Positions 1 through 64,000 of a stretch of DNA of 64,000 bases are shown here, one piece after another. Position 1 is the first letter of the stretch, and each line of letters starts with the position of its first letter. Under the pieces are notes generated by a model. The model was not told where the DNA came from. It saw only the letters and a program-made list of their open reading frames with translations, and ran no database searches. Source of the DNA: Hoeflea sp. (GTDB lineage: Bacteria; Pseudomonadota; Alphaproteobacteria; Rhizobiales; Rhizobiaceae); NCBI GenBank assembly GCA_019084245.1, contig JAHRFE010000026.1:124001-188000 (forward strand). Reading direction: 5' to 3'. A program made the translations under genes and the position numbers.

Positions 1-128
1 AACTGAAAGAACGCCATGATGGCGATCAGCGCCAGCACCATGCCATAATCACGCAAATGGTTCGCAAGATACTGGCTGACAGAGCGGTCCTGTTGACCGG
101 CAGTGGACTCTACGGTTTCCGTGGCCAT
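1..128 (-). CDS. gguB: Sugar ABC transporter permease, N-terminal fragment (GguB-like)
   Basis: Only the first 42 codons are inside the window; the rest lies beyond base 1. The start ATG (126-128) follows an AGGAG ribosome site and lies three bases after the stop codon of the upstream ATPase gene, so the two are surely one operon. The visible residues are a short polar N-terminus (MATETVESTAGQQDRSVS) followed by the beginning of a hydrophobic helix, as expected for the membrane subunit of a CUT2-type sugar importer. Assignment to GguB rests mainly on the chvE-gguA-gguB order known from Agrobacterium, not on the short fragment itself. Confidence 0.8.
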   Translation of the reverse strand, partial: MATETVESTAGQQDRSVSQYLANHLRDYGMVLALIAIMAFFQ

Positions 129-131
129 GGC

Positions 132-1652
132 CTAGCTCCTCACTATGAAGGACATGATGCGTTCCTGGCTCGCTTCCGCGGCGGTCAGCTCGCCCACCAG
201 GGCGCCTTCATTCATTACATAAATTCTGTCGCACATGCCCAGCAGTTCCGGCAGTTCAGATGAGATCATCAACACGCCCTTGCCGTCATCCACCAGCTTG
301 TTGATGATGCCATAGATCTCGTATTTGGCACCGACATCAATGCCGCGCGTCGGCTCATCCAGAATCAGCACCTTCGGATCCGCAAACAGCCATTTGGACA
401 AGACAACCTTCTGCTGATTGCCACCCGAGAGATTGACCACCTTCTGGAAAACGCCCGGCGTGCGGATGTTGATCGCCTTCCGGTATCCTTCGGCGACCTT
501 GACCTCTTCTGCCTCCGAGATCACTCCGTAGGACGAGACCTTTGGAAGATTGGCAAGGGTGATGTTGCGCTGGATGGTTTCGTCGAGAACCAGACCGAGA
601 TGCTTGCGGTCCTCGGTGACATAGGCCAGGCCCGAGGAAATGGCGCGATCAACAGTAGAGACATCCACCGGCGCGCCATCGATCAGCACTTCACCCGAGA
701 TCCTGCGCCCATAGCTCTTGCCGAAAATGCTCATGGAGAGTTCGGTGCGGCCGGAGCCCATGAGGCCGGCAATGCCGACAACCTCGCCCGCGCGGACAGT
801 CAGGCAGGCATCGCGAATGACCTGTCGTTCGGTATGTTCGGGGTGCCAGACGTTCCAGTTACGCACTTCCATGAGGACCGGGCCGGGCCGGCTCTTGCGC
901 TCCGGAAAGCGCTGCGCCATGTCGCGGCCCACCATGTCGCGGATGATGCGGTCCTCGGTGATCTCTTCGCCCTTTGCGTGAAGGGTCGAAATCGTTGCGC
1001 CGTCACGGATCACGGTGACCCGGTCGGCAATGCTGCGCACCTCGTTGAGCTTGTGGCTGATGATGATCGAGGTCACGCCCTGGGTCTTGAGTTCGAGCAG
1101 CAGGTCGAGCAGTTTCTGGCTGTCCTTTTCGGATAGCGCCGATGTCGGTTCGTCAAGAATGAGCAGGCGGACGTCCTTGGAGAGCGCCTTGGCGATCTCG
1201 ACCAGTTGTTGCTTGCCGACGCCGATGCGGTCGACCAGCGTGCCGGGCGCTTCCGACAGCCCGACCTTTTTAAGCAGCGCCTCGGTGCGCTGAAAGGTCT
1301 CGTGCCAGTTCACAATGCCATATTTGGCGCATTCATTGCCGATGAACAGGTTTTCGGCAATCGACAACAACGGCACCAGCGCCAGTTCCTGGTGGATGAT
1401 GATGATGCCAACGGCTTCGCTCTGGCTGATCCCCGAGAACTCGGCGAGCTTGCCGTCATAGTGGATCTCGCCCTCATAGGAGCCTGCCGGATAGACCCCG
1501 GACAGCACCTTCATCAAGGTGGATTTGCCTGCGCCATTTTCACCAACCAGCGCATGAATTTCGCCTTCCATGACGGTGAGACTCACCGCATCGAGGGCTT
1601 TCACGCCGGGAAATGTCTTGGTGATGGAGCGCATCTCCAGAAGAGGCTTCAT
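132..1652 (-). CDS. gguA: Multiple-sugar ABC transporter ATP-binding protein GguA
   Basis: This 506-residue cytoplasmic protein holds two fused nucleotide-binding domains, as in CUT2 sugar importers (AraG, XylG, MmsA). The first domain has a canonical Walker A at residues 37-45 (GENGAGKST) and a Walker B/D-loop LLILDEPTS. Its signature motif is degenerate (IGVGKQQ). The second domain has a non-canonical P-loop (GLMGSGRTE) but a good signature LSGGNQQKV, the usual asymmetry of this family. It sits between the sugar-binding protein gene chvE (94 bp upstream) and the permease gene. It should energise uptake of sugars delivered by ChvE. Family and operon position are clear; the exact sugars are inferred from Agrobacterium ChvE (glucose, galactose, arabinose, xylose). 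Confidence 0.93.
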
Positions 1653-1691
1653 TGCAGTCTCTCGATTTCCGCAAAATTCAGGAGCAAGCCC

Positions 1692-1720
1692 CTGCCCGCA
1701 CCCTTGAAAGGCGCGGGCAG
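1692..1720 (-). promoter_or_regulatory. Stem-loop between chvE and gguA
   Basis: A perfect 8-bp inverted repeat (CTGCCCGC / GCGGGCAG) with a 13-base loop lies in the 94-bp gap downstream of chvE. There is no T-tract after it on the transcribed strand, so it is more likely an mRNA-stabilising or partial attenuating hairpin than a full terminator. Such hairpins after a binding-protein gene commonly allow more binding protein than ATPase or permease to be made. Confidence 0.5.
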
Positions 1721-1746
1721 TCTGACCTGCGGATTGCGCGGATTGA

Positions 1747-2811
1747 TTACTTGATCTGATCCATCGTGTAGTAGCCGGAGCCGATCAGGATCTCTTCCCA
1801 GTTCGACTTGTCGACGGAGACCGGTTCAAGCAGATAGGATTCCACGACCTTGACGCCGTTGTCATAGGTCTCGGTATCGTTGATTTCCGGTGTGCCGCCC
1901 TGCAGCAGGGCATCGACCATGCCGACGGTGACGCGCGCAAGTTCGCGGGTATCCTTGAACACCGTTGAATATTGCTCGTCCGCCAGGATCGACTTGACCG
2001 ACTGCACTTCAGCATCCTGGCCGCTGACGATCGGCATTTGCAGATCGCCGGAGCCGTAGCCGACACCCTTGAGCGAGGACAGGATGCCGATCGACAGGCC
2101 GTCATAGGGCGAAAGAACACCGTGGACCTGCTTGTCGGTGTAATGGGCGGAGAGAAGGTTGTCCATGCGGGCCTGGGCCACGGCGCCGTCCCAGCGAAGG
2201 GTTCCGACCTTGTCCATGCCCATCTGACCGGAGACGATCACGACCTTGCCGGAATCGATCAGCGGCTGAAGCACGCTCATGGCGCCATTGTAGAAGAAGA
2301 AGGCGTTGTTGTCGTCGGGCGAGCCGCCGAAGAGTTCGACATTGTAGGGGCCTTCGCCGAAGCGTTCTTCGAGACCCTTGACCAGGGACGAGGCCTGCTG
2401 CACGCCGACCTTGAAGTTGTCGAAGGTGGCATAGTAATCGACATTGCCGCTTTCGCGGATCAGGCGGTCATAGGCGATAACCTTGATGCCCGAGGCTGCG
2501 GCGTTTTCCAGCGCATTGGACAGCGTGGTGCCGTCAATGGCGGCGATGACCAGAACATTCACGCCCTTGGTGATCATGTTCTCGATCTGGGCAAGCTGGT
2601 TTGGAATGTCGTCTTCGGCATATTGCAGATCGGTTTCATAACCGGCAGCCGTGAATTGCTCGACCATCGAGTTGCCGTCGGAAATCCAACGGGCCGATGA
2701 TTTGGTCGGCATGGCGATGCCGACTGTGCCCTTGTCCTGCGCCATCACCGGCGCCGACATCAGTCCGACGCCAAACGCAACTGTGGCCAAAATTGAAGTA
2801 AGTTTTCTCAT
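1747..2811 (-). CDS. chvE: Periplasmic multiple-sugar-binding protein ChvE
   Basis: This is a 354-residue periplasmic binding protein of the type I (ribose/galactose) family. The start ATG at 2811 follows GGGAGGACG. A signal peptide of about 24 residues ends at VMA/QDKG. The mature N-terminus [15 protein letters not shown] and the segments [32 protein letters not shown] and VSGQDAE closely match Agrobacterium ChvE as I remember it. In that organism ChvE feeds sugars to GguAB and also interacts with the VirA sensor; only the transport role is supported here, since no vir genes are present. It is the first gene of the operon and is divergent from a gbpR-type regulator, exactly as in Agrobacterium. 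Confidence 0.95.
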
Positions 2812-2978
2812 CACGTCCTCCCGAGACAACACCACACAGGCGCCCACTTCTCCTCAGAAGCCGCACCTGCTGGCAAAAAATAGGGATCCAATTGAACCCG
2901 GCGCAAGTTAAGAGGTGTTTTGCATGATTTTCAAATGAATAGATTGACAAACAACATACCATTTTTGATAAGCCACTA
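2812..2978. promoter_or_regulatory. Divergent chvE/gbpR control region
   Basis: This 167-bp gap separates divergent chvE and gbpR and should carry both promoters and a LysR operator. On the plus strand a TTGACA (2946-2951) is followed 16 bp later by TGATAA (2968-2973); if used, transcription would begin at about the gbpR start codon. On the minus strand TTGAAA with a weak downstream hexamer can be drawn, but it is not convincing. No clear T-N11-A palindrome could be singled out by eye. Confidence 0.45.
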
Positions 2979-3914
2979 ATGAACCAGACCGCGCGTAACC
3001 TTCAGCTCAAGGACTTCCGGCTCATCGAGGCGATCCATGAGACCGGGCAACTGGCCCTGGCCGCCGAGCAGCTTTCCATGTCGCAGCCGGCCGCCTCTCG
3101 CATGCTCGCCGGCATTGAGCGCATTGTCGGCGGGGCCGTGTTTGAGCGTCACCCCAAGGGCATGACTCCCACCCAGGTCGGGCTAACGCTGATCCGCAAC
3201 GGATCCAACCTGCTCAATGGTCTCGATCAGACGCTCAAGGAGATCCGGTCGCTGAGCGAGGGCCTTGCGGGCACCGCCCGGGTCGGCTCGGTGACGGACG
3301 GGGCGGTGGCCTTTGTGGTGCCGGCCATTCAGCAGCTGAAGCGGACTGCGACGGGTGCGGACATCCATGTCGATGTCGCGCCCAGCGATGTGCTGGTCGA
3401 GGGCCTGTTCCGCGGGGAATATGATTTCGTGCTGTCGCGCATCCCGCCGGGCTACGACAAGCACCAGCTCGACGTGCGGCGTGGTCGCAACGAGGACATC
3501 TGCTTCCTGATGCGCACCGGGCATCCGCTTGCGCGACACACCTCTGCGCCGCTCGCTGACCTGGCCGGCTTCGAGTGGATCACCCAGGCGCCGCACTCCC
3601 CCCTCAGGCAGGCGGTGGAGGGCGTGTTCGTATCGTCCGGCGTGGCGCTGCCCAAGGACATCGTCAATACGCCGTCGATGCTGGTGATGATTGCCTATCT
3701 TGCGTCCTCGGATGCGATTGCACCGATCCCGCGCCAGGTCGCCGCCCTCCTGGCTACAAACCGGTTTTCGGGCGAATTCGTCACCGTCGATCCGGACCAG
3801 AAAATCATCGTCAGCCCCTATTTCCTGATCTCCCACAAGTCCACGGTCATCAGCGCGATTGCGTCGCGGCTGCGGGACCTCGTGGTCGCGGCGATGAACC
3901 AACCGGCAGCCTGA
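2979..3914 (+). CDS. gbpR: LysR-family regulator of the chvE operon (GbpR-like)
   Basis: This is a 311-residue LysR-type regulator. Its N-terminal winged helix-turn-helix is evident (LALAAEQLSMSQPAASRML, about residues 24-42), followed by the linker helix and a substrate-binding domain to the C-terminus. It is transcribed divergently from chvE, and Agrobacterium GbpR, a LysR protein that controls chvE in response to sugars, has the same arrangement. The name is therefore based on family plus position. The start at 2979 has no visible Shine-Dalgarno sequence, while the helix-turn-helix begins soon after, so no later start is attractive. It ends 28 bp before the convergent pbpC stop. Confidence 0.82.
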   Translation: MNQTARNLQLKDFRLIEAIHETGQLALAAEQLSMSQPAASRMLAGIERIVGGAVFERHPKGMTPTQVGLTLIRNGSNLLNGLDQTLKEIRSLSEGLAGTARVGSVTDGAVAFVVPAIQQLKRTATGADIHVDVAPSDVLVEGLFRGEYDFVLSRIPPGYDKHQLDVRRGRNEDICFLMRTGHPLARHTSAPLADLAGFEWITQAPHSPLRQAVEGVFVSSGVALPKDIVNTPSMLVMIAYLASSDAIAPIPRQVAALLATNRFSGEFVTVDPDQKIIVSPYFLISHKSTVISAIASRLRDLVVAAMNQPAA

Positions 3915-3942
3915 CACCGCCCTTGCTTCTCCGGCTCGGAAC

Positions 3943-6051
3943 TCAGTTGGCGTCGATGAAGACGCTGACGCTCGCGGCTCGGCCTTCGGCGTCCATCACA
4001 GTCAACGTAGAAGCACCTTCGCTGTCGGGGTTCCAATTCATGACCCGCCGCCGCGTCGGCTTCGGCAGCGGCTGTCCGTTGGCGATCAGCCGGTAGGGCG
4101 CGACCCCACCCTGCAGCTTGATGACCAGCGGCATCATCCGGCCCTCGCCGCCGGCCCCCAACGCCACGCGCGCGCCCTGCGGCGGGTAGACGATCCGCGG
4201 CGGTAGCGATGCTCCCGCCACAGCGTTGGCCGGCTCGTCGCGGCTTTTGTATTTCCTGAGCGCAAACGGCAGCGCATTGCGGGACCGCTCGACCACGCCC
4301 TGCGGCGCCGGCGGAAAATCGACCCGGTCGAGACCGCTGCGAACAAAGGCCTCGAACAGCAAGGGCGCGGCCGTGGTGATCCCCGAGAGCCCGGGAACGG
4401 GCGAGGCGTCCGGGCGCCCCACCCAGACGCCGAGCACATATCTTCCGTCAAATCCGATCGCCCAGGCGTCACGGTAGCCGTAGGATGTGCCGGTCTTGTA
4501 GGCGATGGCCAATCGCGGCGCGCCCTGCGGCGCCTCGACGCCGGTCAGGATCCGGCCAACGCGCCAGCCGGCCTGCCGGTCGATTACCGGATGTTCGAAT
4601 CCCGGTCCCGGTTCGGTCTCGGCCCCGTCACGCAGGTGCCGCGCCGTTCCGCCATTGACGAAGGCCGTGTAGAGCTGAACCAGGCCGCGCAGGCTTATCC
4701 CTGCCCCGCCAAGCCCGATCGCCAGGCCCGGCGGCCCGCCGGGCGGCAACTGCAGGTCCACGCCGCCACGCTTGAGCCGCGCCAGCAGCCGCTGCGGGCC
4801 GACCGCTTCGAGAAGCCGGACAGCCGGCACGTTGAGCGAGAACTGCAGCGCCTCGCGAATGGAGACCTCGCCCATGTAGTCCCGGTCGAAATTGCGCGGC
4901 CGGTAGCCGGAAAAATCTGCCGGCCGGTCGTCGATCAGCGTCTCGGCGGCAATCAGCGCGTCCTCGAAGGCAAGACCGTAGATGAACGGCTTGAGCGCCG
5001 AGCCGGGCGAGCGCACCGCGCGGGTCATGTCGATGGCGCCCGAGCGAGCGGTGTCGAGATGCCCGGTCGATCCGACGGAGGCGAGGATCTCGCCAGTGCG
5101 GCCATCGGCCAGAACCATGGCGAGGGATTGCTTTGGCCCGAGGCGCGCCGCGGTCTCCCGCGCCAATTGTTCAAGCCTGTGCTGAATGCCGCCGTCGAGC
5201 GTCAGGCGGACCGGACCGGTCTCGCCTTGTATGCCGATCGCCAGATCGGCAAGATGCGCGGCAAGATCGGGCATGGCCAGACGCCGGGACGGGACGGAGG
5301 TGGCCGCTGCGCGGGCGATCTCGCTCGCCGGGATCAGCCCCGCATTCCGCATCCGGCCAAGCACCCGGTCGCGCGCCAGCCGCGCCTGGGCCTGGTGGCG
5401 ATCGGGGCGGCGTGATTCCGGCGATTGCGGCAGCGCCACCAGCAGGGCCGATTGCGAGAGCGTGAGTTTCCTCGGCTCGCGCCCGAACCAGGCCAGGCTT
5501 GCCGCCCGCACCCCTTCGAGATTGCCGCCATAGGGCGCAAGCGTCAGATAGAGCGAGAGGATCTGATCCTTGCTCAGGCGGCGCTCGATCTGGAGCGCGC
5601 GCGCCATCTGTCGCAGCTTGGCGGTGAGCGAGCGCTCCGTGCGCGGCTCGATCAAGCGGGCCAACTGCATGGTGATGGTCGATCCGCCCGAGACGATCCG
5701 GCCATTGCCGGCAAACTGCAAAGCCGCGCGCAGCAACGCCACCGGATCGACGCCGTGATGGGAGCGGAAGCGCCGATCCTCATAGGCGATCAGCATGTTG
5801 ATGTAGTCCGGATCGACCTCGTCCAGCTGGACCGGCAGCCGCCAGACACCTCCTGCCGCGGTATAGGCCCTGAGCAGGCCTCCATCACGATCCAGCACTT
5901 CGCGCGAGACCTCGTTCGCTGCCTCAAGCGGTGGCGGATAGGCCTTGTCGGCCCGGTCGAACGCGAACAGCGCAAGTCCGCTCGCCACCACGCAGACTGC
6001 GGCGCCAAGTCCGAACAGACGAAGGACCTTCACGCCGCGCGGCCGTGTCAT
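3943..6051 (-). CDS. pbpC: Penicillin-binding protein 1C
   Basis: A 702-residue bifunctional peptidoglycan synthase of class A. Residues about 10-32 form a membrane anchor. The glycosyltransferase (GT51) domain shows the catalytic EDRRF motif (Glu91) and GGSTITMQLAR. The transpeptidase domain has SALK at Ser351-Lys354, a central SLN and a KTGTS box. The C-terminal ~90 residues match the small beta domain typical of PBP1C. The start ATG at 6049-6051 overlaps the stop codon of the upstream macroglobulin gene by 4 bases, so translation is coupled. This pairing (yfhM-pbpC) is widespread in Gram-negative bacteria and is thought to couple a protease trap to cell-wall repair. Confidence 0.94.
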   Translation of the reverse strand: MTRPRGVKVLRLFGLGAAVCVVASGLALFAFDRADKAYPPPLEAANEVSREVLDRDGGLLRAYTAAGGVWRLPVQLDEVDPDYINMLIAYEDRRFRSHHGVDPVALLRAALQFAGNGRIVSGGSTITMQLARLIEPRTERSLTAKLRQMARALQIERRLSKDQILSLYLTLAPYGGNLEGVRAASLAWFGREPRKLTLSQSALLVALPQSPESRRPDRHQAQARLARDRVLGRMRNAGLIPASEIARAAATSVPSRRLAMPDLAAHLADLAIGIQGETGPVRLTLDGGIQHRLEQLARETAARLGPKQSLAMVLADGRTGEILASVGSTGHLDTARSGAIDMTRAVRSPGSALKPFIYGLAFEDALIAAETLIDDRPADFSGYRPRNFDRDYMGEVSIREALQFSLNVPAVRLLEAVGPQRLLARLKRGGVDLQLPPGGPPGLAIGLGGAGISLRGLVQLYTAFVNGGTARHLRDGAETEPGPGFEHPVIDRQAGWRVGRILTGVEAPQGAPRLAIAYKTGTSYGYRDAWAIGFDGRYVLGVWVGRPDASPVPGLSGITTAAPLLFEAFVRSGLDRVDFPPAPQGVVERSRNALPFALRKYKSRDEPANAVAGASLPPRIVYPPQGARVALGAGGEGRMMPLVIKLQGGVAPYRLIANGQPLPKPTRRRVMNWNPDSEGASTLTVMDAEGRAASVSVFIDAN

Positions 6052-9000
6052 GGCCTGCCGCGCACCTCGAGCACGCCGGTTGCGGTGCGCGCGGCAAGTT
6101 CGGGCCGGTACATGTCCTCGACCACCGCGGCCGGGTGGGCATAGACCCCCGGCGTCACCGCGCGGACCACATAGGCCGCGACGAACTCGCGATCCGAGGA
6201 GCCGTAACGATCGAAGGCCGCCATGAACCGGTCGGTGCGGAACTCGGAATGACTGGCGGAAATCTCGCCAAGCCATGCGAAATTGGCGAGCTCGGCGCTC
6301 CCCATCAGGCGTGGATTGTCGATGACAAAGCCTGCGGGCAGCAGGTCGGTGACGACCACGCGCGAGGTCCAGGCATTGGCCTCGCGCATCTGCAGCACCA
6401 CCAGGAAGCGGTCATTCTGGTTGACCGACGAGATCGACGCCGGCAGGCCATCGAGCCTGTAATAGCTCCGGTCGATGGAAAACCCGGTGCCGCCGGCGCT
6501 CAAGGGCTGCAAGGGGGCAGCCATCGTGGTCACCACCGCATCGACCGGATCGGGCCCCTGGTTGACGATGGTCAGGGGACTGGCGCCTATCTCCTCGCCG
6601 CTCATCCGCGCTTCAAAGGCTCCTGCGAAGGCCTGTCCGTTGACATTGACCGAGATCGACCGGTTGCCCGCGGTGATCGCCCGCGCTGCCAGCACCATCC
6701 AGGCGTCTTCCTGGGTGCTGGTCGATGTCTTCGCCGTCTTGGCGTCGCTGACAAAGCGGATCAGGTCCGGCACGATGCCCGGCGTCGGCGTCGATTCCGC
6801 TGCCAGCGCCAGCATCGCAGCACCATCGCGCAGGCTTGATCCGTAATCGTCGCGCCCGCCAATCAGCATCGCGGTCGAGCGGGCATGGGCAAAGGCCGAG
6901 CGGAAACTCTCCTCGGCCCGCTGCGCATCGCCGTAAAGCGATAGCGCCGCCCCGATCTGGGCCCGCGCGAGCGGCTGCGCGAAGGCGTCGATCTGGCTGT
7001 CGGAATAGTATCTCAGATCGGTCGCCGCAGCCTTCTGGTTGCGCGCCAGCACATAGAGCGCATAGGCGATGCTGCTGCCCTGCGCGCTCACATCGGTGGT
7101 GTAGGCCAGCGTGTTCTGCAGATTGTCGAGCGCCAGGCGGCTGGCGACCGGGGGAACCGAAAAGCCCTTCTCCATGGCCCTTGTCAGGAAGTCGGTGATG
7201 TAGGAATCAAGCCAGAGATCGCCTGATCCGGGTCCCCACAGGCCGAAACTGCCCGAGGACGACTGATAGGCCACAAGCCGGGTGATGGCGCTTTCGATCC
7301 GCTCGCGGATTGTCCCGGCATCGTCGCCGCCAAATGTGTCGCCAAGATCGCTGAGATAAAGCAGCGGCAGCGCGCGGCTGGTGGTCTGCTCGGCGCAACC
7401 ATAGGGATAGCGGTCGAGCGCCATCAGGAGCGAGGCCACGTCGAAGGCGGCGTTGCGGGTGAGGCCAACGGTGACCGACGCGCCGTCAAGCTGGCTGTCG
7501 GCCAGCAATTCACCGTCGATCCGCAAGGTCCCGCCATTGCCGGCAAGACTGATCACCCGCTTGGTGGTGACCGGCATGGCCGCCGGCCGGACGGTTATGA
7601 TCTCCTCCCGGTCGAGCGACAACCCATCCGGTCCGGTGAGCGCAATGGTCACGGTATCCGATCCGGTGAGCAATCCCTCAAGCGGCATGACCAGGCTTTC
7701 CCGGGCTCCGGAGCCCAGGTTAAGGCTCTGGCGCAGTCCGTCGCCGGTTTTGACGCGGCCCGACGCTGTGAAAAGCTCAACGCCGTAATCGCCGGCAGGG
7801 CCATCGGTGTTGGCCAGTTCGACCAGGATCTGCGACCGGTCGCCCGGCGCAAGGAACTGCGGCAGGCTGGCGGAGATCACCACCGGATCGCGCACAATGA
7901 CGTCCCGGGTCGCGTGGCCCACGCCGCGGCTGCTCCAGGCCACCGCGTTGACACGGACGGTGCCGTTGAACTGCGGCATGTCGAAGGTGATGCTGGCCTT
8001 GCCATCGGAATCGACCGCGACCGGACCTTCGAAAAAGGCCACGAGCCTTTCGCGCGGCGGACTGCCTTCCGAACGCATCATCGCACCGTCGCCGCCCGTG
8101 CGGATCCGGCCGGTGACGCCCGCCGACCCGTCGATCAGGCGGCCATAGATATCGCGGATCTCAAGCCCCAGCGCGCGCTGGCCGAAATACCAGGATTCAG
8201 GATCGGCGGCGGCATGCCGGGTCAGATTGAGAATACCGACATCGACCGCCGCAACGGTGACGAAGGCGTCCTCACCCGGGGTCAGGCCTGCAAGCGTGAC
8301 CGGAATCGTGAATGGCCCACGCGGCGTGGTCTGCTCCGTCAGATCAAGACTGACCTGCAATTGCCGGTCTGCGGGATCGACCGAGAGCCACTTGACGCCG
8401 ATGGCGCGCATCGGCATGCGCGACTGCGCGTCGCCGGGCCGGTAGAGCGTGGCGGTGACATAGGCGCCCGCCCCCCATTCCTCGGTCACGATCAGGTCGA
8501 TCGTGGTGCCTTCTTCACCGACGGATGCGGTTGTGGTAGCGATCAGCCGTTCCGAGCCAACGGTGATCAGCGCCTCGCCGGCAAAGCGCGGCGAAATCCT
8601 GAGCTGCGCGGTTTCGCCCACGGCGTAGCGGTCCTTGTCGAAGGCGATTTCGAGCCCGTCCGGGGACTCGATCGACTTGGCCTCGACATGCCAGCCGGCA
8701 TCGAACAGCACGCTGGTCTCGGCGCCGTCGGCGCCGGTGACGTCGAGCCGGTAGCGGCCCCATTCCACAGTGGCGGCGATCCTCGCGGGGTCCTGCTCGC
8801 TCACATCGATCTCGCCATCGGCGATTTCGGTGGTGAAATCGACAACCTCGTAATTCCAGGAACTGCCCTGGCGGTACCATTGATAGTTCCGCTCGATGCG
8901 GACCAGCGACCAGGTCGTCCCCGGCATGGCAATCCGCGCGCCGTCAGCGTCGATGGCGATAATGCGGAACCCGGCTTCGCTGTTCTCCGACACCTGGGCG

Positions 9001-11498
9001 TCGTCGAAATCCGGATTGATGCCGATGCGCGGGCCGTCGGTTGCGACCTTGAGCCCGACTGCACGTTCCACCGCTCGTCCCCCGCCTTCTGAAGCGCGGA
9101 TTGTGACGTCGGCCTTGAGGAACTGCGTGGTGACGGGCAATTCACCCAGATCGATTTCGACGATCCCCTCGCCCGCCTCGTCAAGCGAAGCAAGATTGTC
9201 GAGCGTAATTCTCGAATTCTCGAATTCCTCGTCTTCAAGTCCGAATACATAGCCCGGATAGGCGTCCAGCGACCGGTTGCGGCTCACTACGATCTCGCCT
9301 TCGGTCGACAGACCACCCGCAGGCGCGCCGTAGAGATAGCGGCCGGTCACGGCGATTTCAGCCGGGCTGCCGGGACTTACCAAGCCATCGCCGGCGTCGA
9401 GTTCGATCTCGATGCGGTCGGGCTGGAAATCCTCGACCAGAAAGGACACCTCGGCAATGGAAGGGCGCTTCGGATCGGTGTGCAGGCTGGCGCGCCAGGC
9501 GCCATGCATGGCGTTGCCGGGAAGATCGATTTCGAGTGCGTGACCGCCAAGATCCTCGCCGTCTGAGACCACGCGGCGGTCTTCCACCCCGTCGGGACGC
9601 TGAAGGATCATGGTCAGCGGCAGATCGCTGAGCGCCTCGGCCTGTCCGTCGCGTGCAAGGGCTGCGAGGTGGACGGTCTCGCCGGCGCGATAAATGCCGC
9701 GTTCGGTCCAGGCCATGACATCGACGCCGCCGGGCGAAGGACGGCCGGCAACACCGCGGTCAGAGAGGTCAAAGCCGCCTCGAGTGAGGTCGAGAAACAC
9801 GAAATCGCCCTCCGGCCCCTTGGCCAGCAGCGCTGCCGGGGCAAGGCCGGATTGTCCTCGGATTAAGCCAGGCTGGAAGGTGGCGCGGCCATCAGCATCG
9901 GTGACTGCTTCGCCCAGCACCTCGTTGTTGCGGGCAAGCAGCGTCAGCGAGACCGAGGCCAGCGGTTGGGCCGTTTCGAGCGAACGCAGGAACACCGACA
10001 GCCCGTCCTCTCCGGCAAAGCTCGTAAGCCCGATATCGGAAATGACGAACCACTGGGTGGCCTTCGATTCCCAGCTTTCGGACTTGTCGCCGAGCGGCGC
10101 GGCGCTCAGAACATAGACGCCCGGCTCGCGTTCGGGCAGCAGGGTGTCGACTGGAATGCTGGTGATGACTTCGCGGTTGGGCTCGCTTGCGATCTCGACC
10201 GCGCCCTCCCAGACCGGCGCGCCCACATCCTGGGCTATGGTCTCGAGCGAATAGCTGTCGAGTTGCCTCAGGAACTCCGAGCCGGAGATGATCCGGGCCA
10301 GAGCCCGCTCGCCGACGCGGTAGAGCTTCAGATCCGCCGACGGCGCATTGATGGTGACCAGCGGTATGCCGAGCCGCGATTTCGCGGGCAGCACGAAACT
10401 CGAACCGGTAAACCGGGCGGCGGGCGACCGGTCGCGTATGTACAGCGACAGCTCCACCGGCGCTTCCAGGACCTCGTCGACCGCCGATGGCAGGCCCTGG
10501 CGCAGCACCAGCCGGTAACGCTGGCCGTGCTCAAGCCCGTTGACGCAGATCTGCCGTGTGTCGGTATCAATGGCGACGTCTCCTGCGCCGTCGATGCTGA
10601 CGAAGCCGGAATAGTCCTGGCCACGAACGAGATTTTCGGAGAACTGCACGCAGACCCGCGGGGTTTCGCTGTCGGCGTCAATCGTGTTGTCGACCACCCG
10701 GAAGCCGTGCGTGGCGCGCAGAGTGTCATAAGCCGCCCGCAGCGCCGGCACTTCTGCAATTTCCAGGCTTGCGCGGTAGGCTGAAAGAGCCGGACGCCAG
10801 TTTTCCGCCCGTTCCAGCGCTTCGCCCAGAACGGCAAGCGAATCGGCCCGCGCCGAAGCGGTTCGCGAGGTCTGATAGGCGTTGACGGCGGCCGATATCG
10901 CCACGGATCGAAGGCTGCGGATCATGTTCGCGTCTTGCGTCACATAGGCCAGTGATCCGCGGGAGAGCTCCCGCCACAGCAGGCTCTGTGCCGGGTCAGC
11001 CGCCGCCGCCATCGCGTAAAACCGGATGACGCCATCCATGTCGCCTTGCGCGCTCGCCGATTTCGCCAGCGCGATATACTGCGATGCGCCGCCGCTGGCA
11101 TTGCTGTTGCGCGCGATCGTCCGCTCCCGGTAGGCCCGGGCTTCATCCAGAAGCGATGCGGGAACGAAGGTCAGGTCCGGCGCCGCCCCCAGATCCGGCT
11201 CACCGCCGCTCACCACCCTGCCAGCTATCGCGCCGACAAAGGGATTGATGGTGTTGTAGTCGGACTTGAGAAAGCACCAGCCGGCCTTGATGTTGTAGGT
11301 GAAGGCCTTGCATTGCCGGTCGTCGAGACAGGCAGCCTCGCATTGCTCCAGTCCGATATCGCGCACCGTGCGGAGATCAAATCCGAAATAATCGGCATTT
11401 TCAGTGGTTTCTATGCGGCGTGGACCATCTTGAGCCTGTGTCGGATTGGACATGGCGAGCAGTCCGATGACGATCAGAATGCGACGGAGTGCAGACAT
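6048..11498 (-). CDS. Bacterial alpha-2-macroglobulin (YfhM/MagD-type) with N-terminal apple-like domain
   Basis: An 1816-residue secreted or periplasmic protein. The start at 11498 gives a clean signal peptide (MSALRRILIVIGLLAMSNPTQA). After it comes a cysteine-rich PAN/apple-like segment (about residues 28-80, with CEAACLDDRQC and KAGWCFLKSD), then many macroglobulin-type beta domains. The thioester motif YGCAEQ is present; its Cys is residue 1368 (codon at 7395-7397), so covalent trapping of proteases should be possible. A helical thioester domain and a C-terminal receptor-like domain follow. The downstream pbpC gene overlaps by 4 bases. Unlike many E. coli-type homologues there is no lipobox cysteine at the signal cleavage site, so it may be soluble in the periplasm. 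Confidence 0.9.
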   Translation of the reverse strand: MSALRRILIVIGLLAMSNPTQAQDGPRRIETTENADYFGFDLRTVRDIGLEQCEAACLDDRQCKAFTYNIKAGWCFLKSDYNTINPFVGAIAGRVVSGGEPDLGAAPDLTFVPASLLDEARAYRERTIARNSNASGGASQYIALAKSASAQGDMDGVIRFYAMAAAADPAQSLLWRELSRGSLAYVTQDANMIRSLRSVAISAAVNAYQTSRTASARADSLAVLGEALERAENWRPALSAYRASLEIAEVPALRAAYDTLRATHGFRVVDNTIDADSETPRVCVQFSENLVRGQDYSGFVSIDGAGDVAIDTDTRQICVNGLEHGQRYRLVLRQGLPSAVDEVLEAPVELSLYIRDRSPAARFTGSSFVLPAKSRLGIPLVTINAPSADLKLYRVGERALARIISGSEFLRQLDSYSLETIAQDVGAPVWEGAVEIASEPNREVITSIPVDTLLPEREPGVYVLSAAPLGDKSESWESKATQWFVISDIGLTSFAGEDGLSVFLRSLETAQPLASVSLTLLARNNEVLGEAVTDADGRATFQPGLIRGQSGLAPAALLAKGPEGDFVFLDLTRGGFDLSDRGVAGRPSPGGVDVMAWTERGIYRAGETVHLAALARDGQAEALSDLPLTMILQRPDGVEDRRVVSDGEDLGGHALEIDLPGNAMHGAWRASLHTDPKRPSIAEVSFLVEDFQPDRIEIELDAGDGLVSPGSPAEIAVTGRYLYGAPAGGLSTEGEIVVSRNRSLDAYPGYVFGLEDEEFENSRITLDNLASLDEAGEGIVEIDLGELPVTTQFLKADVTIRASEGGGRAVERAVGLKVATDGPRIGINPDFDDAQVSENSEAGFRIIAIDADGARIAMPGTTWSLVRIERNYQWYRQGSSWNYEVVDFTTEIADGEIDVSEQDPARIAATVEWGRYRLDVTGADGAETSVLFDAGWHVEAKSIESPDGLEIAFDKDRYAVGETAQLRISPRFAGEALITVGSERLIATTTASVGEEGTTIDLIVTEEWGAGAYVTATLYRPGDAQSRMPMRAIGVKWLSVDPADRQLQVSLDLTEQTTPRGPFTIPVTLAGLTPGEDAFVTVAAVDVGILNLTRHAAADPESWYFGQRALGLEIRDIYGRLIDGSAGVTGRIRTGGDGAMMRSEGSPPRERLVAFFEGPVAVDSDGKASITFDMPQFNGTVRVNAVAWSSRGVGHATRDVIVRDPVVISASLPQFLAPGDRSQILVELANTDGPAGDYGVELFTASGRVKTGDGLRQSLNLGSGARESLVMPLEGLLTGSDTVTIALTGPDGLSLDREEIITVRPAAMPVTTKRVISLAGNGGTLRIDGELLADSQLDGASVTVGLTRNAAFDVASLLMALDRYPYGCAEQTTSRALPLLYLSDLGDTFGGDDAGTIRERIESAITRLVAYQSSSGSFGLWGPGSGDLWLDSYITDFLTRAMEKGFSVPPVASRLALDNLQNTLAYTTDVSAQGSSIAYALYVLARNQKAAATDLRYYSDSQIDAFAQPLARAQIGAALSLYGDAQRAEESFRSAFAHARSTAMLIGGRDDYGSSLRDGAAMLALAAESTPTPGIVPDLIRFVSDAKTAKTSTSTQEDAWMVLAARAITAGNRSISVNVNGQAFAGAFEARMSGEEIGASPLTIVNQGPDPVDAVVTTMAAPLQPLSAGGTGFSIDRSYYRLDGLPASISSVNQNDRFLVVLQMREANAWTSRVVVTDLLPAGFVIDNPRLMGSAELANFAWLGEISASHSEFRTDRFMAAFDRYGSSDREFVAAYVVRAVTPGVYAHPAAVVEDMYRPELAARTATGVLEVRGRP

Positions 11499-11687
11499 TG
11501 AAACCTCCCGCGCCCGCAATGAGCCGGGCAATTGCGAACAATCCAAGCTCCGCTTCACCCCGCGTGCGGCGCGATGCTCGAGACCTGGGTTTCTCAAAGA
11601 GAGTAAGGCCGGAATGCGGCAACCGGCAAGCGGTTTTCAAGCCAATCGTCAAGATTGAACGAAGAACCTACGCGGCCCAGCAAAAGA

Positions 11688-11717
11688 TTGCGGAACGGGT
11701 CTATAATCGGTTAGAAT
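11688..11717 (+). promoter_or_regulatory. Candidate promoter of the ArsR-family gene
   Basis: TTGCGG (11688-11693) and TAGAAT (11712-11717) are spaced by 18 bp on the plus strand. The -10 box is five of six to consensus. It lies about 130 bp upstream of the ArsR start codon and its -10 region falls inside the inverted repeat 11703-11726, which would suit autorepression. A perfect TATAAT also occurs at 11702-11707 but lacks a matching -35. Confidence 0.3.
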
Positions 11718-11726
11718 TAGGATTAT
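11703..11726. promoter_or_regulatory. Inverted repeat, candidate ArsR-family operator
   Basis: ATAATC (11703-11708) and GATTAT (11721-11726) form a perfect 6-bp inverted repeat separated by 12 AT-rich bases. It is the most obvious dyad upstream of the ArsR-family gene and overlaps the candidate -10 box. The ArsR repressors BigR and YgaV bind AT-rich dyads near their own promoters, so autoregulation is plausible, but binding is an inference. Confidence 0.4.
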
Positions 11727-11850
11727 GCTTCACAATTGTACGCATCGATTACTGCCTGTCTGAAGGGCGCCTGTCAAAATGAGGCCGATGGGACCCTTTT
11801 CGAGATGATCGAAAAGCCCTATAACCACCTGCATTCACCGAGCAAAACAC

Positions 11851-12210
11851 ATGACCTTACCTCACATCAAAGCCGACATGGATGAGAAAGAGCTGAACGT
11901 GCTCATGGTCCAGGCGCGCAAGGCCAGCGACCTGTTGAAGTCGCTCAGCCATGAGACACGGTTGATGATCCTTTGCATTCTGTCCGAAGGCGAGAAATCC
12001 GTTTCCGAACTCGAGGAAATCCTGGCGATGCCGCAGGCTGCGGTTTCGCAGCAACTGGCGCGGCTTCGTCTCGACGGGCTTGTCGATACCAGACGCGAAG
12101 GCCGGATGATCTACTACTCGATCCTCAATCACGAAGTCTCGTCGGTGATCGGCACGCTGTATACGCTGTTTTGCGCGCCGGTGCGGGATGGGGCCGACAA
12201 GGCCGAATAG
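11851..12210 (+). CDS. ArsR-family repressor with BigR/SqrR-type cysteine pair
   Basis: A 119-residue winged-helix regulator of the ArsR/SmtB family. The recognition helix region reads MPQAAVSQQLARLRLDGLV (about residues 60-78), followed by the wing TRREGRMIYYSI. It has two cysteines, Cys42 (MILCIL) and Cys108 (LFCAP). These are the positions of the redox/persulfide-sensing dithiol in BigR (Cys42/Cys108) and SqrR (Cys41/Cys107), while the metal-binding motif of true ArsR proteins (CVC) is missing. A sulfide or persulfide response is therefore more likely than arsenic sensing, despite an arsenite locus 40 kb away. No sulfide-oxidising gene is adjacent, so its targets must lie elsewhere. Confidence 0.85.
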   Translation: MTLPHIKADMDEKELNVLMVQARKASDLLKSLSHETRLMILCILSEGEKSVSELEEILAMPQAAVSQQLARLRLDGLVDTRREGRMIYYSILNHEVSSVIGTLYTLFCAPVRDGADKAE

Positions 12211-12231
12211 CTACACAGGATCCTTGAATTG

Positions 12232-12266
12232 AAAAAGCCGGACAGGAACTACCTGACCGGCTTTTT
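12232..12266. terminator. Bidirectional rho-independent terminator between arsR-type gene and hemA
   Basis: The sequence AAAAAGCCGG ... CCGGCTTTTT forms a stem with an inner AGG/CCT pair and a short loop. A-run and T-run on the two sides give U-tracts in both directions, matching the convergent gene pair that flanks it. Confidence 0.85.
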
Positions 12267-12302
12267 CAGTTGATGGAACCCGAAACCTGGTCCGTCCCGA
12301 TA

Positions 12303-13520
12303 TCAGGCGACTGCCCGGGCCAGGGCGCACTGCGACCACAACTCGCTCAAGGCGCCAGCCAGATGCGCGATATCGGCATCCGAATGCATTGGCGTCGGCG
12401 TGATGCGCAGACGCTCGGTCTTGACCGGAACCGTCGGGTAGTTGATCGGCTGCACATAGATGCCGTGCTGGTCCATAAGCACGTCGGAAATCCATTTGCA
12501 CTTCGAGGCATTTCCCACCATCACCGGCACGATGTGGCTCGGATTGGGCATGTGCGGAATGCCGTGGTAATCCAGCGCGCGGCGCACCTTGGCGACAGCT
12601 TCCTGATGACGGCGGCGCTCCATCTGGCTCGCCTTGAGATGGCGGATCGATGCGGCAGCGCCTGCTGCCAGCGATGGCGGCAAGGCGGTGGTGAAGATGA
12701 ATCCCGATGCGAAGCTACGGACAAAATCGCACAGCGCGCGGGTGCCGGTAATGTAACCACCCATGACGCCAAAAGCCTTGCCAAGCGTGCCTTCGATCAC
12801 CGTCAGGCGATGCATGATGCCCTCGCGTTCGGCAATGCCGCCGCCGCGCGGGCCATACATGCCAACGGCGTGGACTTCATCGAGATAGGTCATCGCGCCA
12901 AATTCGTCGGCCACATCGCAGAGCGCTGCTATCGGGGAAATGTCGCCATCCATCGAATAGACGCTCTCGAAGGCCACCATCTTGGGGGCGGCCGGATCAT
13001 CCAGCGCCATCATGCGGCGCAGATCCTGGGGATCATTGTGCTTGAACACGCGCTTCTCGCAGCGGGAATGGCGAATGCCTTCGATCATCGACGCGTGGTT
13101 GAGGGCATCGGAATAGACGATCAGACCGGGAATCTTGCCGGCGAGCGTTCCGAGCGCCGCCCAGTTGGACACATAGCCTGATGTGAAAATCAGCGCGTCT
13201 TCCTTGTCGTGCAGATCGGCAAGTTCGCGCTCGAGCAGCACATGGTAGTGATTCGTGCCGGAGATGTTGCGCGTGCCGCCGGCGCCCGCGCCGCAGCGAT
13301 CAATGGCTTCCTTCATCGCGCCGGTGACCAGCGGATTCTGGCCCATGCCAAGATAGTCATTGGAACACCAGACCGTGACGTCCTGCGTCGAACCGTCGGC
13401 GCGATAGCGTGTTGCCCGCGGGAAACCACCGGCATGGCGCTCGATATCGGCAAAAACCCGGTAATTGCCGGCTTCGTGCAGACCACCCAGCTTCTCCTCA
13501 AAGAACGCTTCAAAATCCAT
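12303..13520 (-). CDS. hemA: 5-aminolevulinate synthase
   Basis: A 405-residue PLP enzyme that condenses glycine and succinyl-CoA to 5-aminolevulinate, the first step of haem synthesis in alphaproteobacteria (C4 pathway). The start [15 protein letters not shown] at 13520 is preceded by AGGAAG. Family landmarks include [46 protein letters not shown] and the PLP lysine segment [14 protein letters not shown]. The length is as in rhizobial HemA. It stands alone as a transcription unit, with a terminator shared with the convergent ArsR gene and a region with repeated TTGTCC elements upstream. Confidence 0.96.
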
Positions 13521-13632
13521 TGTATTCTTCCTATGTGTCCCAGACAAGATGCGAAACAATCCGGCCCGCGTCAACCCGGAAAAGGGTTGGGCGGAGACCG
13601 GCAAAAGGTCGCATGCTGCGCTTGGGCGGTCT

Positions 13633-13676
13633 TTGTCCTATGTCAAATCGCCACAGAACTTGTCCGAGCTTTGTCC
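13633..13676. repeat. Triple TTGTCC repeat upstream of hemA
   Basis: TTGTCC occurs at 13633-13638, 13660-13665 and 13671-13676, with start-to-start spacings of 27 and 11 bp, within the gap between hemA and the puuA-like gene. On the hemA strand these read GGACAA. A TTGACA on the same strand (plus 13641-13646) lies between the copies. This may be a regulator-binding array for hemA; no factor can be named. Confidence 0.3.
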
Positions 13677-13710
13677 AATCGATGAATCACGCATCCGGCC
13701 GGTGCAGGGA

Positions 13711-15084
13711 TCAGAGATAGGTCGACCGCTCCAAGGGGGTGATTTCATTGTCGAATGCCTTGAGTTCCTCGCGCTTGATTTCGGCGAATATCCGGCGCAG
13801 TTCGGGGCCGAACAGGCGACGGATGAAATCGGACTGCTCGAAATCCTCGATTGCGTCGTCCATGTCATCCGACAGTTGCGGAAGCGGCACATTGTAGGCG
13901 TTGCCCTCCACCGCCGGCGGCGGCATTTTTCCGTTTTCCAGCCCTTCGAGCATGCCGCCAAGAACACCGGCCAGCACGAAATAGGGATTGGCGTCGGCGC
14001 CGGACATGCGGTGTTCGAGCCGCCTCGCCCTGTCGTCGGAGGCCGGCACACGCACCACCACCGACCGGTTGTTGCGGCCCCAGGCAATCCGGGTCGGCGC
14101 ATAGGAGCCGGGCTGCAAACGGCGATAGCCATTGAAGCCTGGAATGTAGAGCAGCAGCGTGTCCTTCAGCGTCTGCAGCAGCCCCGCCGCGGCATGCTGC
14201 AGCCGCAGATCGCCTGCCTCGCCCGAGAAAATGTTGTTGCCGTCCACATCCAGCACGCTGGCATGGACATGCATGCCGTTGCCCGGCCATTCCAGAAACG
14301 GCTTGGCCATGAAGGTGGCCCGCAATCCATGTTTATGGGCGGATTCGGTGATCAGGCGGCGCAGCAGCACGGTGTCGTCGGCCGCCGCCATCGCATCGTC
14401 GCGATGCTTGAGATTGACTTCGAACTGACCCGGCGCCGCCTCCTTGATGATGGTGTCGATCGGCAGGCCCTGCGCCACTGCGGCGGCGCGGATCTCGGCA
14501 AACAGGTCGCTCTGGCCGCGCAATTCGGACAGCGAGTACATCTGCTGCTGGTCCGGACCAGGCCCACGATCCTTGCCCATGCGGCCCGACCGCTGGAACA
14601 CCGCCGGATCCACCAGATAGAATTCAAGTTCGAACGCGGTCACCGGACGCAGGCCCAGAGCGGTGAAGCGGTCGACAATGCCCTGCAGCACGTTGCGGGG
14701 ATCGTAGATGCAGGGCTCGCCGGTCTCGGTGTACATCGACATCAGAACCTGGGCCGAGGGGCGCGGCGCCCAGGGCGCGCGGTTGATTCGCCCGGGAATT
14801 GCCCGGCAGTAGCCGTCGATGTCTCCGGTCTCGATGTGAATGCCGGTGGATTCGACCTCCCTGCCCCAGATGTCGAGGCCGAAGATCGACAAGGGCATGT
14901 TGATGCCGGGATAACCGGCCTTGGACAGGGCTTCGGTGGGACCCCATTTGCCACGCATCACGCCATTGATGTCCGGAATCAGGAAATCGACGGATTCGAT
15001 ATCGGGATTTTCCGCCAGAAACCGATCAGCCTCTTCATTGGTCGGGAGGGTTATGTCTTTTTTATCCGTGGCGCTTTCGCGCAT
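13711..15084 (-). CDS. puuA: Glutamine synthetase family protein, probable gamma-glutamylputrescine synthetase
   Basis: A 457-residue member of the glutamine synthetase superfamily. The N-terminal beta-grasp part (VDFLIPDINGVMRGKW) is followed by the catalytic domain with FEVNLKHRDD and NRSVVVRVP. The start ATG at 15084 is chosen over an upstream GTG because AAGG lies just before it. Members of this subgroup ligate glutamate to amines such as putrescine using ATP. It is divergent from a SpuC-like putrescine/pyruvate aminotransferase gene, which supports a polyamine-catabolic role over nitrogen assimilation by a true GlnA. The exact amine is inferred. Confidence 0.8.
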   Translation of the reverse strand: MRESATDKKDITLPTNEEADRFLAENPDIESVDFLIPDINGVMRGKWGPTEALSKAGYPGINMPLSIFGLDIWGREVESTGIHIETGDIDGYCRAIPGRINRAPWAPRPSAQVLMSMYTETGEPCIYDPRNVLQGIVDRFTALGLRPVTAFELEFYLVDPAVFQRSGRMGKDRGPGPDQQQMYSLSELRGQSDLFAEIRAAAVAQGLPIDTIIKEAAPGQFEVNLKHRDDAMAAADDTVLLRRLITESAHKHGLRATFMAKPFLEWPGNGMHVHASVLDVDGNNIFSGEAGDLRLQHAAAGLLQTLKDTLLLYIPGFNGYRRLQPGSYAPTRIAWGRNNRSVVVRVPASDDRARRLEHRMSGADANPYFVLAGVLGGMLEGLENGKMPPPAVEGNAYNVPLPQLSDDMDDAIEDFEQSDFIRRLFGPELRRIFAEIKREELKAFDNEITPLERSTYL

Positions 15085-15337
15085 AATGTCACCTTGCCCC
15101 TTCAGGACTTTCAATTGTCGCACTGCCGCGCAGGCCGCCCCCGTGAGGATATGGCTGGCGCTTGAGCACTTAGAACCTGTTCCTATACATCATTGCACAC
15201 ACGAATCCATTTGATCGCGTCAGGCATCAGGCGGAGAGTGCGGTGGTTGTCCGCGCGGAAAATTTGTGCACACACTCAAATAAAGGTCAAACCGATTTCC
15301 TTCAGGCCTCTGTCAAAAACCAATCAGGACTAAAACA
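15085..15337. promoter_or_regulatory. Divergent puuA/spuC control region
   Basis: A 253-bp gap between two divergent amine-catabolism genes. It holds the direct repeat TGCACACAC at 15194-15202 and 15267-15275, the second inside an AT-rich dyad ATTTG-N10-CAAAT (15262-15281). No -24/-12 element and no certain -35/-10 pair was found by eye. Confidence 0.4.
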
Positions 15338-16726
15338 ATGCGCGTCAATGTGTCTTCTCATGATCTCAAGGTTTCCGATCACAAGCACCATCTTCACCCT
15401 TTCACCGATCACGGCGCCCTTGGTGTTGACGAGCGGCGGGTGATCTCCAAGGCGGACGGCGTGTGGCTTTGGGACACAGACGGCAATCGCATCATGGACG
15501 GTATGGCAGGCTTGTGGTGCGTCAATGTCGGCCATGGCCGTCAGGAGATCGTCGAGGCGGTGCGCGCGCAAATGAGCGAGCTCTCCTATTACAACACTTT
15601 CTTCAAGACCACGCATCCGCCTGTCATCGAACTGTCGGCGATGCTGGCCGATCTCGCCCCCGATCACATCAACATGGTGTTTTACGGCGGCTCCGGCTCG
15701 GACGCCAACGACACGATATTGCGACTGGTGCGCACCTACTGGGCGCTTCAGGGCAAGGGAAGCAAGAAAGTGGTGATCAGCCGCAAGAACGCCTATCACG
15801 GCTCCACCATCGCCGGCGCCTCGCTGGGCGGCATGAGCGCCATGCACAGCCAGGGCGGATTGCCGATTCCGGACATCCATCACATCGATCAGCCTTACTG
15901 GTTCGGTGAAGGCATGATGACAGACATGAGCGAAGACGAGTTCGGCCTGTGGGCGGCGCGCGAGCTCGAACGCGCCATCGAGGAGATCGGCGAGGAAAAT
16001 GTCGCCGCCTTCATCGCCGAACCGATCCAGGGCGCCGGCGGCGTCATCATTCCGCCCGCAACCTACTGGCCCGAGGTCAAGCGCATTCTCGAAAGCCGCG
16101 ACATCCTTTTTGTCTCCGACGAGGTCATCTGCGGTTTCGGCCGCACCGGAGAATGGTTCGGCTCTGGGTATTACGACATGAAGCCCGACCTGATGGCGAT
16201 CGCCAAGGGGCTTACATCGGGCTATCTGCCGATGGGGGGCGTGCTGGTGTCAGACGAGATCGCCGAAGTCCTGCACCGTGAAAACGTCGAATTCTATCAC
16301 GGCTATACCTATTCCGGTCATCCCGCCTGCTGCGCGGCGGCGATCGCCAATCTCACCATCATCAAGCGTGAAGGTCTGGTCGAGCGCGTCCGCGACCACA
16401 TCGGCCCCTATTTTCACCAGCGCTGGACCGCGCTTGCCGATCACCCGATGGTCGGCGAAGCCCGGATGGTGGGCATGTTCGGCGCGCTGGAACTGGTGCC
16501 CGATGAAAACGACCTGAAGAAACGCTTCGACAATGTCGGCAAGGTCGGCACCATCACACGCGACCATTCCTTCTCCAACGGGCTGGTGATGCGCGCCGTG
16601 CGCGATTCGCTGATCATCTCGCCGCCGCTGACGATAACCGAGGAAGAGGTGGATGTGCTCATCGCGTCAGCGAAGAAGACACTGGATGCGGCCTGGAACG
16701 ATGTGCGCAAGCAGGGGCTCGCCTGA
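15338..16726 (+). CDS. spuC: Class III aminotransferase, probable putrescine-pyruvate aminotransferase SpuC
   Basis: A 462-residue PLP-dependent omega-aminotransferase. The motifs YGGSGSDANDT (phosphate binding), the conserved Asp in LFVSDEVICGFGRTG and the PLP lysine Lys290 in IAKGLTSGYLPMGG are all present. The N-terminal segment HLHPFTDH and WDTDGNRIMDGMAGLWCVNVG are characteristic of the SpuC / putrescine-pyruvate subgroup. It should remove an amino group from putrescine or a similar diamine or omega-amino acid, with pyruvate as acceptor. The divergent puuA-like gene supports a polyamine route, although the two enzymes belong to alternative branches (transaminase versus gamma-glutamylation). 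AGGA lies about 8 bases before the start. Confidence 0.85.
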   Translation: MRVNVSSHDLKVSDHKHHLHPFTDHGALGVDERRVISKADGVWLWDTDGNRIMDGMAGLWCVNVGHGRQEIVEAVRAQMSELSYYNTFFKTTHPPVIELSAMLADLAPDHINMVFYGGSGSDANDTILRLVRTYWALQGKGSKKVVISRKNAYHGSTIAGASLGGMSAMHSQGGLPIPDIHHIDQPYWFGEGMMTDMSEDEFGLWAARELERAIEEIGEENVAAFIAEPIQGAGGVIIPPATYWPEVKRILESRDILFVSDEVICGFGRTGEWFGSGYYDMKPDLMAIAKGLTSGYLPMGGVLVSDEIAEVLHRENVEFYHGYTYSGHPACCAAAIANLTIIKREGLVERVRDHIGPYFHQRWTALADHPMVGEARMVGMFGALELVPDENDLKKRFDNVGKVGTITRDHSFSNGLVMRAVRDSLIISPPLTITEEEVDVLIASAKKTLDAAWNDVRKQGLA

Positions 16727-16759
16727 TCGCGATTCACATTAACCCTCACGCTTAAGCTT

Positions 16760-16785
16760 AACGCCGGGTTATCAAACCCGGCGTT
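16760..16785 (+). terminator. Terminator of spuC
   Basis: A perfect 11-bp stem (AACGCCGGGTT / AACCCGGCGTT) with the loop ATCA lies 33 bp after the spuC stop. The T-tract behind it is short, so it is a moderately strong intrinsic terminator. Confidence 0.75.
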
Positions 16786-16921
16786 TCAGTTTGCGGTACA
16801 ATCGTGAACATAATCAAGGGAAGCCGACCTGCTGCGCTTGTCGTGGCCATGATTTGGACGGGTTCTCACAATACCCCGCGCCGGCCAAATAAAGGCTGCA
16901 AGACGACGGGGATAACAAGAA

Positions 16922-16944
16922 GGGGCGGCCCATGCAGCCGCCCC
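16922..16944 (-). terminator. Terminator of the BMP transporter operon
   Basis: GGGGCGGC / GCCGCCCC forms an 8-bp stem with a 7-base loop about 35 bp after the binding-protein stop on the minus strand. TTCTTGTT follows on that strand, a weak but adequate U-rich tail. Confidence 0.65.
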
Positions 16945-16977
16945 CGCTTTCGTATCCGACTCAGCGTCTGACCTGGC

Positions 16978-18057
16978 TTACTGTGGAAGCTGGTCGTCAA
17001 TGCCCGCGACGTAGAAGTTCAGGCCTGCGAGTTCGCCGTCTTCGGCCACTTGGCCTTCAGCCAGCCATTCGGAACCGTCCTGCTTCTTGATCGGGCCTGT
17101 GAACGGGTGGAATTCGCCAGAGGTGATCTTGGCCTCGGTTTCTTCCGCCATCGCCTTCACATCGTCAGGCATGTTCGTGTAGGGCGCCATCACCACGTGA
17201 CCTTCGGCCATGCCGGCCCAGGTTGCCTGCTGCTCCCAGGTTCCTTCGAGCACCGCCGTGATCCGTTCCATGTAATACGGACCCCATTCATCGATAATGG
17301 AGGTCAGCTGGGTGTTCGGTCCAAAGGCGATCATCTCGGACGCCTGTCCGAAGGCGTAGGCGCCACGCTCAGCGGCAACCTGCATCGGCGCGGTCGAATC
17401 GGTGTGCTGGGTCAGGATATCGACACCGCCATCGAGCAGCACCTTGGCGGCATCGGCTTCCTTGCCTGGATCGAACCAGGTGTTGACCCACACGACCTTG
17501 AGCTTGAATTCGGGATTGACCGACTGCGCGCCGAGCATGAAGGAGTTGATGCCCTGCACCACTTCCGGGATCGGGAACGAGGCGATGTATCCGGCCGAGC
17601 CGGTCTTCGACATTTTCGCGGCGATCTGCCCGATCACATAGCGGCCCTGGAAGAACTTCGAATCATAGGTCGCAACGTTCGGATGCTCGCGCTTGTAACC
17701 GGTGGCGTGCTCGAACTTGATGTCCGGAAAATCCTTGGCGACCTTGTTGGTCGCGTCCATGTAGCCGAAGGATGTGGTGAAGATGATGTTGCAGCCGGAC
17801 CGGGCGAAACGCTCGAGCGCGCGCTCGGAATCCGCACCTTCCGGCACGCTTTCCAGATAGGCGGTCTCAAGCTTGTCGCCGAGCTTTTCCTCGACATAGA
17901 GGCGGCCCTGGTCGTGCTGGTAGGACCAGCCAAAGTCGCCGACCGGGCCGACATAGATGAAGCATGCCTTGACCTTGTCCATGCCCTGGGCGTTGGCCGG
18001 AGCGGCGATGCCGGCGAGCGCTGTCGCCGCAGCGAGAAGAAATAGCGTCTTTTTCAT
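16978..18057 (-). CDS. BMP-family ABC transporter substrate-binding protein (nucleoside type)
   Basis: A 359-residue periplasmic protein of the basic membrane protein (BMP/PnrA-like) family. The start MKKTLFLLAAATALAGIAAPANA at 18057 gives a clean signal peptide of 23 residues; the frame is open further upstream but without such a signal. Family segments include YVGPVGDFGWSYQHDQGR, TTSFGYMDAT and TQHTDSTAPMQVAAERG. Proteins of this family in importers with two CUT2-like permeases bind purine nucleosides or related compounds. It is the last gene of the operon, after the ATPase and two permeases; the order is the reverse of the usual one with the binding protein first. Confidence 0.9.
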   Translation of the reverse strand: MKKTLFLLAAATALAGIAAPANAQGMDKVKACFIYVGPVGDFGWSYQHDQGRLYVEEKLGDKLETAYLESVPEGADSERALERFARSGCNIIFTTSFGYMDATNKVAKDFPDIKFEHATGYKREHPNVATYDSKFFQGRYVIGQIAAKMSKTGSAGYIASFPIPEVVQGINSFMLGAQSVNPEFKLKVVWVNTWFDPGKEADAAKVLLDGGVDILTQHTDSTAPMQVAAERGAYAFGQASEMIAFGPNTQLTSIIDEWGPYYMERITAVLEGTWEQQATWAGMAEGHVVMAPYTNMPDDVKAMAEETEAKITSGEFHPFTGPIKKQDGSEWLAEGQVAEDGELAGLNFYVAGIDDQLPQ

Positions 18058-18110
18058 TGAGTTCACCCTGTCTGGTTGGTTGTTGAGATCATGCCGTAAG
18101 CCTTGTTGTT

Positions 18111-19031
18111 CTATCTTTCCGGCACGAAGGACTTGCCGAGCGAAGCCGGCGTATTGATCAGCGTCATTCTCCGATTCAGCGATATGATAACAAGTACCGC
18201 AATCGTTGCGAGGTAGGGAAGAGCCGAAAGCAATTGCGATGGAATTCCGATGCCGCGCGATTGCGCGAACAATTGTCCGATCGACACGGCGCCAAACAGG
18301 TAGGCTCCAATCAACGCCCGTCCGGGGCGCCAGGAGGCAAACACCACCAGCGCCAGCGCGATCCAGCCTCGCCCCGCCGTCATGTTCTCCACCCATTGCG
18401 GCGTGTAGACGATCGACAGATGCGCTCCGGCAAGGCCGGCGCAGGCGCCGCCGAACATCACCGCAAGATACCGGGTCCGCACAACGTTGATACCGAGCGC
18501 ATGCGCCGACGAATGATTGTCGCCAATCGCCCGGAGCCGGAGCCCTGCCCGGCTCTTGAACAGGAACCAGCTCACGCCAAAGACCGCGATGATCGAGGTG
18601 TAAAAAATCGGATCCTGCGAAAACAGAACACGACCGATGAAAGGGATGTCAGACAGCAGCGGGATTTCAATCGCCGCGAGCTTGAGACCCGGAAGACCGA
18701 TAAAGGATTCGCCGATCATGCCGGACAATCCCAGCCCGAGAATTGTCAGCGCCAGCCCCGTCGCCACCTGGTTGGCAACCAGGGTCAGTGTAAGGAAGCC
18801 GAACAGCAGTGAGAACAGCATGCCCGAGACCAGCCCGCCAATGGCGCCGAGGCCGGCCGAGCCTGTCAGCTGAGCGATCGCAAAGGCCGCAACCGCCCCC
18901 ATGATCATCATGCCCTCGACGCCAAGATTGAGTACGCCTGAGCGTTCGACCACCAGTTCGCCGATCGCAGCAAGGAGCAGCGGCGTGGCCGCGGTGATGA
19001 TGGTCAAGATGATTGCCTGGGTCATGTCCAT
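18111..19031 (-). CDS. Nucleoside-type ABC transporter permease 2
   Basis: A 306-residue, strongly hydrophobic membrane protein of the BPD_transp_2 family with about eight to nine predicted helices. The segment GVLNLGVEGMMIMGA and RAIGDNHSSAHALGINV are typical of the second permease of BMP/Nup importers. Its ATG (19029-19031) shares one base with the stop of the preceding permease gene, so the two are translationally coupled and probably form a heterodimer in the inner membrane. Confidence 0.9.
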   Translation of the reverse strand: MDMTQAIILTIITAATPLLLAAIGELVVERSGVLNLGVEGMMIMGAVAAFAIAQLTGSAGLGAIGGLVSGMLFSLLFGFLTLTLVANQVATGLALTILGLGLSGMIGESFIGLPGLKLAAIEIPLLSDIPFIGRVLFSQDPIFYTSIIAVFGVSWFLFKSRAGLRLRAIGDNHSSAHALGINVVRTRYLAVMFGGACAGLAGAHLSIVYTPQWVENMTAGRGWIALALVVFASWRPGRALIGAYLFGAVSIGQLFAQSRGIGIPSQLLSALPYLATIAVLVIISLNRRMTLINTPASLGKSFVPER

Positions 19032-20116
19032 CAGGCGGCACTCCCTTTCTGCGCCGCGCCGAACACCAGCCGGATACGGTAGTGGATCAGCGTGTCGCAG
19101 CCCAGAACGAAGAACAGCAGCAGCCCCTGGAACAGGCGCGTCACCTTGTCGGTGATCCCGATCGAGATCTGCGCCGCCTCGCCGCCCAGATAGGTCAAGG
19201 CCAGGACCAGGCCGGCGGCAACGATCCCCAGCGGGTTGAGCCGTCCGAGGAAGGCCACGATGATGGCGGTGAAGCCGTAGCCGGGAGAAATCACCGGGCG
19301 CAGCTGCTCGATCGAGCCCGATACCTCCGCCATGCCTGCGAGTCCGGCGAGCGCGCCTGAAAGCAGGAAGGCGAAATAGACCATCTTCTTGTCGGAAAAG
19401 CCGGCAAACCGCCCTGCCCGGGCCGATTGACCAAGCACGGTGATCTCGAAGCCCTTGAGCGTACGGCGCATGACGAACCACAACACAATCGCCGCGATCA
19501 GCGCGAAACCAAAACCCCAATGGGTCTTGCCGGTCTCGATGATGCGCGGCAGCACCGCGTAGTCATGGAAGTTGCGCGTCTCGGGAAAATTGAAGCCTTC
19601 CGGGTTGCGCCAGGGGCCGCGCACCGTCCAGTCGAGGAACAGTTGCGCGACATAGACCAGCATCAGGCTGGTCAGGATCTCGTTGGTGTTGAGCCGCGCC
19701 TTGAGGAAGGCCGGAATCGCCGCATAGGCCGCGCCGCCTATCATGGCGAAGACAATCATCAGCGGCAGCACCAGCGGCGACTGCCAGCCATGAAACACCA
19801 CCGGCAGGATCGAGCCCGCCATGGCGCCGATGATGAACTGGCCCTCGGCGCCGATGTTCCAGTTGTTCGACCGGAAGCAGACCGACAGCCCCACCGCGAT
19901 CAGGATCAGCGGCGCAGCCTTGATCGCCAGTTCATGCAGCGACCAGATCTCGGTCAATGGTTCGATGAAGAAACTGTAGAGAGCTGCGACCGGATCCTTG
20001 CCGAGTGCAACGAACAGGATGACGCCGGCAATCAGGGTGAGACCAAGCGCCACGAAGGGCGACAGGACCGCAAACAGCGTGGAAACACCATCGCGCTTCT
20101 GGAGTTCAATGCGCAT
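19031..20116 (-). CDS. Nucleoside-type ABC transporter permease 1
   Basis: A 361-residue integral membrane protein of the BPD_transp_2 family. The motif SNNWNIGAEGQFIIGA is a hallmark of the first permease in BMP-type importers. The start MRIELQKRDG at 20116 overlaps the end of the ATPase gene by 11 bases. An open extension of 11 codons upstream has no support. It pairs with the product of the next gene. Confidence 0.9.
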   Translation of the reverse strand: MRIELQKRDGVSTLFAVLSPFVALGLTLIAGVILFVALGKDPVAALYSFFIEPLTEIWSLHELAIKAAPLILIAVGLSVCFRSNNWNIGAEGQFIIGAMAGSILPVVFHGWQSPLVLPLMIVFAMIGGAAYAAIPAFLKARLNTNEILTSLMLVYVAQLFLDWTVRGPWRNPEGFNFPETRNFHDYAVLPRIIETGKTHWGFGFALIAAIVLWFVMRRTLKGFEITVLGQSARAGRFAGFSDKKMVYFAFLLSGALAGLAGMAEVSGSIEQLRPVISPGYGFTAIIVAFLGRLNPLGIVAAGLVLALTYLGGEAAQISIGITDKVTRLFQGLLLFFVLGCDTLIHYRIRLVFGAAQKGSAA

Positions 20117-21680
20117 GCAACGCCTCCGGCTGGGGATGCCCGGCGCCATCGTGAAAACCGCCCATCAGCAATCCGATGCGCTCGCGAGTCATGGTGGCGA
20201 CCGGTTCGGGCCGGGACAGCCGCCCCTCATTGAGGACAGCTACGCGGCTCGCGATCTCGAAGACTTCGTCAAGATCCTGGCTGATGACTATGACCGCTGA
20301 ACCGCTCTTGGCCAGATCAATCAACGCCTGGCGAATGCGGCTGGCGGCGCCTGCGTCCACGCCCCAGGTCGGCTGGTTGACGACCAGCACGCGCGGCTGG
20401 CGGTCGAGTTCACGGCCAACGATGAATTTCTGCAGATTGCCGCCCGACAACGATCCGGCCATGGGGTCCACCAGCGATTTTCGCACGTCCATGGCGCTCG
20501 AGATTCGCTTGGTGGCGGTGGCCACGGGGCCGGCGTTGATCAGGCCCAGCCATCCGCCGCTGAGGAAGGTCTTGCGGTCCGACGCATAGCGCGACAGCAC
20601 CAGGTTGCTGCTGAGGTTCATGTTCGGGACCGCGGCATGGCCGTGGCGTTCTTCGGGCACGAAGCTGCAGCCCATCAGCCGGCGCGCGGTGATCCCGAGA
20701 CGCCCGGCGGCAACGCCCGCGATGCGGATCGAGTCCGCGTCAGACACGGTCACTTCGCCCGAGAGCACGTCGAAGAGTTCGCTCTGGCCATTGCCCGCGA
20801 CACCGGCAATGGCGATGACTTCGCCGGCCCGGACCGTGAGGTCCACATCCTTCAAGGTAACCGCGAACGGACTGCGCGCCGGCGCCGACAGTTTTTGGAC
20901 CTCCACCAGCACCTCACCCGGTTCGCCCAGCCCGGCGCCGGAGACCGTCGCGACTTCGCCGCCGACCATCATGCGGGCCAGCGAAGAGGGCGTCTCCTGG
21001 CGCGGGTCGCAGGCGCCAGTCACCTTGCCGTGGCGCAGCACCGTGGCGCGGTCGCAGATGCGCTGCACCTCCTCGAGGCGGTGGGAAATATAGAGAACCG
21101 ACCGGCCTTCGGCCTTGAGCTTGGCCAGCGTCTCGAACAGCTTGTCGGCTTCCTGGGGCGTGAGCACCGAGGTCGGCTCGTCAAGAATGATCAGTTCCGG
21201 ATTTTGCAGCAGCGCGCGGACAATCTCGATGCGCTGGCGTTCGCCGACGGAGAGATCGGCCACATGGGCTGACGGATCGAGCGGCAGGCCGTAGTCCAGT
21301 GAAAGCCGCCGCGCTTCATCTGAGATTTTCTCGATCGGGACCTTGCCATCGAGCGCCAGGGCGATGTTTTCAGCCACGGTCAGGGCTTCGAACAGCGAGA
21401 AATGCTGGAACACCATGCCGATACCGGTGGCGCGCGCCTCGCCGGGGCTGCCGATCTTGACCGGCTTGCCTTTCCACAGAATTTCGCCGCCGCTCGGATC
21501 GAGCACGCCGAACAGCATCTTGACCAGAGTCGACTTGCCGGCGCCATTCTCGCCCAGCAGCGCATGCACTTCACCGGGTGCGATTGCCAGATCAATGGCA
21601 TCGCAAGCCCTGAGGCTTCCGAAGATCTTGGTCAGCCCCCTGGTTTCCAGAAGCGGTATCTCGGACTGCTGGTTTTCCAC
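20106..21680 (-). CDS. Nucleoside-type ABC transporter ATP-binding protein
   Basis: A protein of about 524 residues with two ATP-binding cassettes in tandem, as in NupO/RbsA-like ATPases. The first domain has [14 protein letters not shown] and LIILDEPTSVL; the second has the degenerate P-loop GVAGNGQSE and a LSGGNLQK signature. A GTG at 21678-21680 preceded by GGGGGGTGAC is the most likely start, because upstream residues show no homology and no ribosome site. It is the first gene of the importer operon, with the two permeases and binding protein following. Confidence 0.88.
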   Translation of the reverse strand: MENQQSEIPLLETRGLTKIFGSLRACDAIDLAIAPGEVHALLGENGAGKSTLVKMLFGVLDPSGGEILWKGKPVKIGSPGEARATGIGMVFQHFSLFEALTVAENIALALDGKVPIEKISDEARRLSLDYGLPLDPSAHVADLSVGERQRIEIVRALLQNPELIILDEPTSVLTPQEADKLFETLAKLKAEGRSVLYISHRLEEVQRICDRATVLRHGKVTGACDPRQETPSSLARMMVGGEVATVSGAGLGEPGEVLVEVQKLSAPARSPFAVTLKDVDLTVRAGEVIAIAGVAGNGQSELFDVLSGEVTVSDADSIRIAGVAAGRLGITARRLMGCSFVPEERHGHAAVPNMNLSSNLVLSRYASDRKTFLSGGWLGLINAGPVATATKRISSAMDVRKSLVDPMAGSLSGGNLQKFIVGRELDRQPRVLVVNQPTWGVDAGAASRIRQALIDLAKSGSAVIVISQDLDEVFEIASRVAVLNEGRLSRPEPVATMTRERIGLLMGGFHDGAGHPQPEALHAH

Positions 21681-21768
21681 GTCACCCCCCGGACTCAGGC
21701 ACCTTTCGGATTCGCCTAGTTTTGAGGCGTTTTTCCGCAAAGCACAAGAAACAAGCTTCACTATCTGG

Positions 21769-21783
21769 CCTTGAATTTCAAGG
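21769..21783. promoter_or_regulatory. Palindrome upstream of the BMP importer operon, candidate operator
   Basis: CCTTGAA-T-TTCAAGG is a perfect 7+1+7 palindrome about 90 bp upstream of the ATPase start codon. The distance suits an operator in or near the promoter. No regulator gene is adjacent; the factor is unknown. Confidence 0.4.
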
Positions 21784-21984
21784 GATCTTTATGGACGTCG
21801 GTGTTGCCCCGGATTCTCATGAAACGCAATAATTGTGCGTCGCACAAGAGGCCGATGACAGAAAATATCAAATGTTTTCATGGGCAGGCGGATTTCGATC
21901 TGTAGCCACAGGCGAAAACCGCCGGCCTTTGCCAAAATAATTTTGAGAGTGCTTCAACCTCGGTCGCCCGGGTCCCGCCATGCC

Positions 21985-22959
21985 TCACGGCTTGAGAACC
22001 GTCACGCCGGTGGTCTTGCGTCCTTCGAGATCGGTGTGCGCCTGTGCGGCTTCGGCCAGCTTGTAGCGTTGATTGATGTCGATCTTGACAATGCCGCGGG
22101 CAACGACGTCGAACAGGGCGTTTGCCGAGGCTTCGAGGTCTTCCCGGCTGGCGATGTAGGTGAACAGGGTCGGCCGGGTGGCAAACAGCGATCCCTTTTG
22201 CGACAGGATTCCGATGTTGATCGGCTCGATCGGGCCGGAGGACTGGCCGAAGCTCGCCCAGAGTCCGCGAGGACGCAGGCAGTCGAGCGAACCGGGAAAC
22301 GTGTCCTTGCCGACCGAATCATAGACCACATCGACGCCCTTGCCGCCGGTGATGTCCTTGACCCGTTCGACGAAATCCTCGGTCCGGTAATTGATGACGT
22401 GATCATAGCCGTTGGCCGCGGCAAGCTCGGCCTTTTCGGCAGACCCCACCGTTCCGATCACGGTGGCGCCGAGCGCCTTGGCCCATTGCCCGGCAATCAG
22501 CCCGACACCGCCTGCGGCGGCATGAAACAGGATCGTGTCACCCGGCTGAACGACATGGGTACGGCGAAGCAGGTATTCCGCGGTCATGCCCTTGAGCATC
22601 ATGCCGGCGGCAACGTCCAGCTCGATGCCGTCGGGCACCTTGACGATCTTTTCGGCGGCAATCACCCGCTCCTCGGCATAGGCGCCGATCGGCCCGGCAT
22701 AGGCGATGCGGTCGCCCTCCTTGAACCGCGTCACCCCTTCGCCGACGGCGGTGACAATGCCTGCGCCTTCATTGCCCGGAACCAGCGGCAGGCCATTGGG
22801 CGCAGGATAGAGCCCGGTGCGGAAATAGACGTCGATGAAATTGAGCCCGACGGCTTCATGGCGGATGCGGACTTCCCCGGCTCCCGGATCTGAAATCGCG
22901 TGGTCCCGCCATTCCAGGACCTCCGGGCCGCCATGCTTCGATACCAGGATTGCTTTCAT
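21985..22959 (-). CDS. Quinone oxidoreductase, zeta-crystallin type
   Basis: A 324-residue NADPH-dependent quinone oxidoreductase of the medium-chain dehydrogenase/reductase family. The cofactor-binding motif AAAGGVGLIAGQWAKALGA (a Rossmann AxxGGVG variant) and the N-terminal GLNFIDVYFRTGLYP are typical; zinc ligands are absent. The ATG at 22959 (MKAILVSKHGG) is preferred because GGAG stands nine bases before it; two earlier in-frame starts overlap that site. It probably is the last gene of the DUF2182-DUF1326-pcs-qor run on the minus strand. Confidence 0.88.
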   Translation of the reverse strand: MKAILVSKHGGPEVLEWRDHAISDPGAGEVRIRHEAVGLNFIDVYFRTGLYPAPNGLPLVPGNEGAGIVTAVGEGVTRFKEGDRIAYAGPIGAYAEERVIAAEKIVKVPDGIELDVAAGMMLKGMTAEYLLRRTHVVQPGDTILFHAAAGGVGLIAGQWAKALGATVIGTVGSAEKAELAAANGYDHVINYRTEDFVERVKDITGGKGVDVVYDSVGKDTFPGSLDCLRPRGLWASFGQSSGPIEPINIGILSQKGSLFATRPTLFTYIASREDLEASANALFDVVARGIVKIDINQRYKLAEAAQAHTDLEGRKTTGVTVLKP

Positions 22960-23010
22960 CTTACTCATCTCCACTCAAGCCGGTCATCGGACCGGAATTA
23001 CATATCTGGC

Positions 23011-23748
23011 TCAGTTTGAAGCCCTTTTGCCGAGATCGGGGAACATCTGCATGACCCCGCCAATGCAGAACAGATAGGCGCCGGTCAGCATCACCGCCCA
23101 CATCAGCCAGTCCGGGCTGTTGAAATGCAGCAGAAGCGCGTATCCCGACAGGACCGACCAGACCCCGAATATCGTCAGGTTGACCGGACGGAGCCTGACA
23201 ACGCGGACGGGATGCAGGAAGTTGATCGGAAGGAATGTCATGAAGACAGCTGCCAGCACGATGCCGAAGGCCACCAGTTCCGACGGATTGGTCACGAACA
23301 GCGTGAACACCAGCATGTTCCAGACCACGGGAAAGCCTGAGAAGAAATTCTCGTCGGTCTTCATGCCCATGTCAGCATAATAGATGGCGCTCGACACCAC
23401 GATCAGGCCGGCGGCGACAAAGGACAGCGGCTCACCGATCATGCCGCTCTGATAGAGCGCGAAGGCCGGAATCAGCACATAGGTGACATAGTCGATGACA
23501 TTGTCGAGCATCACGCCGGACCAGTTCGGCAGCACTTCCTTGACATTGAGCTTGCGCGCGATCGGACCGTCGATGCCGTCGATCAGCATGGCGACACCCA
23601 GCCACCACCACAGATCGACGAACCGCCCTTCCGCCGCCGCTACCAGCGCCAGGAACGCCATATAGGAACCGGTGGCGGTCAGAATATGGACAGAAAACGC
23701 CCTGATTTCCGCGTAAGGAACGCGGCGATACTTGAATGGAAGCTTCAT
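23011..23748 (-). CDS. pcs: Phosphatidylcholine synthase
   Basis: A 245-residue inner-membrane CDP-alcohol phosphotransferase that joins CDP-diacylglycerol and choline to make phosphatidylcholine. The catalytic aspartate-rich motif is seen as DGIDGPIARKLN followed by SGVMLDNVIDY (spacing as in Pcs, a modified form of the family motif). About eight hydrophobic helices follow. Pcs is characteristic of rhizobia, Brucella and relatives. The gene starts 23 bp after the DUF1326 stop and is followed after 51 bp by the oxidoreductase, all on one strand. Confidence 0.93.
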   Translation of the reverse strand: MKLPFKYRRVPYAEIRAFSVHILTATGSYMAFLALVAAAEGRFVDLWWWLGVAMLIDGIDGPIARKLNVKEVLPNWSGVMLDNVIDYVTYVLIPAFALYQSGMIGEPLSFVAAGLIVVSSAIYYADMGMKTDENFFSGFPVVWNMLVFTLFVTNPSELVAFGIVLAAVFMTFLPINFLHPVRVVRLRPVNLTIFGVWSVLSGYALLLHFNSPDWLMWAVMLTGAYLFCIGGVMQMFPDLGKRASN

Positions 23749-23771
23749 GCCGCCAGCACCCTCTCCGCGCC

Positions 23772-24389
23772 CTAGTTGGGTCCGCTCCAGTCGAGCTTGC
23801 AGATTTCGGCCGAGCGGCCGGCGAAATTCCAGTTGCGGCCGAAGGCGCGCATCTTGGACCGTTCGGATTTTGCCACGATGATCTCGGGCGCGATCCAGTA
23901 TTCCGAATTGGAGATCACGGTGTCCTCGCCGTGGTTCTTGCCCGGGATCGGCGAAATGACACCGTCGATGATCTTTGGGATCTTGACGATGCGCTTCTTG
24001 TCCTCGATCTCGTAGCTGATCGGCTCCTGCTGAACGCCCAGGAAATTGCCGACCAGGATCGACAGCAACGATGTGGTGCCACCGGCCTTGCCGGTGAATA
24101 TCTTCGTGAATGCCTTGGTGGCGTAGATCGAGGCGCGCTTGTCGACGAACAGGCCGGCAGTCCAGTTGCCCCGGCTCATATAGCCCGGGATTTCCATGAC
24201 CAGACCGAGATTGAGGCCGGACAGATCGGTGTCGCCGTAATAGCCGTTGTCAACCTTGAACCCGGCCCAGGTCTGGCAATAGCCCTCGGTTGGCGGATGC
24301 TGGCCGAGCGAAATCACGCAAGGGCAGAACACCGTGCAATTGCACGACAGCACCAGTTCGCCCTTCAAGGCCCACTCCACATCACCCAT
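23772..24389 (-). CDS. DUF1326 domain-containing protein
   Basis: A 205-residue soluble protein that fits the DUF1326 family, function unknown. Near the N-terminus it has a compact cysteine cluster, CNCTVFCPC, plus one Cys in GYCQTW; such spacing could bind a metal ion or an iron-sulfur cluster. No signal peptide or membrane helix is evident. The ATG at 24389 has GGGAG nine bases upstream, better than the in-frame TTG before it. It follows the DUF2182 gene after 18 bp; these two families are frequent neighbours, and the physical linkage suggests a functional pair. Confidence 0.85.
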   Translation of the reverse strand: MGDVEWALKGELVLSCNCTVFCPCVISLGQHPPTEGYCQTWAGFKVDNGYYGDTDLSGLNLGLVMEIPGYMSRGNWTAGLFVDKRASIYATKAFTKIFTGKAGGTTSLLSILVGNFLGVQQEPISYEIEDKKRIVKIPKIIDGVISPIPGKNHGEDTVISNSEYWIAPEIIVAKSERSKMRAFGRNWNFAGRSAEICKLDWSGPN

Positions 24390-24407
24390 GCAGACCAACT
24401 CCCGATG

Positions 24408-25340
24408 TCATGTCAGTGCCCCCCAAATCAGCGCAACTCCCCACAAGCTCACTATCGCGCCGCCTGCCTGCGTTGTCACCCGGCCAGCCCCGGTTTTTTC
24501 CAGAAATGTGAACACCGTCAACGCCGCCATCCAGACCACATTCATGCTGCCCACTGCAAGCATGATCAGCATCAGCGCCCAGCAGCACCCCAGGCACCAG
24601 ACCCCCTGCTCCATCCCGAGCCGGAACACGCCGCGGGCGTTTGTTTGCCAGCGCGAGAACAGCGTCGTGAACGGATTTCGGCACTTGTTGAGGCACGCCT
24701 GTTTGAGCGAGGTGAACTGATAGGCGCCGGCGCCCAGCAGGATGATCCCGGCGATTACGCCTCTGACAGGGGCGGTGACCGAAGCGCCGGTGAAAGTCCC
24801 GATCAGCATCTGGACAATGGTAAACAGCATCGCGGCCAGTGCCCAGACAAAGAGATATCCGGCGGCCAGAACCGCGGGATGGACCACGGGGTCGCCGCGA
24901 CCGGCCGCGGTGTCGGCGATTTCGGCATAGGTGCGGATCATCGGGGCCGCGACCGGCAGCATCATGGCCGCGGACATGGCGAACCACATCACAAACAAGG
25001 CAAAGGCCAGCGACAGGAACGACCCGTCGGCGGTCATGGGGCTCGAGCCGCCCGACAGGCAAAGGTCAGCGATGATGGCCGCGAAGGATCCCGGATCAAC
25101 CGGCAAGAAACGGGCAAACAACGACATGCCTGGCCCGAGCGGCCGCGCCGAGCCTTCGATGCCAGCAATCGAACCAGCCATGGAAAGCAGGAACCACCAG
25201 GCGATCCCGGCGGTCAGCGCCACCATGGCAAGCACCGGCCACACCGGCCGCCGCGCCAGGCTGGCAATGGCCCGCCCCGGCCGGTCCAGCTGATCGAACC
25301 GGCCGTCGAGCGGATCCCTGTTTCCGCGAGGCGTGAACAT
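24408..25340 (-). CDS. DUF2182 membrane protein
   Basis: A multi-pass membrane protein that fits DUF2182, described as a predicted metal-binding integral membrane protein. With the start used here (MFTPRGNRDP) it has 310 residues; the frame stays open for 24 codons upstream from a TTG, so the start is uncertain. There are about seven hydrophobic segments. Conserved cysteine motifs QACLNKC and WCLGCCW lie next to membrane segments and could coordinate a metal. It is the first gene of a four-gene run with DUF1326, pcs and a quinone oxidoreductase, and is divergent from the UbiH-family gene. Confidence 0.82.
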   Translation of the reverse strand: MFTPRGNRDPLDGRFDQLDRPGRAIASLARRPVWPVLAMVALTAGIAWWFLLSMAGSIAGIEGSARPLGPGMSLFARFLPVDPGSFAAIIADLCLSGGSSPMTADGSFLSLAFALFVMWFAMSAAMMLPVAAPMIRTYAEIADTAAGRGDPVVHPAVLAAGYLFVWALAAMLFTIVQMLIGTFTGASVTAPVRGVIAGIILLGAGAYQFTSLKQACLNKCRNPFTTLFSRWQTNARGVFRLGMEQGVWCLGCCWALMLIMLAVGSMNVVWMAALTVFTFLEKTGAGRVTTQAGGAIVSLWGVALIWGALT

Positions 25341-25432
25341 GCGCCAATTGATCCCATGGAGTTCGTTTGCCAAGCGATGTAAAGGATGAACCAACCACGT
25401 GGCAATCGGCAACCAACTGAAAGGCCGAAGAA

Positions 25433-26614
25433 ATGCATGAGCACTTTGACATCGCGGTTGTTGGCGGCGGGCTGGCGGGATCGGTTGCCGCGCTCGCAGC
25501 CGCCGCCGAGGGCTGGCGGGTTGCCTTCATCGCGCCTCAGCCCCCGCGTCAGGACGGACGGACCACCGCGCTGTTGTCGGAATCTGTTGATTTTCTCGCC
25601 CGGCTCGGCGTCTGGGATGCGGTGGAGCCGTCGTCAGCCCCCTTGCGCACGATGCGCATTCTCGATGGCACGACGCGGCTGCTGCGCGCCCCGCCGGTCT
25701 CGTTCCGGTCAAGCGAAATCGGACTGGACGCCTTTGGCTACAATATCCCCAACAAGCCGTTGTTTGAAGAACTTCAGGCGGCCACCACCGGATCTGCCCT
25801 GATTACGCGTTTTGAAAGCTCGCTCGTCTCCGCCGTGCAGTCCGGTGAAGCCGTGGAGCTCAATCTGGAGGATGGGACCCGCATCACCGCACTTGCCGCC
25901 CTTGCCGCCGATGGCCGCGGCTCCAAGCTGCGCGAAGACATCGGGATTCGGGTCAGAACCTGGACCTATCCGCAAACTGCACTGGTGCTGAACTTTACCC
26001 ACAGCATCGCTCATTCCGACACGTCGACGGAATTTCACACAGAACAGGGTCCGTTCACGCAAGTGCCGCTACCCGGCAAGCGCTCGAGCCTCGTCTGGGC
26101 GGTCAAGCCCGATCAGGTGGATATCATTCTCGCGATGCCGCGCGACCAGCTCAATCTCGAGGTCGAGACGCGGATGAGCTCGATCCTTGGAAAAGTCGAG
26201 GTCGAGGGCGAGGTTCAGGCCTGGCCGCTGTCGAGCCTGATCGCCCACAGCTTTGGGACGGGAAGGACCATGCTGGTGGGTGAAACCGGCCACGCCTTCC
26301 CGCCGATTGGCGCGCAAGGCCTCAATCTCGGACTGCGCGACATCATGCAGGCGATCCAGGCGCTCAAGACTGCCGGCGGGCCCGAACAAGCGCCCCGGGC
26401 GGTGAGCGCGTATAATCGCCAGCGCTGGCTCGATGTCACCAGCCGGACCGCGGGCGTGGATCTGCTCAACCGCACGCTCTTGAGCTCTTTCCTGCCGGTT
26501 CAGGCTCTGCGCGCCGGCGGCCTTGCTGTGCTCTCGGCGATCCCGCCGCTGAGGAATCTCGCCATGCGCGAAGGCATGACGCCGGGCTGGCGCAAGGCCA
26601 GGTCCGCCGCCTGA
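25433..26614 (+). CDS. UbiH/Coq6-family FAD-dependent hydroxylase
   Basis: A 393-residue flavin monooxygenase. The dinucleotide-binding motif VVGGGLAGS is at residues 9-17, the second FAD motif (LAADGRGSKLR) is in the middle, and the GD-type motif GETGHAFPPIGAQGLNLGLRD is near residue 280-300. These features match ubiquinone ring hydroxylases (UbiH, UbiF, UbiL). It most likely hydroxylates a ring position in ubiquinone synthesis, but which position cannot be told. It is divergent from the DUF2182 gene and convergent, with a 3-bp gap, with the AEC carrier gene. AAGAA lies just before its ATG. Confidence 0.87.
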   Translation: MHEHFDIAVVGGGLAGSVAALAAAAEGWRVAFIAPQPPRQDGRTTALLSESVDFLARLGVWDAVEPSSAPLRTMRILDGTTRLLRAPPVSFRSSEIGLDAFGYNIPNKPLFEELQAATTGSALITRFESSLVSAVQSGEAVELNLEDGTRITALAALAADGRGSKLREDIGIRVRTWTYPQTALVLNFTHSIAHSDTSTEFHTEQGPFTQVPLPGKRSSLVWAVKPDQVDIILAMPRDQLNLEVETRMSSILGKVEVEGEVQAWPLSSLIAHSFGTGRTMLVGETGHAFPPIGAQGLNLGLRDIMQAIQALKTAGGPEQAPRAVSAYNRQRWLDVTSRTAGVDLLNRTLLSSFLPVQALRAGGLAVLSAIPPLRNLAMREGMTPGWRKARSAA

Positions 26615-26617
26615 TCC

Positions 26618-27580
26618 TCAGGGAAACAGGTCGGGCGGCAGCGTGCCGCTGGTGATCAGCCAGAGCAGCGCCGAGACGGTCGCGACGCTGCTGACCGTGG
26701 TCACCAGCACGGTTGCCGAGGCCCGCTCCACCCATGTCGAATATTGCTGGGCGATCACGAACACATTGGTTGCCGTGGGCAGCGAGGCCAGCAGAACCGC
26801 GGTGTAGACCCAGACCGGATCGAAATTTCCGACCGCGCTCAATCCGACATACATCAGCACCGGATGAACGATCAGCTTCATCGGCACGATGTAGCCGAGT
26901 TCGGGCGGAACCCGCTTGAGCGGCCGCAAGGCGAGCGTCACCCCCATGGCGAACAGTGCGCATGGAGCGGCCGCCTGCGCCAGGTAATCGATCAATCGTC
27001 CGACCGGCACCGGCGGCACGAATTCCAGCCAGGCGGCGGCCACCCCCACCGCGGTGGCGAGAATGAACGGGTGAAACGCGATCTTGCGCACGACGCCAAC
27101 AGCCAGCGCGCCCGGACTGCGGTGATCGCCGCCGGCCAGCGCCATCATCATCGGCGCAATGGTGAAATGCATGATGTTTTCAAAGCAGAAGATCAGCGCG
27201 ACAGGCACCGCCGCCGGCTCCCCGAAAGCCAGGATGGCGATGCCCGGCCCCATATAGCCGATATTGCCATAGGCGCCGGCGAGACCCTGCACCGTGGCTT
27301 CGCCGATTGCCGCACGCCGGATCAGAATGGCGCCCGCGAAGACCAGCGCGAACACGATATAGGTCACCACCATGCTCGTCAGCACATAGTCCCAGCGGCC
27401 CAGTTCCTCGATCGGCGTGCGCGACAGAAGCTTGAAAAACAGCGCCGGCAGAGACACATAGATGATGAAGGTGTTGAGCCACCCCATCGCCTCCTGCGGT
27501 TGCCTGGTAATGCGCGCGGCGATGTAACCCAGCAGGATAAGGCCGAAGAAGGGTAACACCAGACCAGTGATTTCAGCCAT
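26618..27580 (-). CDS. AEC-family transporter (auxin efflux carrier type)
   Basis: A 320-residue inner-membrane protein with about ten hydrophobic helices arranged as two halves, the pattern of the auxin efflux carrier (AEC/Mem_trans) family. It starts with a helix (LVLPFFGLILLGYIAARI) and has the family segment LAGAYGNIGYMGPGIAI. Bacterial members export or import organic acids such as malonate or malate; the substrate is unknown here. It is a single gene with no obvious partner. Confidence 0.88.
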   Translation of the reverse strand: MAEITGLVLPFFGLILLGYIAARITRQPQEAMGWLNTFIIYVSLPALFFKLLSRTPIEELGRWDYVLTSMVVTYIVFALVFAGAILIRRAAIGEATVQGLAGAYGNIGYMGPGIAILAFGEPAAVPVALIFCFENIMHFTIAPMMMALAGGDHRSPGALAVGVVRKIAFHPFILATAVGVAAAWLEFVPPVPVGRLIDYLAQAAAPCALFAMGVTLALRPLKRVPPELGYIVPMKLIVHPVLMYVGLSAVGNFDPVWVYTAVLLASLPTATNVFVIAQQYSTWVERASATVLVTTVSSVATVSALLWLITSGTLPPDLFP

Positions 27581-27706
27581 TCTTGTGCCTGTGCAAGCTG
27601 TTAAGACGAGGTTTCAGCTTTGCGAGGGGGTAAGTTCCAAGCCCTCCGCCGTCAAGGCCAAGTGGTTGCATTTCCCGTCAAACGTCCCATCTTAGGGAAC
27701 CAAAGG

Positions 27707-28045
27707 ATGAAAGACATGACGCCCAAACACGCAAAATTCCAGATCGGACAGGTCGTCAAGCACCGGATCTTCCCGTTCCGGGGCGTGATCTTCGACGTTG
27801 ACCCGATCTATGCCAATACCGAGGAATGGTGGAACGCCATCCCGGAAAATGTTCGTCCGCGCAAGGACCAGCCGTTTTATCATCTGCTGGCTGAGAACGA
27901 CGAGACCGAGTACGTCGCCTATGTCTCCGAGCAGAACCTGCTGACCGATGACAGTGACAAACCCGTCCGGCACCCGCAGCTCGCAGAATTTTTCGACGCG
28001 CAGATTGATGGTGTCTATCGCCCGAAGGAACGGGTCAGCCACTGA
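27707..28045 (+). CDS. hspQ: Heat shock protein HspQ
   Basis: A 112-residue protein of the HspQ (hemimethylated DNA-binding/YccV) family, seen from FQIGQVVKHRIFPFRGVIFDVDP and the core segment WWNAIPENVRPRKDQPFYHLLAE. In enterobacteria HspQ helps Lon and is itself heat-induced; in alphaproteobacteria it is widespread. Two starts are possible: ATG 27707 with AGGGA 8 bases before it, or ATG 27716 with AAAGGA 8 bases before it. A strong hairpin follows 50 bp after the stop. Confidence 0.92.
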   Translation: MKDMTPKHAKFQIGQVVKHRIFPFRGVIFDVDPIYANTEEWWNAIPENVRPRKDQPFYHLLAENDETEYVAYVSEQNLLTDDSDKPVRHPQLAEFFDAQIDGVYRPKERVSH

Positions 28046-28094
28046 TCACAAGACATTGTCTGCCAGCACGACCTGACGGGATGACAAACAAAAA

Positions 28095-28126
28095 ACAGCC
28101 CGGATGCCGTGGGGCATCCGGGCTGT
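28095..28126. terminator. Strong bidirectional terminator between hspQ and the IalB gene
   Basis: A perfect 14-bp stem (ACAGCCCGGATGCC / GGCATCCGGGCTGT) has the loop GTGG. On the minus strand a run of T follows immediately, making it an excellent terminator for the IalB-family gene; on the plus strand the tail is CTTCATTTC, weaker but adequate for hspQ. Confidence 0.92.
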
Positions 28127-28151
28127 CTTCATTTCGAGTGCGAAGAAAAAC

Positions 28152-28760
28152 TCAGTTCTTCTTGGCTTCCGCCTGGGCTTCTTCAAGCTTCTTGCGGGCT
28201 TCCTCGGCCTTCTTGGTCATTTCTTCCTGCAGCAGACGCTGGCGTTCCTGAAGTTCGGACTGGGCGATCGGATCGCCGTCATAGGCCTGGGTGAAGCCTT
28301 CGAGCGAGATACGGAGCGGGTTCGGGGTACGCTGGTAGTTGACCGACGTCAGCACCAGTTCGCCGCCCTTCTTGAAGGAGGCGATCATGGCGTCGGTGAG
28401 CAGGATTTCCGCCACGCAGGTCTCGGGCATGCAGATCGCATATTCGACGCGCTGGGCCTGTCCGCCATCGACCTGCAGGCCGACACCCGGCTGGATCAGG
28501 CGCGCGGTCGGAACCGTGACCTGAAGGATCTTGCGGTTCACCTTGCCGGCAACCTCGATCAGACCGATCGCCGTGAGAAGCTGGCCCGAGGGTGCGGTGA
28601 CGATGTTCTGGACAACACACACATCATTGTCTTCCTGCTTGGTGCAGGTCTTGTACCAACCCTGGTTTGCGCCCTGGGCGACAGCGGTTGCCGGCACGAA
28701 CGCGGCGGCGACGCCTGCCGACATGATGGCTGCGAAAACGGTCTTTGTGGTGGCGTTCAT
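28152..28760 (-). CDS. IalB-family (invasion-associated locus B) periplasmic protein
   Basis: A 202-residue exported protein. A signal peptide of about 28 residues ends at AVA/QGAN. The body has WYKTC, ICMPETCVAEI and a four-cysteine pattern typical of the IalB family, which in Bartonella is linked to erythrocyte invasion but in free-living alphaproteobacteria has no settled role. The last ~40 residues are a highly charged, Glu/Lys/Ala-rich helix likely to form a coiled coil, ending in KKN. It is monocistronic, with a strong terminator after it. Confidence 0.88.
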   Translation of the reverse strand: MNATTKTVFAAIMSAGVAAAFVPATAVAQGANQGWYKTCTKQEDNDVCVVQNIVTAPSGQLLTAIGLIEVAGKVNRKILQVTVPTARLIQPGVGLQVDGGQAQRVEYAICMPETCVAEILLTDAMIASFKKGGELVLTSVNYQRTPNPLRISLEGFTQAYDGDPIAQSELQERQRLLQEEMTKKAEEARKKLEEAQAEAKKN

Positions 28761-28920
28761 GTGCTTCCAATTCTCCTGAATTGCGCCCCCGGGGCGGCGT
28801 TCTGTTTGCGCGGTGTCCGCGCCCTCATCACTATGTCGCGCCTTCTCGATTGAAAATGCGGCGACAGCAAGGCTTTGCTCGCGTTCCTGTTAGCGCGGTC
28901 ACAGACCAATATCCAGCCCG

Positions 28921-28950
28921 GAGGCGGTTTGGCGTCAAAAAAACCGCCTC
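28921..28950. promoter_or_regulatory. 10-bp inverted repeat between divergent ialB-type and binding-protein genes
   Basis: GAGGCGGTTT and AAACCGCCTC are perfect 10-bp arms separated by 10 bases, so half-site centres lie 20 bp apart, two helical turns. It sits in the 297-bp divergent gap. Just after it, TTGTCC (28952-28957) and an extended -10 TGCTAATCA (28971-28979) form a weak plus-strand promoter candidate for the binding-protein gene. The repeat could be an operator or a transcribed hairpin. Confidence 0.4.
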
Positions 28951-29057
28951 ATTGTCCGTCCATTGTGGCCTGCTAATCAGCCCGCGTATATCTTCTGTCC
29001 GAGAATCGACGTTTATACCGGTACTTGTACCACCCGTCACGCCTTGGAGGATCGACA

Positions 29058-30881
29058 ATGAAACGATTGCTGACAGCAATGACCTTGATTGCCGGCGGAA
29101 TGTCGGGATATCTGGCCGCCGCCCATGCGGAACCGGTGCATGGCATCGCCATGCATGGTGAACCGGCATTGCCCGCCGATTTCGACCATCTTCCCTATGT
29201 GAACCCCGATGCGCCGAAAGGCGGCAAGGTCAATTATGGCGTTGTCGGCACCTTCGACAGCGTCCGGCCGTTCATTGTCAGAAGCATGCGCACGCATGCC
29301 CGAGGTGTGGTCGATACCGAATTCGGCAACCTCGTCTATGAGACGCTGATGCAACGGTCCCAGGACGAACCATTCACGCTCTACGGGTTGCTGGCCGAAA
29401 CCGTCGAATGGGACGATGAGCGCAGTTTCATCCAGTACAACCTCAATCCCAGGGCGCGCTGGTCGGATGGGGAGCCGGTGACGGCCGACGACATCATCTT
29501 CACCATGGAACTGCTGCGCGACAAGGGCCGTCCGCCCTTCAGCACCCGACTGAGCCGGGTCGCCAAAATGGAAAAAATCAGCGATCTGTCGGTGCGCTTT
29601 ACTTTCAACGAGGAATCCAACCGCGAGTTTCCGCTGATCCTGTCGCTGTCGCCGGTGCTGCCCGAACACGCGACCGATGCCGAGACGTTCGACCAGTCGA
29701 CACTCGTGCCCGGGATTGGTTCCGGACCCTACCTGATCAGCGAGATCAAGCCCGGCGAACGCATCACGTTCCAGCGCCGCGACGACTACTGGGCGAAAGA
29801 CCTGCCGATCAAACGCGGAATCGACAATTACGACGAGATCGTGGTTGAGTATTTCCTCTCCGAAACCGCGCAGTTCGAGGCCTTCAAGAAAGGTGTCTTC
29901 GACGTCTATCCGGACGGCAGCGCCACCAACTGGTCTCGCGGCTACAATTTTCCCGCTGTGGCGGCCGGCGATGTGGTCCGCAAGGAATATGCCCGGCAAA
30001 CCCCCTCGGGCATGTACGGCTTTGTCTTCAACACCCGACGGCCGGTGTTTGAGGATGTGCGCGTGCGCCAGGCATTGACCATGCTGTTTGATTTCGAATG
30101 GGCAAACCGCAGCCTTTACGACAATGCCTACACGCGCACGCATTCGTTCTGGGACAGCTCCTACCTTTCGAGCTATGGAAAGCCCGCCGATCAGCGCGAA
30201 CGGGAAATCCTTGCCCCGTTCCCCGAAGCGGTGCCCGAAGACATCCTGGAGGGAACCTGGACATTGCCCGCGTCCGATGGTTCGGGACGCGACCGCAAGA
30301 TGCAGCGCGCGGCGCTGACGCTGCTGCAGGAAGCGGGATACCGGATCGAGGGCGGTCGACTGCTTGACAAGGAGGCCAAGCCATTCGCCTTCGCCCTGAT
30401 GACCCAGAACGAAGGTCAGGAAAAGCTCGCGGTGGCGTTTCAGCGTTCGCTCGCAGCGCTCGGGATCGAGATGTCGATACGCACCGTTGACGACGCCCAG
30501 TACCAACAGCGCTCGCAGACCTTCGACTACGACATGATCATGAAATCCTTCACCTCGTCGCTGTCACCCGGCGCGGAGCAGATCCCCCGCTGGGGCTCGG
30601 CGTCGCGCGACCAGGAAGGCTCTTTCAACTTCGCCGGTGCTGCGAGCCCCGCCATCGACGCCGCGATCGACGCGATGTTGAACGCCCGCACGGCTGATGA
30701 TTTCCGCTCGTCAGTGCGCGCATTTGACCGGGTTTTGCTGTCGGGGCACTATGTCATTCCCACGTTTCACCTGGGCAAGGCCTGGGTGGCGCATCGCAGC
30801 CGGATCGCGGCTCCTGAAGGCGACCCGCCGCTTTACGGCTATTACCTGCCTTCGTGGTGGGACACCTCAGCCAAGCCCTGA
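29058..30881 (+). CDS. Orphan extracellular solute-binding protein family 5 (YejA-like)
   Basis: A 607-residue periplasmic binding protein of the peptide/nickel family. The ATG at 29058 has GGAGG 9-14 bases before it and starts a signal peptide ending at AHA/EP (residue 24). The segment HGEPALPADFDHLPYVNPDAP is characteristic of YejA-type proteins, which bind oligopeptides such as microcin C-like compounds. No permease or ATPase gene (yejBEF) is nearby; a DsbA-family gene follows after 19 bp. It therefore either serves a transporter encoded elsewhere or has a different role. Confidence 0.9.
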   Translation: MKRLLTAMTLIAGGMSGYLAAAHAEPVHGIAMHGEPALPADFDHLPYVNPDAPKGGKVNYGVVGTFDSVRPFIVRSMRTHARGVVDTEFGNLVYETLMQRSQDEPFTLYGLLAETVEWDDERSFIQYNLNPRARWSDGEPVTADDIIFTMELLRDKGRPPFSTRLSRVAKMEKISDLSVRFTFNEESNREFPLILSLSPVLPEHATDAETFDQSTLVPGIGSGPYLISEIKPGERITFQRRDDYWAKDLPIKRGIDNYDEIVVEYFLSETAQFEAFKKGVFDVYPDGSATNWSRGYNFPAVAAGDVVRKEYARQTPSGMYGFVFNTRRPVFEDVRVRQALTMLFDFEWANRSLYDNAYTRTHSFWDSSYLSSYGKPADQREREILAPFPEAVPEDILEGTWTLPASDGSGRDRKMQRAALTLLQEAGYRIEGGRLLDKEAKPFAFALMTQNEGQEKLAVAFQRSLAALGIEMSIRTVDDAQYQQRSQTFDYDMIMKSFTSSLSPGAEQIPRWGSASRDQEGSFNFAGAASPAIDAAIDAMLNARTADDFRSSVRAFDRVLLSGHYVIPTFHLGKAWVAHRSRIAAPEGDPPLYGYYLPSWWDTSAKP

Positions 30882-30900
30882 CCGATCAAAAAGGCACTCC

Positions 30901-31599
30901 ATGACCGTTCCCTCGCTCACCATCGACATCGTCTCCGATATCATGTGCCCCTGGTGTTACATCGGCAAGAAACGGCTGGAGGCCGCCCTGGACGAGGTCG
31001 GATCAGAGATGAATGTCGAAGTCCGCTGGCGGCCCTACCAGCTTGATCCGTCGCTGCCCAAAGAAGGCAAGGACCGGAAGCAGTATATGGAGGACAAGTT
31101 CGGCGGGCCGGAAGGGGCTGAGAAAGCCTATGCGAATGTTCGCGCCGCAGGCGTCGACGAGAATATCCCCTTCGCCTTCGAAAAGATCCCCGTCTCCGCC
31201 AACACGCTGGACGCGCACCGGCTGATCCGCTGGGCCGGATCGCTGGGTCCGCTAGCCCAGGACACGGTGGTGGATGCGCTGTTCAAGGCCTATTTCGAGA
31301 ATGGCCAGAACATCGGCGATGATGCTGTGCTGGTCGAGGCAGGCCGGCATGCGGGTCTGGAACCAGAGGTGGTGGAACGGCTGCTCGCGGGCGACGCCGA
31401 CCGCGACGCTGTCAGCGCCGAAATCGACCAGGCGCGGCAGATGGGGGTGACCGGCGTGCCGTGCTTCATCATCGACATGAAGTACGCCGTCGTCGGCGCG
31501 CAGCCCGCCGAAGCGCTGGCCGACGCCATGCGCAAGGTCGCGGCCGAAAAGCATCGGCAATCAACAGACGAAGCCGCCCCAGAACAAGACGAAACCTGA
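30901..31599 (+). CDS. DsbA-family oxidoreductase (FrnE-like)
   Basis: A 232-residue thioredoxin-fold protein with a CPWC active site at Cys16-Cys19 in SDIMCPWCYIGKKRL and the cis-proline segment GVTGVPCFI. The lack of a signal peptide indicates a cytoplasmic location. This group, often annotated as 2-hydroxychromene-2-carboxylate isomerase-like or FrnE, contributes to oxidative or cadmium stress tolerance in some bacteria. An additional Cys sits at the cis-Pro loop (VPCF). The start is 19 bp after the YejA-like gene; co-transcription is likely. Confidence 0.88.
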   Translation: MTVPSLTIDIVSDIMCPWCYIGKKRLEAALDEVGSEMNVEVRWRPYQLDPSLPKEGKDRKQYMEDKFGGPEGAEKAYANVRAAGVDENIPFAFEKIPVSANTLDAHRLIRWAGSLGPLAQDTVVDALFKAYFENGQNIGDDAVLVEAGRHAGLEPEVVERLLAGDADRDAVSAEIDQARQMGVTGVPCFIIDMKYAVVGAQPAEALADAMRKVAAEKHRQSTDEAAPEQDET

Positions 31600-31616
31600 C
31601 CGGCCGGCCAGGCTGG

Positions 31617-35119
<3,503 letters not shown>

Positions 35120-35123
<4 letters not shown>

Positions 35124-35443
35124 GATCGGGTCGCCTGCCCTTGCGGCGCAGTCTGCTGAGGTTCGAAATCCGGCACATAGGCGCGCATGCGCTCGAACAT
35201 CGCAGTGCGGAACCGTTCGGGAATCGCTTCTTCACCAGTCACCCAGCGAAAGATGTCCGCATCCTCCTCGGCCATCAGCAATTCCAGCTCGTCCAGTTCC
35301 TTGTCATTGAGTGTGGCGATCTCGGCATCGGCAAATCCGCCGATCACCAGGTCCATCTCGCGGATGCCGCGGCGCCAGGCCCGCACCAGAATGCGGCGGC
35401 GGCGCGGATCAAGGTCGGCGCTTGAACGTGTCGTTCCGGTCAT
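35120..35443 (-). CDS. sdhE: FAD assembly factor SdhE
   Basis: A 107-residue small helical protein of the SdhE/YgfY (succinate dehydrogenase assembly factor 2) family. The signature RGIREMDLVIGGF contains the RGxxE motif that promotes covalent attachment of FAD to succinate dehydrogenase. It overlaps mfd by 4 bases and is divergent from recG, the arrangement seen in many rhizobial genomes. Confidence 0.94.
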
Positions 35444-35536
35444 GATCTGCCTTTTTCGGTTGGAGGGTTTCCATATCCTGTCGCTGACCGGTTGTCAGCC
35501 TTGCCTTTCAGTCAAATTTGCAGTTCATCTGGGCCC

Positions 35537-37654
35537 ATGCGACCGCTCGAGCTTGATCCCCTGTTCAAACCCGTGGAAAGCCTGCCCGGAATCGGCCCGA
35601 AGCTGGCCGAGGCGCTGGCGCGGGTCACCGGCCGGGAAGGACCCGAGGACACCCGCGCGCTCGACCTGGTGCTGTTGCCGCCGCACGGGCTGATCGACCG
35701 CAGCCGGAAATCCGAAATTGCCCTGGCGCCCGAAGGCGTCATCGCCACGCTCAAGGTGCGGGTCGATCGCCACCAGCCCTCGCCGCCCGGCCGCAAGGCT
35801 GCGCCCTACCGGGTCTATGTGCATGATGAAACGGGCGAAATGGCGCTCACCTTCTTCCACGCCAAGCAGGCCTGGCTCGAAAAGCTGCTGCCCGTGGGCG
35901 AGACATTCCTGGTCAGCGGCAAGGTCGAATGGTTCAATGGCAGGCCCTCGATGGTCCATCCCGATCACGTGGTGCGCGAGGCAGAGGCCGAGAATTTTCC
36001 GCTGATCGAACCGGTCTATCCGCTGACCGCCGGCCTGTCGCCCAAGATCCTGCGACGCTCGATCGACTCCGCGCTCGAACTGCTGCCGCATCTGCCGGAA
36101 TGGGCGGACCCGCATCTGGTGGCGCGGAACAGTTTCCCTGAATTCTCCGAAGCCGTCCGGCATCTGCATCGGCCCGAAGCAGCCCACGACATCGAACCGC
36201 TCACCCCTGCGCGGCGGCGGCTTGCCTATGACGAATTGCTGGCCGGGCAATTGTCGCTGGCGCTGGTGCGCCAGACGCTGCGCAAGCTGCCGGGTGTGCC
36301 GGTGGTGGCTGAAGGCAAACTCCGCCAGGCCATCCTTGACGCCCTGCCGTTCTCGCTGACCGCGAGCCAGCAGATCGCGGTTCACGAGATCCTGGCCGAC
36401 ATGGCGGGCACCGACCGGATGCTGAGACTGCTGCAGGGCGATGTCGGCTCCGGCAAGACCGCCGTCGCCATGCTCGCCATGGCGGACGCGGTGGAGGCCG
36501 GCGGCCAGGCGGTGCTGATGGCGCCCACGGAAATCCTCGCCCGCCAGCATTACGCCACCATCGCGAAGATGGCCGAGGCCGCGGGCATCGAGGTCGTGGT
36601 GCTGACATCGCGCTCCAAGGGCCGCGAGCGCCAGGAGCTGCTCGACAAGATCGCCTCGGGCGCGGCGCAGATCGTCATCGGCACCCATGCGCTGTTCCAG
36701 GAATCCGTTGTCTACGCCAACCTGACGCTCGCCGTGGTCGACGAGCAGCACCGCTTCGGCGTGCACCAGCGGCTGAGGCTGACCGCCAAGGGCACGGCGC
36801 CGCACATGCTGGTGATGACGGCGACCCCGATCCCGCGCACGCTGGTGCTGGCGGCGTTTGGCGACATGGATGTCTCCAAGCTCACGGAAAAGCCCGCCGG
36901 CCGGCAACCGATTGCCACCGTCACCATTCCCGACGAGCGCCTCGGCGACATCATCACGCGGCTGAAGACGGCGGTGCTCGACGGCAAGAAGGCCTACTGG
37001 ATCTGCCCGCTGGTCGAGGATTCCGACGAGAGCGAGCTGATGAGCGTGGAAAGCCGCCATGCGAGCCTTTCCAAGGCCTTCGGACCGGATCTCGCCGCGT
37101 CGGTCGCCCTCGTGCACGGGCGCATGACGTCGGAGGAAAAGGACCAGGCGATGAGCGCCTTCAAGGCCGGCCAGACAAGGCTGCTGGTGGCGACCACGGT
37201 GATCGAGGTGGGCGTCGACGTGCCCGACGCCACGATCATGGTGATCGAGCACGCCGAGCGCTTCGGGCTGGCGCAATTGCACCAGCTGCGCGGCCGGGTC
37301 GGGCGCGGCGACGGCGCGTCGAGCTGCATCCTGCTCTATCACGGTCCGCTGGGCGAGACGGCAGAAGCCCGCCTCAAGGTCCTGCGCGAGACCGAGGACG
37401 GCTTCAGGATCGCCGAGGAAGACTTGAAACTGCGCGGCGAGGGCGAAGTGCTGGGCACCCGGCAATCGGGCCTGCCGGGCTTTCGCCTGGCCGATCTTGC
37501 CGTGCATGGCGATCTGCTGGAAATCGCCCGCACCGACGCGCGCAATGTGCTCGACTCCGATCCGGGCCTGTCAGGTCCGCGCGGGCCGGCCCTGCGCATG
37601 CTGCTCTACCTTATGCGCCGCGACGAGGCGATCCGGTTCCTGCGCGCCGGGTGA
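35537..37654 (+). CDS. recG: ATP-dependent DNA helicase RecG
   Basis: A 705-residue helicase that remodels stalled replication forks and Holliday junctions. The N-terminal wedge/OB domain is followed by a helicase core with Walker A GDVGSGKTAVAMLA, the motif II variant VVDEQHRFGVHQR and motif VI HQLRGRVGRG. The start MRPLELDPLFKP at 35537 matches the conserved N-terminus; the frame is open 15 codons earlier without support. The convergent DUF502 gene stops only 5 bp beyond its end. Confidence 0.96.
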   Translation: MRPLELDPLFKPVESLPGIGPKLAEALARVTGREGPEDTRALDLVLLPPHGLIDRSRKSEIALAPEGVIATLKVRVDRHQPSPPGRKAAPYRVYVHDETGEMALTFFHAKQAWLEKLLPVGETFLVSGKVEWFNGRPSMVHPDHVVREAEAENFPLIEPVYPLTAGLSPKILRRSIDSALELLPHLPEWADPHLVARNSFPEFSEAVRHLHRPEAAHDIEPLTPARRRLAYDELLAGQLSLALVRQTLRKLPGVPVVAEGKLRQAILDALPFSLTASQQIAVHEILADMAGTDRMLRLLQGDVGSGKTAVAMLAMADAVEAGGQAVLMAPTEILARQHYATIAKMAEAAGIEVVVLTSRSKGRERQELLDKIASGAAQIVIGTHALFQESVVYANLTLAVVDEQHRFGVHQRLRLTAKGTAPHMLVMTATPIPRTLVLAAFGDMDVSKLTEKPAGRQPIATVTIPDERLGDIITRLKTAVLDGKKAYWICPLVEDSDESELMSVESRHASLSKAFGPDLAASVALVHGRMTSEEKDQAMSAFKAGQTRLLVATTVIEVGVDVPDATIMVIEHAERFGLAQLHQLRGRVGRGDGASSCILLYHGPLGETAEARLKVLRETEDGFRIAEEDLKLRGEGEVLGTRQSGLPGFRLADLAVHGDLLEIARTDARNVLDSDPGLSGPRGPALRMLLYLMRRDEAIRFLRAG

Positions 37655-37659
37655 GGCAG

Positions 37660-38340
37660 TCAGGCTGCTGTCGGCTTGGGCTTGCCCTGGATCGGCAGCG
37701 TCTTCGGGAAGTCGGGCGACACCAGGCCTGCGGAAATCACCATCTTGGCCGCCTCTTCCACGCTCATGTCCAGAAACATGATGTCCTTGCGCGGCACGAA
37801 CAGCAGAAAGCCCGATGTCGGGTTGGGCGTGGTGGGCAGGAAGACCGAGATCGGATCGTCATCGGGCAGCCGGTGGTTGACTTCGCCCTTGGTCTCCGTG
37901 GCGATGAAGACGATCGACCAGATCCCCTTGCGCGGATACTCAATCAGCCCGGCCTGCTTGAAGGAGCCGCCCTTCTCCGCCAGCACCGTCTGGAAGATCT
38001 GCTTGAGCCCCTTGTAGAGGTTGCGCACCAGCGGCATCCGGTCGAGCAGCGATTCTCCGAACGCCACGATCGAGCGGCCGACAAGATTGGCGGTCATGAA
38101 GCCGATCAGCGTGATCAGCACCAGCGCGGTGAGCAAGCCGAAGCCGGGCACGGCGAAGGGCAGATAGTAATCCGGGTTGTAAATCGCCGGGATATAGGGT
38201 TTGACCCAGCCATCCACCCAGCCGATGAAGGTCCAGGTCAGATAGGCCGTGATGAAGACCGGCGCCACGATGATCAGGCCGGTGAGGAAGTAGTTCCGCA
38301 ACCGCACGCCGGCGCCGGGCCGTTTCTGCTTTTCGTTCAT
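37660..38340 (-). CDS. DUF502 membrane protein
   Basis: A 226-residue protein of the DUF502 family. Two transmembrane helices (about residues 17-40 and 65-90) precede a conserved soluble part with SLLDRMPLVRNLYKGLKQ and FLPTTPNPTSGFLLFVPR. The role is unknown in bacteria; plant relatives are Golgi-localised membrane proteins. The ATG at 38340 (MNEKQKRPG) is preferred over an upstream start in a region of low conservation. It lies downstream of glmS on the same strand with a 130-bp gap. Confidence 0.9.
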   Translation of the reverse strand: MNEKQKRPGAGVRLRNYFLTGLIIVAPVFITAYLTWTFIGWVDGWVKPYIPAIYNPDYYLPFAVPGFGLLTALVLITLIGFMTANLVGRSIVAFGESLLDRMPLVRNLYKGLKQIFQTVLAEKGGSFKQAGLIEYPRKGIWSIVFIATETKGEVNHRLPDDDPISVFLPTTPNPTSGFLLFVPRKDIMFLDMSVEEAAKMVISAGLVSPDFPKTLPIQGKPKPTAA

Positions 38341-38470
38341 CGTCTGACCTGTTCCTGCCCTGCCCGCGCACAATGATGCGCCGCAACACTACCATAATGG
38401 TGTCGCCTGCCCGCCAAGACAAGGCCCGGCGAGACGGGGCCGGGCGGGACGGGTCAATTCCGCAGGTGGC

Positions 38471-40297
38471 CTATTCGACCGTGACGGATTTCGCCAGGTT
38501 GCGCGGCTGGTCGACATCTGTGCCCATGAACACCGCCGTGTGATAGGCGATCAGCTGCACCGGCAGGGCATAAAGGATCGGCGCCACGATCTCGTCGACG
38601 ACCGGCAGCACGATGGTGGCCATGGTCTCAAGCGTGGTGGCGGCTGCGCCCGTCTCGTCGGTGATCAGGATGATCCGGCCGCCGCGGGCGGCAACCTCCT
38701 GCATGTTGGAGACGGTCTTTTCGAAATGCCGGTCATGCGGCGCGATGACGATCACCGGCATGGTCTCGTCGATCAGCGCGATCGGACCATGCTTGAGTTC
38801 GCCCGCGGCATAGCCTTCGGCATGGATATAGGAGATTTCCTTGAGCTTCAGCGCGCCCTCGAGCGCCAGCGGGAAGCTGGTGCCGCGGCCGAGATAGAGC
38901 ACATCCTTGAAGCGGGAGAGTTCGCGCGACAGCATTTCGATCTGCGGCTGGATCGCGGTGAGCACCTGATTGAAAAGCCGCGGCGCCTCGACCAGGGCGC
39001 GGACCATCTTGCTTTCGTCCTCGGCCGACAATGTGCCGCGCGCCCGTCCGGCGATCATCGCCAATGCAGCGAGTACGGACAACTGACAGGTAAAGGCCTT
39101 GGTTGAGGCGACGCCGATTTCCGGGCCGGCGAGCGTCGGAAACACCGCGTCCGATTCCCGCGCAATGGTGGACTCGCGCACATTGACCACGGCGCCAATG
39201 GTCAGCTTGTGGTCACGGCAATAGCGCAGCGACGCCAGCGTGTCGGCCGTTTCACCGGATTGCGAGATGAACAAAGCGGCCATGCGGCCGGTCAGCGGCA
39301 TTTCCCGGTAGCGGAATTCGGAAGCAACATCGATTTCCACCGGCAGCCGGGCGAAGCGCTCGAACCAGTACTTGCCGACGAGACCCGCATAATAGGCGGT
39401 GCCGCAGGCCGACATCGCCAGCCGGTCGAGATTGGCGAAATCGATCAGCGAGGATTCGAATTTCACCCGGCCTTCGGCAAAATCGATGTAGTGCGCCAAG
39501 GTGTGAGACACCACCTCGGCCTGCTCATAGATTTCCTTTTCCATGAAATGCCGGTGATTGCCCTTGTCGACGACATAGGCAGCCCCTTGCGATTTCTGCC
39601 GCCGGCGCTCGACCAGTTTGCCTGTGCGATCATGGATCTCCAGCAAATCCCGCTTGATGACCACCCAGTCGCCATCTTCAAGATAGGTGATCTCGTCGGT
39701 GAACGGGGCCAGGGCGATCGCGTCGGAGCCGAGAAACATCTCGCCCTGGCCGTGGCCGACGGCAAGCGGCGGTCCGGAGCGAGCGCCCAGGATCATGTCC
39801 GGCTGATCCTCAAACAGCACCGCCAGCGCATAGGCGCCCTCAAACCGGCCCAGCGCCTTCTGCATGGCCTCGCGCGGCGCGAGCCCCTCCTGCCGATAGG
39901 CCGAAAGCAATTGGGCGACCACTTCCGTGTCGGTCTGGCTGTAAAACGTTGCGCCCTTTGCCATGAGCTCGGCTCTGAGCGGCGCGAAATTCTCGATGAT
40001 GCCGTTGTGGACCACGGCGACGCCGTTGCAGAAATGCGGATGCGCATTGGCTTCGGTCGGCGCGCCATGGGTGGCCCAGCGGGTGTGGCCGATGCCGACA
40101 TGCCCGGCCAGCGGCTCTTCGCCCAACTTGCGGTCGAGATTGGCGAGCTTGCCCTCGGCGCGGCGGCGGTCGAGCTTGCCATCCTTGATGGTGGCGACGC
40201 CCGCGGAATCATAGCCGCGATATTCAAGCCGCTTGAGCGCATCCACCAGGAGCGGTGCCACCTCGCGGTTGCCGACAATGCCAATTATGCCGCACAT
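38471..40297 (-). CDS. glmS: Glutamine-fructose-6-phosphate aminotransferase GlmS
   Basis: A 608-residue enzyme producing glucosamine-6-phosphate for peptidoglycan and lipopolysaccharide. The N-terminal Cys2 (MCGIIGIVGN) is the nucleophile of the glutaminase domain, and two SIS sugar-isomerase domains follow (SACGTAYYAGL, SQSGETADTL, STKAFTCQ). The C-terminus LAKSVTVE is the family's standard end. glmU lies 123 bp upstream on the same strand, so UDP-GlcNAc synthesis genes are clustered. No glmS ribozyme is seen. Confidence 0.97.
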   Translation of the reverse strand: MCGIIGIVGNREVAPLLVDALKRLEYRGYDSAGVATIKDGKLDRRRAEGKLANLDRKLGEEPLAGHVGIGHTRWATHGAPTEANAHPHFCNGVAVVHNGIIENFAPLRAELMAKGATFYSQTDTEVVAQLLSAYRQEGLAPREAMQKALGRFEGAYALAVLFEDQPDMILGARSGPPLAVGHGQGEMFLGSDAIALAPFTDEITYLEDGDWVVIKRDLLEIHDRTGKLVERRRQKSQGAAYVVDKGNHRHFMEKEIYEQAEVVSHTLAHYIDFAEGRVKFESSLIDFANLDRLAMSACGTAYYAGLVGKYWFERFARLPVEIDVASEFRYREMPLTGRMAALFISQSGETADTLASLRYCRDHKLTIGAVVNVRESTIARESDAVFPTLAGPEIGVASTKAFTCQLSVLAALAMIAGRARGTLSAEDESKMVRALVEAPRLFNQVLTAIQPQIEMLSRELSRFKDVLYLGRGTSFPLALEGALKLKEISYIHAEGYAAGELKHGPIALIDETMPVIVIAPHDRHFEKTVSNMQEVAARGGRIILITDETGAAATTLETMATIVLPVVDEIVAPILYALPVQLIAYHTAVFMGTDVDQPRNLAKSVTVE

Positions 40298-40420
40298 GCA
40301 GTTCTCCCCGGATGTTTGCTGGCAAAGCTCATATCGGGCAACGCCAGGTTAGACCAGTGTCCTAACACTTTGGGTCCGCTCAATTTTCATGACACCCCGT
40401 AACCCGCACTGCCGCTCCGC

Positions 40421-41788
40421 TCAGGACCGGGGCTTTTTCGTCAATGCCTTGATAGCGGCAATCTTTTCCCGGAGTCGCGAAGCCCGGCCCGGCTTTGTCT
40501 CCTGCCGCGCCCGGGCAATCGCCAGGGCATCGTCCGGCACATCCATGGTGATAACGCTGCCGGAGCCCACATAGGCGCCGTCGCCGATGCGGACCGGCGC
40601 CACCAGCGAGGAGTTCGATCCGATGAAGGCCCCTGCCCCGATATCGGTCACATGCTTGTTCTGGCCATCATAATTGCAGGTGATGGTGCCCGCGCCGATA
40701 TTGGCGCCCTCGCCGACCACGGCGTCGCCAATATAGCTCAGATGGTTGATCTTGGCGCCGGCGCCGACCTTGGCCTTCTTGGTCTCGCAGAAATTCCCGA
40801 CCTTCGCCTTCTCGGCCAGTTCCGTGCCCGGACGCAGCCGCGCGAACGGCCCGATCATCGCGCCCGGTCCGACATCTGCGCCCTCGAGATGGCTGAACGC
40901 GTGGATGACGGCGCCGGCGCCGACGCGCACGCCGGGGCCGAACCAGACATTGGGCTCGATCATCACGTCGGGCCCAAGCTCGGTGTCAAAGGACAGAAAC
41001 ACGCTGGCCGGATCGATCATGGTGACGCCCGACAGCATCGCCGCATGCCGGGCGCGCGCTTGCCAGACGGCTTCGATCTCGGCCAGTTCGGCGCGGGTGT
41101 TGCAGCCCATCATGTCTTCCTCGGGCGCTTCGATGGCGACGCATCTGAGGCCGCGCGCGCGCGCGATCTCGACAATGTCGGTGAGATAATATTCGCCCTT
41201 GGCGTTTTCGTTGCCGATGGCTTCGAGCAGGCTCACGGCCTCGCGGCCGGAGAAGGTGATGACACCGCCATTGCAGAAATCGATGGCGAGTTCCTCGTCC
41301 GAGGCCTCCCTGTGCTCGCGGATGGCGATCAGTTCGCCGTCGCGCTCGATCAACCTTCCATAGCCGGTGGGATCGGCGGCGCGAAAGCCCAGAACCACGA
41401 CATCGGCGCCGCTCGCGCGTTCGGCGGTCGCCGCCAGCAGGCTTTCGGGATTGATCAGCGGCCCATCGCCATAGAGCACGACAACATCGTCAAAGCCTTC
41501 GCCGATAATGTCGCGCGCCATCAGCACGGCGTGCCCGGTGCCCTTGCGTTCGGTCTGTTCAACGGATGCCACCGGCACATCAATACCGGATTCGGCGGCC
41601 TCGATGACCCGGCTGGCGTCGCGGCCGACAACGAGCCCCACCTTGCGCACGCCGGCGGATGCGGCCGCGCGGGTGACATGGGCGATCAGCGGCAGATTGC
41701 CGACCGTATGCAACACCTTGGATTTGGACGACTTCATTCGTGTCGCATCGCCTGCCGCGAGCACGACAGCCAGACATGTCCGCGCCAT
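40421..41788 (-). CDS. glmU: Bifunctional GlcNAc-1-P uridyltransferase / GlcN-1-P acetyltransferase GlmU
   Basis: A 455-residue enzyme catalysing the last two steps of UDP-GlcNAc synthesis. The N-terminal nucleotidyltransferase starts [20 protein letters not shown]; the usual LAAGxGTRM has Ala in place of Gly, as often in alphaproteobacteria. The C-terminal half is a left-handed beta-helix of hexapeptide repeats with [22 protein letters not shown] and [11 protein letters not shown]. Divergent from the EamA transporter gene with a 106-bp gap. Confidence 0.96.
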
Positions 41789-41894
41789 TCCATTTCCCCT
41801 TCATCGAATCGCTTGTTTAGCCGTGCCGGAGCCTATAGCACCGGACGCGGTATTTATCTCCTCCAGGCCCTTCTTGCCAAGACATGGACCCCGC

Positions 41895-42824
41895 ATGCCC
41901 GCTGCCCCCGCGACTGCCGAGACGTCTTCGCTCAAGCGCTTCATCCCGCTCACGGTGATGCTGCTGACGCCGCTGTTCTTCTCGTCCAATCTCATTTTCG
42001 GGCGCTCCACGATCCCCGAAGTGGCGCCGTTCACGCTGGCCTTCCTGCGCTGGGCCGCGGCGGCGCTGCTGCTGTCGCCGTTCCTGTTTATGGCGCGCGA
42101 CCGGGTGCGGACCTATGTTGCGACCTACACGGTTCACTGGCTGACACTGGGGTTTCTCGGCATGGGGGTCTGCGGCGCCGGCGTCTATTACGCGCTGCAA
42201 TTCACCACCGCCACCAACGGCACGCTGATCTACACCACCTCGCCGCTGATGATCATCATCCTCGAAAGGCTGTTCTTCGGACGTCCGACAAGCTGGCGGG
42301 AGATCGCCGGGATCGTCATCGGCTTCCTGGGTGTGGCGATCATCGTGCTGAAGGGGGATCTCGCCAGCCTTGCGGGCTTTTCCTTCAATCTCGGCGATCT
42401 GATGTTCATCGCGGCGGCGCTGTCCTGGGCGGGGTACTCGGTGCTGCTCAAGGGGCCGCGCACGGCGGGCCTTCCGGTGCAGGCGCTGTTTGCCACGATC
42501 ACCCTGTCCGGCGCCATCCTGCTTGCGCCCTTCGCCCTGTGGGAGTTCCTGGCCGGTGCGCGCATGCCGGTCACCTGGAGCGCCTGGGGCGGGATCGCCG
42601 GCATCGTGGTATTCTCGTCGCTGCTGGCGTTTTCGGGCTACCAGTATGGCGTGGCCCGGCTCGGCGCCTCGACGGCCAGCGTTTTCATGTATCTGCTGCC
42701 GCCCTACGGCGTCGGCCTTGCGGTGTTCGTGCTGGGCGAACCGTTCGAGGCGCATCACGCCCTCGGCATCCTGACGGTGCTGTCAGGCCTGGTGCTGGCC
42801 ACCGCACCGCGGCGGCGGTCCTGA
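41895..42824 (+). CDS. EamA/DMT-family transporter
   Basis: A 309-residue membrane protein with ten predicted helices in two EamA repeats, as in drug/metabolite exporters such as RhaT or YdcZ relatives. The ATG at 41895 is the start that leaves only a short cytoplasmic N-terminus; the frame remains open far upstream through the antisense of glmU, which is a coding shadow. Substrate unknown; possibly amino acids or metabolites. Confidence 0.88.
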   Translation: MPAAPATAETSSLKRFIPLTVMLLTPLFFSSNLIFGRSTIPEVAPFTLAFLRWAAAALLLSPFLFMARDRVRTYVATYTVHWLTLGFLGMGVCGAGVYYALQFTTATNGTLIYTTSPLMIIILERLFFGRPTSWREIAGIVIGFLGVAIIVLKGDLASLAGFSFNLGDLMFIAAALSWAGYSVLLKGPRTAGLPVQALFATITLSGAILLAPFALWEFLAGARMPVTWSAWGGIAGIVVFSSLLAFSGYQYGVARLGASTASVFMYLLPPYGVGLAVFVLGEPFEAHHALGILTVLSGLVLATAPRRRS

Positions 42825-42842
42825 TTGAATGGAGCCTGTCGG

Positions 42843-43592
42843 TCAGCCGATCATGCCGAGCGCAGGAAAGGTCTCGAGCAGCCAGTAGGCCATGGTCGCC
42901 ATGCCGCCGGTGAGGAACAGGATCCCGGTCAGCACCAGCAGCGCGCCGGTGATCTTCTCGACCGTTCCCAGATGCTGGCGAAAGCGCTGCGCGAACCGCA
43001 TGAAACGCTCGGAAAACAGCGCCGCGATCCAGAACGGCACGGCAAGTCCGAGCGAATAGGCCGCCAGCAGAAGCGCGCCCGAGCCGACCGTGTCGCGCGC
43101 CGCCGCCACGCCCAGAACTGCGCCCAGCACAGGGCCGATGCAGGGCGTCCAGCCGAAGGCGAAGGCAAGCCCCATCAGATAGGCGCCCGACAGCGTCGCC
43201 GGCTTGCCGCCGCCCGCAAACCGGGCTTCGCGGGCAAGCACGCCGATCTTGAAGACACCGAGGAAATGCAGTCCCATCAGGATGATCACCACGCCGCCGA
43301 CCTTGGCCAGCAGATCCATGTGCTGGCGCAAGGCGCCGCCGATGCTGGAGGCGCCGGCGCCGAGCGCCACGAACACCGTGGCAAATCCAAGCGTGAAGAA
43401 CACCGAGGCCAGCACCACCGCCCGGCGGGTCTCCGACGCCCGGGCAGCGGCCCCCGATCCGCGGAAATCCTCCACCGACACGCCCGCCATGTAGCACAGA
43501 TAGGGCGGCACCAGCGGCAGCACACAGGGCGACAGGAACGACAGCGCGCCGGCGAGCAGCACGGTAAGGAGCGGAATGTCGGCGATGGTCAC
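42843..43592 (-). CDS. ccdA: CcdA-family cytochrome c biogenesis protein
   Basis: A 249-residue membrane protein with six to seven helices. The paired redox cysteines are in the expected helices: LSPCVLPLVPPYLCYMAG and FGWTPCIGPVLGAVLG. CcdA passes electrons from cytoplasmic thioredoxin to periplasmic thiol oxidoreductases needed for cytochrome c maturation. No thioredoxin-like partner gene is adjacent. It is convergent with the EamA gene. Confidence 0.92.
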   Translation of the reverse strand: MTIADIPLLTVLLAGALSFLSPCVLPLVPPYLCYMAGVSVEDFRGSGAAARASETRRAVVLASVFFTLGFATVFVALGAGASSIGGALRQHMDLLAKVGGVVIILMGLHFLGVFKIGVLAREARFAGGGKPATLSGAYLMGLAFAFGWTPCIGPVLGAVLGVAAARDTVGSGALLLAAYSLGLAVPFWIAALFSERFMRFAQRFRQHLGTVEKITGALLVLTGILFLTGGMATMAYWLLETFPALGMIG

Positions 43593-43946
43593 GTAACCGG
43601 AGCCCTTTGAGATATCTGTTGGATCGGCACTGGATCGGCCGCAGCCGCCCTGATCGCTTCGGGCTTCTTCTAATACTCCGGTGGCTCAAGCGCCAGTCAC
43701 GTTTTGGAAAGCGCCGCGTCATCGCGTCGCGCCGCCCCCGTCTTTTCACGGCTCCGGAGCCAGGCAAGGCAACCCTGTCGCCACAGTCCGTGGCCTTCAT
43801 GCGCGGCCGGCAGGCGGGTGCGCGACACCCAGCCTTCGCAGCCATTCCGACCGGCGCAGACACGCCTGTGCCAGGCCCGCCTTGCACTCATGCAGCGCCC
43901 TCCCCGGAGCCCCGGAATTTTCTGCTCCACCCGGCGTGTTTTGCGG
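43593..43946. other. Intergenic region between ccdA and the tRNA promoter
   Basis: About 350 bp of GC-rich sequence without a recognisable gene. Several frames are open on both strands, but their proteins are arginine/proline-rich and look like products of base composition. It should hold the ccdA promoter near its left end. Confidence 0.4.
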
Positions 43947-43975
43947 TTGACCATGTGCGGCTGCCTGCCTATGTT
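43947..43975 (+). promoter_or_regulatory. Promoter of the tRNA-Lys gene
   Basis: TTGACC (43947-43952) and TATGTT (43970-43975) are separated by 17 bp, a good sigma-70-type promoter. It ends 47 bp before the mature tRNA, a typical distance. Confidence 0.7.
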
Positions 43976-44022
43976 CCGCGCCACTCAAGGCCCTTGGCGC
44001 AACCGCGCCGGACGGGGTTCGG

Positions 44023-44098
44023 GAGCGCGTAGCTCAGCTGGTAGAGCAACTGACTTTTAATCAGTAGGTCCGGGGTTCGAACCCCCGCGCGCTCACCA
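44023..44098 (+). tRNA. tRNA-Lys (anticodon UUU)
   Basis: A 76-nt cloverleaf can be drawn: acceptor GAGCGCG pairs with CGCGCTC, D-arm AGCTCAGCTGGTAGAGC, anticodon stem ACTGA/TCAGT around loop CTTTTAA (anticodon TTT at 44056-44058), T-arm with GGTTCGAA, discriminator A and an encoded CCA at 44096-44098. Confidence 0.97.
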
Positions 44099-44258
44099 AA
44101 ATATTACAACAATTTGAACATGGTAACGACGGTAAATGGCGTAAATCCTTACCGGATACTACCGCACTTTGTGTGCCGTTTACGGGTTTTTGCGGCACAT
44201 GATTGGCACACGGGCACATGCCCAAGAAAAACCGCCGCCCCTTCAACTGGCGCCTGCT
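44099..44258. other. Repeat-bearing segment after tRNA-Lys, possible integration scar
   Basis: This 160-bp gap after the tRNA contains a perfect inverted repeat TGTGCCG (44172-44178) / CGGCACA (44193-44199) and two further GGCACA copies (44205-44210, 44213-44218). It is less GC-rich than its surroundings at the left end. tRNA 3' ends are common targets of integrative elements, but no integrase gene or repeated tRNA end was seen in the window, so an old excised or decayed element is only a possibility. Confidence 0.3.
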
Positions 44259-45134
44259 TCAGCCCAGTTCGAAGCTCGTCACGCCAAAGATCCGTGACCA
44301 CGGAAGCTCCGGCGCTGCACCACGGTACATGCGGGCGGTTTCGAAAACCGGCGTCATGCCCGTGCTTTCAGCCATCGCCACGGCCTGACGATTTGCTTCC
44401 GGCACATCCAGCATGATGGTAGCCCCGGCATCCGCATGCCCGCAGCATGCCCGAAACAGCGCTTCCGCGGATGGCCGGTTTGGCGCAAACAGGGGTCCGA
44501 TCTTGAAACCCTCGGCACATCTGCGGATGGTGGCAAAGCCGCTCAGATCACCGTTTTCGAAAGCCGCGAACGTCTTGCGTTCGGCGTCAGGCGCAGCAAA
44601 CACCCATGCCCTGAGGAAGTCTGGCCTCGGCGCCCCAAAACACATCCGATCCAGCTTTTCGAGCTGGTCGGCATGATCGATGCGCACGTCAATACCCGTT
44701 ACAGCCGATTTGTCAGCCTCAGGCAGTCCAGGAACACCGCTGAAGCGGATATTGCGGCCAACGAGCTGGAATCCGCTTTTCCTGTAATTGTCTTGCTGCG
44801 CGACAACGCCATCGAGCCCGACGGTGCGGTTTTCGAGATACGCCATACCGGCTTTCCATGTGGCCATGCCGTAGCCTTTGCCCCTGGCATCCGGGTGGAC
44901 AATGTAGAAGCCAAGAAATCCCTGGTCATCGCCGTAGCGCACAACTGAAACGGACGAGACAGGGTTTCCATCGGCAAAGCCCATCAGGAAACCGCCGGGG
45001 TCCGCTGCGAAAAAGGCATCTCGATCCGAAAGGCCGGGATTCCAGCCCTCCTCCCGCGCCCATCCTATGGCAATGGAGAAGTCGTCCCGGGTTGCCCTGC
45101 GCACCTCAAACCCGTCACGCGGCTTGGCAGTCAT
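44259..45134 (-). CDS. GNAT-family N-acetyltransferase
   Basis: A 291-residue protein with an N-terminal GNAT fold (FYIVHPDARGKGYGMATWKA is the acetyl-CoA-binding R/QxxGxG/A motif) and a C-terminal GNAT-like half, as in the two-domain subgroup that ends in an Acetyltransf_18-type domain. The start at 45134 overlaps the racemase stop by 4 bases, so it is coupled to the importer/racemase operon. The acceptor is unknown; by context it may acetylate an imported amine or amino acid. Confidence 0.8.
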   Translation of the reverse strand: MTAKPRDGFEVRRATRDDFSIAIGWAREEGWNPGLSDRDAFFAADPGGFLMGFADGNPVSSVSVVRYGDDQGFLGFYIVHPDARGKGYGMATWKAGMAYLENRTVGLDGVVAQQDNYRKSGFQLVGRNIRFSGVPGLPEADKSAVTGIDVRIDHADQLEKLDRMCFGAPRPDFLRAWVFAAPDAERKTFAAFENGDLSGFATIRRCAEGFKIGPLFAPNRPSAEALFRACCGHADAGATIMLDVPEANRQAVAMAESTGMTPVFETARMYRGAAPELPWSRIFGVTSFELG

Positions 45135-45820
45135 GATGCACCCGCTGTATCTCGACCCGCAAGCCTGGCCGCGACTTCGCCCTCGCACCAGGCCACCGCG
45201 GCGCTGACGCCTTCAATCACCGGGATGGAATAGCGCCTTTCAAGGATGTGCGCCATGTCGGCCATGCCGGCGCAACCGAGCACGATCGAACCGCAATGTT
45301 CAAGCTTCATTGCCTCTGCAATTGCCGAGCCGATGCGCGTCAGCACCCGTTCGGGATCAAGCTCGAGATCCAGCACCGGGATGCCGCTTGCGCTAACTCC
45401 CGCGCAGTAGCCCGCAAGGCCATAGGCGCGGATGTTGTCCTCAAGCACGGGAATGGATACGGCGAGCGTGGTGACAACCGAAAACGGGGCTGCGATCCTC
45501 GCCGCCAGCCGGTAGGCCGCTTCCCCGATTCCGGTGATTGGCGCGTCGGACCGGGCGCGAAGCTCACGCAAGCCGGTATCATCAAAACAGGCGATGACAA
45601 CCGCATCATAGGGCTCATCGCCGGACATGTACCGATCAAAAACCGCGAAGAGGCCCGGCAGCGCAGCTTCGCCATCCTCAGGCCCCTGGATCGACGCCGG
45701 ACCGGTGTCCGGGTTTACCGCGACAATCGACGTTCCATCCGACGCCACCCTTGCGGCCGCCACTTCGATGGCCTCGGTCATGGAAGCCGTGGTGTTGGGA
45801 TTGATGAACAGGATGCGCAT
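45131..45820 (-). CDS. Asp/Glu/hydantoin racemase family protein
   Basis: A 229-residue cofactor-independent racemase. It begins MRILFINPNTTASMTEAI, the usual start of hydantoin/allantoin racemases, and carries the two catalytic cysteines in VVIACFDDTGL and IVLGCAGMADM. Proteins of this type interconvert enantiomers of hydantoins, allantoin or acidic amino acids. It follows the second permease gene after 6 bp and overlaps the GNAT gene by 4 bases, so it should act on the compound brought in by the adjacent importer or on its breakdown product. Confidence 0.85.
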   Translation of the reverse strand: MRILFINPNTTASMTEAIEVAAARVASDGTSIVAVNPDTGPASIQGPEDGEAALPGLFAVFDRYMSGDEPYDAVVIACFDDTGLRELRARSDAPITGIGEAAYRLAARIAAPFSVVTTLAVSIPVLEDNIRAYGLAGYCAGVSASGIPVLDLELDPERVLTRIGSAIAEAMKLEHCGSIVLGCAGMADMAHILERRYSIPVIEGVSAAVAWCEGEVAARLAGRDTAGAS

Positions 45821-45826
45821 GGCAGG

Positions 45827-46669
45827 TTACACGAGACCGTCGCCGGCATCATTGCCGGCGCGAACGCGAGAACGGTTCAGCCACCAGGCGCTGAGGATGA
45901 AGATCGCGATGATGATCAGCGAGAAAACCGTGGTCAATGTGCCAAGCGCATACAGCACAGGCGACGTCACATTGGTGGTCATGCCGAAGATCTCGAGCGG
46001 CAGCGTGTTGTAGGAGCCCGCAGTCAGAAGCGTGCGGGCAAACTCGTCATAGGATAGGGTAAAGCCGAAGAGAGCTACACCGATCAGGCTCGGGGCGATG
46101 ATCGGCAGCACCACGTGGCGAATTGTCTGCCAGGACGTTGCCCCGAGATCGCGGGCCGCTTCCTCGTAGGTCTTGTCGAAGCGGTTAAACACCGCGAACA
46201 TGATCAAGAGGCCAAACGGCAATGTCCAGGTCAGCTGCGAACCAAATCCGGATGTCGTCCAATGCACGTCCAGATCGAGCTGGTTGAAGATCAGGCCGAC
46301 GCCGAGCGAGATCAGGATCGAAGGTATGATCAGGCTGGTGATCACCAGATAAAACAGCACGCCTGACCCGATGAAACGCTTGCGGAAGGCAAGGCCGCCC
46401 ATCACCGAGACAATGATCGTGGTGACCATCACCATCAGACCGAGCGCCAGCGACCGCCGGAACGAGCCCCAGATATCGCCCACCGCCTGCTGCTCGAACA
46501 GGTTGTAGAACCAATGCAGCGAGACGCCGTTCATCGGGAAAGTCAGGCCGCCGCGCGGTCCCTGGAACGAGAGAATGGCGATGGTGATCGTCGGGCCGTA
46601 GAGAAACAGGATGAAGAGAATGAAAAATCCCGCCAGCACATAGAAGGAGCGTCCGCGCTGTTCCGACAT
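45827..46669 (-). CDS. PotC-type ABC transporter permease
   Basis: A 280-residue inner-membrane protein with six helices and the binding-protein-dependent transport motif (EEAARDLGATSWQTIRHVVLP, the EAA loop). It resembles PotC/PotI permeases of polyamine importers. It begins one base after the stop of the other permease gene and forms a heterodimer with it. Confidence 0.88.
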   Translation of the reverse strand: MSEQRGRSFYVLAGFFILFILFLYGPTITIAILSFQGPRGGLTFPMNGVSLHWFYNLFEQQAVGDIWGSFRRSLALGLMVMVTTIIVSVMGGLAFRKRFIGSGVLFYLVITSLIIPSILISLGVGLIFNQLDLDVHWTTSGFGSQLTWTLPFGLLIMFAVFNRFDKTYEEAARDLGATSWQTIRHVVLPIIAPSLIGVALFGFTLSYDEFARTLLTAGSYNTLPLEIFGMTTNVTSPVLYALGTLTTVFSLIIIAIFILSAWWLNRSRVRAGNDAGDGLV

Positions 46670-46670
46670 C

Positions 46671-47537
46671 TCAAAGCTCCTTCCGGATGTTGACGAAGCG
46701 CAGCATGATGCCGATCGTTATCAGGACGGTGATCAGCAGTACCACCGAGGTGGCCGCCGCGGACGGATATCGCAGCAGCGCAACATCATTGGAGATCAGC
46801 CGCCCGACATTGGCCGATTGCGAGCCGCTCATGAAGCGCACGGTAATGAAGTCCCCCATGACGAGGGTGACCACGAAGATCGAGCCGATCATGATGCCGG
46901 GCTTGGTCAGCGGCAGGATGACGTTGGTCAGCGTCTGAAACCCGGTGGCGCCCGCGTCGCGGGCAGCTTCCAGCAGTGATTTGTCGATCCGCATCATGGT
47001 GTTGAAGATTGGCACGACCATGAACAGCGTGTAGAGATGGACGAAGGCCAGCACCACGGCGAAATCGGAAAACAGCAGCCATTCCAGCGGCTGCTCGATC
47101 ACGCCCATCGACATCAGCGTCTGGTTGGCAATGCCGTTGCGGCCCAGAAACGGCACCCAGGAAATCATCCGGATGATGTTCGATGTCCAGAACGGCACCG
47201 TGCACAGCAGGAACAGCACGATCTGCCAGGTCTGGGTGCGGACGTGGAATGCGAGGAAATAGGCGACCGTGAAGCCGATCACCAGGCACAGCGCCCAGGA
47301 GATGATGGTGAACATGAAGGTCTTGAGATAGACCGAATAGGTCACCGACGAGCGCAACAGAAATTCGTAATTGTCGAGTTTGAACGCCGGATAGATCGAG
47401 AATTCCGTCGCTCCCCAGAAGCTCACCACCACGATCATCGCAATCGGCAGCACCAGAAACAGCGCAAGCACGATCACCAGCGGCGCGGCCATCAGCCAGC
47501 CGGAAAGCGCATCGGAAAAATTTTGCTTGGAAGACAT
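46671..47537 (-). CDS. PotB-type ABC transporter permease
   Basis: A 288-residue inner-membrane protein with six helices and an EAA loop (LEAARDAGATGFQTLTNVILP). The start MSSKQNFSDALSG at 47537 is chosen because it gives the usual short cytoplasmic tail before the first helix. It resembles PotB/PotH. It is separated from the binding-protein gene by a GC-rich hairpin. Confidence 0.88.
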   Translation of the reverse strand: MSSKQNFSDALSGWLMAAPLVIVLALFLVLPIAMIVVVSFWGATEFSIYPAFKLDNYEFLLRSSVTYSVYLKTFMFTIISWALCLVIGFTVAYFLAFHVRTQTWQIVLFLLCTVPFWTSNIIRMISWVPFLGRNGIANQTLMSMGVIEQPLEWLLFSDFAVVLAFVHLYTLFMVVPIFNTMMRIDKSLLEAARDAGATGFQTLTNVILPLTKPGIMIGSIFVVTLVMGDFITVRFMSGSQSANVGRLISNDVALLRYPSAAATSVVLLITVLITIGIMLRFVNIRKEL

Positions 47538-47561
47538 GGATGACCTGACCGTCCGGTTGGG

Positions 47562-47586
47562 CCCCGCGCCCGGGATGGGCGCGGGG
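47562..47586 (-). promoter_or_regulatory. GC hairpin between binding-protein and permease genes
   Basis: CCCCGCGCCC / GGGCGCGGGG is a perfect 10-bp stem with a 5-base loop. No T-tract follows on the transcribed strand. It probably protects the 3' end of the binding-protein message or partly stops transcription, adjusting subunit ratios. Confidence 0.6.
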
Positions 47587-47604
47587 AATTGCATTAAACA
47601 GGCG

Positions 47605-48897
47605 TCAGGCGGCGATGAACTCGTTCCACTTGCCAACCATGTACTGGTTCTCGTCCATGACGGCATTCCAGCAGGCAACGGCGCCCATGCGCTCGATGTA
47701 CGAACCGCCATCGCGGACGTCGCCGGCGGCGGCCAGCTTGTCGCCTGTCGGGCTGGTGATGTCGCCGGTTGCGGGCTTGCCCTCGTACCAGTAGCCCCAC
47801 TCGTTCTCGGACATGAACTCCTTGGAGGTTTCCGGAACAGCCGAGTAGTAGCCCTGGCGCATCAAATAACCGCCGACCCAGCCGCTCAGATACCAGTTGA
47901 TGTATTCATAGGCGGCTTCCAGCTCGAGGCCCGAGAGGTTGGCCGACAGGCCGATGCCGCCGCCCCAGGAGCGATAGCCTTCCTTGAGCGGCTGATAGAC
48001 ACACTCGATGCCCTTGGACTTGACGGCCGTGATGGCAGGCGACCACATCGACTGGATGACAACCTCGCCGGAGGCCATCAGGTTGACGCTCTCGTCGAAG
48101 CTCTTCCAGAAGGCCCGGAACTGGCCGTTCTTCTTGGCTTCCATGAAGATGCCGATGGTCTTGTCGATCTCTTCCCTGGTCATGTTGCCCTTGTCGGCAT
48201 ATTTGATCTCGCCCATGGCTTCGCAGACCATGGCCATGTCCATGATGCCGATTGACGAGATGTCGAGGATGGAGGCCTTGCCCTTGAATTCCGGATTGAG
48301 CAGCTCAGCCCATGTGTCGATCGGGCGGCCGATGAGGTCGGGGCGAATGCCGAGCGTGTCGGCATTGTAGATGGTCGGGATCAGCGTCATCCAGCCGGTC
48401 ACTTCCTTGGCGAACGCGGTGCCGTCCTGGCCTTCGACAAAACCGACAGTGCTCGGCGCAGTGCCTTGTGCGACTGTGCTTTCGGGCGTCAGCTTGCCGG
48501 TGGTGAAGATGGGCGCAATCCTGTCGAAATTCTTGATCTTGGATGTGTCCATCGCTTGCAGGTTACCGGTCGGCCAGACCTTCTTGCAGATCCAGTACTC
48601 GATGTCGGCAATGTCGAAGCTCTTGGGCTGGGTCGCCGCGCGCTGCGTCACGCTGTCGGAATCGAGAGCTGTCATTTCAAGGGTAAAGCCCAGGTCCTCT
48701 TTCACCTTGATGGCAACATCATTGAGGTTGGACACCCCCGTGCCGAACTGGCGCAGGGTCACGTCCTTGATGTTCTGCGCCCAGATGGTCGGAAATCCGG
48801 TCACAACACCCGAGCCGATGGCGGCGCCGGCAACCGCCGCCGTGCCCTTGAGCAGCGAGCGGCGGCTGACGGAGCTGGTTTTCGATGTTTCAGTCAT
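47605..48897 (-). CDS. PotD-like ABC transporter substrate-binding protein (Tat-exported)
   Basis: A 430-residue periplasmic protein of the polyamine/iron-type binding family. It carries a twin-arginine signal (SRRSLLKG) with cleavage near TIWA. The ATG at 48897 (MTETSKTSS) has AAGGAG seven bases upstream; the ATG two codons earlier is too close to that site. Tat export of a binding protein is unusual for polyamine systems. The middle segment GFTLEMTALDSDSVTQRAATQP is family-typical, but the ligand cannot be read from sequence; the racemase in the operon argues for a chiral amino acid, hydantoin or opine-like ligand. Confidence 0.87.
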   Translation of the reverse strand: MTETSKTSSVSRRSLLKGTAAVAGAAIGSGVVTGFPTIWAQNIKDVTLRQFGTGVSNLNDVAIKVKEDLGFTLEMTALDSDSVTQRAATQPKSFDIADIEYWICKKVWPTGNLQAMDTSKIKNFDRIAPIFTTGKLTPESTVAQGTAPSTVGFVEGQDGTAFAKEVTGWMTLIPTIYNADTLGIRPDLIGRPIDTWAELLNPEFKGKASILDISSIGIMDMAMVCEAMGEIKYADKGNMTREEIDKTIGIFMEAKKNGQFRAFWKSFDESVNLMASGEVVIQSMWSPAITAVKSKGIECVYQPLKEGYRSWGGGIGLSANLSGLELEAAYEYINWYLSGWVGGYLMRQGYYSAVPETSKEFMSENEWGYWYEGKPATGDITSPTGDKLAAAGDVRDGGSYIERMGAVACWNAVMDENQYMVGKWNEFIAA

Positions 48898-48928
48898 GTT
48901 CATTCTCCTTGGTGATGGTTGGATTGGG

Positions 48929-49933
48929 TCAACTCGCCAGACGGTGCGCGTCGTCTGGCATCCAGGTGAGAAAGACCGTCTGGCCGATCTCCATTGTTTC
49001 GTGGGAAAAAACAGAATCCGGAACGGTCACGCTGACCGGGTTCGAGGTCTGGGCCATTCCTGTCGCGTCAAGCGCTACGGAGAAGGTTGTTCCGAGATAT
49101 TCTATGGCGCGCACGGTTGCCGGAATGCCGGCGCTGCCGTCCGGATTTGACTTTGCAATCGTGATCTTGTCGGACCTTATGGCGAGCCTGGACTGGCCGT
49201 CATGCATGACATTGTGGCCTCCCATGAACTGGGCGACGAATTGCGTCTTGGGCCTGTCAAAAACCTCCTGGGCGCTGCCGACCTGTTCGATCCGGCCCTT
49301 GTTCATGACGATGATCCGGTCGGCCAGGGACAGCGCTTCATCCTGGGAATGGGTGACGTGAATGAAGGATATGCCCAATTCGCGCTGCAGCCGCTTGAGT
49401 TCGGAGCGCATGCGGAGCCGCAGAAACGGATCAAGCGCCGACAATGGCTCGTCAAGCAACAGGATCGAGGGATTGGTGATCAGCGCGCGCGCCAGGGCGA
49501 CACGCTGCTGCTGGCCGCCCGACAGCTGCGCCGGCAGCCTTTCGGCCAGGGCCGCCATGTCCACCAAGTCCAGCAGCTTCGTCGCCTCGGCGCGGCGCGC
49601 CGTCTTTTCGACCCCCTTCATCTTCAAGCTGAACGCGACATTGTCGACGACGCTCAAATGGGGGAAAAGCGCATAGCTCTGGAACATCATCGCCGTGCCG
49701 CGCTCGGCGGGGGCCAGGTCGGTGATGTTCTTGCCGCCAAGCAGGATATCGCCTTCAGATACGGTCTCGTGTCCGGCCAGCATGCGCAATGTCGATGATT
49801 TGCCGCATCCCGACGGGCCGAGAAGGCAGGTGTAGGAATTGCCGGGGATCTTCAGCGAAATCCCGTCGACGGCAATCGACTGTCCATAGGACTTGGTGAC
49901 TGCCACAAGTTCTGCTTCGGATTTGTCCATCAT
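48929..49933 (-). CDS. PotA-type ABC transporter ATP-binding protein
   Basis: A 334-residue ATPase with Walker A LLGPSGCGKSS, signature LSGGQQQR, Walker B ILLLDEPLSALD and a C-terminal TOBE domain, as in PotA/PotG. The ATG at 49933 is chosen: AAGGAG is at 49941-49946, and the sigma-54 promoter upstream would start transcription near 49953, leaving an earlier in-frame ATG (49957) outside the message. It is the first gene of the importer-racemase-GNAT operon. Confidence 0.9.
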   Translation of the reverse strand: MMDKSEAELVAVTKSYGQSIAVDGISLKIPGNSYTCLLGPSGCGKSSTLRMLAGHETVSEGDILLGGKNITDLAPAERGTAMMFQSYALFPHLSVVDNVAFSLKMKGVEKTARRAEATKLLDLVDMAALAERLPAQLSGGQQQRVALARALITNPSILLLDEPLSALDPFLRLRMRSELKRLQRELGISFIHVTHSQDEALSLADRIIVMNKGRIEQVGSAQEVFDRPKTQFVAQFMGGHNVMHDGQSRLAIRSDKITIAKSNPDGSAGIPATVRAIEYLGTTFSVALDATGMAQTSNPVSVTVPDSVFSHETMEIGQTVFLTWMPDDAHRLAS

Positions 49934-49963
49934 GGCCTGGCTCCTTGCCTCGGTCATGAGATC

Positions 49964-49979
49964 AGCAAGACGCGTGCCA
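49964..49979 (-). promoter_or_regulatory. Sigma-54 (-24/-12) promoter of the PotA-like operon
   Basis: On the minus strand the sequence reads TGGCACG-CGTC-TTGCT, matching the consensus TGGCACG-N4-TTGCW at every defined base. Transcription should start about 49953, some 20 bases before the ATG at 49933. The 80 bp upstream are AT-rich with runs resembling an IHF bend (AATCAA present). An enhancer-binding activator such as NtrC or AioR is required; its site was not identified. Confidence 0.82.
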
Positions 49980-50087
49980 GATTCGACAAACCCATAGGTT
50001 ATTGATTTTATTTGATCTTATTTTGCGACAAGCTCTCGCCGATGTGGCCTGCTCAAAACGTAGCCAACATTTAATACGATATGCACA

Positions 50088-50105
50088 AATATTGTATACA
50101 ATATT
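50088..50105. promoter_or_regulatory. 18-bp perfect palindrome, probable GntR operator
   Basis: AATATTGTA/TACAATATT is perfectly symmetric. Its core ATTGTATACAAT is of the type bound by FCD-subfamily GntR repressors (for example MdcY). It lies 70 bp upstream of the divergent gntR start and about 125 bp upstream of the sigma-54 promoter, so it most likely mediates autoregulation of gntR and could influence the importer operon. Confidence 0.7.
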
Positions 50106-50174
50106 CCATTGCCAAGATCGGCGGCAAATCCTATGTAAGTCAGTCAGAAGCTTCCAGATTCCAGGCGTTCCGAA

Positions 50175-50897
50175 GTGAACAAAGCGCTTTTCCCTTCCAA
50201 AGCCGACCTGCGCGACGACGCAGGGTCGACAAGCCGATCTGATCTGGTCGTAGCCGGTCTTCAGCGTGCGATCTTTGAACACAAGATCGCACCCGGAACA
50301 AAATTGTCGGAGGATGAGGTCGGGGATATCTTTGGCGTCAGCCGCACCATCGTGCGCTCCGCGCTTCAGTCGCTCGCCCATTCGCAACTTGTCACCATCG
50401 AGAAGAATCGCGGCGCCTTCATCGCCAGTCCCAGCCCAAGAGAAGCGCATGAGGTTTTCGAGGCGCGCGGCCTGATTGAGCCGCGGGTTGCGACCATGGC
50501 CGCCAAGCGGATGACAGACCAGTCACTCGAAATCCTGCGTATCCACACCGAGGACGAACATGCCGCCATGCATGCAGGCGACAAGGGAAAGGCGCTGGCG
50601 CTTTCAGGCGGATTTCATCTCAAGATCGCAGACATCGCCGGCCACGATGTCTTCACCAGCTTCATCCACTCGCTCATCTCCCGATCTTCGCTGATCATCG
50701 CGCTTTACTGGCGTCGGGCCGACACCACCTGCGAAAGCCATTCGCATCATGCCTTGATGAGAGCATTTGAGAACCGGGACGCCGCGGCCGCGGAGGAAAT
50801 CATGCGCAGCCATATTGTTGATCTGCATTCCGGCCTCAACTTGAGCGGCCCGAACACCCCACCGCTCTCGCTGGCGGATGCCCTGAGACAGGACTGA
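50175..50897 (+). CDS. GntR-family regulator, FCD subfamily
   Basis: A 240-residue repressor-type regulator. The N-terminal winged helix (LSEDEVGDIFGVSRTIVRSALQ) is followed by an all-helical FCD ligand-binding domain with histidines in the expected metal/ligand positions (FHLKIADIAGH, HSHHALMRAF). The start is a GTG at 50175. It is divergent from the importer operon and next to a perfect palindromic operator candidate, so it likely senses the imported compound or a catabolite. It is convergent with aioA. Confidence 0.9.
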   Translation: MNKALFPSKADLRDDAGSTSRSDLVVAGLQRAIFEHKIAPGTKLSEDEVGDIFGVSRTIVRSALQSLAHSQLVTIEKNRGAFIASPSPREAHEVFEARGLIEPRVATMAAKRMTDQSLEILRIHTEDEHAAMHAGDKGKALALSGGFHLKIADIAGHDVFTSFIHSLISRSSLIIALYWRRADTTCESHSHHALMRAFENRDAAAAEEIMRSHIVDLHSGLNLSGPNTPPLSLADALRQD

Positions 50898-51063
50898 CTG
50901 ACGAAGACCGCGTCCGGCCGGTCGAGCGCCTCGCAAACATCGCCGGGGCGAGCATGTGATCTTCTGCGCCGGCCGGCACGCCGCCGGTCTTAAAGACGAC
51001 ATCCTGTTCGTCAGCCGGCCGCGCCATAGATATGACATCCGGGACAGTCTCCAGACATGAGCA

Positions 51064-51091
51064 AGCCCGCCGCGACGGATCGCGGCGGGCT
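51064..51091. terminator. Hairpin terminator between gntR and aioA
   Basis: AGCCCGCCGCGA / TCGCGGCGGGCT is a perfect 12-bp stem with the loop CGGA, 18 bp beyond the aioA stop. No clear T-run follows on either strand, so it may need Rho or act as an mRNA 3' barrier. The preceding stretch 50898-51063 shows no recognisable gene. Confidence 0.6.
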
Positions 51092-51108
51092 GGTCTGGGA
51101 GGGAGGAT

Positions 51109-53568
51109 CTAGGCCGACCGGTATTCCTTCGACTTGAAGGAGACGGCTTTCACCCGTGGCGTCGCATTGGCGATTTTCCGGATGTTGCCCCATGTGTGCT
51201 TGTAGTCAGGAAGCACCAGTTCGTTCACGCCGGGACTGACAACGTTGCCTTGGCTTCCGGCCGGGGAGCCGAACACCATGGCGACGTGGCCGCGCTTGGC
51301 CGTGTCGGTCGGATAGGCCATGCCCTGGGTCGCCCCGTTGCCATTGGAGATCTCGATCAGATCCCCGGCAGCGATCCCCTCTTCCGCCATGTCCTCTTCG
51401 TTCATCTCGATGAACGGATAGGGGAAGCGGTCCTGGATAAAGTCGATGTCCTGATCCAGGAACTGGTTCTGCCAGAAGATGTTGGCGCGCACATTGTTGA
51501 TCCAGTACTTGTGGGTCTCCTTCTCGCGTGCCTTGCCGGCAGCCTGCCAGCCCCGCCATTTGGCGGCGCAGAACAGCGCCTTCTTGTCCTCGCGTCCGTG
51601 CCGGGTGAATTGGCCATCCGTGTAGAGGCGCTCGGTGCCGATCAGCTTGCCGTCGGCATAGCCGCTCACCGGTTCCTGCACGCCATTGTTGCCCATGGCG
51701 CGCAGACGCTCGTAGGTGACTTCCGGATTGCCCTTGTTGTAGCCATCCATGAAGGCGTCTTCCTCGGTCTGCCAGTCATAGCCCTTGAACTGGTCGGCAT
51801 AGGCTTCATTGCCCATCTCGCGCAGAACCCGTTCCATGTTCTGCGCGACGCCGGCGGCAATCAGGCAGTCCGGTCTCGAGTTTCCATAGGGGTCCATGTA
51901 TTTTTCCGACAGGCGCAGGCGCCGCTCGCCGTTCATCGAGGTCAGATTCATCTCGTTGGCTTCGCAGGCGGGCAGGATGACATGGGCATTGTGACCGATC
52001 TGGCTGTGGATGATGTCGACATCGACCACGAACAGACCACCGCCATTGACCGCTCCGACAATGGCGTCGACCAGTTGTTCGCGTGTGCCTCCGGCAGCAT
52101 AATCCATGGCTTCCTTGACCATGTCGGCCCGGCGCTTGTGCACCCGCTTGAACTCGGACGCATTCAGCGTGGTCTTGTGATGGTCGCAGGCCCACACATG
52201 GTGGATCTTGCCGCCGCCGCGGATCAGCAGCTGGTCGACATATTCCGCCGGCCGGCCGACATGGGCGTCAGACGGACGGTAGTAGCCCTCCTGGTGGCCG
52301 CCGAGGCGGCAGACGCCGCCACCTTCGCGGCCGATATTGCCGGTGGCCAGACCAATGTTCACCAGCGCGCCAATGGTGCGATAATTGTCATTGCCCCAGA
52401 TGATGCCCTTCTCATAGGCGGTGACGCATGTGCGCCGCGATCCGTCATCCTTGGGCTTGGCGATCCATTCCGCCGCCTTGGCGATGTCGGCTTCCGACAC
52501 ACCGCAGATTTCCGCCGCATCGGCCAGCGAGGTCCGGCAGGCGTCGAGTGCGTAGTCGAGGCTGCCGAGGCCGGCCGGATGGCCGTCGTCCAGCGGCGTC
52601 GCCTCACCGCCCTGGAAGGTCGAGTTGGCGATGAAGTCCTTGTCGACCCAGCCATTGTCGACGATGTGCGTGAACAGCGCATTGAACAGCACCATGTCGG
52701 TGCCTTCGTTGATCGCCAGATGCAGGACGTTTTCCTTGCCGGCGACTTCCTCGGCGGCGTTGATGGTGACCGTGCGACGCGGATCGACCGAGACGAAGCA
52801 GGCGCCGTTGCGCATGCCCGGAACCATGTGGTTGAGGAACAGGTTGGTCTGTGTCTCGAGCGAGTTGGCGCCGATCATGAAGATCGTGTCGGTGATCTCG
52901 TAGTCCTTGTAGGCATAGTTCAACTCGTCGACGCCCATGTCGCGGGTCGAATGGACCTCGGAATTGTAGGCCGGGCGGTTATGGATGCGGCAGTTCTTGA
53001 CCTTCATGCTCTCGAAATAGAGCTTGCCGGTGGCCCAGGTGTTCTCATAGCCGCCGGCGGAGCCGCCATGGTCGAACATCGAGACGACGAGATCGTCTTC
53101 GGAGCCCTGCGTGACGACACGGGCGGTGACGCGGGCGACAAGATCAAGCGCATCGTCCCAGGAGGTGGGCTGCCAGACGCCGTTGCGCCACATCATCGGG
53201 TCGCTCAGCCGCTGCTGCTGGGTGCCGGTGACATAGGACGGGCGGGCTTCCGCCATGCGCGCGCCGCGGACGGAACCGAGGCCGGAATTGACCACGCAAT
53301 CCTTGTCGGGAACCACGGCGAGATGGACATCCTTGCCGTCCTGGCGGACGATATTGTACATCGACGGCGCGATCCAGGTGCCGTCGGCTGCCTGCTGTTC
53401 GCCGAGGTTGATGCCGAAGGCGTTCTCCGTGAGCGTGCCCTGCTTGTTGCGCGGCCAGGTGTAGGCCTTGTAGCCGCAGCCGACGATGCAGTAGTGGCAG
53501 GTGACGTTGTGAACCTTGGCATCCTTGGGGGGGATGGGCAGGCGATCGATTTGTCTCTTGTAAGCCAT
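51109..53568 (-). CDS. aioA: Arsenite oxidase large (molybdopterin) subunit AioA
   Basis: An 819-residue molybdenum enzyme of the DMSO reductase superfamily that oxidises arsenite to arsenate in the periplasm. The N-terminal motif Cys24-x2-Cys27-x3-Cys31 (CHYCIVGC) binds a [3Fe-4S] cluster, and serine replaces the fourth cysteine as in known AioA (SGLGSVRGARM). HNRPAYNSEVHSTRDMG and IGANSLETQTNLFLNH are AioA-typical. The length matches the family (about 825). No signal peptide is present; the subunit is carried out by the Tat signal of AioB. It follows aioB after 16 bp. No cytochrome c or moeA gene follows, unlike many aio operons. Confidence 0.97.
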   Translation of the reverse strand: MAYKRQIDRLPIPPKDAKVHNVTCHYCIVGCGYKAYTWPRNKQGTLTENAFGINLGEQQAADGTWIAPSMYNIVRQDGKDVHLAVVPDKDCVVNSGLGSVRGARMAEARPSYVTGTQQQRLSDPMMWRNGVWQPTSWDDALDLVARVTARVVTQGSEDDLVVSMFDHGGSAGGYENTWATGKLYFESMKVKNCRIHNRPAYNSEVHSTRDMGVDELNYAYKDYEITDTIFMIGANSLETQTNLFLNHMVPGMRNGACFVSVDPRRTVTINAAEEVAGKENVLHLAINEGTDMVLFNALFTHIVDNGWVDKDFIANSTFQGGEATPLDDGHPAGLGSLDYALDACRTSLADAAEICGVSEADIAKAAEWIAKPKDDGSRRTCVTAYEKGIIWGNDNYRTIGALVNIGLATGNIGREGGGVCRLGGHQEGYYRPSDAHVGRPAEYVDQLLIRGGGKIHHVWACDHHKTTLNASEFKRVHKRRADMVKEAMDYAAGGTREQLVDAIVGAVNGGGLFVVDVDIIHSQIGHNAHVILPACEANEMNLTSMNGERRLRLSEKYMDPYGNSRPDCLIAAGVAQNMERVLREMGNEAYADQFKGYDWQTEEDAFMDGYNKGNPEVTYERLRAMGNNGVQEPVSGYADGKLIGTERLYTDGQFTRHGREDKKALFCAAKWRGWQAAGKAREKETHKYWINNVRANIFWQNQFLDQDIDFIQDRFPYPFIEMNEEDMAEEGIAAGDLIEISNGNGATQGMAYPTDTAKRGHVAMVFGSPAGSQGNVVSPGVNELVLPDYKHTWGNIRKIANATPRVKAVSFKSKEYRSA

Positions 53569-53584
53569 GATTGTTTCTCCTCCC

Positions 53585-54109
53585 TCAGAGCACGTTCGAC
53601 GGGCGGCCGAAAATCAGGTCGCTTGCGCCCTCGGCATAGATGTCGCCCTTGTCGTCCACGCTGAGCGTGAACTGCGGCACATTCTGCGTGGCGTGGCCCC
53701 AGATCTGCTGGCCGCCGGCCTCGCAGTCGAACCGGGAGAAATGACCCGGGCAATTGAGCGACTTGTCGTCCGCGCGGTAGCTCATCAGCCAGCCCTTGTG
53801 CGGGCACAGCACGGAGTAGGCCACGATATCGCCATCGGGCCCGACGCCGCCCTCGACCGCGTGGCCGATCTTGAGAAGGATGCCAGGGCTGTCTTCGTCC
53901 GGATAAGTGATGTCGACGGGCTCGTTTACCGCGAGATCGGCAACATTGCCGAGCCTGTTCGCCGGATAATCGAGCAAGGCGCTCCCCGACGCTGCGCGGG
54001 CCTGTTCCGCCGGCAATACGGTCGCGGTTGCGGCCCCGGCGGCGGCGATCGCCCCGCCCCTCAGGAAATGACGACGGCCGAGATCGACCATTTTGTTGCA
54101 TCGAGACAT
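53585..54109 (-). CDS. aioB: Arsenite oxidase small (Rieske) subunit AioB
   Basis: A 174-residue Rieske protein that takes electrons from AioA. A twin-arginine signal (GRRHFLRGG, Arg12-Arg13) directs export of the complex. The [2Fe-2S] ligands are in CPH-x15-CPGH (CPHKGW and CPGHFSRFD). The two extra cysteines that form a disulfide in many Rieske proteins are replaced (Trp in CPHKGW, Gly in CPGH), as reported for the alphaproteobacterial NT-26 enzyme. The ATG at 54109 follows GGGAGGAA. A sigma-54 promoter lies 37-52 bases upstream. Confidence 0.96.
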   Translation of the reverse strand: MSRCNKMVDLGRRHFLRGGAIAAAGAATATVLPAEQARAASGSALLDYPANRLGNVADLAVNEPVDITYPDEDSPGILLKIGHAVEGGVGPDGDIVAYSVLCPHKGWLMSYRADDKSLNCPGHFSRFDCEAGGQQIWGHATQNVPQFTLSVDDKGDIYAEGASDLIFGRPSNVL

Positions 54110-54145
54110 GCGTTCCTCCCATGCGGTTGTCTGCAGGGATCTGTA

Positions 54146-54161
54146 AGCAATGCGCATGCCA
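54146..54161 (-). promoter_or_regulatory. Sigma-54 (-24/-12) promoter of aioBA
   Basis: On the minus strand TGGCATG-CGCA-TTGCT matches the sigma-54 consensus with one deviation (T for C in the -24 box). Transcription should begin around 54135, about 26 bases before the aioB ATG. The 50 bp upstream (54162-54215) are extremely AT-rich, suiting DNA bending between activator and polymerase. AioR, encoded just upstream, is the expected activator, as in Agrobacterium. Confidence 0.85.
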
Positions 54162-54259
54162 AACTTCTATGTTATTGTTATAATTTAATATTTTTCGTTA
54201 TGGGCAAAAATTGAAGGCGTGATTCATCGGGATTCCGAACATGGTGCGGCGCCGAAGGT

Positions 54260-55586
<1,327 letters not shown>

Positions 55587-55597
<11 letters not shown>

Positions 55598-57041
55598 GAT
55601 TGATCTCCACGAAGGCGTCCGAATCAAGCGTGATCCTGACGATGCTGCCGCCGCCGGGTCTTGGCTCAACGGCCAGCCCTGCGCCGATTTCGTCGGTTAT
55701 CTGCCGCACGACCCACAATCCAAGTCCCTTGCCTTCCGGCAGGTTTTTCGGGGCCGGGCCAGTCAGCAGACTGAGAGAGTCCAACGGAAAGCCAGGTCCG
55801 CGGTCGCCCACCTCGATCATGAGGCTGTCTTCCCGTTTGAGCGCCCACAGGAACAGATCCGCGCCGTCGGGTGATGCCGCGCTTGCGTTGAGAAGAAGAT
55901 TGATCACGGCCTGACGGACGGGATCAGCCGGACAGTTGCAGGCAAAACCGTCCTCGCATTCCAGCAAGAGCTCCAGCGCCTGTCCCCGACTGCGCAACTC
56001 CGGCGACAGCAGCATCTTTGCGTCGTGAAAATCACTCAAGGAGAGCGGTCTTGCCTGGCGTGACGGCCTGTAAGTGGCGAGTGCCGCGCGCACCACTTCA
56101 CCGATCCCCTGCAGACCTCGCTGCAACAGATCCAGCGAAGACTTGCGCACTCCGGCGTCGGCGCCGTGCTTCTTCAGCGTGTCCACGGCATTGAGCAGCC
56201 CGCCCAGCGGATTGTTGATCTCATGAGCCATGACGGAAGACAGACGGCCAAGACTTGCAAGCTTTTCCTCCTCGGCCAGCCTGGTGGACAGCTCCCTGCG
56301 CTCTTCATCGGCATCAAGCAGCGAATTGTAGGCCATGAAGAGCCGCCTCGTCTCGGAATTGCCTGACGTCTGCGGAGACACCCCGATACGCGTGGCCTTT
56401 CCCTCCGCCGCCTCGATCATATGGCTTTCAAGGGTTTGCATGGGTCTGATCATCCTGCGCACGGTCATGAACCCGACCAGCACGAGGAGCACAGTCAACC
56501 CGGCATTCGTCAGGATCAGAGTCGATAGAACGTCGCGGCGTTCGGCCAGAAGCAGGCGCGCGTCGAAAATTGTGTAGATGCGGCCGATGGTGGTGTCCTG
56601 ATAGACAATGTCCCTTTCAAGATAGGCAAGCCCGTCATCGCTCTCGATCCTGATCTGCCTGTCGGGAAACTGCTCGATGTGCTGGTCGTCCATCTTTTCC
56701 AGGCTCGGATATCTGAGCGGGTCAGTGGCGGCCAGAATGCTGCCTGAGGGCGTGGTGACAATGGTCTCGACCGGGACGATCGCTGTATTGACCGGCCGCA
56801 ACCTCTCGAGCGCATCAAAGATTTCCCAGCTGTCTTCGCGCAGGACCGAGGGGGATATCGACGCTGTCACGCCATCCAGATAGGAGTTGGCGATGCTTTG
56901 CAGGTAGGTTTCCTGGATCGAGCCGAGGCGGTCGAGAACTCTCTCGGTAATGACCGCCGACACCAGGACCATGAGAACCGAGACGGCGAGCGGCACCCGC
57001 CAGATCAAAGGCAGGCGAAAGAAGCCAAACCGGCCCCTCAC
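55587..57041 (-). CDS. aioS: Arsenite-responsive sensor histidine kinase AioS
   Basis: A 484-residue membrane kinase. The first helix is about residues 11-31, a periplasmic sensor domain follows to about residue 160, and a second helix (TLILTNAGLTVLLVLVGF) leads to a HAMP-like linker. The phosphoacceptor is in VMAHEINNPLGG, and the ATPase domain has GDRGPGFP and GKGLGLWVV. The start is a GTG (57039-57041) overlapping the aioX stop by 4 bases. AioX with bound arsenite is thought to signal to its periplasmic domain. Confidence 0.93.
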
Positions 57042-57931
57042 AACACACCTCGCAGCCTGGCCACCATGCCGGCTATCCCTTCGAAGGCCTTCTCCTGGGG
57101 CATTTCGAAACCGGTCAGTCTCAGCAGATCCAGCACTTTCCGGCCCTGCGGGCTCGATCCCATATCAACCAGGGCCTCTTGCAGGGCCAGGGCCTTCTCC
57201 GTTCCCGCCATTTTCCGGCTTGTCGCAATCGGCGGAAACCCCAGCCACTTGGAACGGCGCAAGACCCTTGTCTGGGAAACAAGCGCGGGCTCCAGTTCCA
57301 GCATCACTTCCCAGACATAGCCGTCGACACTGCCGGATTGGGCCAGACTGGAGGCAACGGCGCGAATGACATTGCGATGGCCATAGGTGAACAGCGTCTT
57401 GCGGAAAAAGGTCTCCGGATCCAGACCATGCTCGAACATCAAGGTGCGGGTGACGAGAAACCCCGAATTGGAATCGGGATCGGAGAAGGCATGGATGTCG
57501 CCACGCAGATCGAGGACCGTTTCCGCATCCCGATCCGCCGCCACGATCAGATAGGATTGGTAGTACGGCTTTCCGTTCCAGGCCGGGATCGCGACCAGCT
57601 CAAGGTCGTCGCGGTACTGGATATAGGGGTAGCCGCAGATCCAGGCTGCGTCGAGCTGCCCCGACACCAATAGCGAGGTCACTTCCTGGTAGGTGCGCCG
57701 CGTGACCAGGTCCACGCTGTGGCCTGTTGCCGCTTCCAGATAGAGCTTCAACGCGTCCAGCAGCTGGATGTCATTGTTGAGAAAGACCGGAGTCAGTCCA
57801 AACCTGATCGCTGGCAAACCCGCCCGGGAAGCCTTGCTCGAACCAAATGCCAACGGAACGCACGCCCCGCCCGCGATAAAACGCCGGCGGGACAGGGCAA
57901 CGGCAAAACCTGACCGTCGATCCTGTGACAT
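57038..57931 (-). CDS. aioX: Periplasmic arsenite-binding protein AioX
   Basis: A 297-residue binding protein of the phosphate/phosphonate (PhnD-like) type. A Tat signal (SRRRFIAGGA) is at the N-terminus. The ATG at 57931 follows GGAGGAG; the GTG directly before it is less likely. A single Cys in the mature domain (AAWICGYPYI, Cys99) is at the place where AioX proteins have a cysteine required for the arsenite response. It is the first gene of aioXSR and starts the signalling chain that leads to aioBA expression. Confidence 0.93.
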   Translation of the reverse strand: MSQDRRSGFAVALSRRRFIAGGACVPLAFGSSKASRAGLPAIRFGLTPVFLNNDIQLLDALKLYLEAATGHSVDLVTRRTYQEVTSLLVSGQLDAAWICGYPYIQYRDDLELVAIPAWNGKPYYQSYLIVAADRDAETVLDLRGDIHAFSDPDSNSGFLVTRTLMFEHGLDPETFFRKTLFTYGHRNVIRAVASSLAQSGSVDGYVWEVMLELEPALVSQTRVLRRSKWLGFPPIATSRKMAGTEKALALQEALVDMGSSPQGRKVLDLLRLTGFEMPQEKAFEGIAGMVARLRGVL

Positions 57932-58302
57932 CACTCCTCCCCCGAGGCTTTGTACCGCGATAAGCCGGGCGCATTCAAATCAAACTTCGGGCAAAATGCG
58001 ATTGGCCATCGAATTCCTGATCAGATCCGGAAATGCATTTGTGTATATCGGCTCATGGAGAAGTCCAAGCAGATGCTCTCTAGCCTATTTGCCCTGACCG
58101 AACCGACCCGGGGCCGCCATCCGGATCTTGTCCGATGACGTTGCGCATTGGGTTAGCGAACGGATGGAGGGCTTCTGTCAAGGTCTCGCGGAAATGTTGT
58201 CAAAGCCAGAACGCGCCCCGACCGGCAACCAGACCGGCGGCCAGCAGCGCCCTGCTCGAAACCCTCGATCAGGATAATGAAAGCCGGCCAAGTTCATTCC
58301 GC
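57932..58302. other. 371-bp region between the ACP gene and aioX
   Basis: No gene is recognised here. It must contain the aioX promoter: on the minus strand TTGAAT (57973-57978) and TACAAA (57949-57954) are spaced by 18 bp, a weak candidate. No sigma-54 element was found, so aioXSR may be expressed constitutively at low level. No convincing terminator follows the ACP gene, so read-through from the upstream cassette into aioX cannot be excluded. Confidence 0.4.
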
Positions 58303-58548
58303 TCATTTCTGCCTGGTTGACAGATAGGTTGCAGCCTTGGCCGGCGTTTCGATCAGGACGTAATCATCCTCCGGGATATCCACTCCCAACCTTTCGTGCA
58401 GAGCCGCCACGAGGTTGAGCACATCCATGGAATCCAGTTCCAGATCATCCTGGAGCTGATCGTCCTGCCTGATTGTCGCAGGATCGAGGTCGGGCGCCAC
58501 CTTGACAAGTTCCTCGATGAACAGGGCGTAGAGCGTATCGTAAGTCAT
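58303..58548 (-). CDS. Free-standing acyl carrier protein
   Basis: An 81-residue acidic four-helix protein. The phosphopantetheine attachment site is Ser40 in LELDSMDVLNLV, a clear DSM motif. It is not the fatty-acid ACP AcpP by sequence (helix II differs and there is no fab context). Its start overlaps the stop of the E2 gene by 4 bases, so it is made together with an oxo-acid dehydrogenase. An ACP in such a place is unusual and suggests that the complex works on, or delivers to, an ACP-bound acyl group. Confidence 0.9.
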   Translation of the reverse strand: MTYDTLYALFIEELVKVAPDLDPATIRQDDQLQDDLELDSMDVLNLVAALHERLGVDIPEDDYVLIETPAKAATYLSTRQK

Positions 58549-59840
58549 AGGGCCTCCGGGGCTTGTAAAAGCTGGTCGATCTCGCTGAGGAAGCGGGCGC
58601 CGCGCCGGCCGTCGCTGGTCCGGTGATCCGCCGCAAGCGTCACCGCCACGGCCTGGCGGACCTGAACGGCGCTGCCCACGACCCGCGCCACCGCCCGCGG
58701 CGTTCCAAAGGTCACAAGCGCCACCTGCGGAGGATAGATCACCCCGCTCATCTGGTCGACGCCACGCTCGCCAAGGCTTGAGATGGTGATCGTGCCGCTG
58801 GTCATTTCCGAGGAGCGAAGCCGTCCCGCGCGGGCGCGGGCGACCAGGTCGCGCATGCCGGCCATCACCTCGGCCAAGGTCTTGTCCTCCGCCGCCGGGA
58901 TCGCCGGCGCAACCAGGCCGCCGCCGCGCAAAGCGACAGCGACACCTGCATTGACGGATTCAGAGGGACGGTAGACGCCCTGCTCGAAAGTGCCGTTCAA
59001 GCCGTCGACGGCTTTGGCGGCCAGAGCCGTGGCCTTGACGAACAACGCGCCCATCAGCAGCCGGTCGGCAGGGCCGACATCGGCATTCTTCGCCGCGAGC
59101 CATTCTGTGGCGTGTTGAAGGTCGACCTCATGGGTCATGTAATAATGCGGAATCTCCCGCTTGGACCGCGTCATGGCGGCGGCGATGCCCTGGCGCATGG
59201 CCTCGATATCAAAACCGCGCACGGGTTTTGTAAGCGAAACCGCCTCGATTGCCGGCGAAGCTGACGCCGGGACGATCGCGTGCTCTACATCGGCCAGGAC
59301 AATCGCGCCGCCGGGCCAGGTCCCGGTGACGCGGGTAAGATCGATCCCCTTCTCCGCCGCCAGGGCGCGTGCTGCGGGAGATGCGGCGATGCCCAGGCGT
59401 GCTGCGGCGGGAGCCGGCATCGGCGGCGCCGGGGGTGGCGGCACCGCCGCGGCTTCGGGCACGGGAGCCTGGGGTACTGGCGCGTGCGTCTCCGTGGCGG
59501 GAGGAACATCGGGTTCTGGCGCCTTTGGCTCCGGTTTGGCAGGTGTGGCGGGCGGAACAGCCTCCTGCACCAGGACCGGTTCTTGCGCCGGGGCCGGTTC
59601 TCCCGAGCCATCCCCGATCAAGGCCAGGGCGGCGCCAACGGGCAGCGTCGCGCCAAGCTCCGCCTCCAGCGACTGCACGATCCCGTCCTCGAAGATCTCG
59701 ATCTCGATTGCCCCCTTCTGGGTCTCGACCACGGCGACAACGTCGCCGCGATGGACCGCATCGCCGGGTTTGACCAGCCATTCGACGAGCTTGCCGTCCT
59801 CCATGTCGGCGCCAAGCGAAGGCATGACGAAGACGCTCAT
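58545..59840 (-). CDS. Dihydrolipoamide acyltransferase (E2) of an oxo-acid dehydrogenase complex
   Basis: A 431-residue E2 enzyme. Residues 1-80 form a lipoyl domain with the lipoylated Lys42 ([11 protein letters not shown]). A Pro/Ala/Glu-rich linker (80-145) leads to a peripheral-subunit-binding domain (about 147-185, [16 protein letters not shown]). The catalytic domain has the HxxxDG motif at His406-Asp410 (DHRTSDG). It is coupled by 4-base overlaps to the E1 gene before and the ACP gene after it. Its acyl specificity is unknown; pyruvate or a short branched oxo-acid is possible. Confidence 0.92.
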
Positions 59841-61852
59841 TGACCCTTACCCTTACCCCGTCCCATCGCTGCGCGGGCCGCCGTGACAATATCGGCAATC
59901 TGGGGGATCGACGCCGCTTCGAGATGGGCGGGATAGGGGATCGGCACCTCCTTGGCGCAAACCCGGCCTAGTGGCGCATCGAGATGCCAGAACGCCTGTT
60001 CATTGATCCGGGCGATGATCTCGGCGGAAATCGAGCCGCTGCGCCAGCCCTCGTCGATCACCACCGCCCTCCGGGTCCGGGCCAGGGAGGCCATGATCGT
60101 GGCGTCGTCCAGCGGCCTGAGGCTGCGCAGGTCGATGACTTCCGCCTCGATGCCCTCGGCGGAGAGTTTCTCCGCCGCCTCCAGCGTCTTCCACAGCGAG
60201 CCGCCATAGGTGATCAGGCTCACGTCCCTGCCCTTTCGCCGGATGGCGGCGCGATCGATATCCACCGCCCCCGCCGCCTCGTCGAGCGCGCCGGTCATGT
60301 TGTAGAGCATCACGTTTTCGAAGATCAGCACCGGATCGGGATCCTGAAGCGCCGTCCAGAGCATGCCTCTCGCATCCTCGATCGTCGCCGGTGCCAGCAC
60401 CCGAAGCCCGGGGATATGGGCATACCAGCCCTCGAGGCTGTGCGAATGCTGCGCGGCGAGCTGCTTGCCCGCGCCGGTCGCCATCCGGATCACCAGCGGC
60501 ACGCCGAACTGACCGCCCGACATGTGGCGGATCGTGGCTGCGGTGTTCATGATCTGGTCGAGCGCCAGCAGGCTGAAATTGACCGTCATCAGCTCGACAA
60601 TGGGCCTCATGCCAACAGCGGCGGCGCCGATGCCGAAACCGGTGAAGCCCGATTCCGACAGCGGCGTATCGCGGATGCGGGCCTCGCCAAACTCCGCCAT
60701 CAGCCCCTTGGTCACGGCGTAGCAGCCGCCATAGGCCCCGACATCCTCACCCATGAGAAAGACCCGCTCGTCGCGGATCATGGCGTCGCGGATCGCCTGT
60801 TTGACCGCCTCGCGGTAGGTCACCTCCTGGGTCCGGCCCGAGGCTGCTGCGGCAACCGGCCGAGGCGCTGGCTCATCAGCCACGACGTGCCGCATCAGTG
60901 TCTCCACCGGCTCCCAGGTGCCTGCCTCGGCGAAGGCAACGGCTTCGGCGATTTCCGCCGCGACCTCGGCCTCGATGCGGGTGATGTCGCTGCCCTGGAG
61001 AAGGTGGTTTTCCAGCAGCCACCCCTGGAACCTTACAATGGGTCCCTGGGCGCGGAATCTGGCAACCTCTTCCTTGTCGCGATAGAGCTGCGCGTCAAAC
61101 ATGGAATGGGCGCGGAACCGGTAGGTGCGGCATTCGAGGAAATACGGCTTGCCGGTCTCGCGAATGCTGGCGATCGCCCGCCGGGCGGCGGCTTCCACCG
61201 CCACGACGTCCTGCCCGTCCACGACTTCCGAAACAATGCCGTAGGATGCTGCCTTGGCATGGATGTCGGTTTCCGATTCCGAACGGGCGAGCGCCGTGCC
61301 CATGGCATAGCCATTGTTTTCGCAGACAAACAGCGCCGGGACCTGCCACAGCTGCGCCAGATTCATCGTCTCGTGAAATTCCCCCTCCGCAACGGCCCCT
61401 TCCCCGAAGAAGCATACGGTAATGCCTGGCGCGCCGGACAGTTTGTCACCAAGCGCCAGACCGCCTGCCAGGGGCAGGCCGCCACCGACGATGGCATTTC
61501 CGCCGAAGAAATTCGTGGGCGCGTGGAACAGGTGCATGGAGCCGCCCCGCCCGCCCGAACAGCCCTCGGCCTTGCCGTACATCTCCGCCATGACCTCGGG
61601 CATGGGCACGCCGCGGGCCAGGGCCTGTCCGTGCTCGCGGTAGGTCGCCACAATCCGGTCGTCAGTGCCAAGCACAGGGATCACGCCCATGGCGATCGCC
61701 TCTTCGCCATCATAGAGATGGAGGAACCCGCGGATCTTCTGCTGGGTGTAGAGTTCGGCGCATTTGTCCTCGAACTGGCGGATGCGGATCATGCCCTTGA
61801 GCAATTCGGTAACATGGGCGTGGTTCAGGTGGGTCTTTTCGGTCTTGCTCAT
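59837..61852 (-). CDS. Fused E1 alpha/beta subunits of an oxo-acid dehydrogenase
   Basis: A 671-residue thiamine-diphosphate enzyme in which the alpha subunit (about 1-330) and beta subunit (about 342-671) of a pyruvate/acetoin-type dehydrogenase are joined by an Ala/Pro linker. The TPP motif is GEG-x-NN ([12 protein letters not shown] to CENN), with Glu for the usual Asp of GDG. The beta half has [12 protein letters not shown] and [15 protein letters not shown]. It should decarboxylate a 2-oxo acid and acylate the lipoyl arm of the E2. It overlaps acs and E2 by 4 bases each. No E3 (lipoamide dehydrogenase) gene is near. Confidence 0.93.
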
Positions 61853-63588
61853 GACTCATCCGTCTCCAGCGTGGAAATGTCGCCTTCGGGCAGGCCAAGT
61901 TCGCGCGCCTTGAGCAGGCGGCGCATGATCTTGCCCGATCGCGTCTTTGGCAGGGTCTTGCGGAATTCGACCGTGCGCGGGGCCACCGCCGGACCCAGTT
62001 TCTTGCGGGCATGGCCCCTAATCGATTTCTCAAGCTCGTCGGAGGGTTCGTAGCCGGGATTGAGCGAGACATAAGCCTTGACGACCTCGCCAGCCGTCTC
62101 GTCGGGCAGGCCGATCACGCCGGCCTCGGCGACCGCCTCGTGCTCGATCAACGCGCTCTCCACCTCGAACGGCCCGATCAGGTGGCCGGAGGACTTGATC
62201 AGGTCGTCGGCGCGGCCGACGAACCAGAAATAGCCATCCTCATCCTTGAGCGCCAGGTCGCCGGAGATGTACCAGTCGTCCACGAAACACTTCTTGTAGC
62301 GCGCCTCTTCATGCAGGTAGGCCCTCATCATCGAAGGCCAGCCGGCTTTCAGCGCGAGATCGCCGATCTCTCCCGGCTTGCAGGGCCTGATGCCGCCATC
62401 CTCGCGGTTGAGAATCTCAGCCTCTATTCCAGGCAGCGGACGGCCCATGGAGCCCGGCTTGATGTCCATGTCGAGCGTGTTGGCGATCATGATGCCACCG
62501 GTTTCGGTCTGCCACCAATTGTCGTGAAACGGCAGGCCGAAGGTCTCGCTGCCCCAGACGACGGCCTCCGGATTGAGTGGCTCACCGACGCTGGCGAGGA
62601 AACGCAGCGAGGAGAAATCATATCTGGCGGCGGCCTCCTTGCCGGCCCGCATCATCATGCGGATGGCAGTGGGGGCGGTGTACCAGACCTCGACCTTCTC
62701 GCGCTCGATCGTCGCGTACCAGCGCTCAAGATCGAACTCGGCCTCGTCGATGATCAGCGTTGCGCGGTGCACGAGTGGCGCGATGATGCCATAGGAAGTG
62801 CCCGTGACCCAGCCGGGGTCGGCCGTGCACCAGTAGATGGCGCCGGGCCTGAGTTCGAGCGCGTAGCGGCCCGTCGCGGCATGATTGAGCACGGCATGAT
62901 GGACATGAACAGCGCCCTTGGGGCGACCCGTGGTGCCCGAGGTGAAGTGAATCAGCGCCTCGTCCTCGGGACGCGTCGGAACAGCCTCGAAGCCGGGCGA
63001 GGCTTCCTGCATGGCGGGATCGAGCGCGACACAGCCTTCGGGCGCTGTCTCGCCGACAATCAGCACGAGCCGCATCGAGGGGATGTCCCGGATCCAGGGC
63101 TCGATCTTGCGCCGGTAAATCGCCTCGGTGGTGACGAGAGCATTGGCCTGCCCGATTTCCATCCGGGTCCGGATCGGTTCAGGTCCGAAGGCCGAGAACA
63201 AAGGCGTGAAGGTCATCCCGGCCTTCAGCGTGCCAAGCGCCGCATGGAAGACCTCGGGCTGTCGACCGAGCAGCGAAAACACCCGGTCGCCGCGGCCAAG
63301 CCCATGGCTGGCCAGCACCGACGCGAACCGCGCTGATGCGACGCTGAGGTCGGCATAGCTCAGATCCAGACGCTCGCCCGACTTGCCGAGCCACCGAAGC
63401 GCCGTGACGGACCCGAAACCATGCGCGACATGCCGGTCTACAGCTTCATAGGCGATATTGATCGCCCCGCCGGGAAGCCCGTCGAGCAGTTCCTTCTCGA
63501 TTTTTTCCCAGGAAAAAGCGGCGCGAACTCCGGACGTGAGTTCAGCAGTCGCACGAAGCGTCTCCGGCTTGATGATGGTCTCCCACAT
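61849..63588 (-). CDS. acsA: Acetyl-CoA synthetase-like acyl-adenylating ligase
   Basis: A 579-residue AMP-forming ligase, shorter than typical Acs (about 650) and closer to the AcsA type. The motifs [12 protein letters not shown] (P-loop), [27 protein letters not shown] and the C-terminal catalytic Lys in [11 protein letters not shown] are intact. The ATG at 63588 has GGAGG upstream; 21 further codons upstream are open but unconvincing. It is the first gene of the ligase-E1-E2-ACP cassette, so it may activate acetate or another acid for, or from, that pathway. Confidence 0.9.
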
Positions 63589-63820
63589 CGGCAATCCTCC
63601 CTGACTGCCAGTATTGCGGCAGCCGGGGCAGACCACATTGATGCACATCAAGGAAACATATCATCGGCCGGATATGCGGCCCGATACCCGGTGTCGAATT
63701 GCGTGACAATCCAGCGATCGCGGGCCGATTTCGACAAACGAGCAAACAGGGCTGCAGCGCCCTGCTGGCACAGGGTGCCGGAAATGATTGTCTGGAGGCC
63801 CACCGGCTCATGAGCCGGCC
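63589..63820. promoter_or_regulatory. Upstream region of the acs-E1-E2-ACP cassette with stacked palindromes
   Basis: Three perfect dyads occur within 72 bp: CAGGGC-N6-GCCCTG (63747-63764), GGCAC-AGG-GTGCC (63767-63779) and the 16-bp palindrome CCGGCTCATGAGCCGG (63803-63818). The last lies just after the SPOR-like gene stop and may form a small hairpin at its mRNA end; the first two are candidate operators. No clear -35/-10 was assigned. Confidence 0.4.
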
Positions 63821-64000
63821 TCATTCACCCAGATACTTCGCATTTTTTACATAGGCATCCGGAAAGCACTTCCGCGCTTGTTTCAGCATGCTGTCGGCAA
63901 CCGATTTGCTCTCGAATGCGCCAATGACGAAAACATTGTATCCTGATCTGAAGCCGCTGAATTTGGCAGAGAGATCGTTGAAGACGGCAAGGCCGCAACG
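63821..64000 (-). CDS. C-terminal fragment of a SPOR-like domain protein
   Basis: The minus-strand frame is open from the window edge to a TGA at 63821-63823 and gives 59 residues. The segment YNVFVIGAFESKSVADSML and the end FPDAYVKNAKYLGE look like the last beta-alpha repeat of a SPOR-type (peptidoglycan-binding) domain. The beginning of the gene is outside the window, so the full architecture and role are unknown. Confidence 0.6.
   Translation of the reverse strand, partial: RCGLAVFNDLSAKFSGFRSGYNVFVIGAFESKSVADSMLKQARKCFPDAYVKNAKYLGE

Follow-up and report, generated by a model that had tools for sequence, protein, structure and literature searches.

Organization of the cassette

A four-gene cassette of Hoeflea sp. 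joins the parts of a pyruvate dehydrogenase (PDH)-type complex to an AMP-forming acyl ligase and an acyl carrier protein (ACP), which raises the question of whether such a complex passes its acyl group to CoA or to a carrier protein of its own. The cassette lies in the 64-kb stretch of DNA that was analyzed (hereafter the window) and consists of four minus-strand genes at 58303–63588, which form one operon in the order ligase, fused E1, lipoyl E2 and ACP. The features are as follows.

63638–63651, palindrome with no assigned strand: FNR/FixK-type box TTGATGCACATCAA, 50–63 nt upstream of the ligase ATG
61849–63588, minus strand: AMP-forming acetate-CoA-ligase family protein (AcsA-type), identified by the NF003313 profile
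59837–61852, minus strand: PDH-type E1, alpha/beta fusion of 671 aa with E1_dh, Transket_pyr and Transketolase_C domains
58545–59840, minus strand: E2 of 431 aa with Biotin_lipoyl, E3_binding and 2-oxoacid_dh domains, identified by domain profiles, an AlphaFold model and Foldseek
58303–58548, minus strand: dedicated ACP of 81 aa, identified by the PP-binding profile and the alignment of cassette ACPs

The ligase starts at the ATG at 63588, which has GGAGG ahead of it, and the ORF list also holds an upstream TTG at 63651. Adjacent genes overlap by 4 nt at all three junctions (61849–61852, 59837–59840 and 58545–58548), and the four same-strand genes with 4-base overlaps reported in the first-pass annotation were confirmed by ORF and domain analysis. 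Among relatives, the coupling was counted from the gene end, as an overlap-permitting stop sequence (ATGA, GTGA or TTGA). By this measure, the upstream gene ends in a way that permits a 4-nt overlap in 106 of 108 relatives at the ligase–E1 junction, in 100 of 102 at the E2–ACP junction and in 35 of 87 fused loci at the E1–E2 junction, and the 4-nt overlaps in the cassette appear to exceed chance. The strict coupling that had been claimed holds in part: overlap-type ends are kept at the ligase–E1 and E2–ACP junctions, but the annotated ACP start lies 9–12 nt past the E2 stop in four of the 10 annotated plasmid records.

The cassette has no E3 gene, as had been stated, and two lipoamide dehydrogenases scoring over the curated cut-off are located elsewhere in the genome. 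A second PDH-type set is found on the same contig (C30, 221–228 kb), approximately 35–40 kb from the cassette, and its E1 halves share 41–42% identity with the cassette E1.

Conservation and distribution of the cassette

Cassette-type E1s were found in 14 of 297 genomes in a family sample and in 14 of 398 genomes in a phylum sample (own genome included in both cases). Further loci came from the best 80 of 395 matches in a species-level genome collection and from plasmids, so that 114 cassette loci (110 non-redundant) were scored besides the window. Among the best 80 of the 395 matches, the closest E1 relatives belong to three Hoeflea genomes and one alphaproteobacterium (91–94% identity).

Conservation of the ACP beside the E1/E2 pair was the check that the first-pass annotation had proposed for its reading. 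An ACP gene lies 3' of the E2 in 107 of the 108 loci with enough DNA (105 called by script, plus L046 and L064, the latter read by eye), so homologous clusters do not usually lack it. A ligase gene lies 5' of the E1 in all 111 loci with enough DNA. The single ACP exception is a locus of Sediminimonas qiaohouensis (L104, 1–4100), in which E1 and E2 are open, the ligase is represented by its last codons only and the ACP is missing; judged from its sequence, it is a decayed or misassembled copy of the cassette. All four genes are present in the 13 other cassette genomes of the 398-genome phylum sample. Plasmids gave the same picture, with an ACP in all 12 loci opened from 29 records whose E1 identity is 60% or higher (10 annotated genes and two calls by profile). 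The plasmid records add Rhodococcus and Streptomyces (Actinomycetota), Cupriavidus (Betaproteobacteria) and Photobacterium (Gammaproteobacteria) to the range of the cassette, which is found in Alpha-, Beta- and Gammaproteobacteria and in Actinomycetota. Neither a ligase nor an ACP was found beside the canonical E1 (41–47% identity) in any of 14 control loci, one of which (L051) has only 353 nt past its E2; a further locus (L183) was too short to be counted.

E1, ligase and ACP

The E1 shows the alpha and beta halves of a ThDP-dependent enzyme of a PDH-type complex. Its alpha half scores 418.1 against TIGR03182 (curated cut-off 393.85) and its beta half 407.1 against NF006667 (curated cut-off 321). 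Cassette E1s form one group apart from 17 canonical rows (support 99), in a quick tree in which some canonical branches are long and two canonical rows come from the same locus. That the E1 is fused, as noted earlier, is correct for the window, but fusion does not define the cassette, because alpha and beta are separate genes in 20 rows and fused in 91 by the script label, which counts the truncated L046 as fused.

The ligase reaches 862.7 bits against NF003313 (cut-off 729; 600-aa frame 61849–63651). The WW motif, which we take to mark an acetate-type pocket, is present in 106 of 106 cassette ligases, and the conserved Lys, presumably catalytic, in 105 of 106, with one gap. With the curated score, the acetate pocket and the Lys, the protein has the features of an AMP-forming acetate-CoA ligase, and, scoring as one, it may be able to use CoA. 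It thereby resembles AcsA and PRK04319, from which it differs in its basic residues at 528–530 and in its distribution: NF003313 members over the cut-off occur in six of 120 sampled phylum genomes, and all six adjoin a cassette E1. Arg528 is present in all 106 cassette rows vs. nine of 24 canonical Acs (comparison set 24/24 loci), and position 530 is Arg or Lys in 96 of 106 cassette rows vs. Glu or Asp in 24 of 24 canonical Acs. Since the AcsA-type chain 9g79 has K, Q and G at 528–530, the basic cluster is not general in the AcsA family, as judged from this one sequence. A docking patch for the ACP at 528–530 is plausible, and the same basic residues could hold CoA.

The ACP scores 36 bits against the PP-binding profile (cut-off 20.8). 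The intact DSM site previously described in this 81-residue protein is present, with Ser40 in LDSMD, and the Ser is conserved in all 103 non-redundant cassette ACPs aligned. Calculated net charge is –12 for the window ACP, with a median of –13 over the aligned part of the cassette ACPs (n = 103), and by these values the cassette ACP is strongly acidic.

Cassette-specific changes in E2

By its predicted domains, the E2 is of the PDH type, with a lipoyl domain, an E3-binding domain and an HxxxDG acyltransferase domain with catalytic residues H406 and D410. The lipoyl Lys is K42 (window 59715–59717) in ETQKG, the position of the canonical Arg is occupied by L248, and the C-terminus reads P428-E-A-L. 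An AlphaFold model (mean pLDDT 80.9) matched E2 catalytic cores in Foldseek, and nothing further was drawn from it. In a domain scan of 23 cassette E2s, lipoyl and catalytic domains were detected in all 23 and the E3-binding domain in 21; a cruder motif for the E3-binding domain matched 38 of the 105 deduplicated cassette E2 sequences. A lipoyl-Lys motif was found in 92 of the 105 and not found in 13, and in 88 of these 92 it takes the form ETQKG, the usual form being ETDKA. In a locus of an uncultured Roseicyclus (L112, 8325–13237), the E2 appears to be split in two and the ligase has a short frame, possibly through frameshifts on this metagenome contig.

The 105 cassette E2s were compared with 43 canonical rows from 44 of 47 loci (L049, L050 and L182 were dropped), of which 42 were alignable (L055 was not). 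Position 248, where we take the Arg to be a CoA contact in Azotobacter E2p, holds Arg in all 42 alignable canonical rows and Leu, Val or Ile in all 105 cassette E2s. Arg at position 305 is present in all 105 cassette E2s and is specific to them, Met occupies 326 in all cassette E2s but one (104 of 105) and never in the canonical rows, and position 222 is Ala in 101 of 105 cassette E2s and Arg in 39 of 43 canonical rows. Against a loss of CoA binding, several basic residues are kept in the cassette E2s, namely R335 together with R337 (104/105) and K/R269 (100/105). The chain ends three residues past P428 in 94 of 105 cassette E2s, five in five and four in three, with three rows cut or frameshifted, and at least five residues past this position in 42 of 42 canonical rows.

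The CoA pocket of E2 has been described as a broadly positive surface (PMC8626477), and by position count R335 probably corresponds to the CoA-contacting Arg named there. The C-terminal helix has been described as a knob in trimer–trimer contacts, with CoA entering from inside the hollow core (PMC8421416). Because the knob joins trimers and CoA enters from the hollow core, a free trimer would have its acceptor face open to a protein carrier, and the shortened knob suggests that the cassette E2 forms free trimers instead of a 24- or 60-mer core, with the acceptor side within reach of the 9-kDa carrier. The cassette-specific E2 changes thus fit a carrier protein as acceptor, and all of them may trace to a single ancestral event.

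An FNR/FixK-type box upstream of the operon

The reading of the first-pass annotation, in which the ACP serves as acyl acceptor or substrate carrier, gains partial support from the near-constant ACP and from E2 changes that fit a carrier acceptor, but it had missed an FNR-type box. The consensus of FNR/FixK is TTGAY-N4-RTCAA, and the box at 63638–63651 is its only exact match in the window (0.13 expected). Upstream regions of up to 400 bp were taken from 105 cassettes, the window included, and 33 of them contain an exact box. Loci of at least 14.5 kb contribute 92 upstream regions, of which 30 have an exact box and 72 a box with no more than one mismatch. Among 92 random 350-bp pieces drawn once from these loci, six reach the one-mismatch level. 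The other 20 upstream regions have two or more mismatches, and a clear box is not present in every copy. Box density is 1.02 per kb upstream of cassettes vs. 0.04 per kb elsewhere, and none of 14 canonical E1 loci has an FNR-type box. The cassette thus carries the upstream box of an FNR/FixK regulon, and binding of such a regulator is predicted. Because the box is enriched upstream of the operon, the cassette is probably controlled by oxygen and switched on when oxygen is low. A sigma-70 promoter scan found no promoter.

Genomic neighborhood

Stress-type neighbors were detected at 57 of 93 cassette loci vs. four of 14 control loci, which we take as supporting evidence only, as the queries were picked from cassette neighborhoods and the controls number 14. 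Universal stress proteins are encoded within 7–9 kb in seven of the 10 annotated plasmid loci, several of which also have PEP synthase, Hsp20, CBS or Crp/Fnr genes. A Pfam scan of 88 of 113 length-selected neighbor ORFs found 77 families, and the 25 families examined include P-type ATPase (9), PPDK/PEP synthase (5) and LonB (3). Acetate kinase/Pta neighbors are present at three of 97 cassette loci and at none of 14 controls.

The minus strand directly downstream of the cassette (51109–57934) encodes an arsenite oxidase (aioA/aioB, over the TIGR02693 and TIGR02694 cut-offs), along with a substrate-binding protein, a sensor kinase and a sigma-54 response regulator, presumably the aioXSR set. An arsenic link was rejected, because a search of the other cassette loci, comprising 93 of at least 14.5 kb and two shorter ones (L056 and L057), gave no match (E ≤ 1e-20) to any of the five aio-type proteins. 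A defence role was likewise rejected, as PADLOC gave no match. Approximately 8 kb past the right end of the window, a 525-aa kinase/AAA protein is encoded on the minus strand (L005, 8408–9985), and its homologs lie near the cassette in seven other loci, including those of Rhodococcus and Streptomyces.

Proposed function and alternatives

We lean towards a low-oxygen, FNR/FixK-type-controlled PDH-like complex that acts through its own dedicated ACP, and we infer the substrate, the acyl acceptor, the ligase direction and the regulator as parts of this best explanation. The ThDP-dependent E1 would decarboxylate a 2-oxo acid, most likely pyruvate because the alpha half exceeds the curated cut-off of the PDH alpha model, and would then reductively acetylate the lipoyl domain of E2. 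E2 would transfer the acetyl group to the phosphopantetheine arm of the ACP instead of to CoA, and a borrowed E3 would reoxidize the lipoyl group. The ligase would work on the same acetyl-ACP. We favor discharge to acetate, in which AMP and PPi would yield ATP, since neither the 10 annotated loci nor 25 of the 77 Pfam families from 88 neighbor ORFs showed a recurrent neighboring gene for another consumer of acetyl-ACP. The reverse direction, in which ATP drives the loading of acetate onto the ACP for use elsewhere, is nearly as likely. An AMP-forming acetyl-CoA synthetase is reported to run in the ATP-forming direction in Syntrophus (PMC4992975). Against this explanation stand the basic residues kept in the cassette E2s, the possible use of CoA by the ligase and the rarity of acetate kinase/Pta neighbors. 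In its most far-reaching form, which we put forward only tentatively, the cassette would be a CoA-independent energy module from pyruvate to acetate, induced at low oxygen in Proteobacteria and Actinomycetota, with the ACP charged by E1/E2 and the ligase running backwards to give acetate and ATP.

Alternatively, the cassette could encode an auxiliary PDH and an acetate-CoA ligase that both make acetyl-CoA at low oxygen, the ACP being a side partner such as a regulator or an acceptor in a minor activity. In its favor, the E1 halves and the ligase exceed the curated thresholds for PDH and acetate-CoA ligase, and the E2 retains its catalytic residues and R335/R337. Against it, the ACP is conserved to about the same degree as the catalytic genes, and its gene is tightly coupled to that of E2; the E2 has lost an Arg that is constant elsewhere, together with the last part of the C-terminus that forms the core; and the genome already has a separate PDH-type set. 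We regard this alternative as unlikely. A slightly less probable one is that the ACP is charged from two sources, pyruvate by way of E1/E2 and acetate by way of the ligase, with acetyl-ACP feeding biosynthesis elsewhere, for example as a fatty-acid or polyester starter. Both enzymes handle acetyl groups and share an operon with the carrier, and on a plasmid of Sulfitobacter sp. SK012 (L264, 2183–5585) genes for FabI, a bifunctional enoyl-CoA hydratase/phosphate acetyltransferase and acetate kinase adjoin the cassette, as does an alpha/beta-fold hydrolase gene. A condensing enzyme, however, is annotated in none of the 10 annotated loci (from an incomplete gene table) and was not seen among the 25 of 77 families from the 88 neighbor ORFs; the annotated loci have a GNAT gene in two cases and a pair of AMP-binding genes in one. 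It is very improbable that the ACP serves lipoylation of E2 as octanoyl donor and not acyl transfer, for although LipB takes octanoyl from ACP (PMC9307952), lipA/lipB are annotated in none of the 10 annotated loci and the E2 changes and the ligase would be left unexplained.

Relation to known systems

It was too strong to state that the PDH-like complexes described so far lack an ACP of their own. SclQ1–4, QncN/QncL/QncM and NapB/NapC/NapD, from antibiotic clusters, are described as E1/E2-type loaders of C2 units with a dedicated ACP (PMC6335953, PMC7570522), so that, on these accounts, PDH-like enzymes that load their own ACP with a C2 unit are already known. The cassette likewise encodes E1 parts, E2 and ACP together, as expected of an ACP-loading PDH-like system. 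As described, all three systems have PDH/transketolase-like E1 parts and a dedicated ACP, and Scl and Qnc also a lipoyl and an acyltransferase part; their substrate is proposed or reported to be a ketose phosphate, they serve peptide assembly lines, and the parts of these sources available to us describe no linked acetate ligase. Compared by these descriptions, the cassette differs in its PDH-type E1, its ligase and its FNR-type box. No peptide-antibiotic genes are annotated within 7–9 kb of the cassette in the 10 annotated loci, of which that of Cupriavidus has two unspecified AMP-binding genes upstream.

Ordinary PDH complexes share with the cassette the domains, the catalytic residues, the lipoyl Lys and the E3-binding domain. 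The cassette is set apart from them by its separate E1 group and the 41–42% identity of its E1 to the PDH-type E1 of the same genome, by an E2 in which the canonical Arg is missing and the C-terminus is shorter, by the constant ACP and ligase, and by having no E3 of its own. The acetate:ACP ligases of citrate lyase and malonate decarboxylase load acetyl groups onto a dedicated carrier, as proposed for the cassette, but the citrate lyase ligase belongs to a different family and neither system is known to have E1/E2. A literature search weighted towards open-access papers, with few subscription papers, found no description of the cassette. The novelty of the cassette lies in its being a strongly conserved module that stands alone, carries an oxygen-type box and an acetate ligase, and occurs in two phyla.

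If the acetyl group does go to the ACP, the cassette would be a widespread bypass of CoA in the carbon flow from pyruvate, one that is today annotated as ordinary pdhA and acsA genes. The canonical and cassette E2s would then form a clean pair for studying how an acyltransferase chooses between a small cofactor and a carrier protein, and the cassette would offer oxygen-starved bacteria a way to ATP or acetyl-ACP that can be put to the test.
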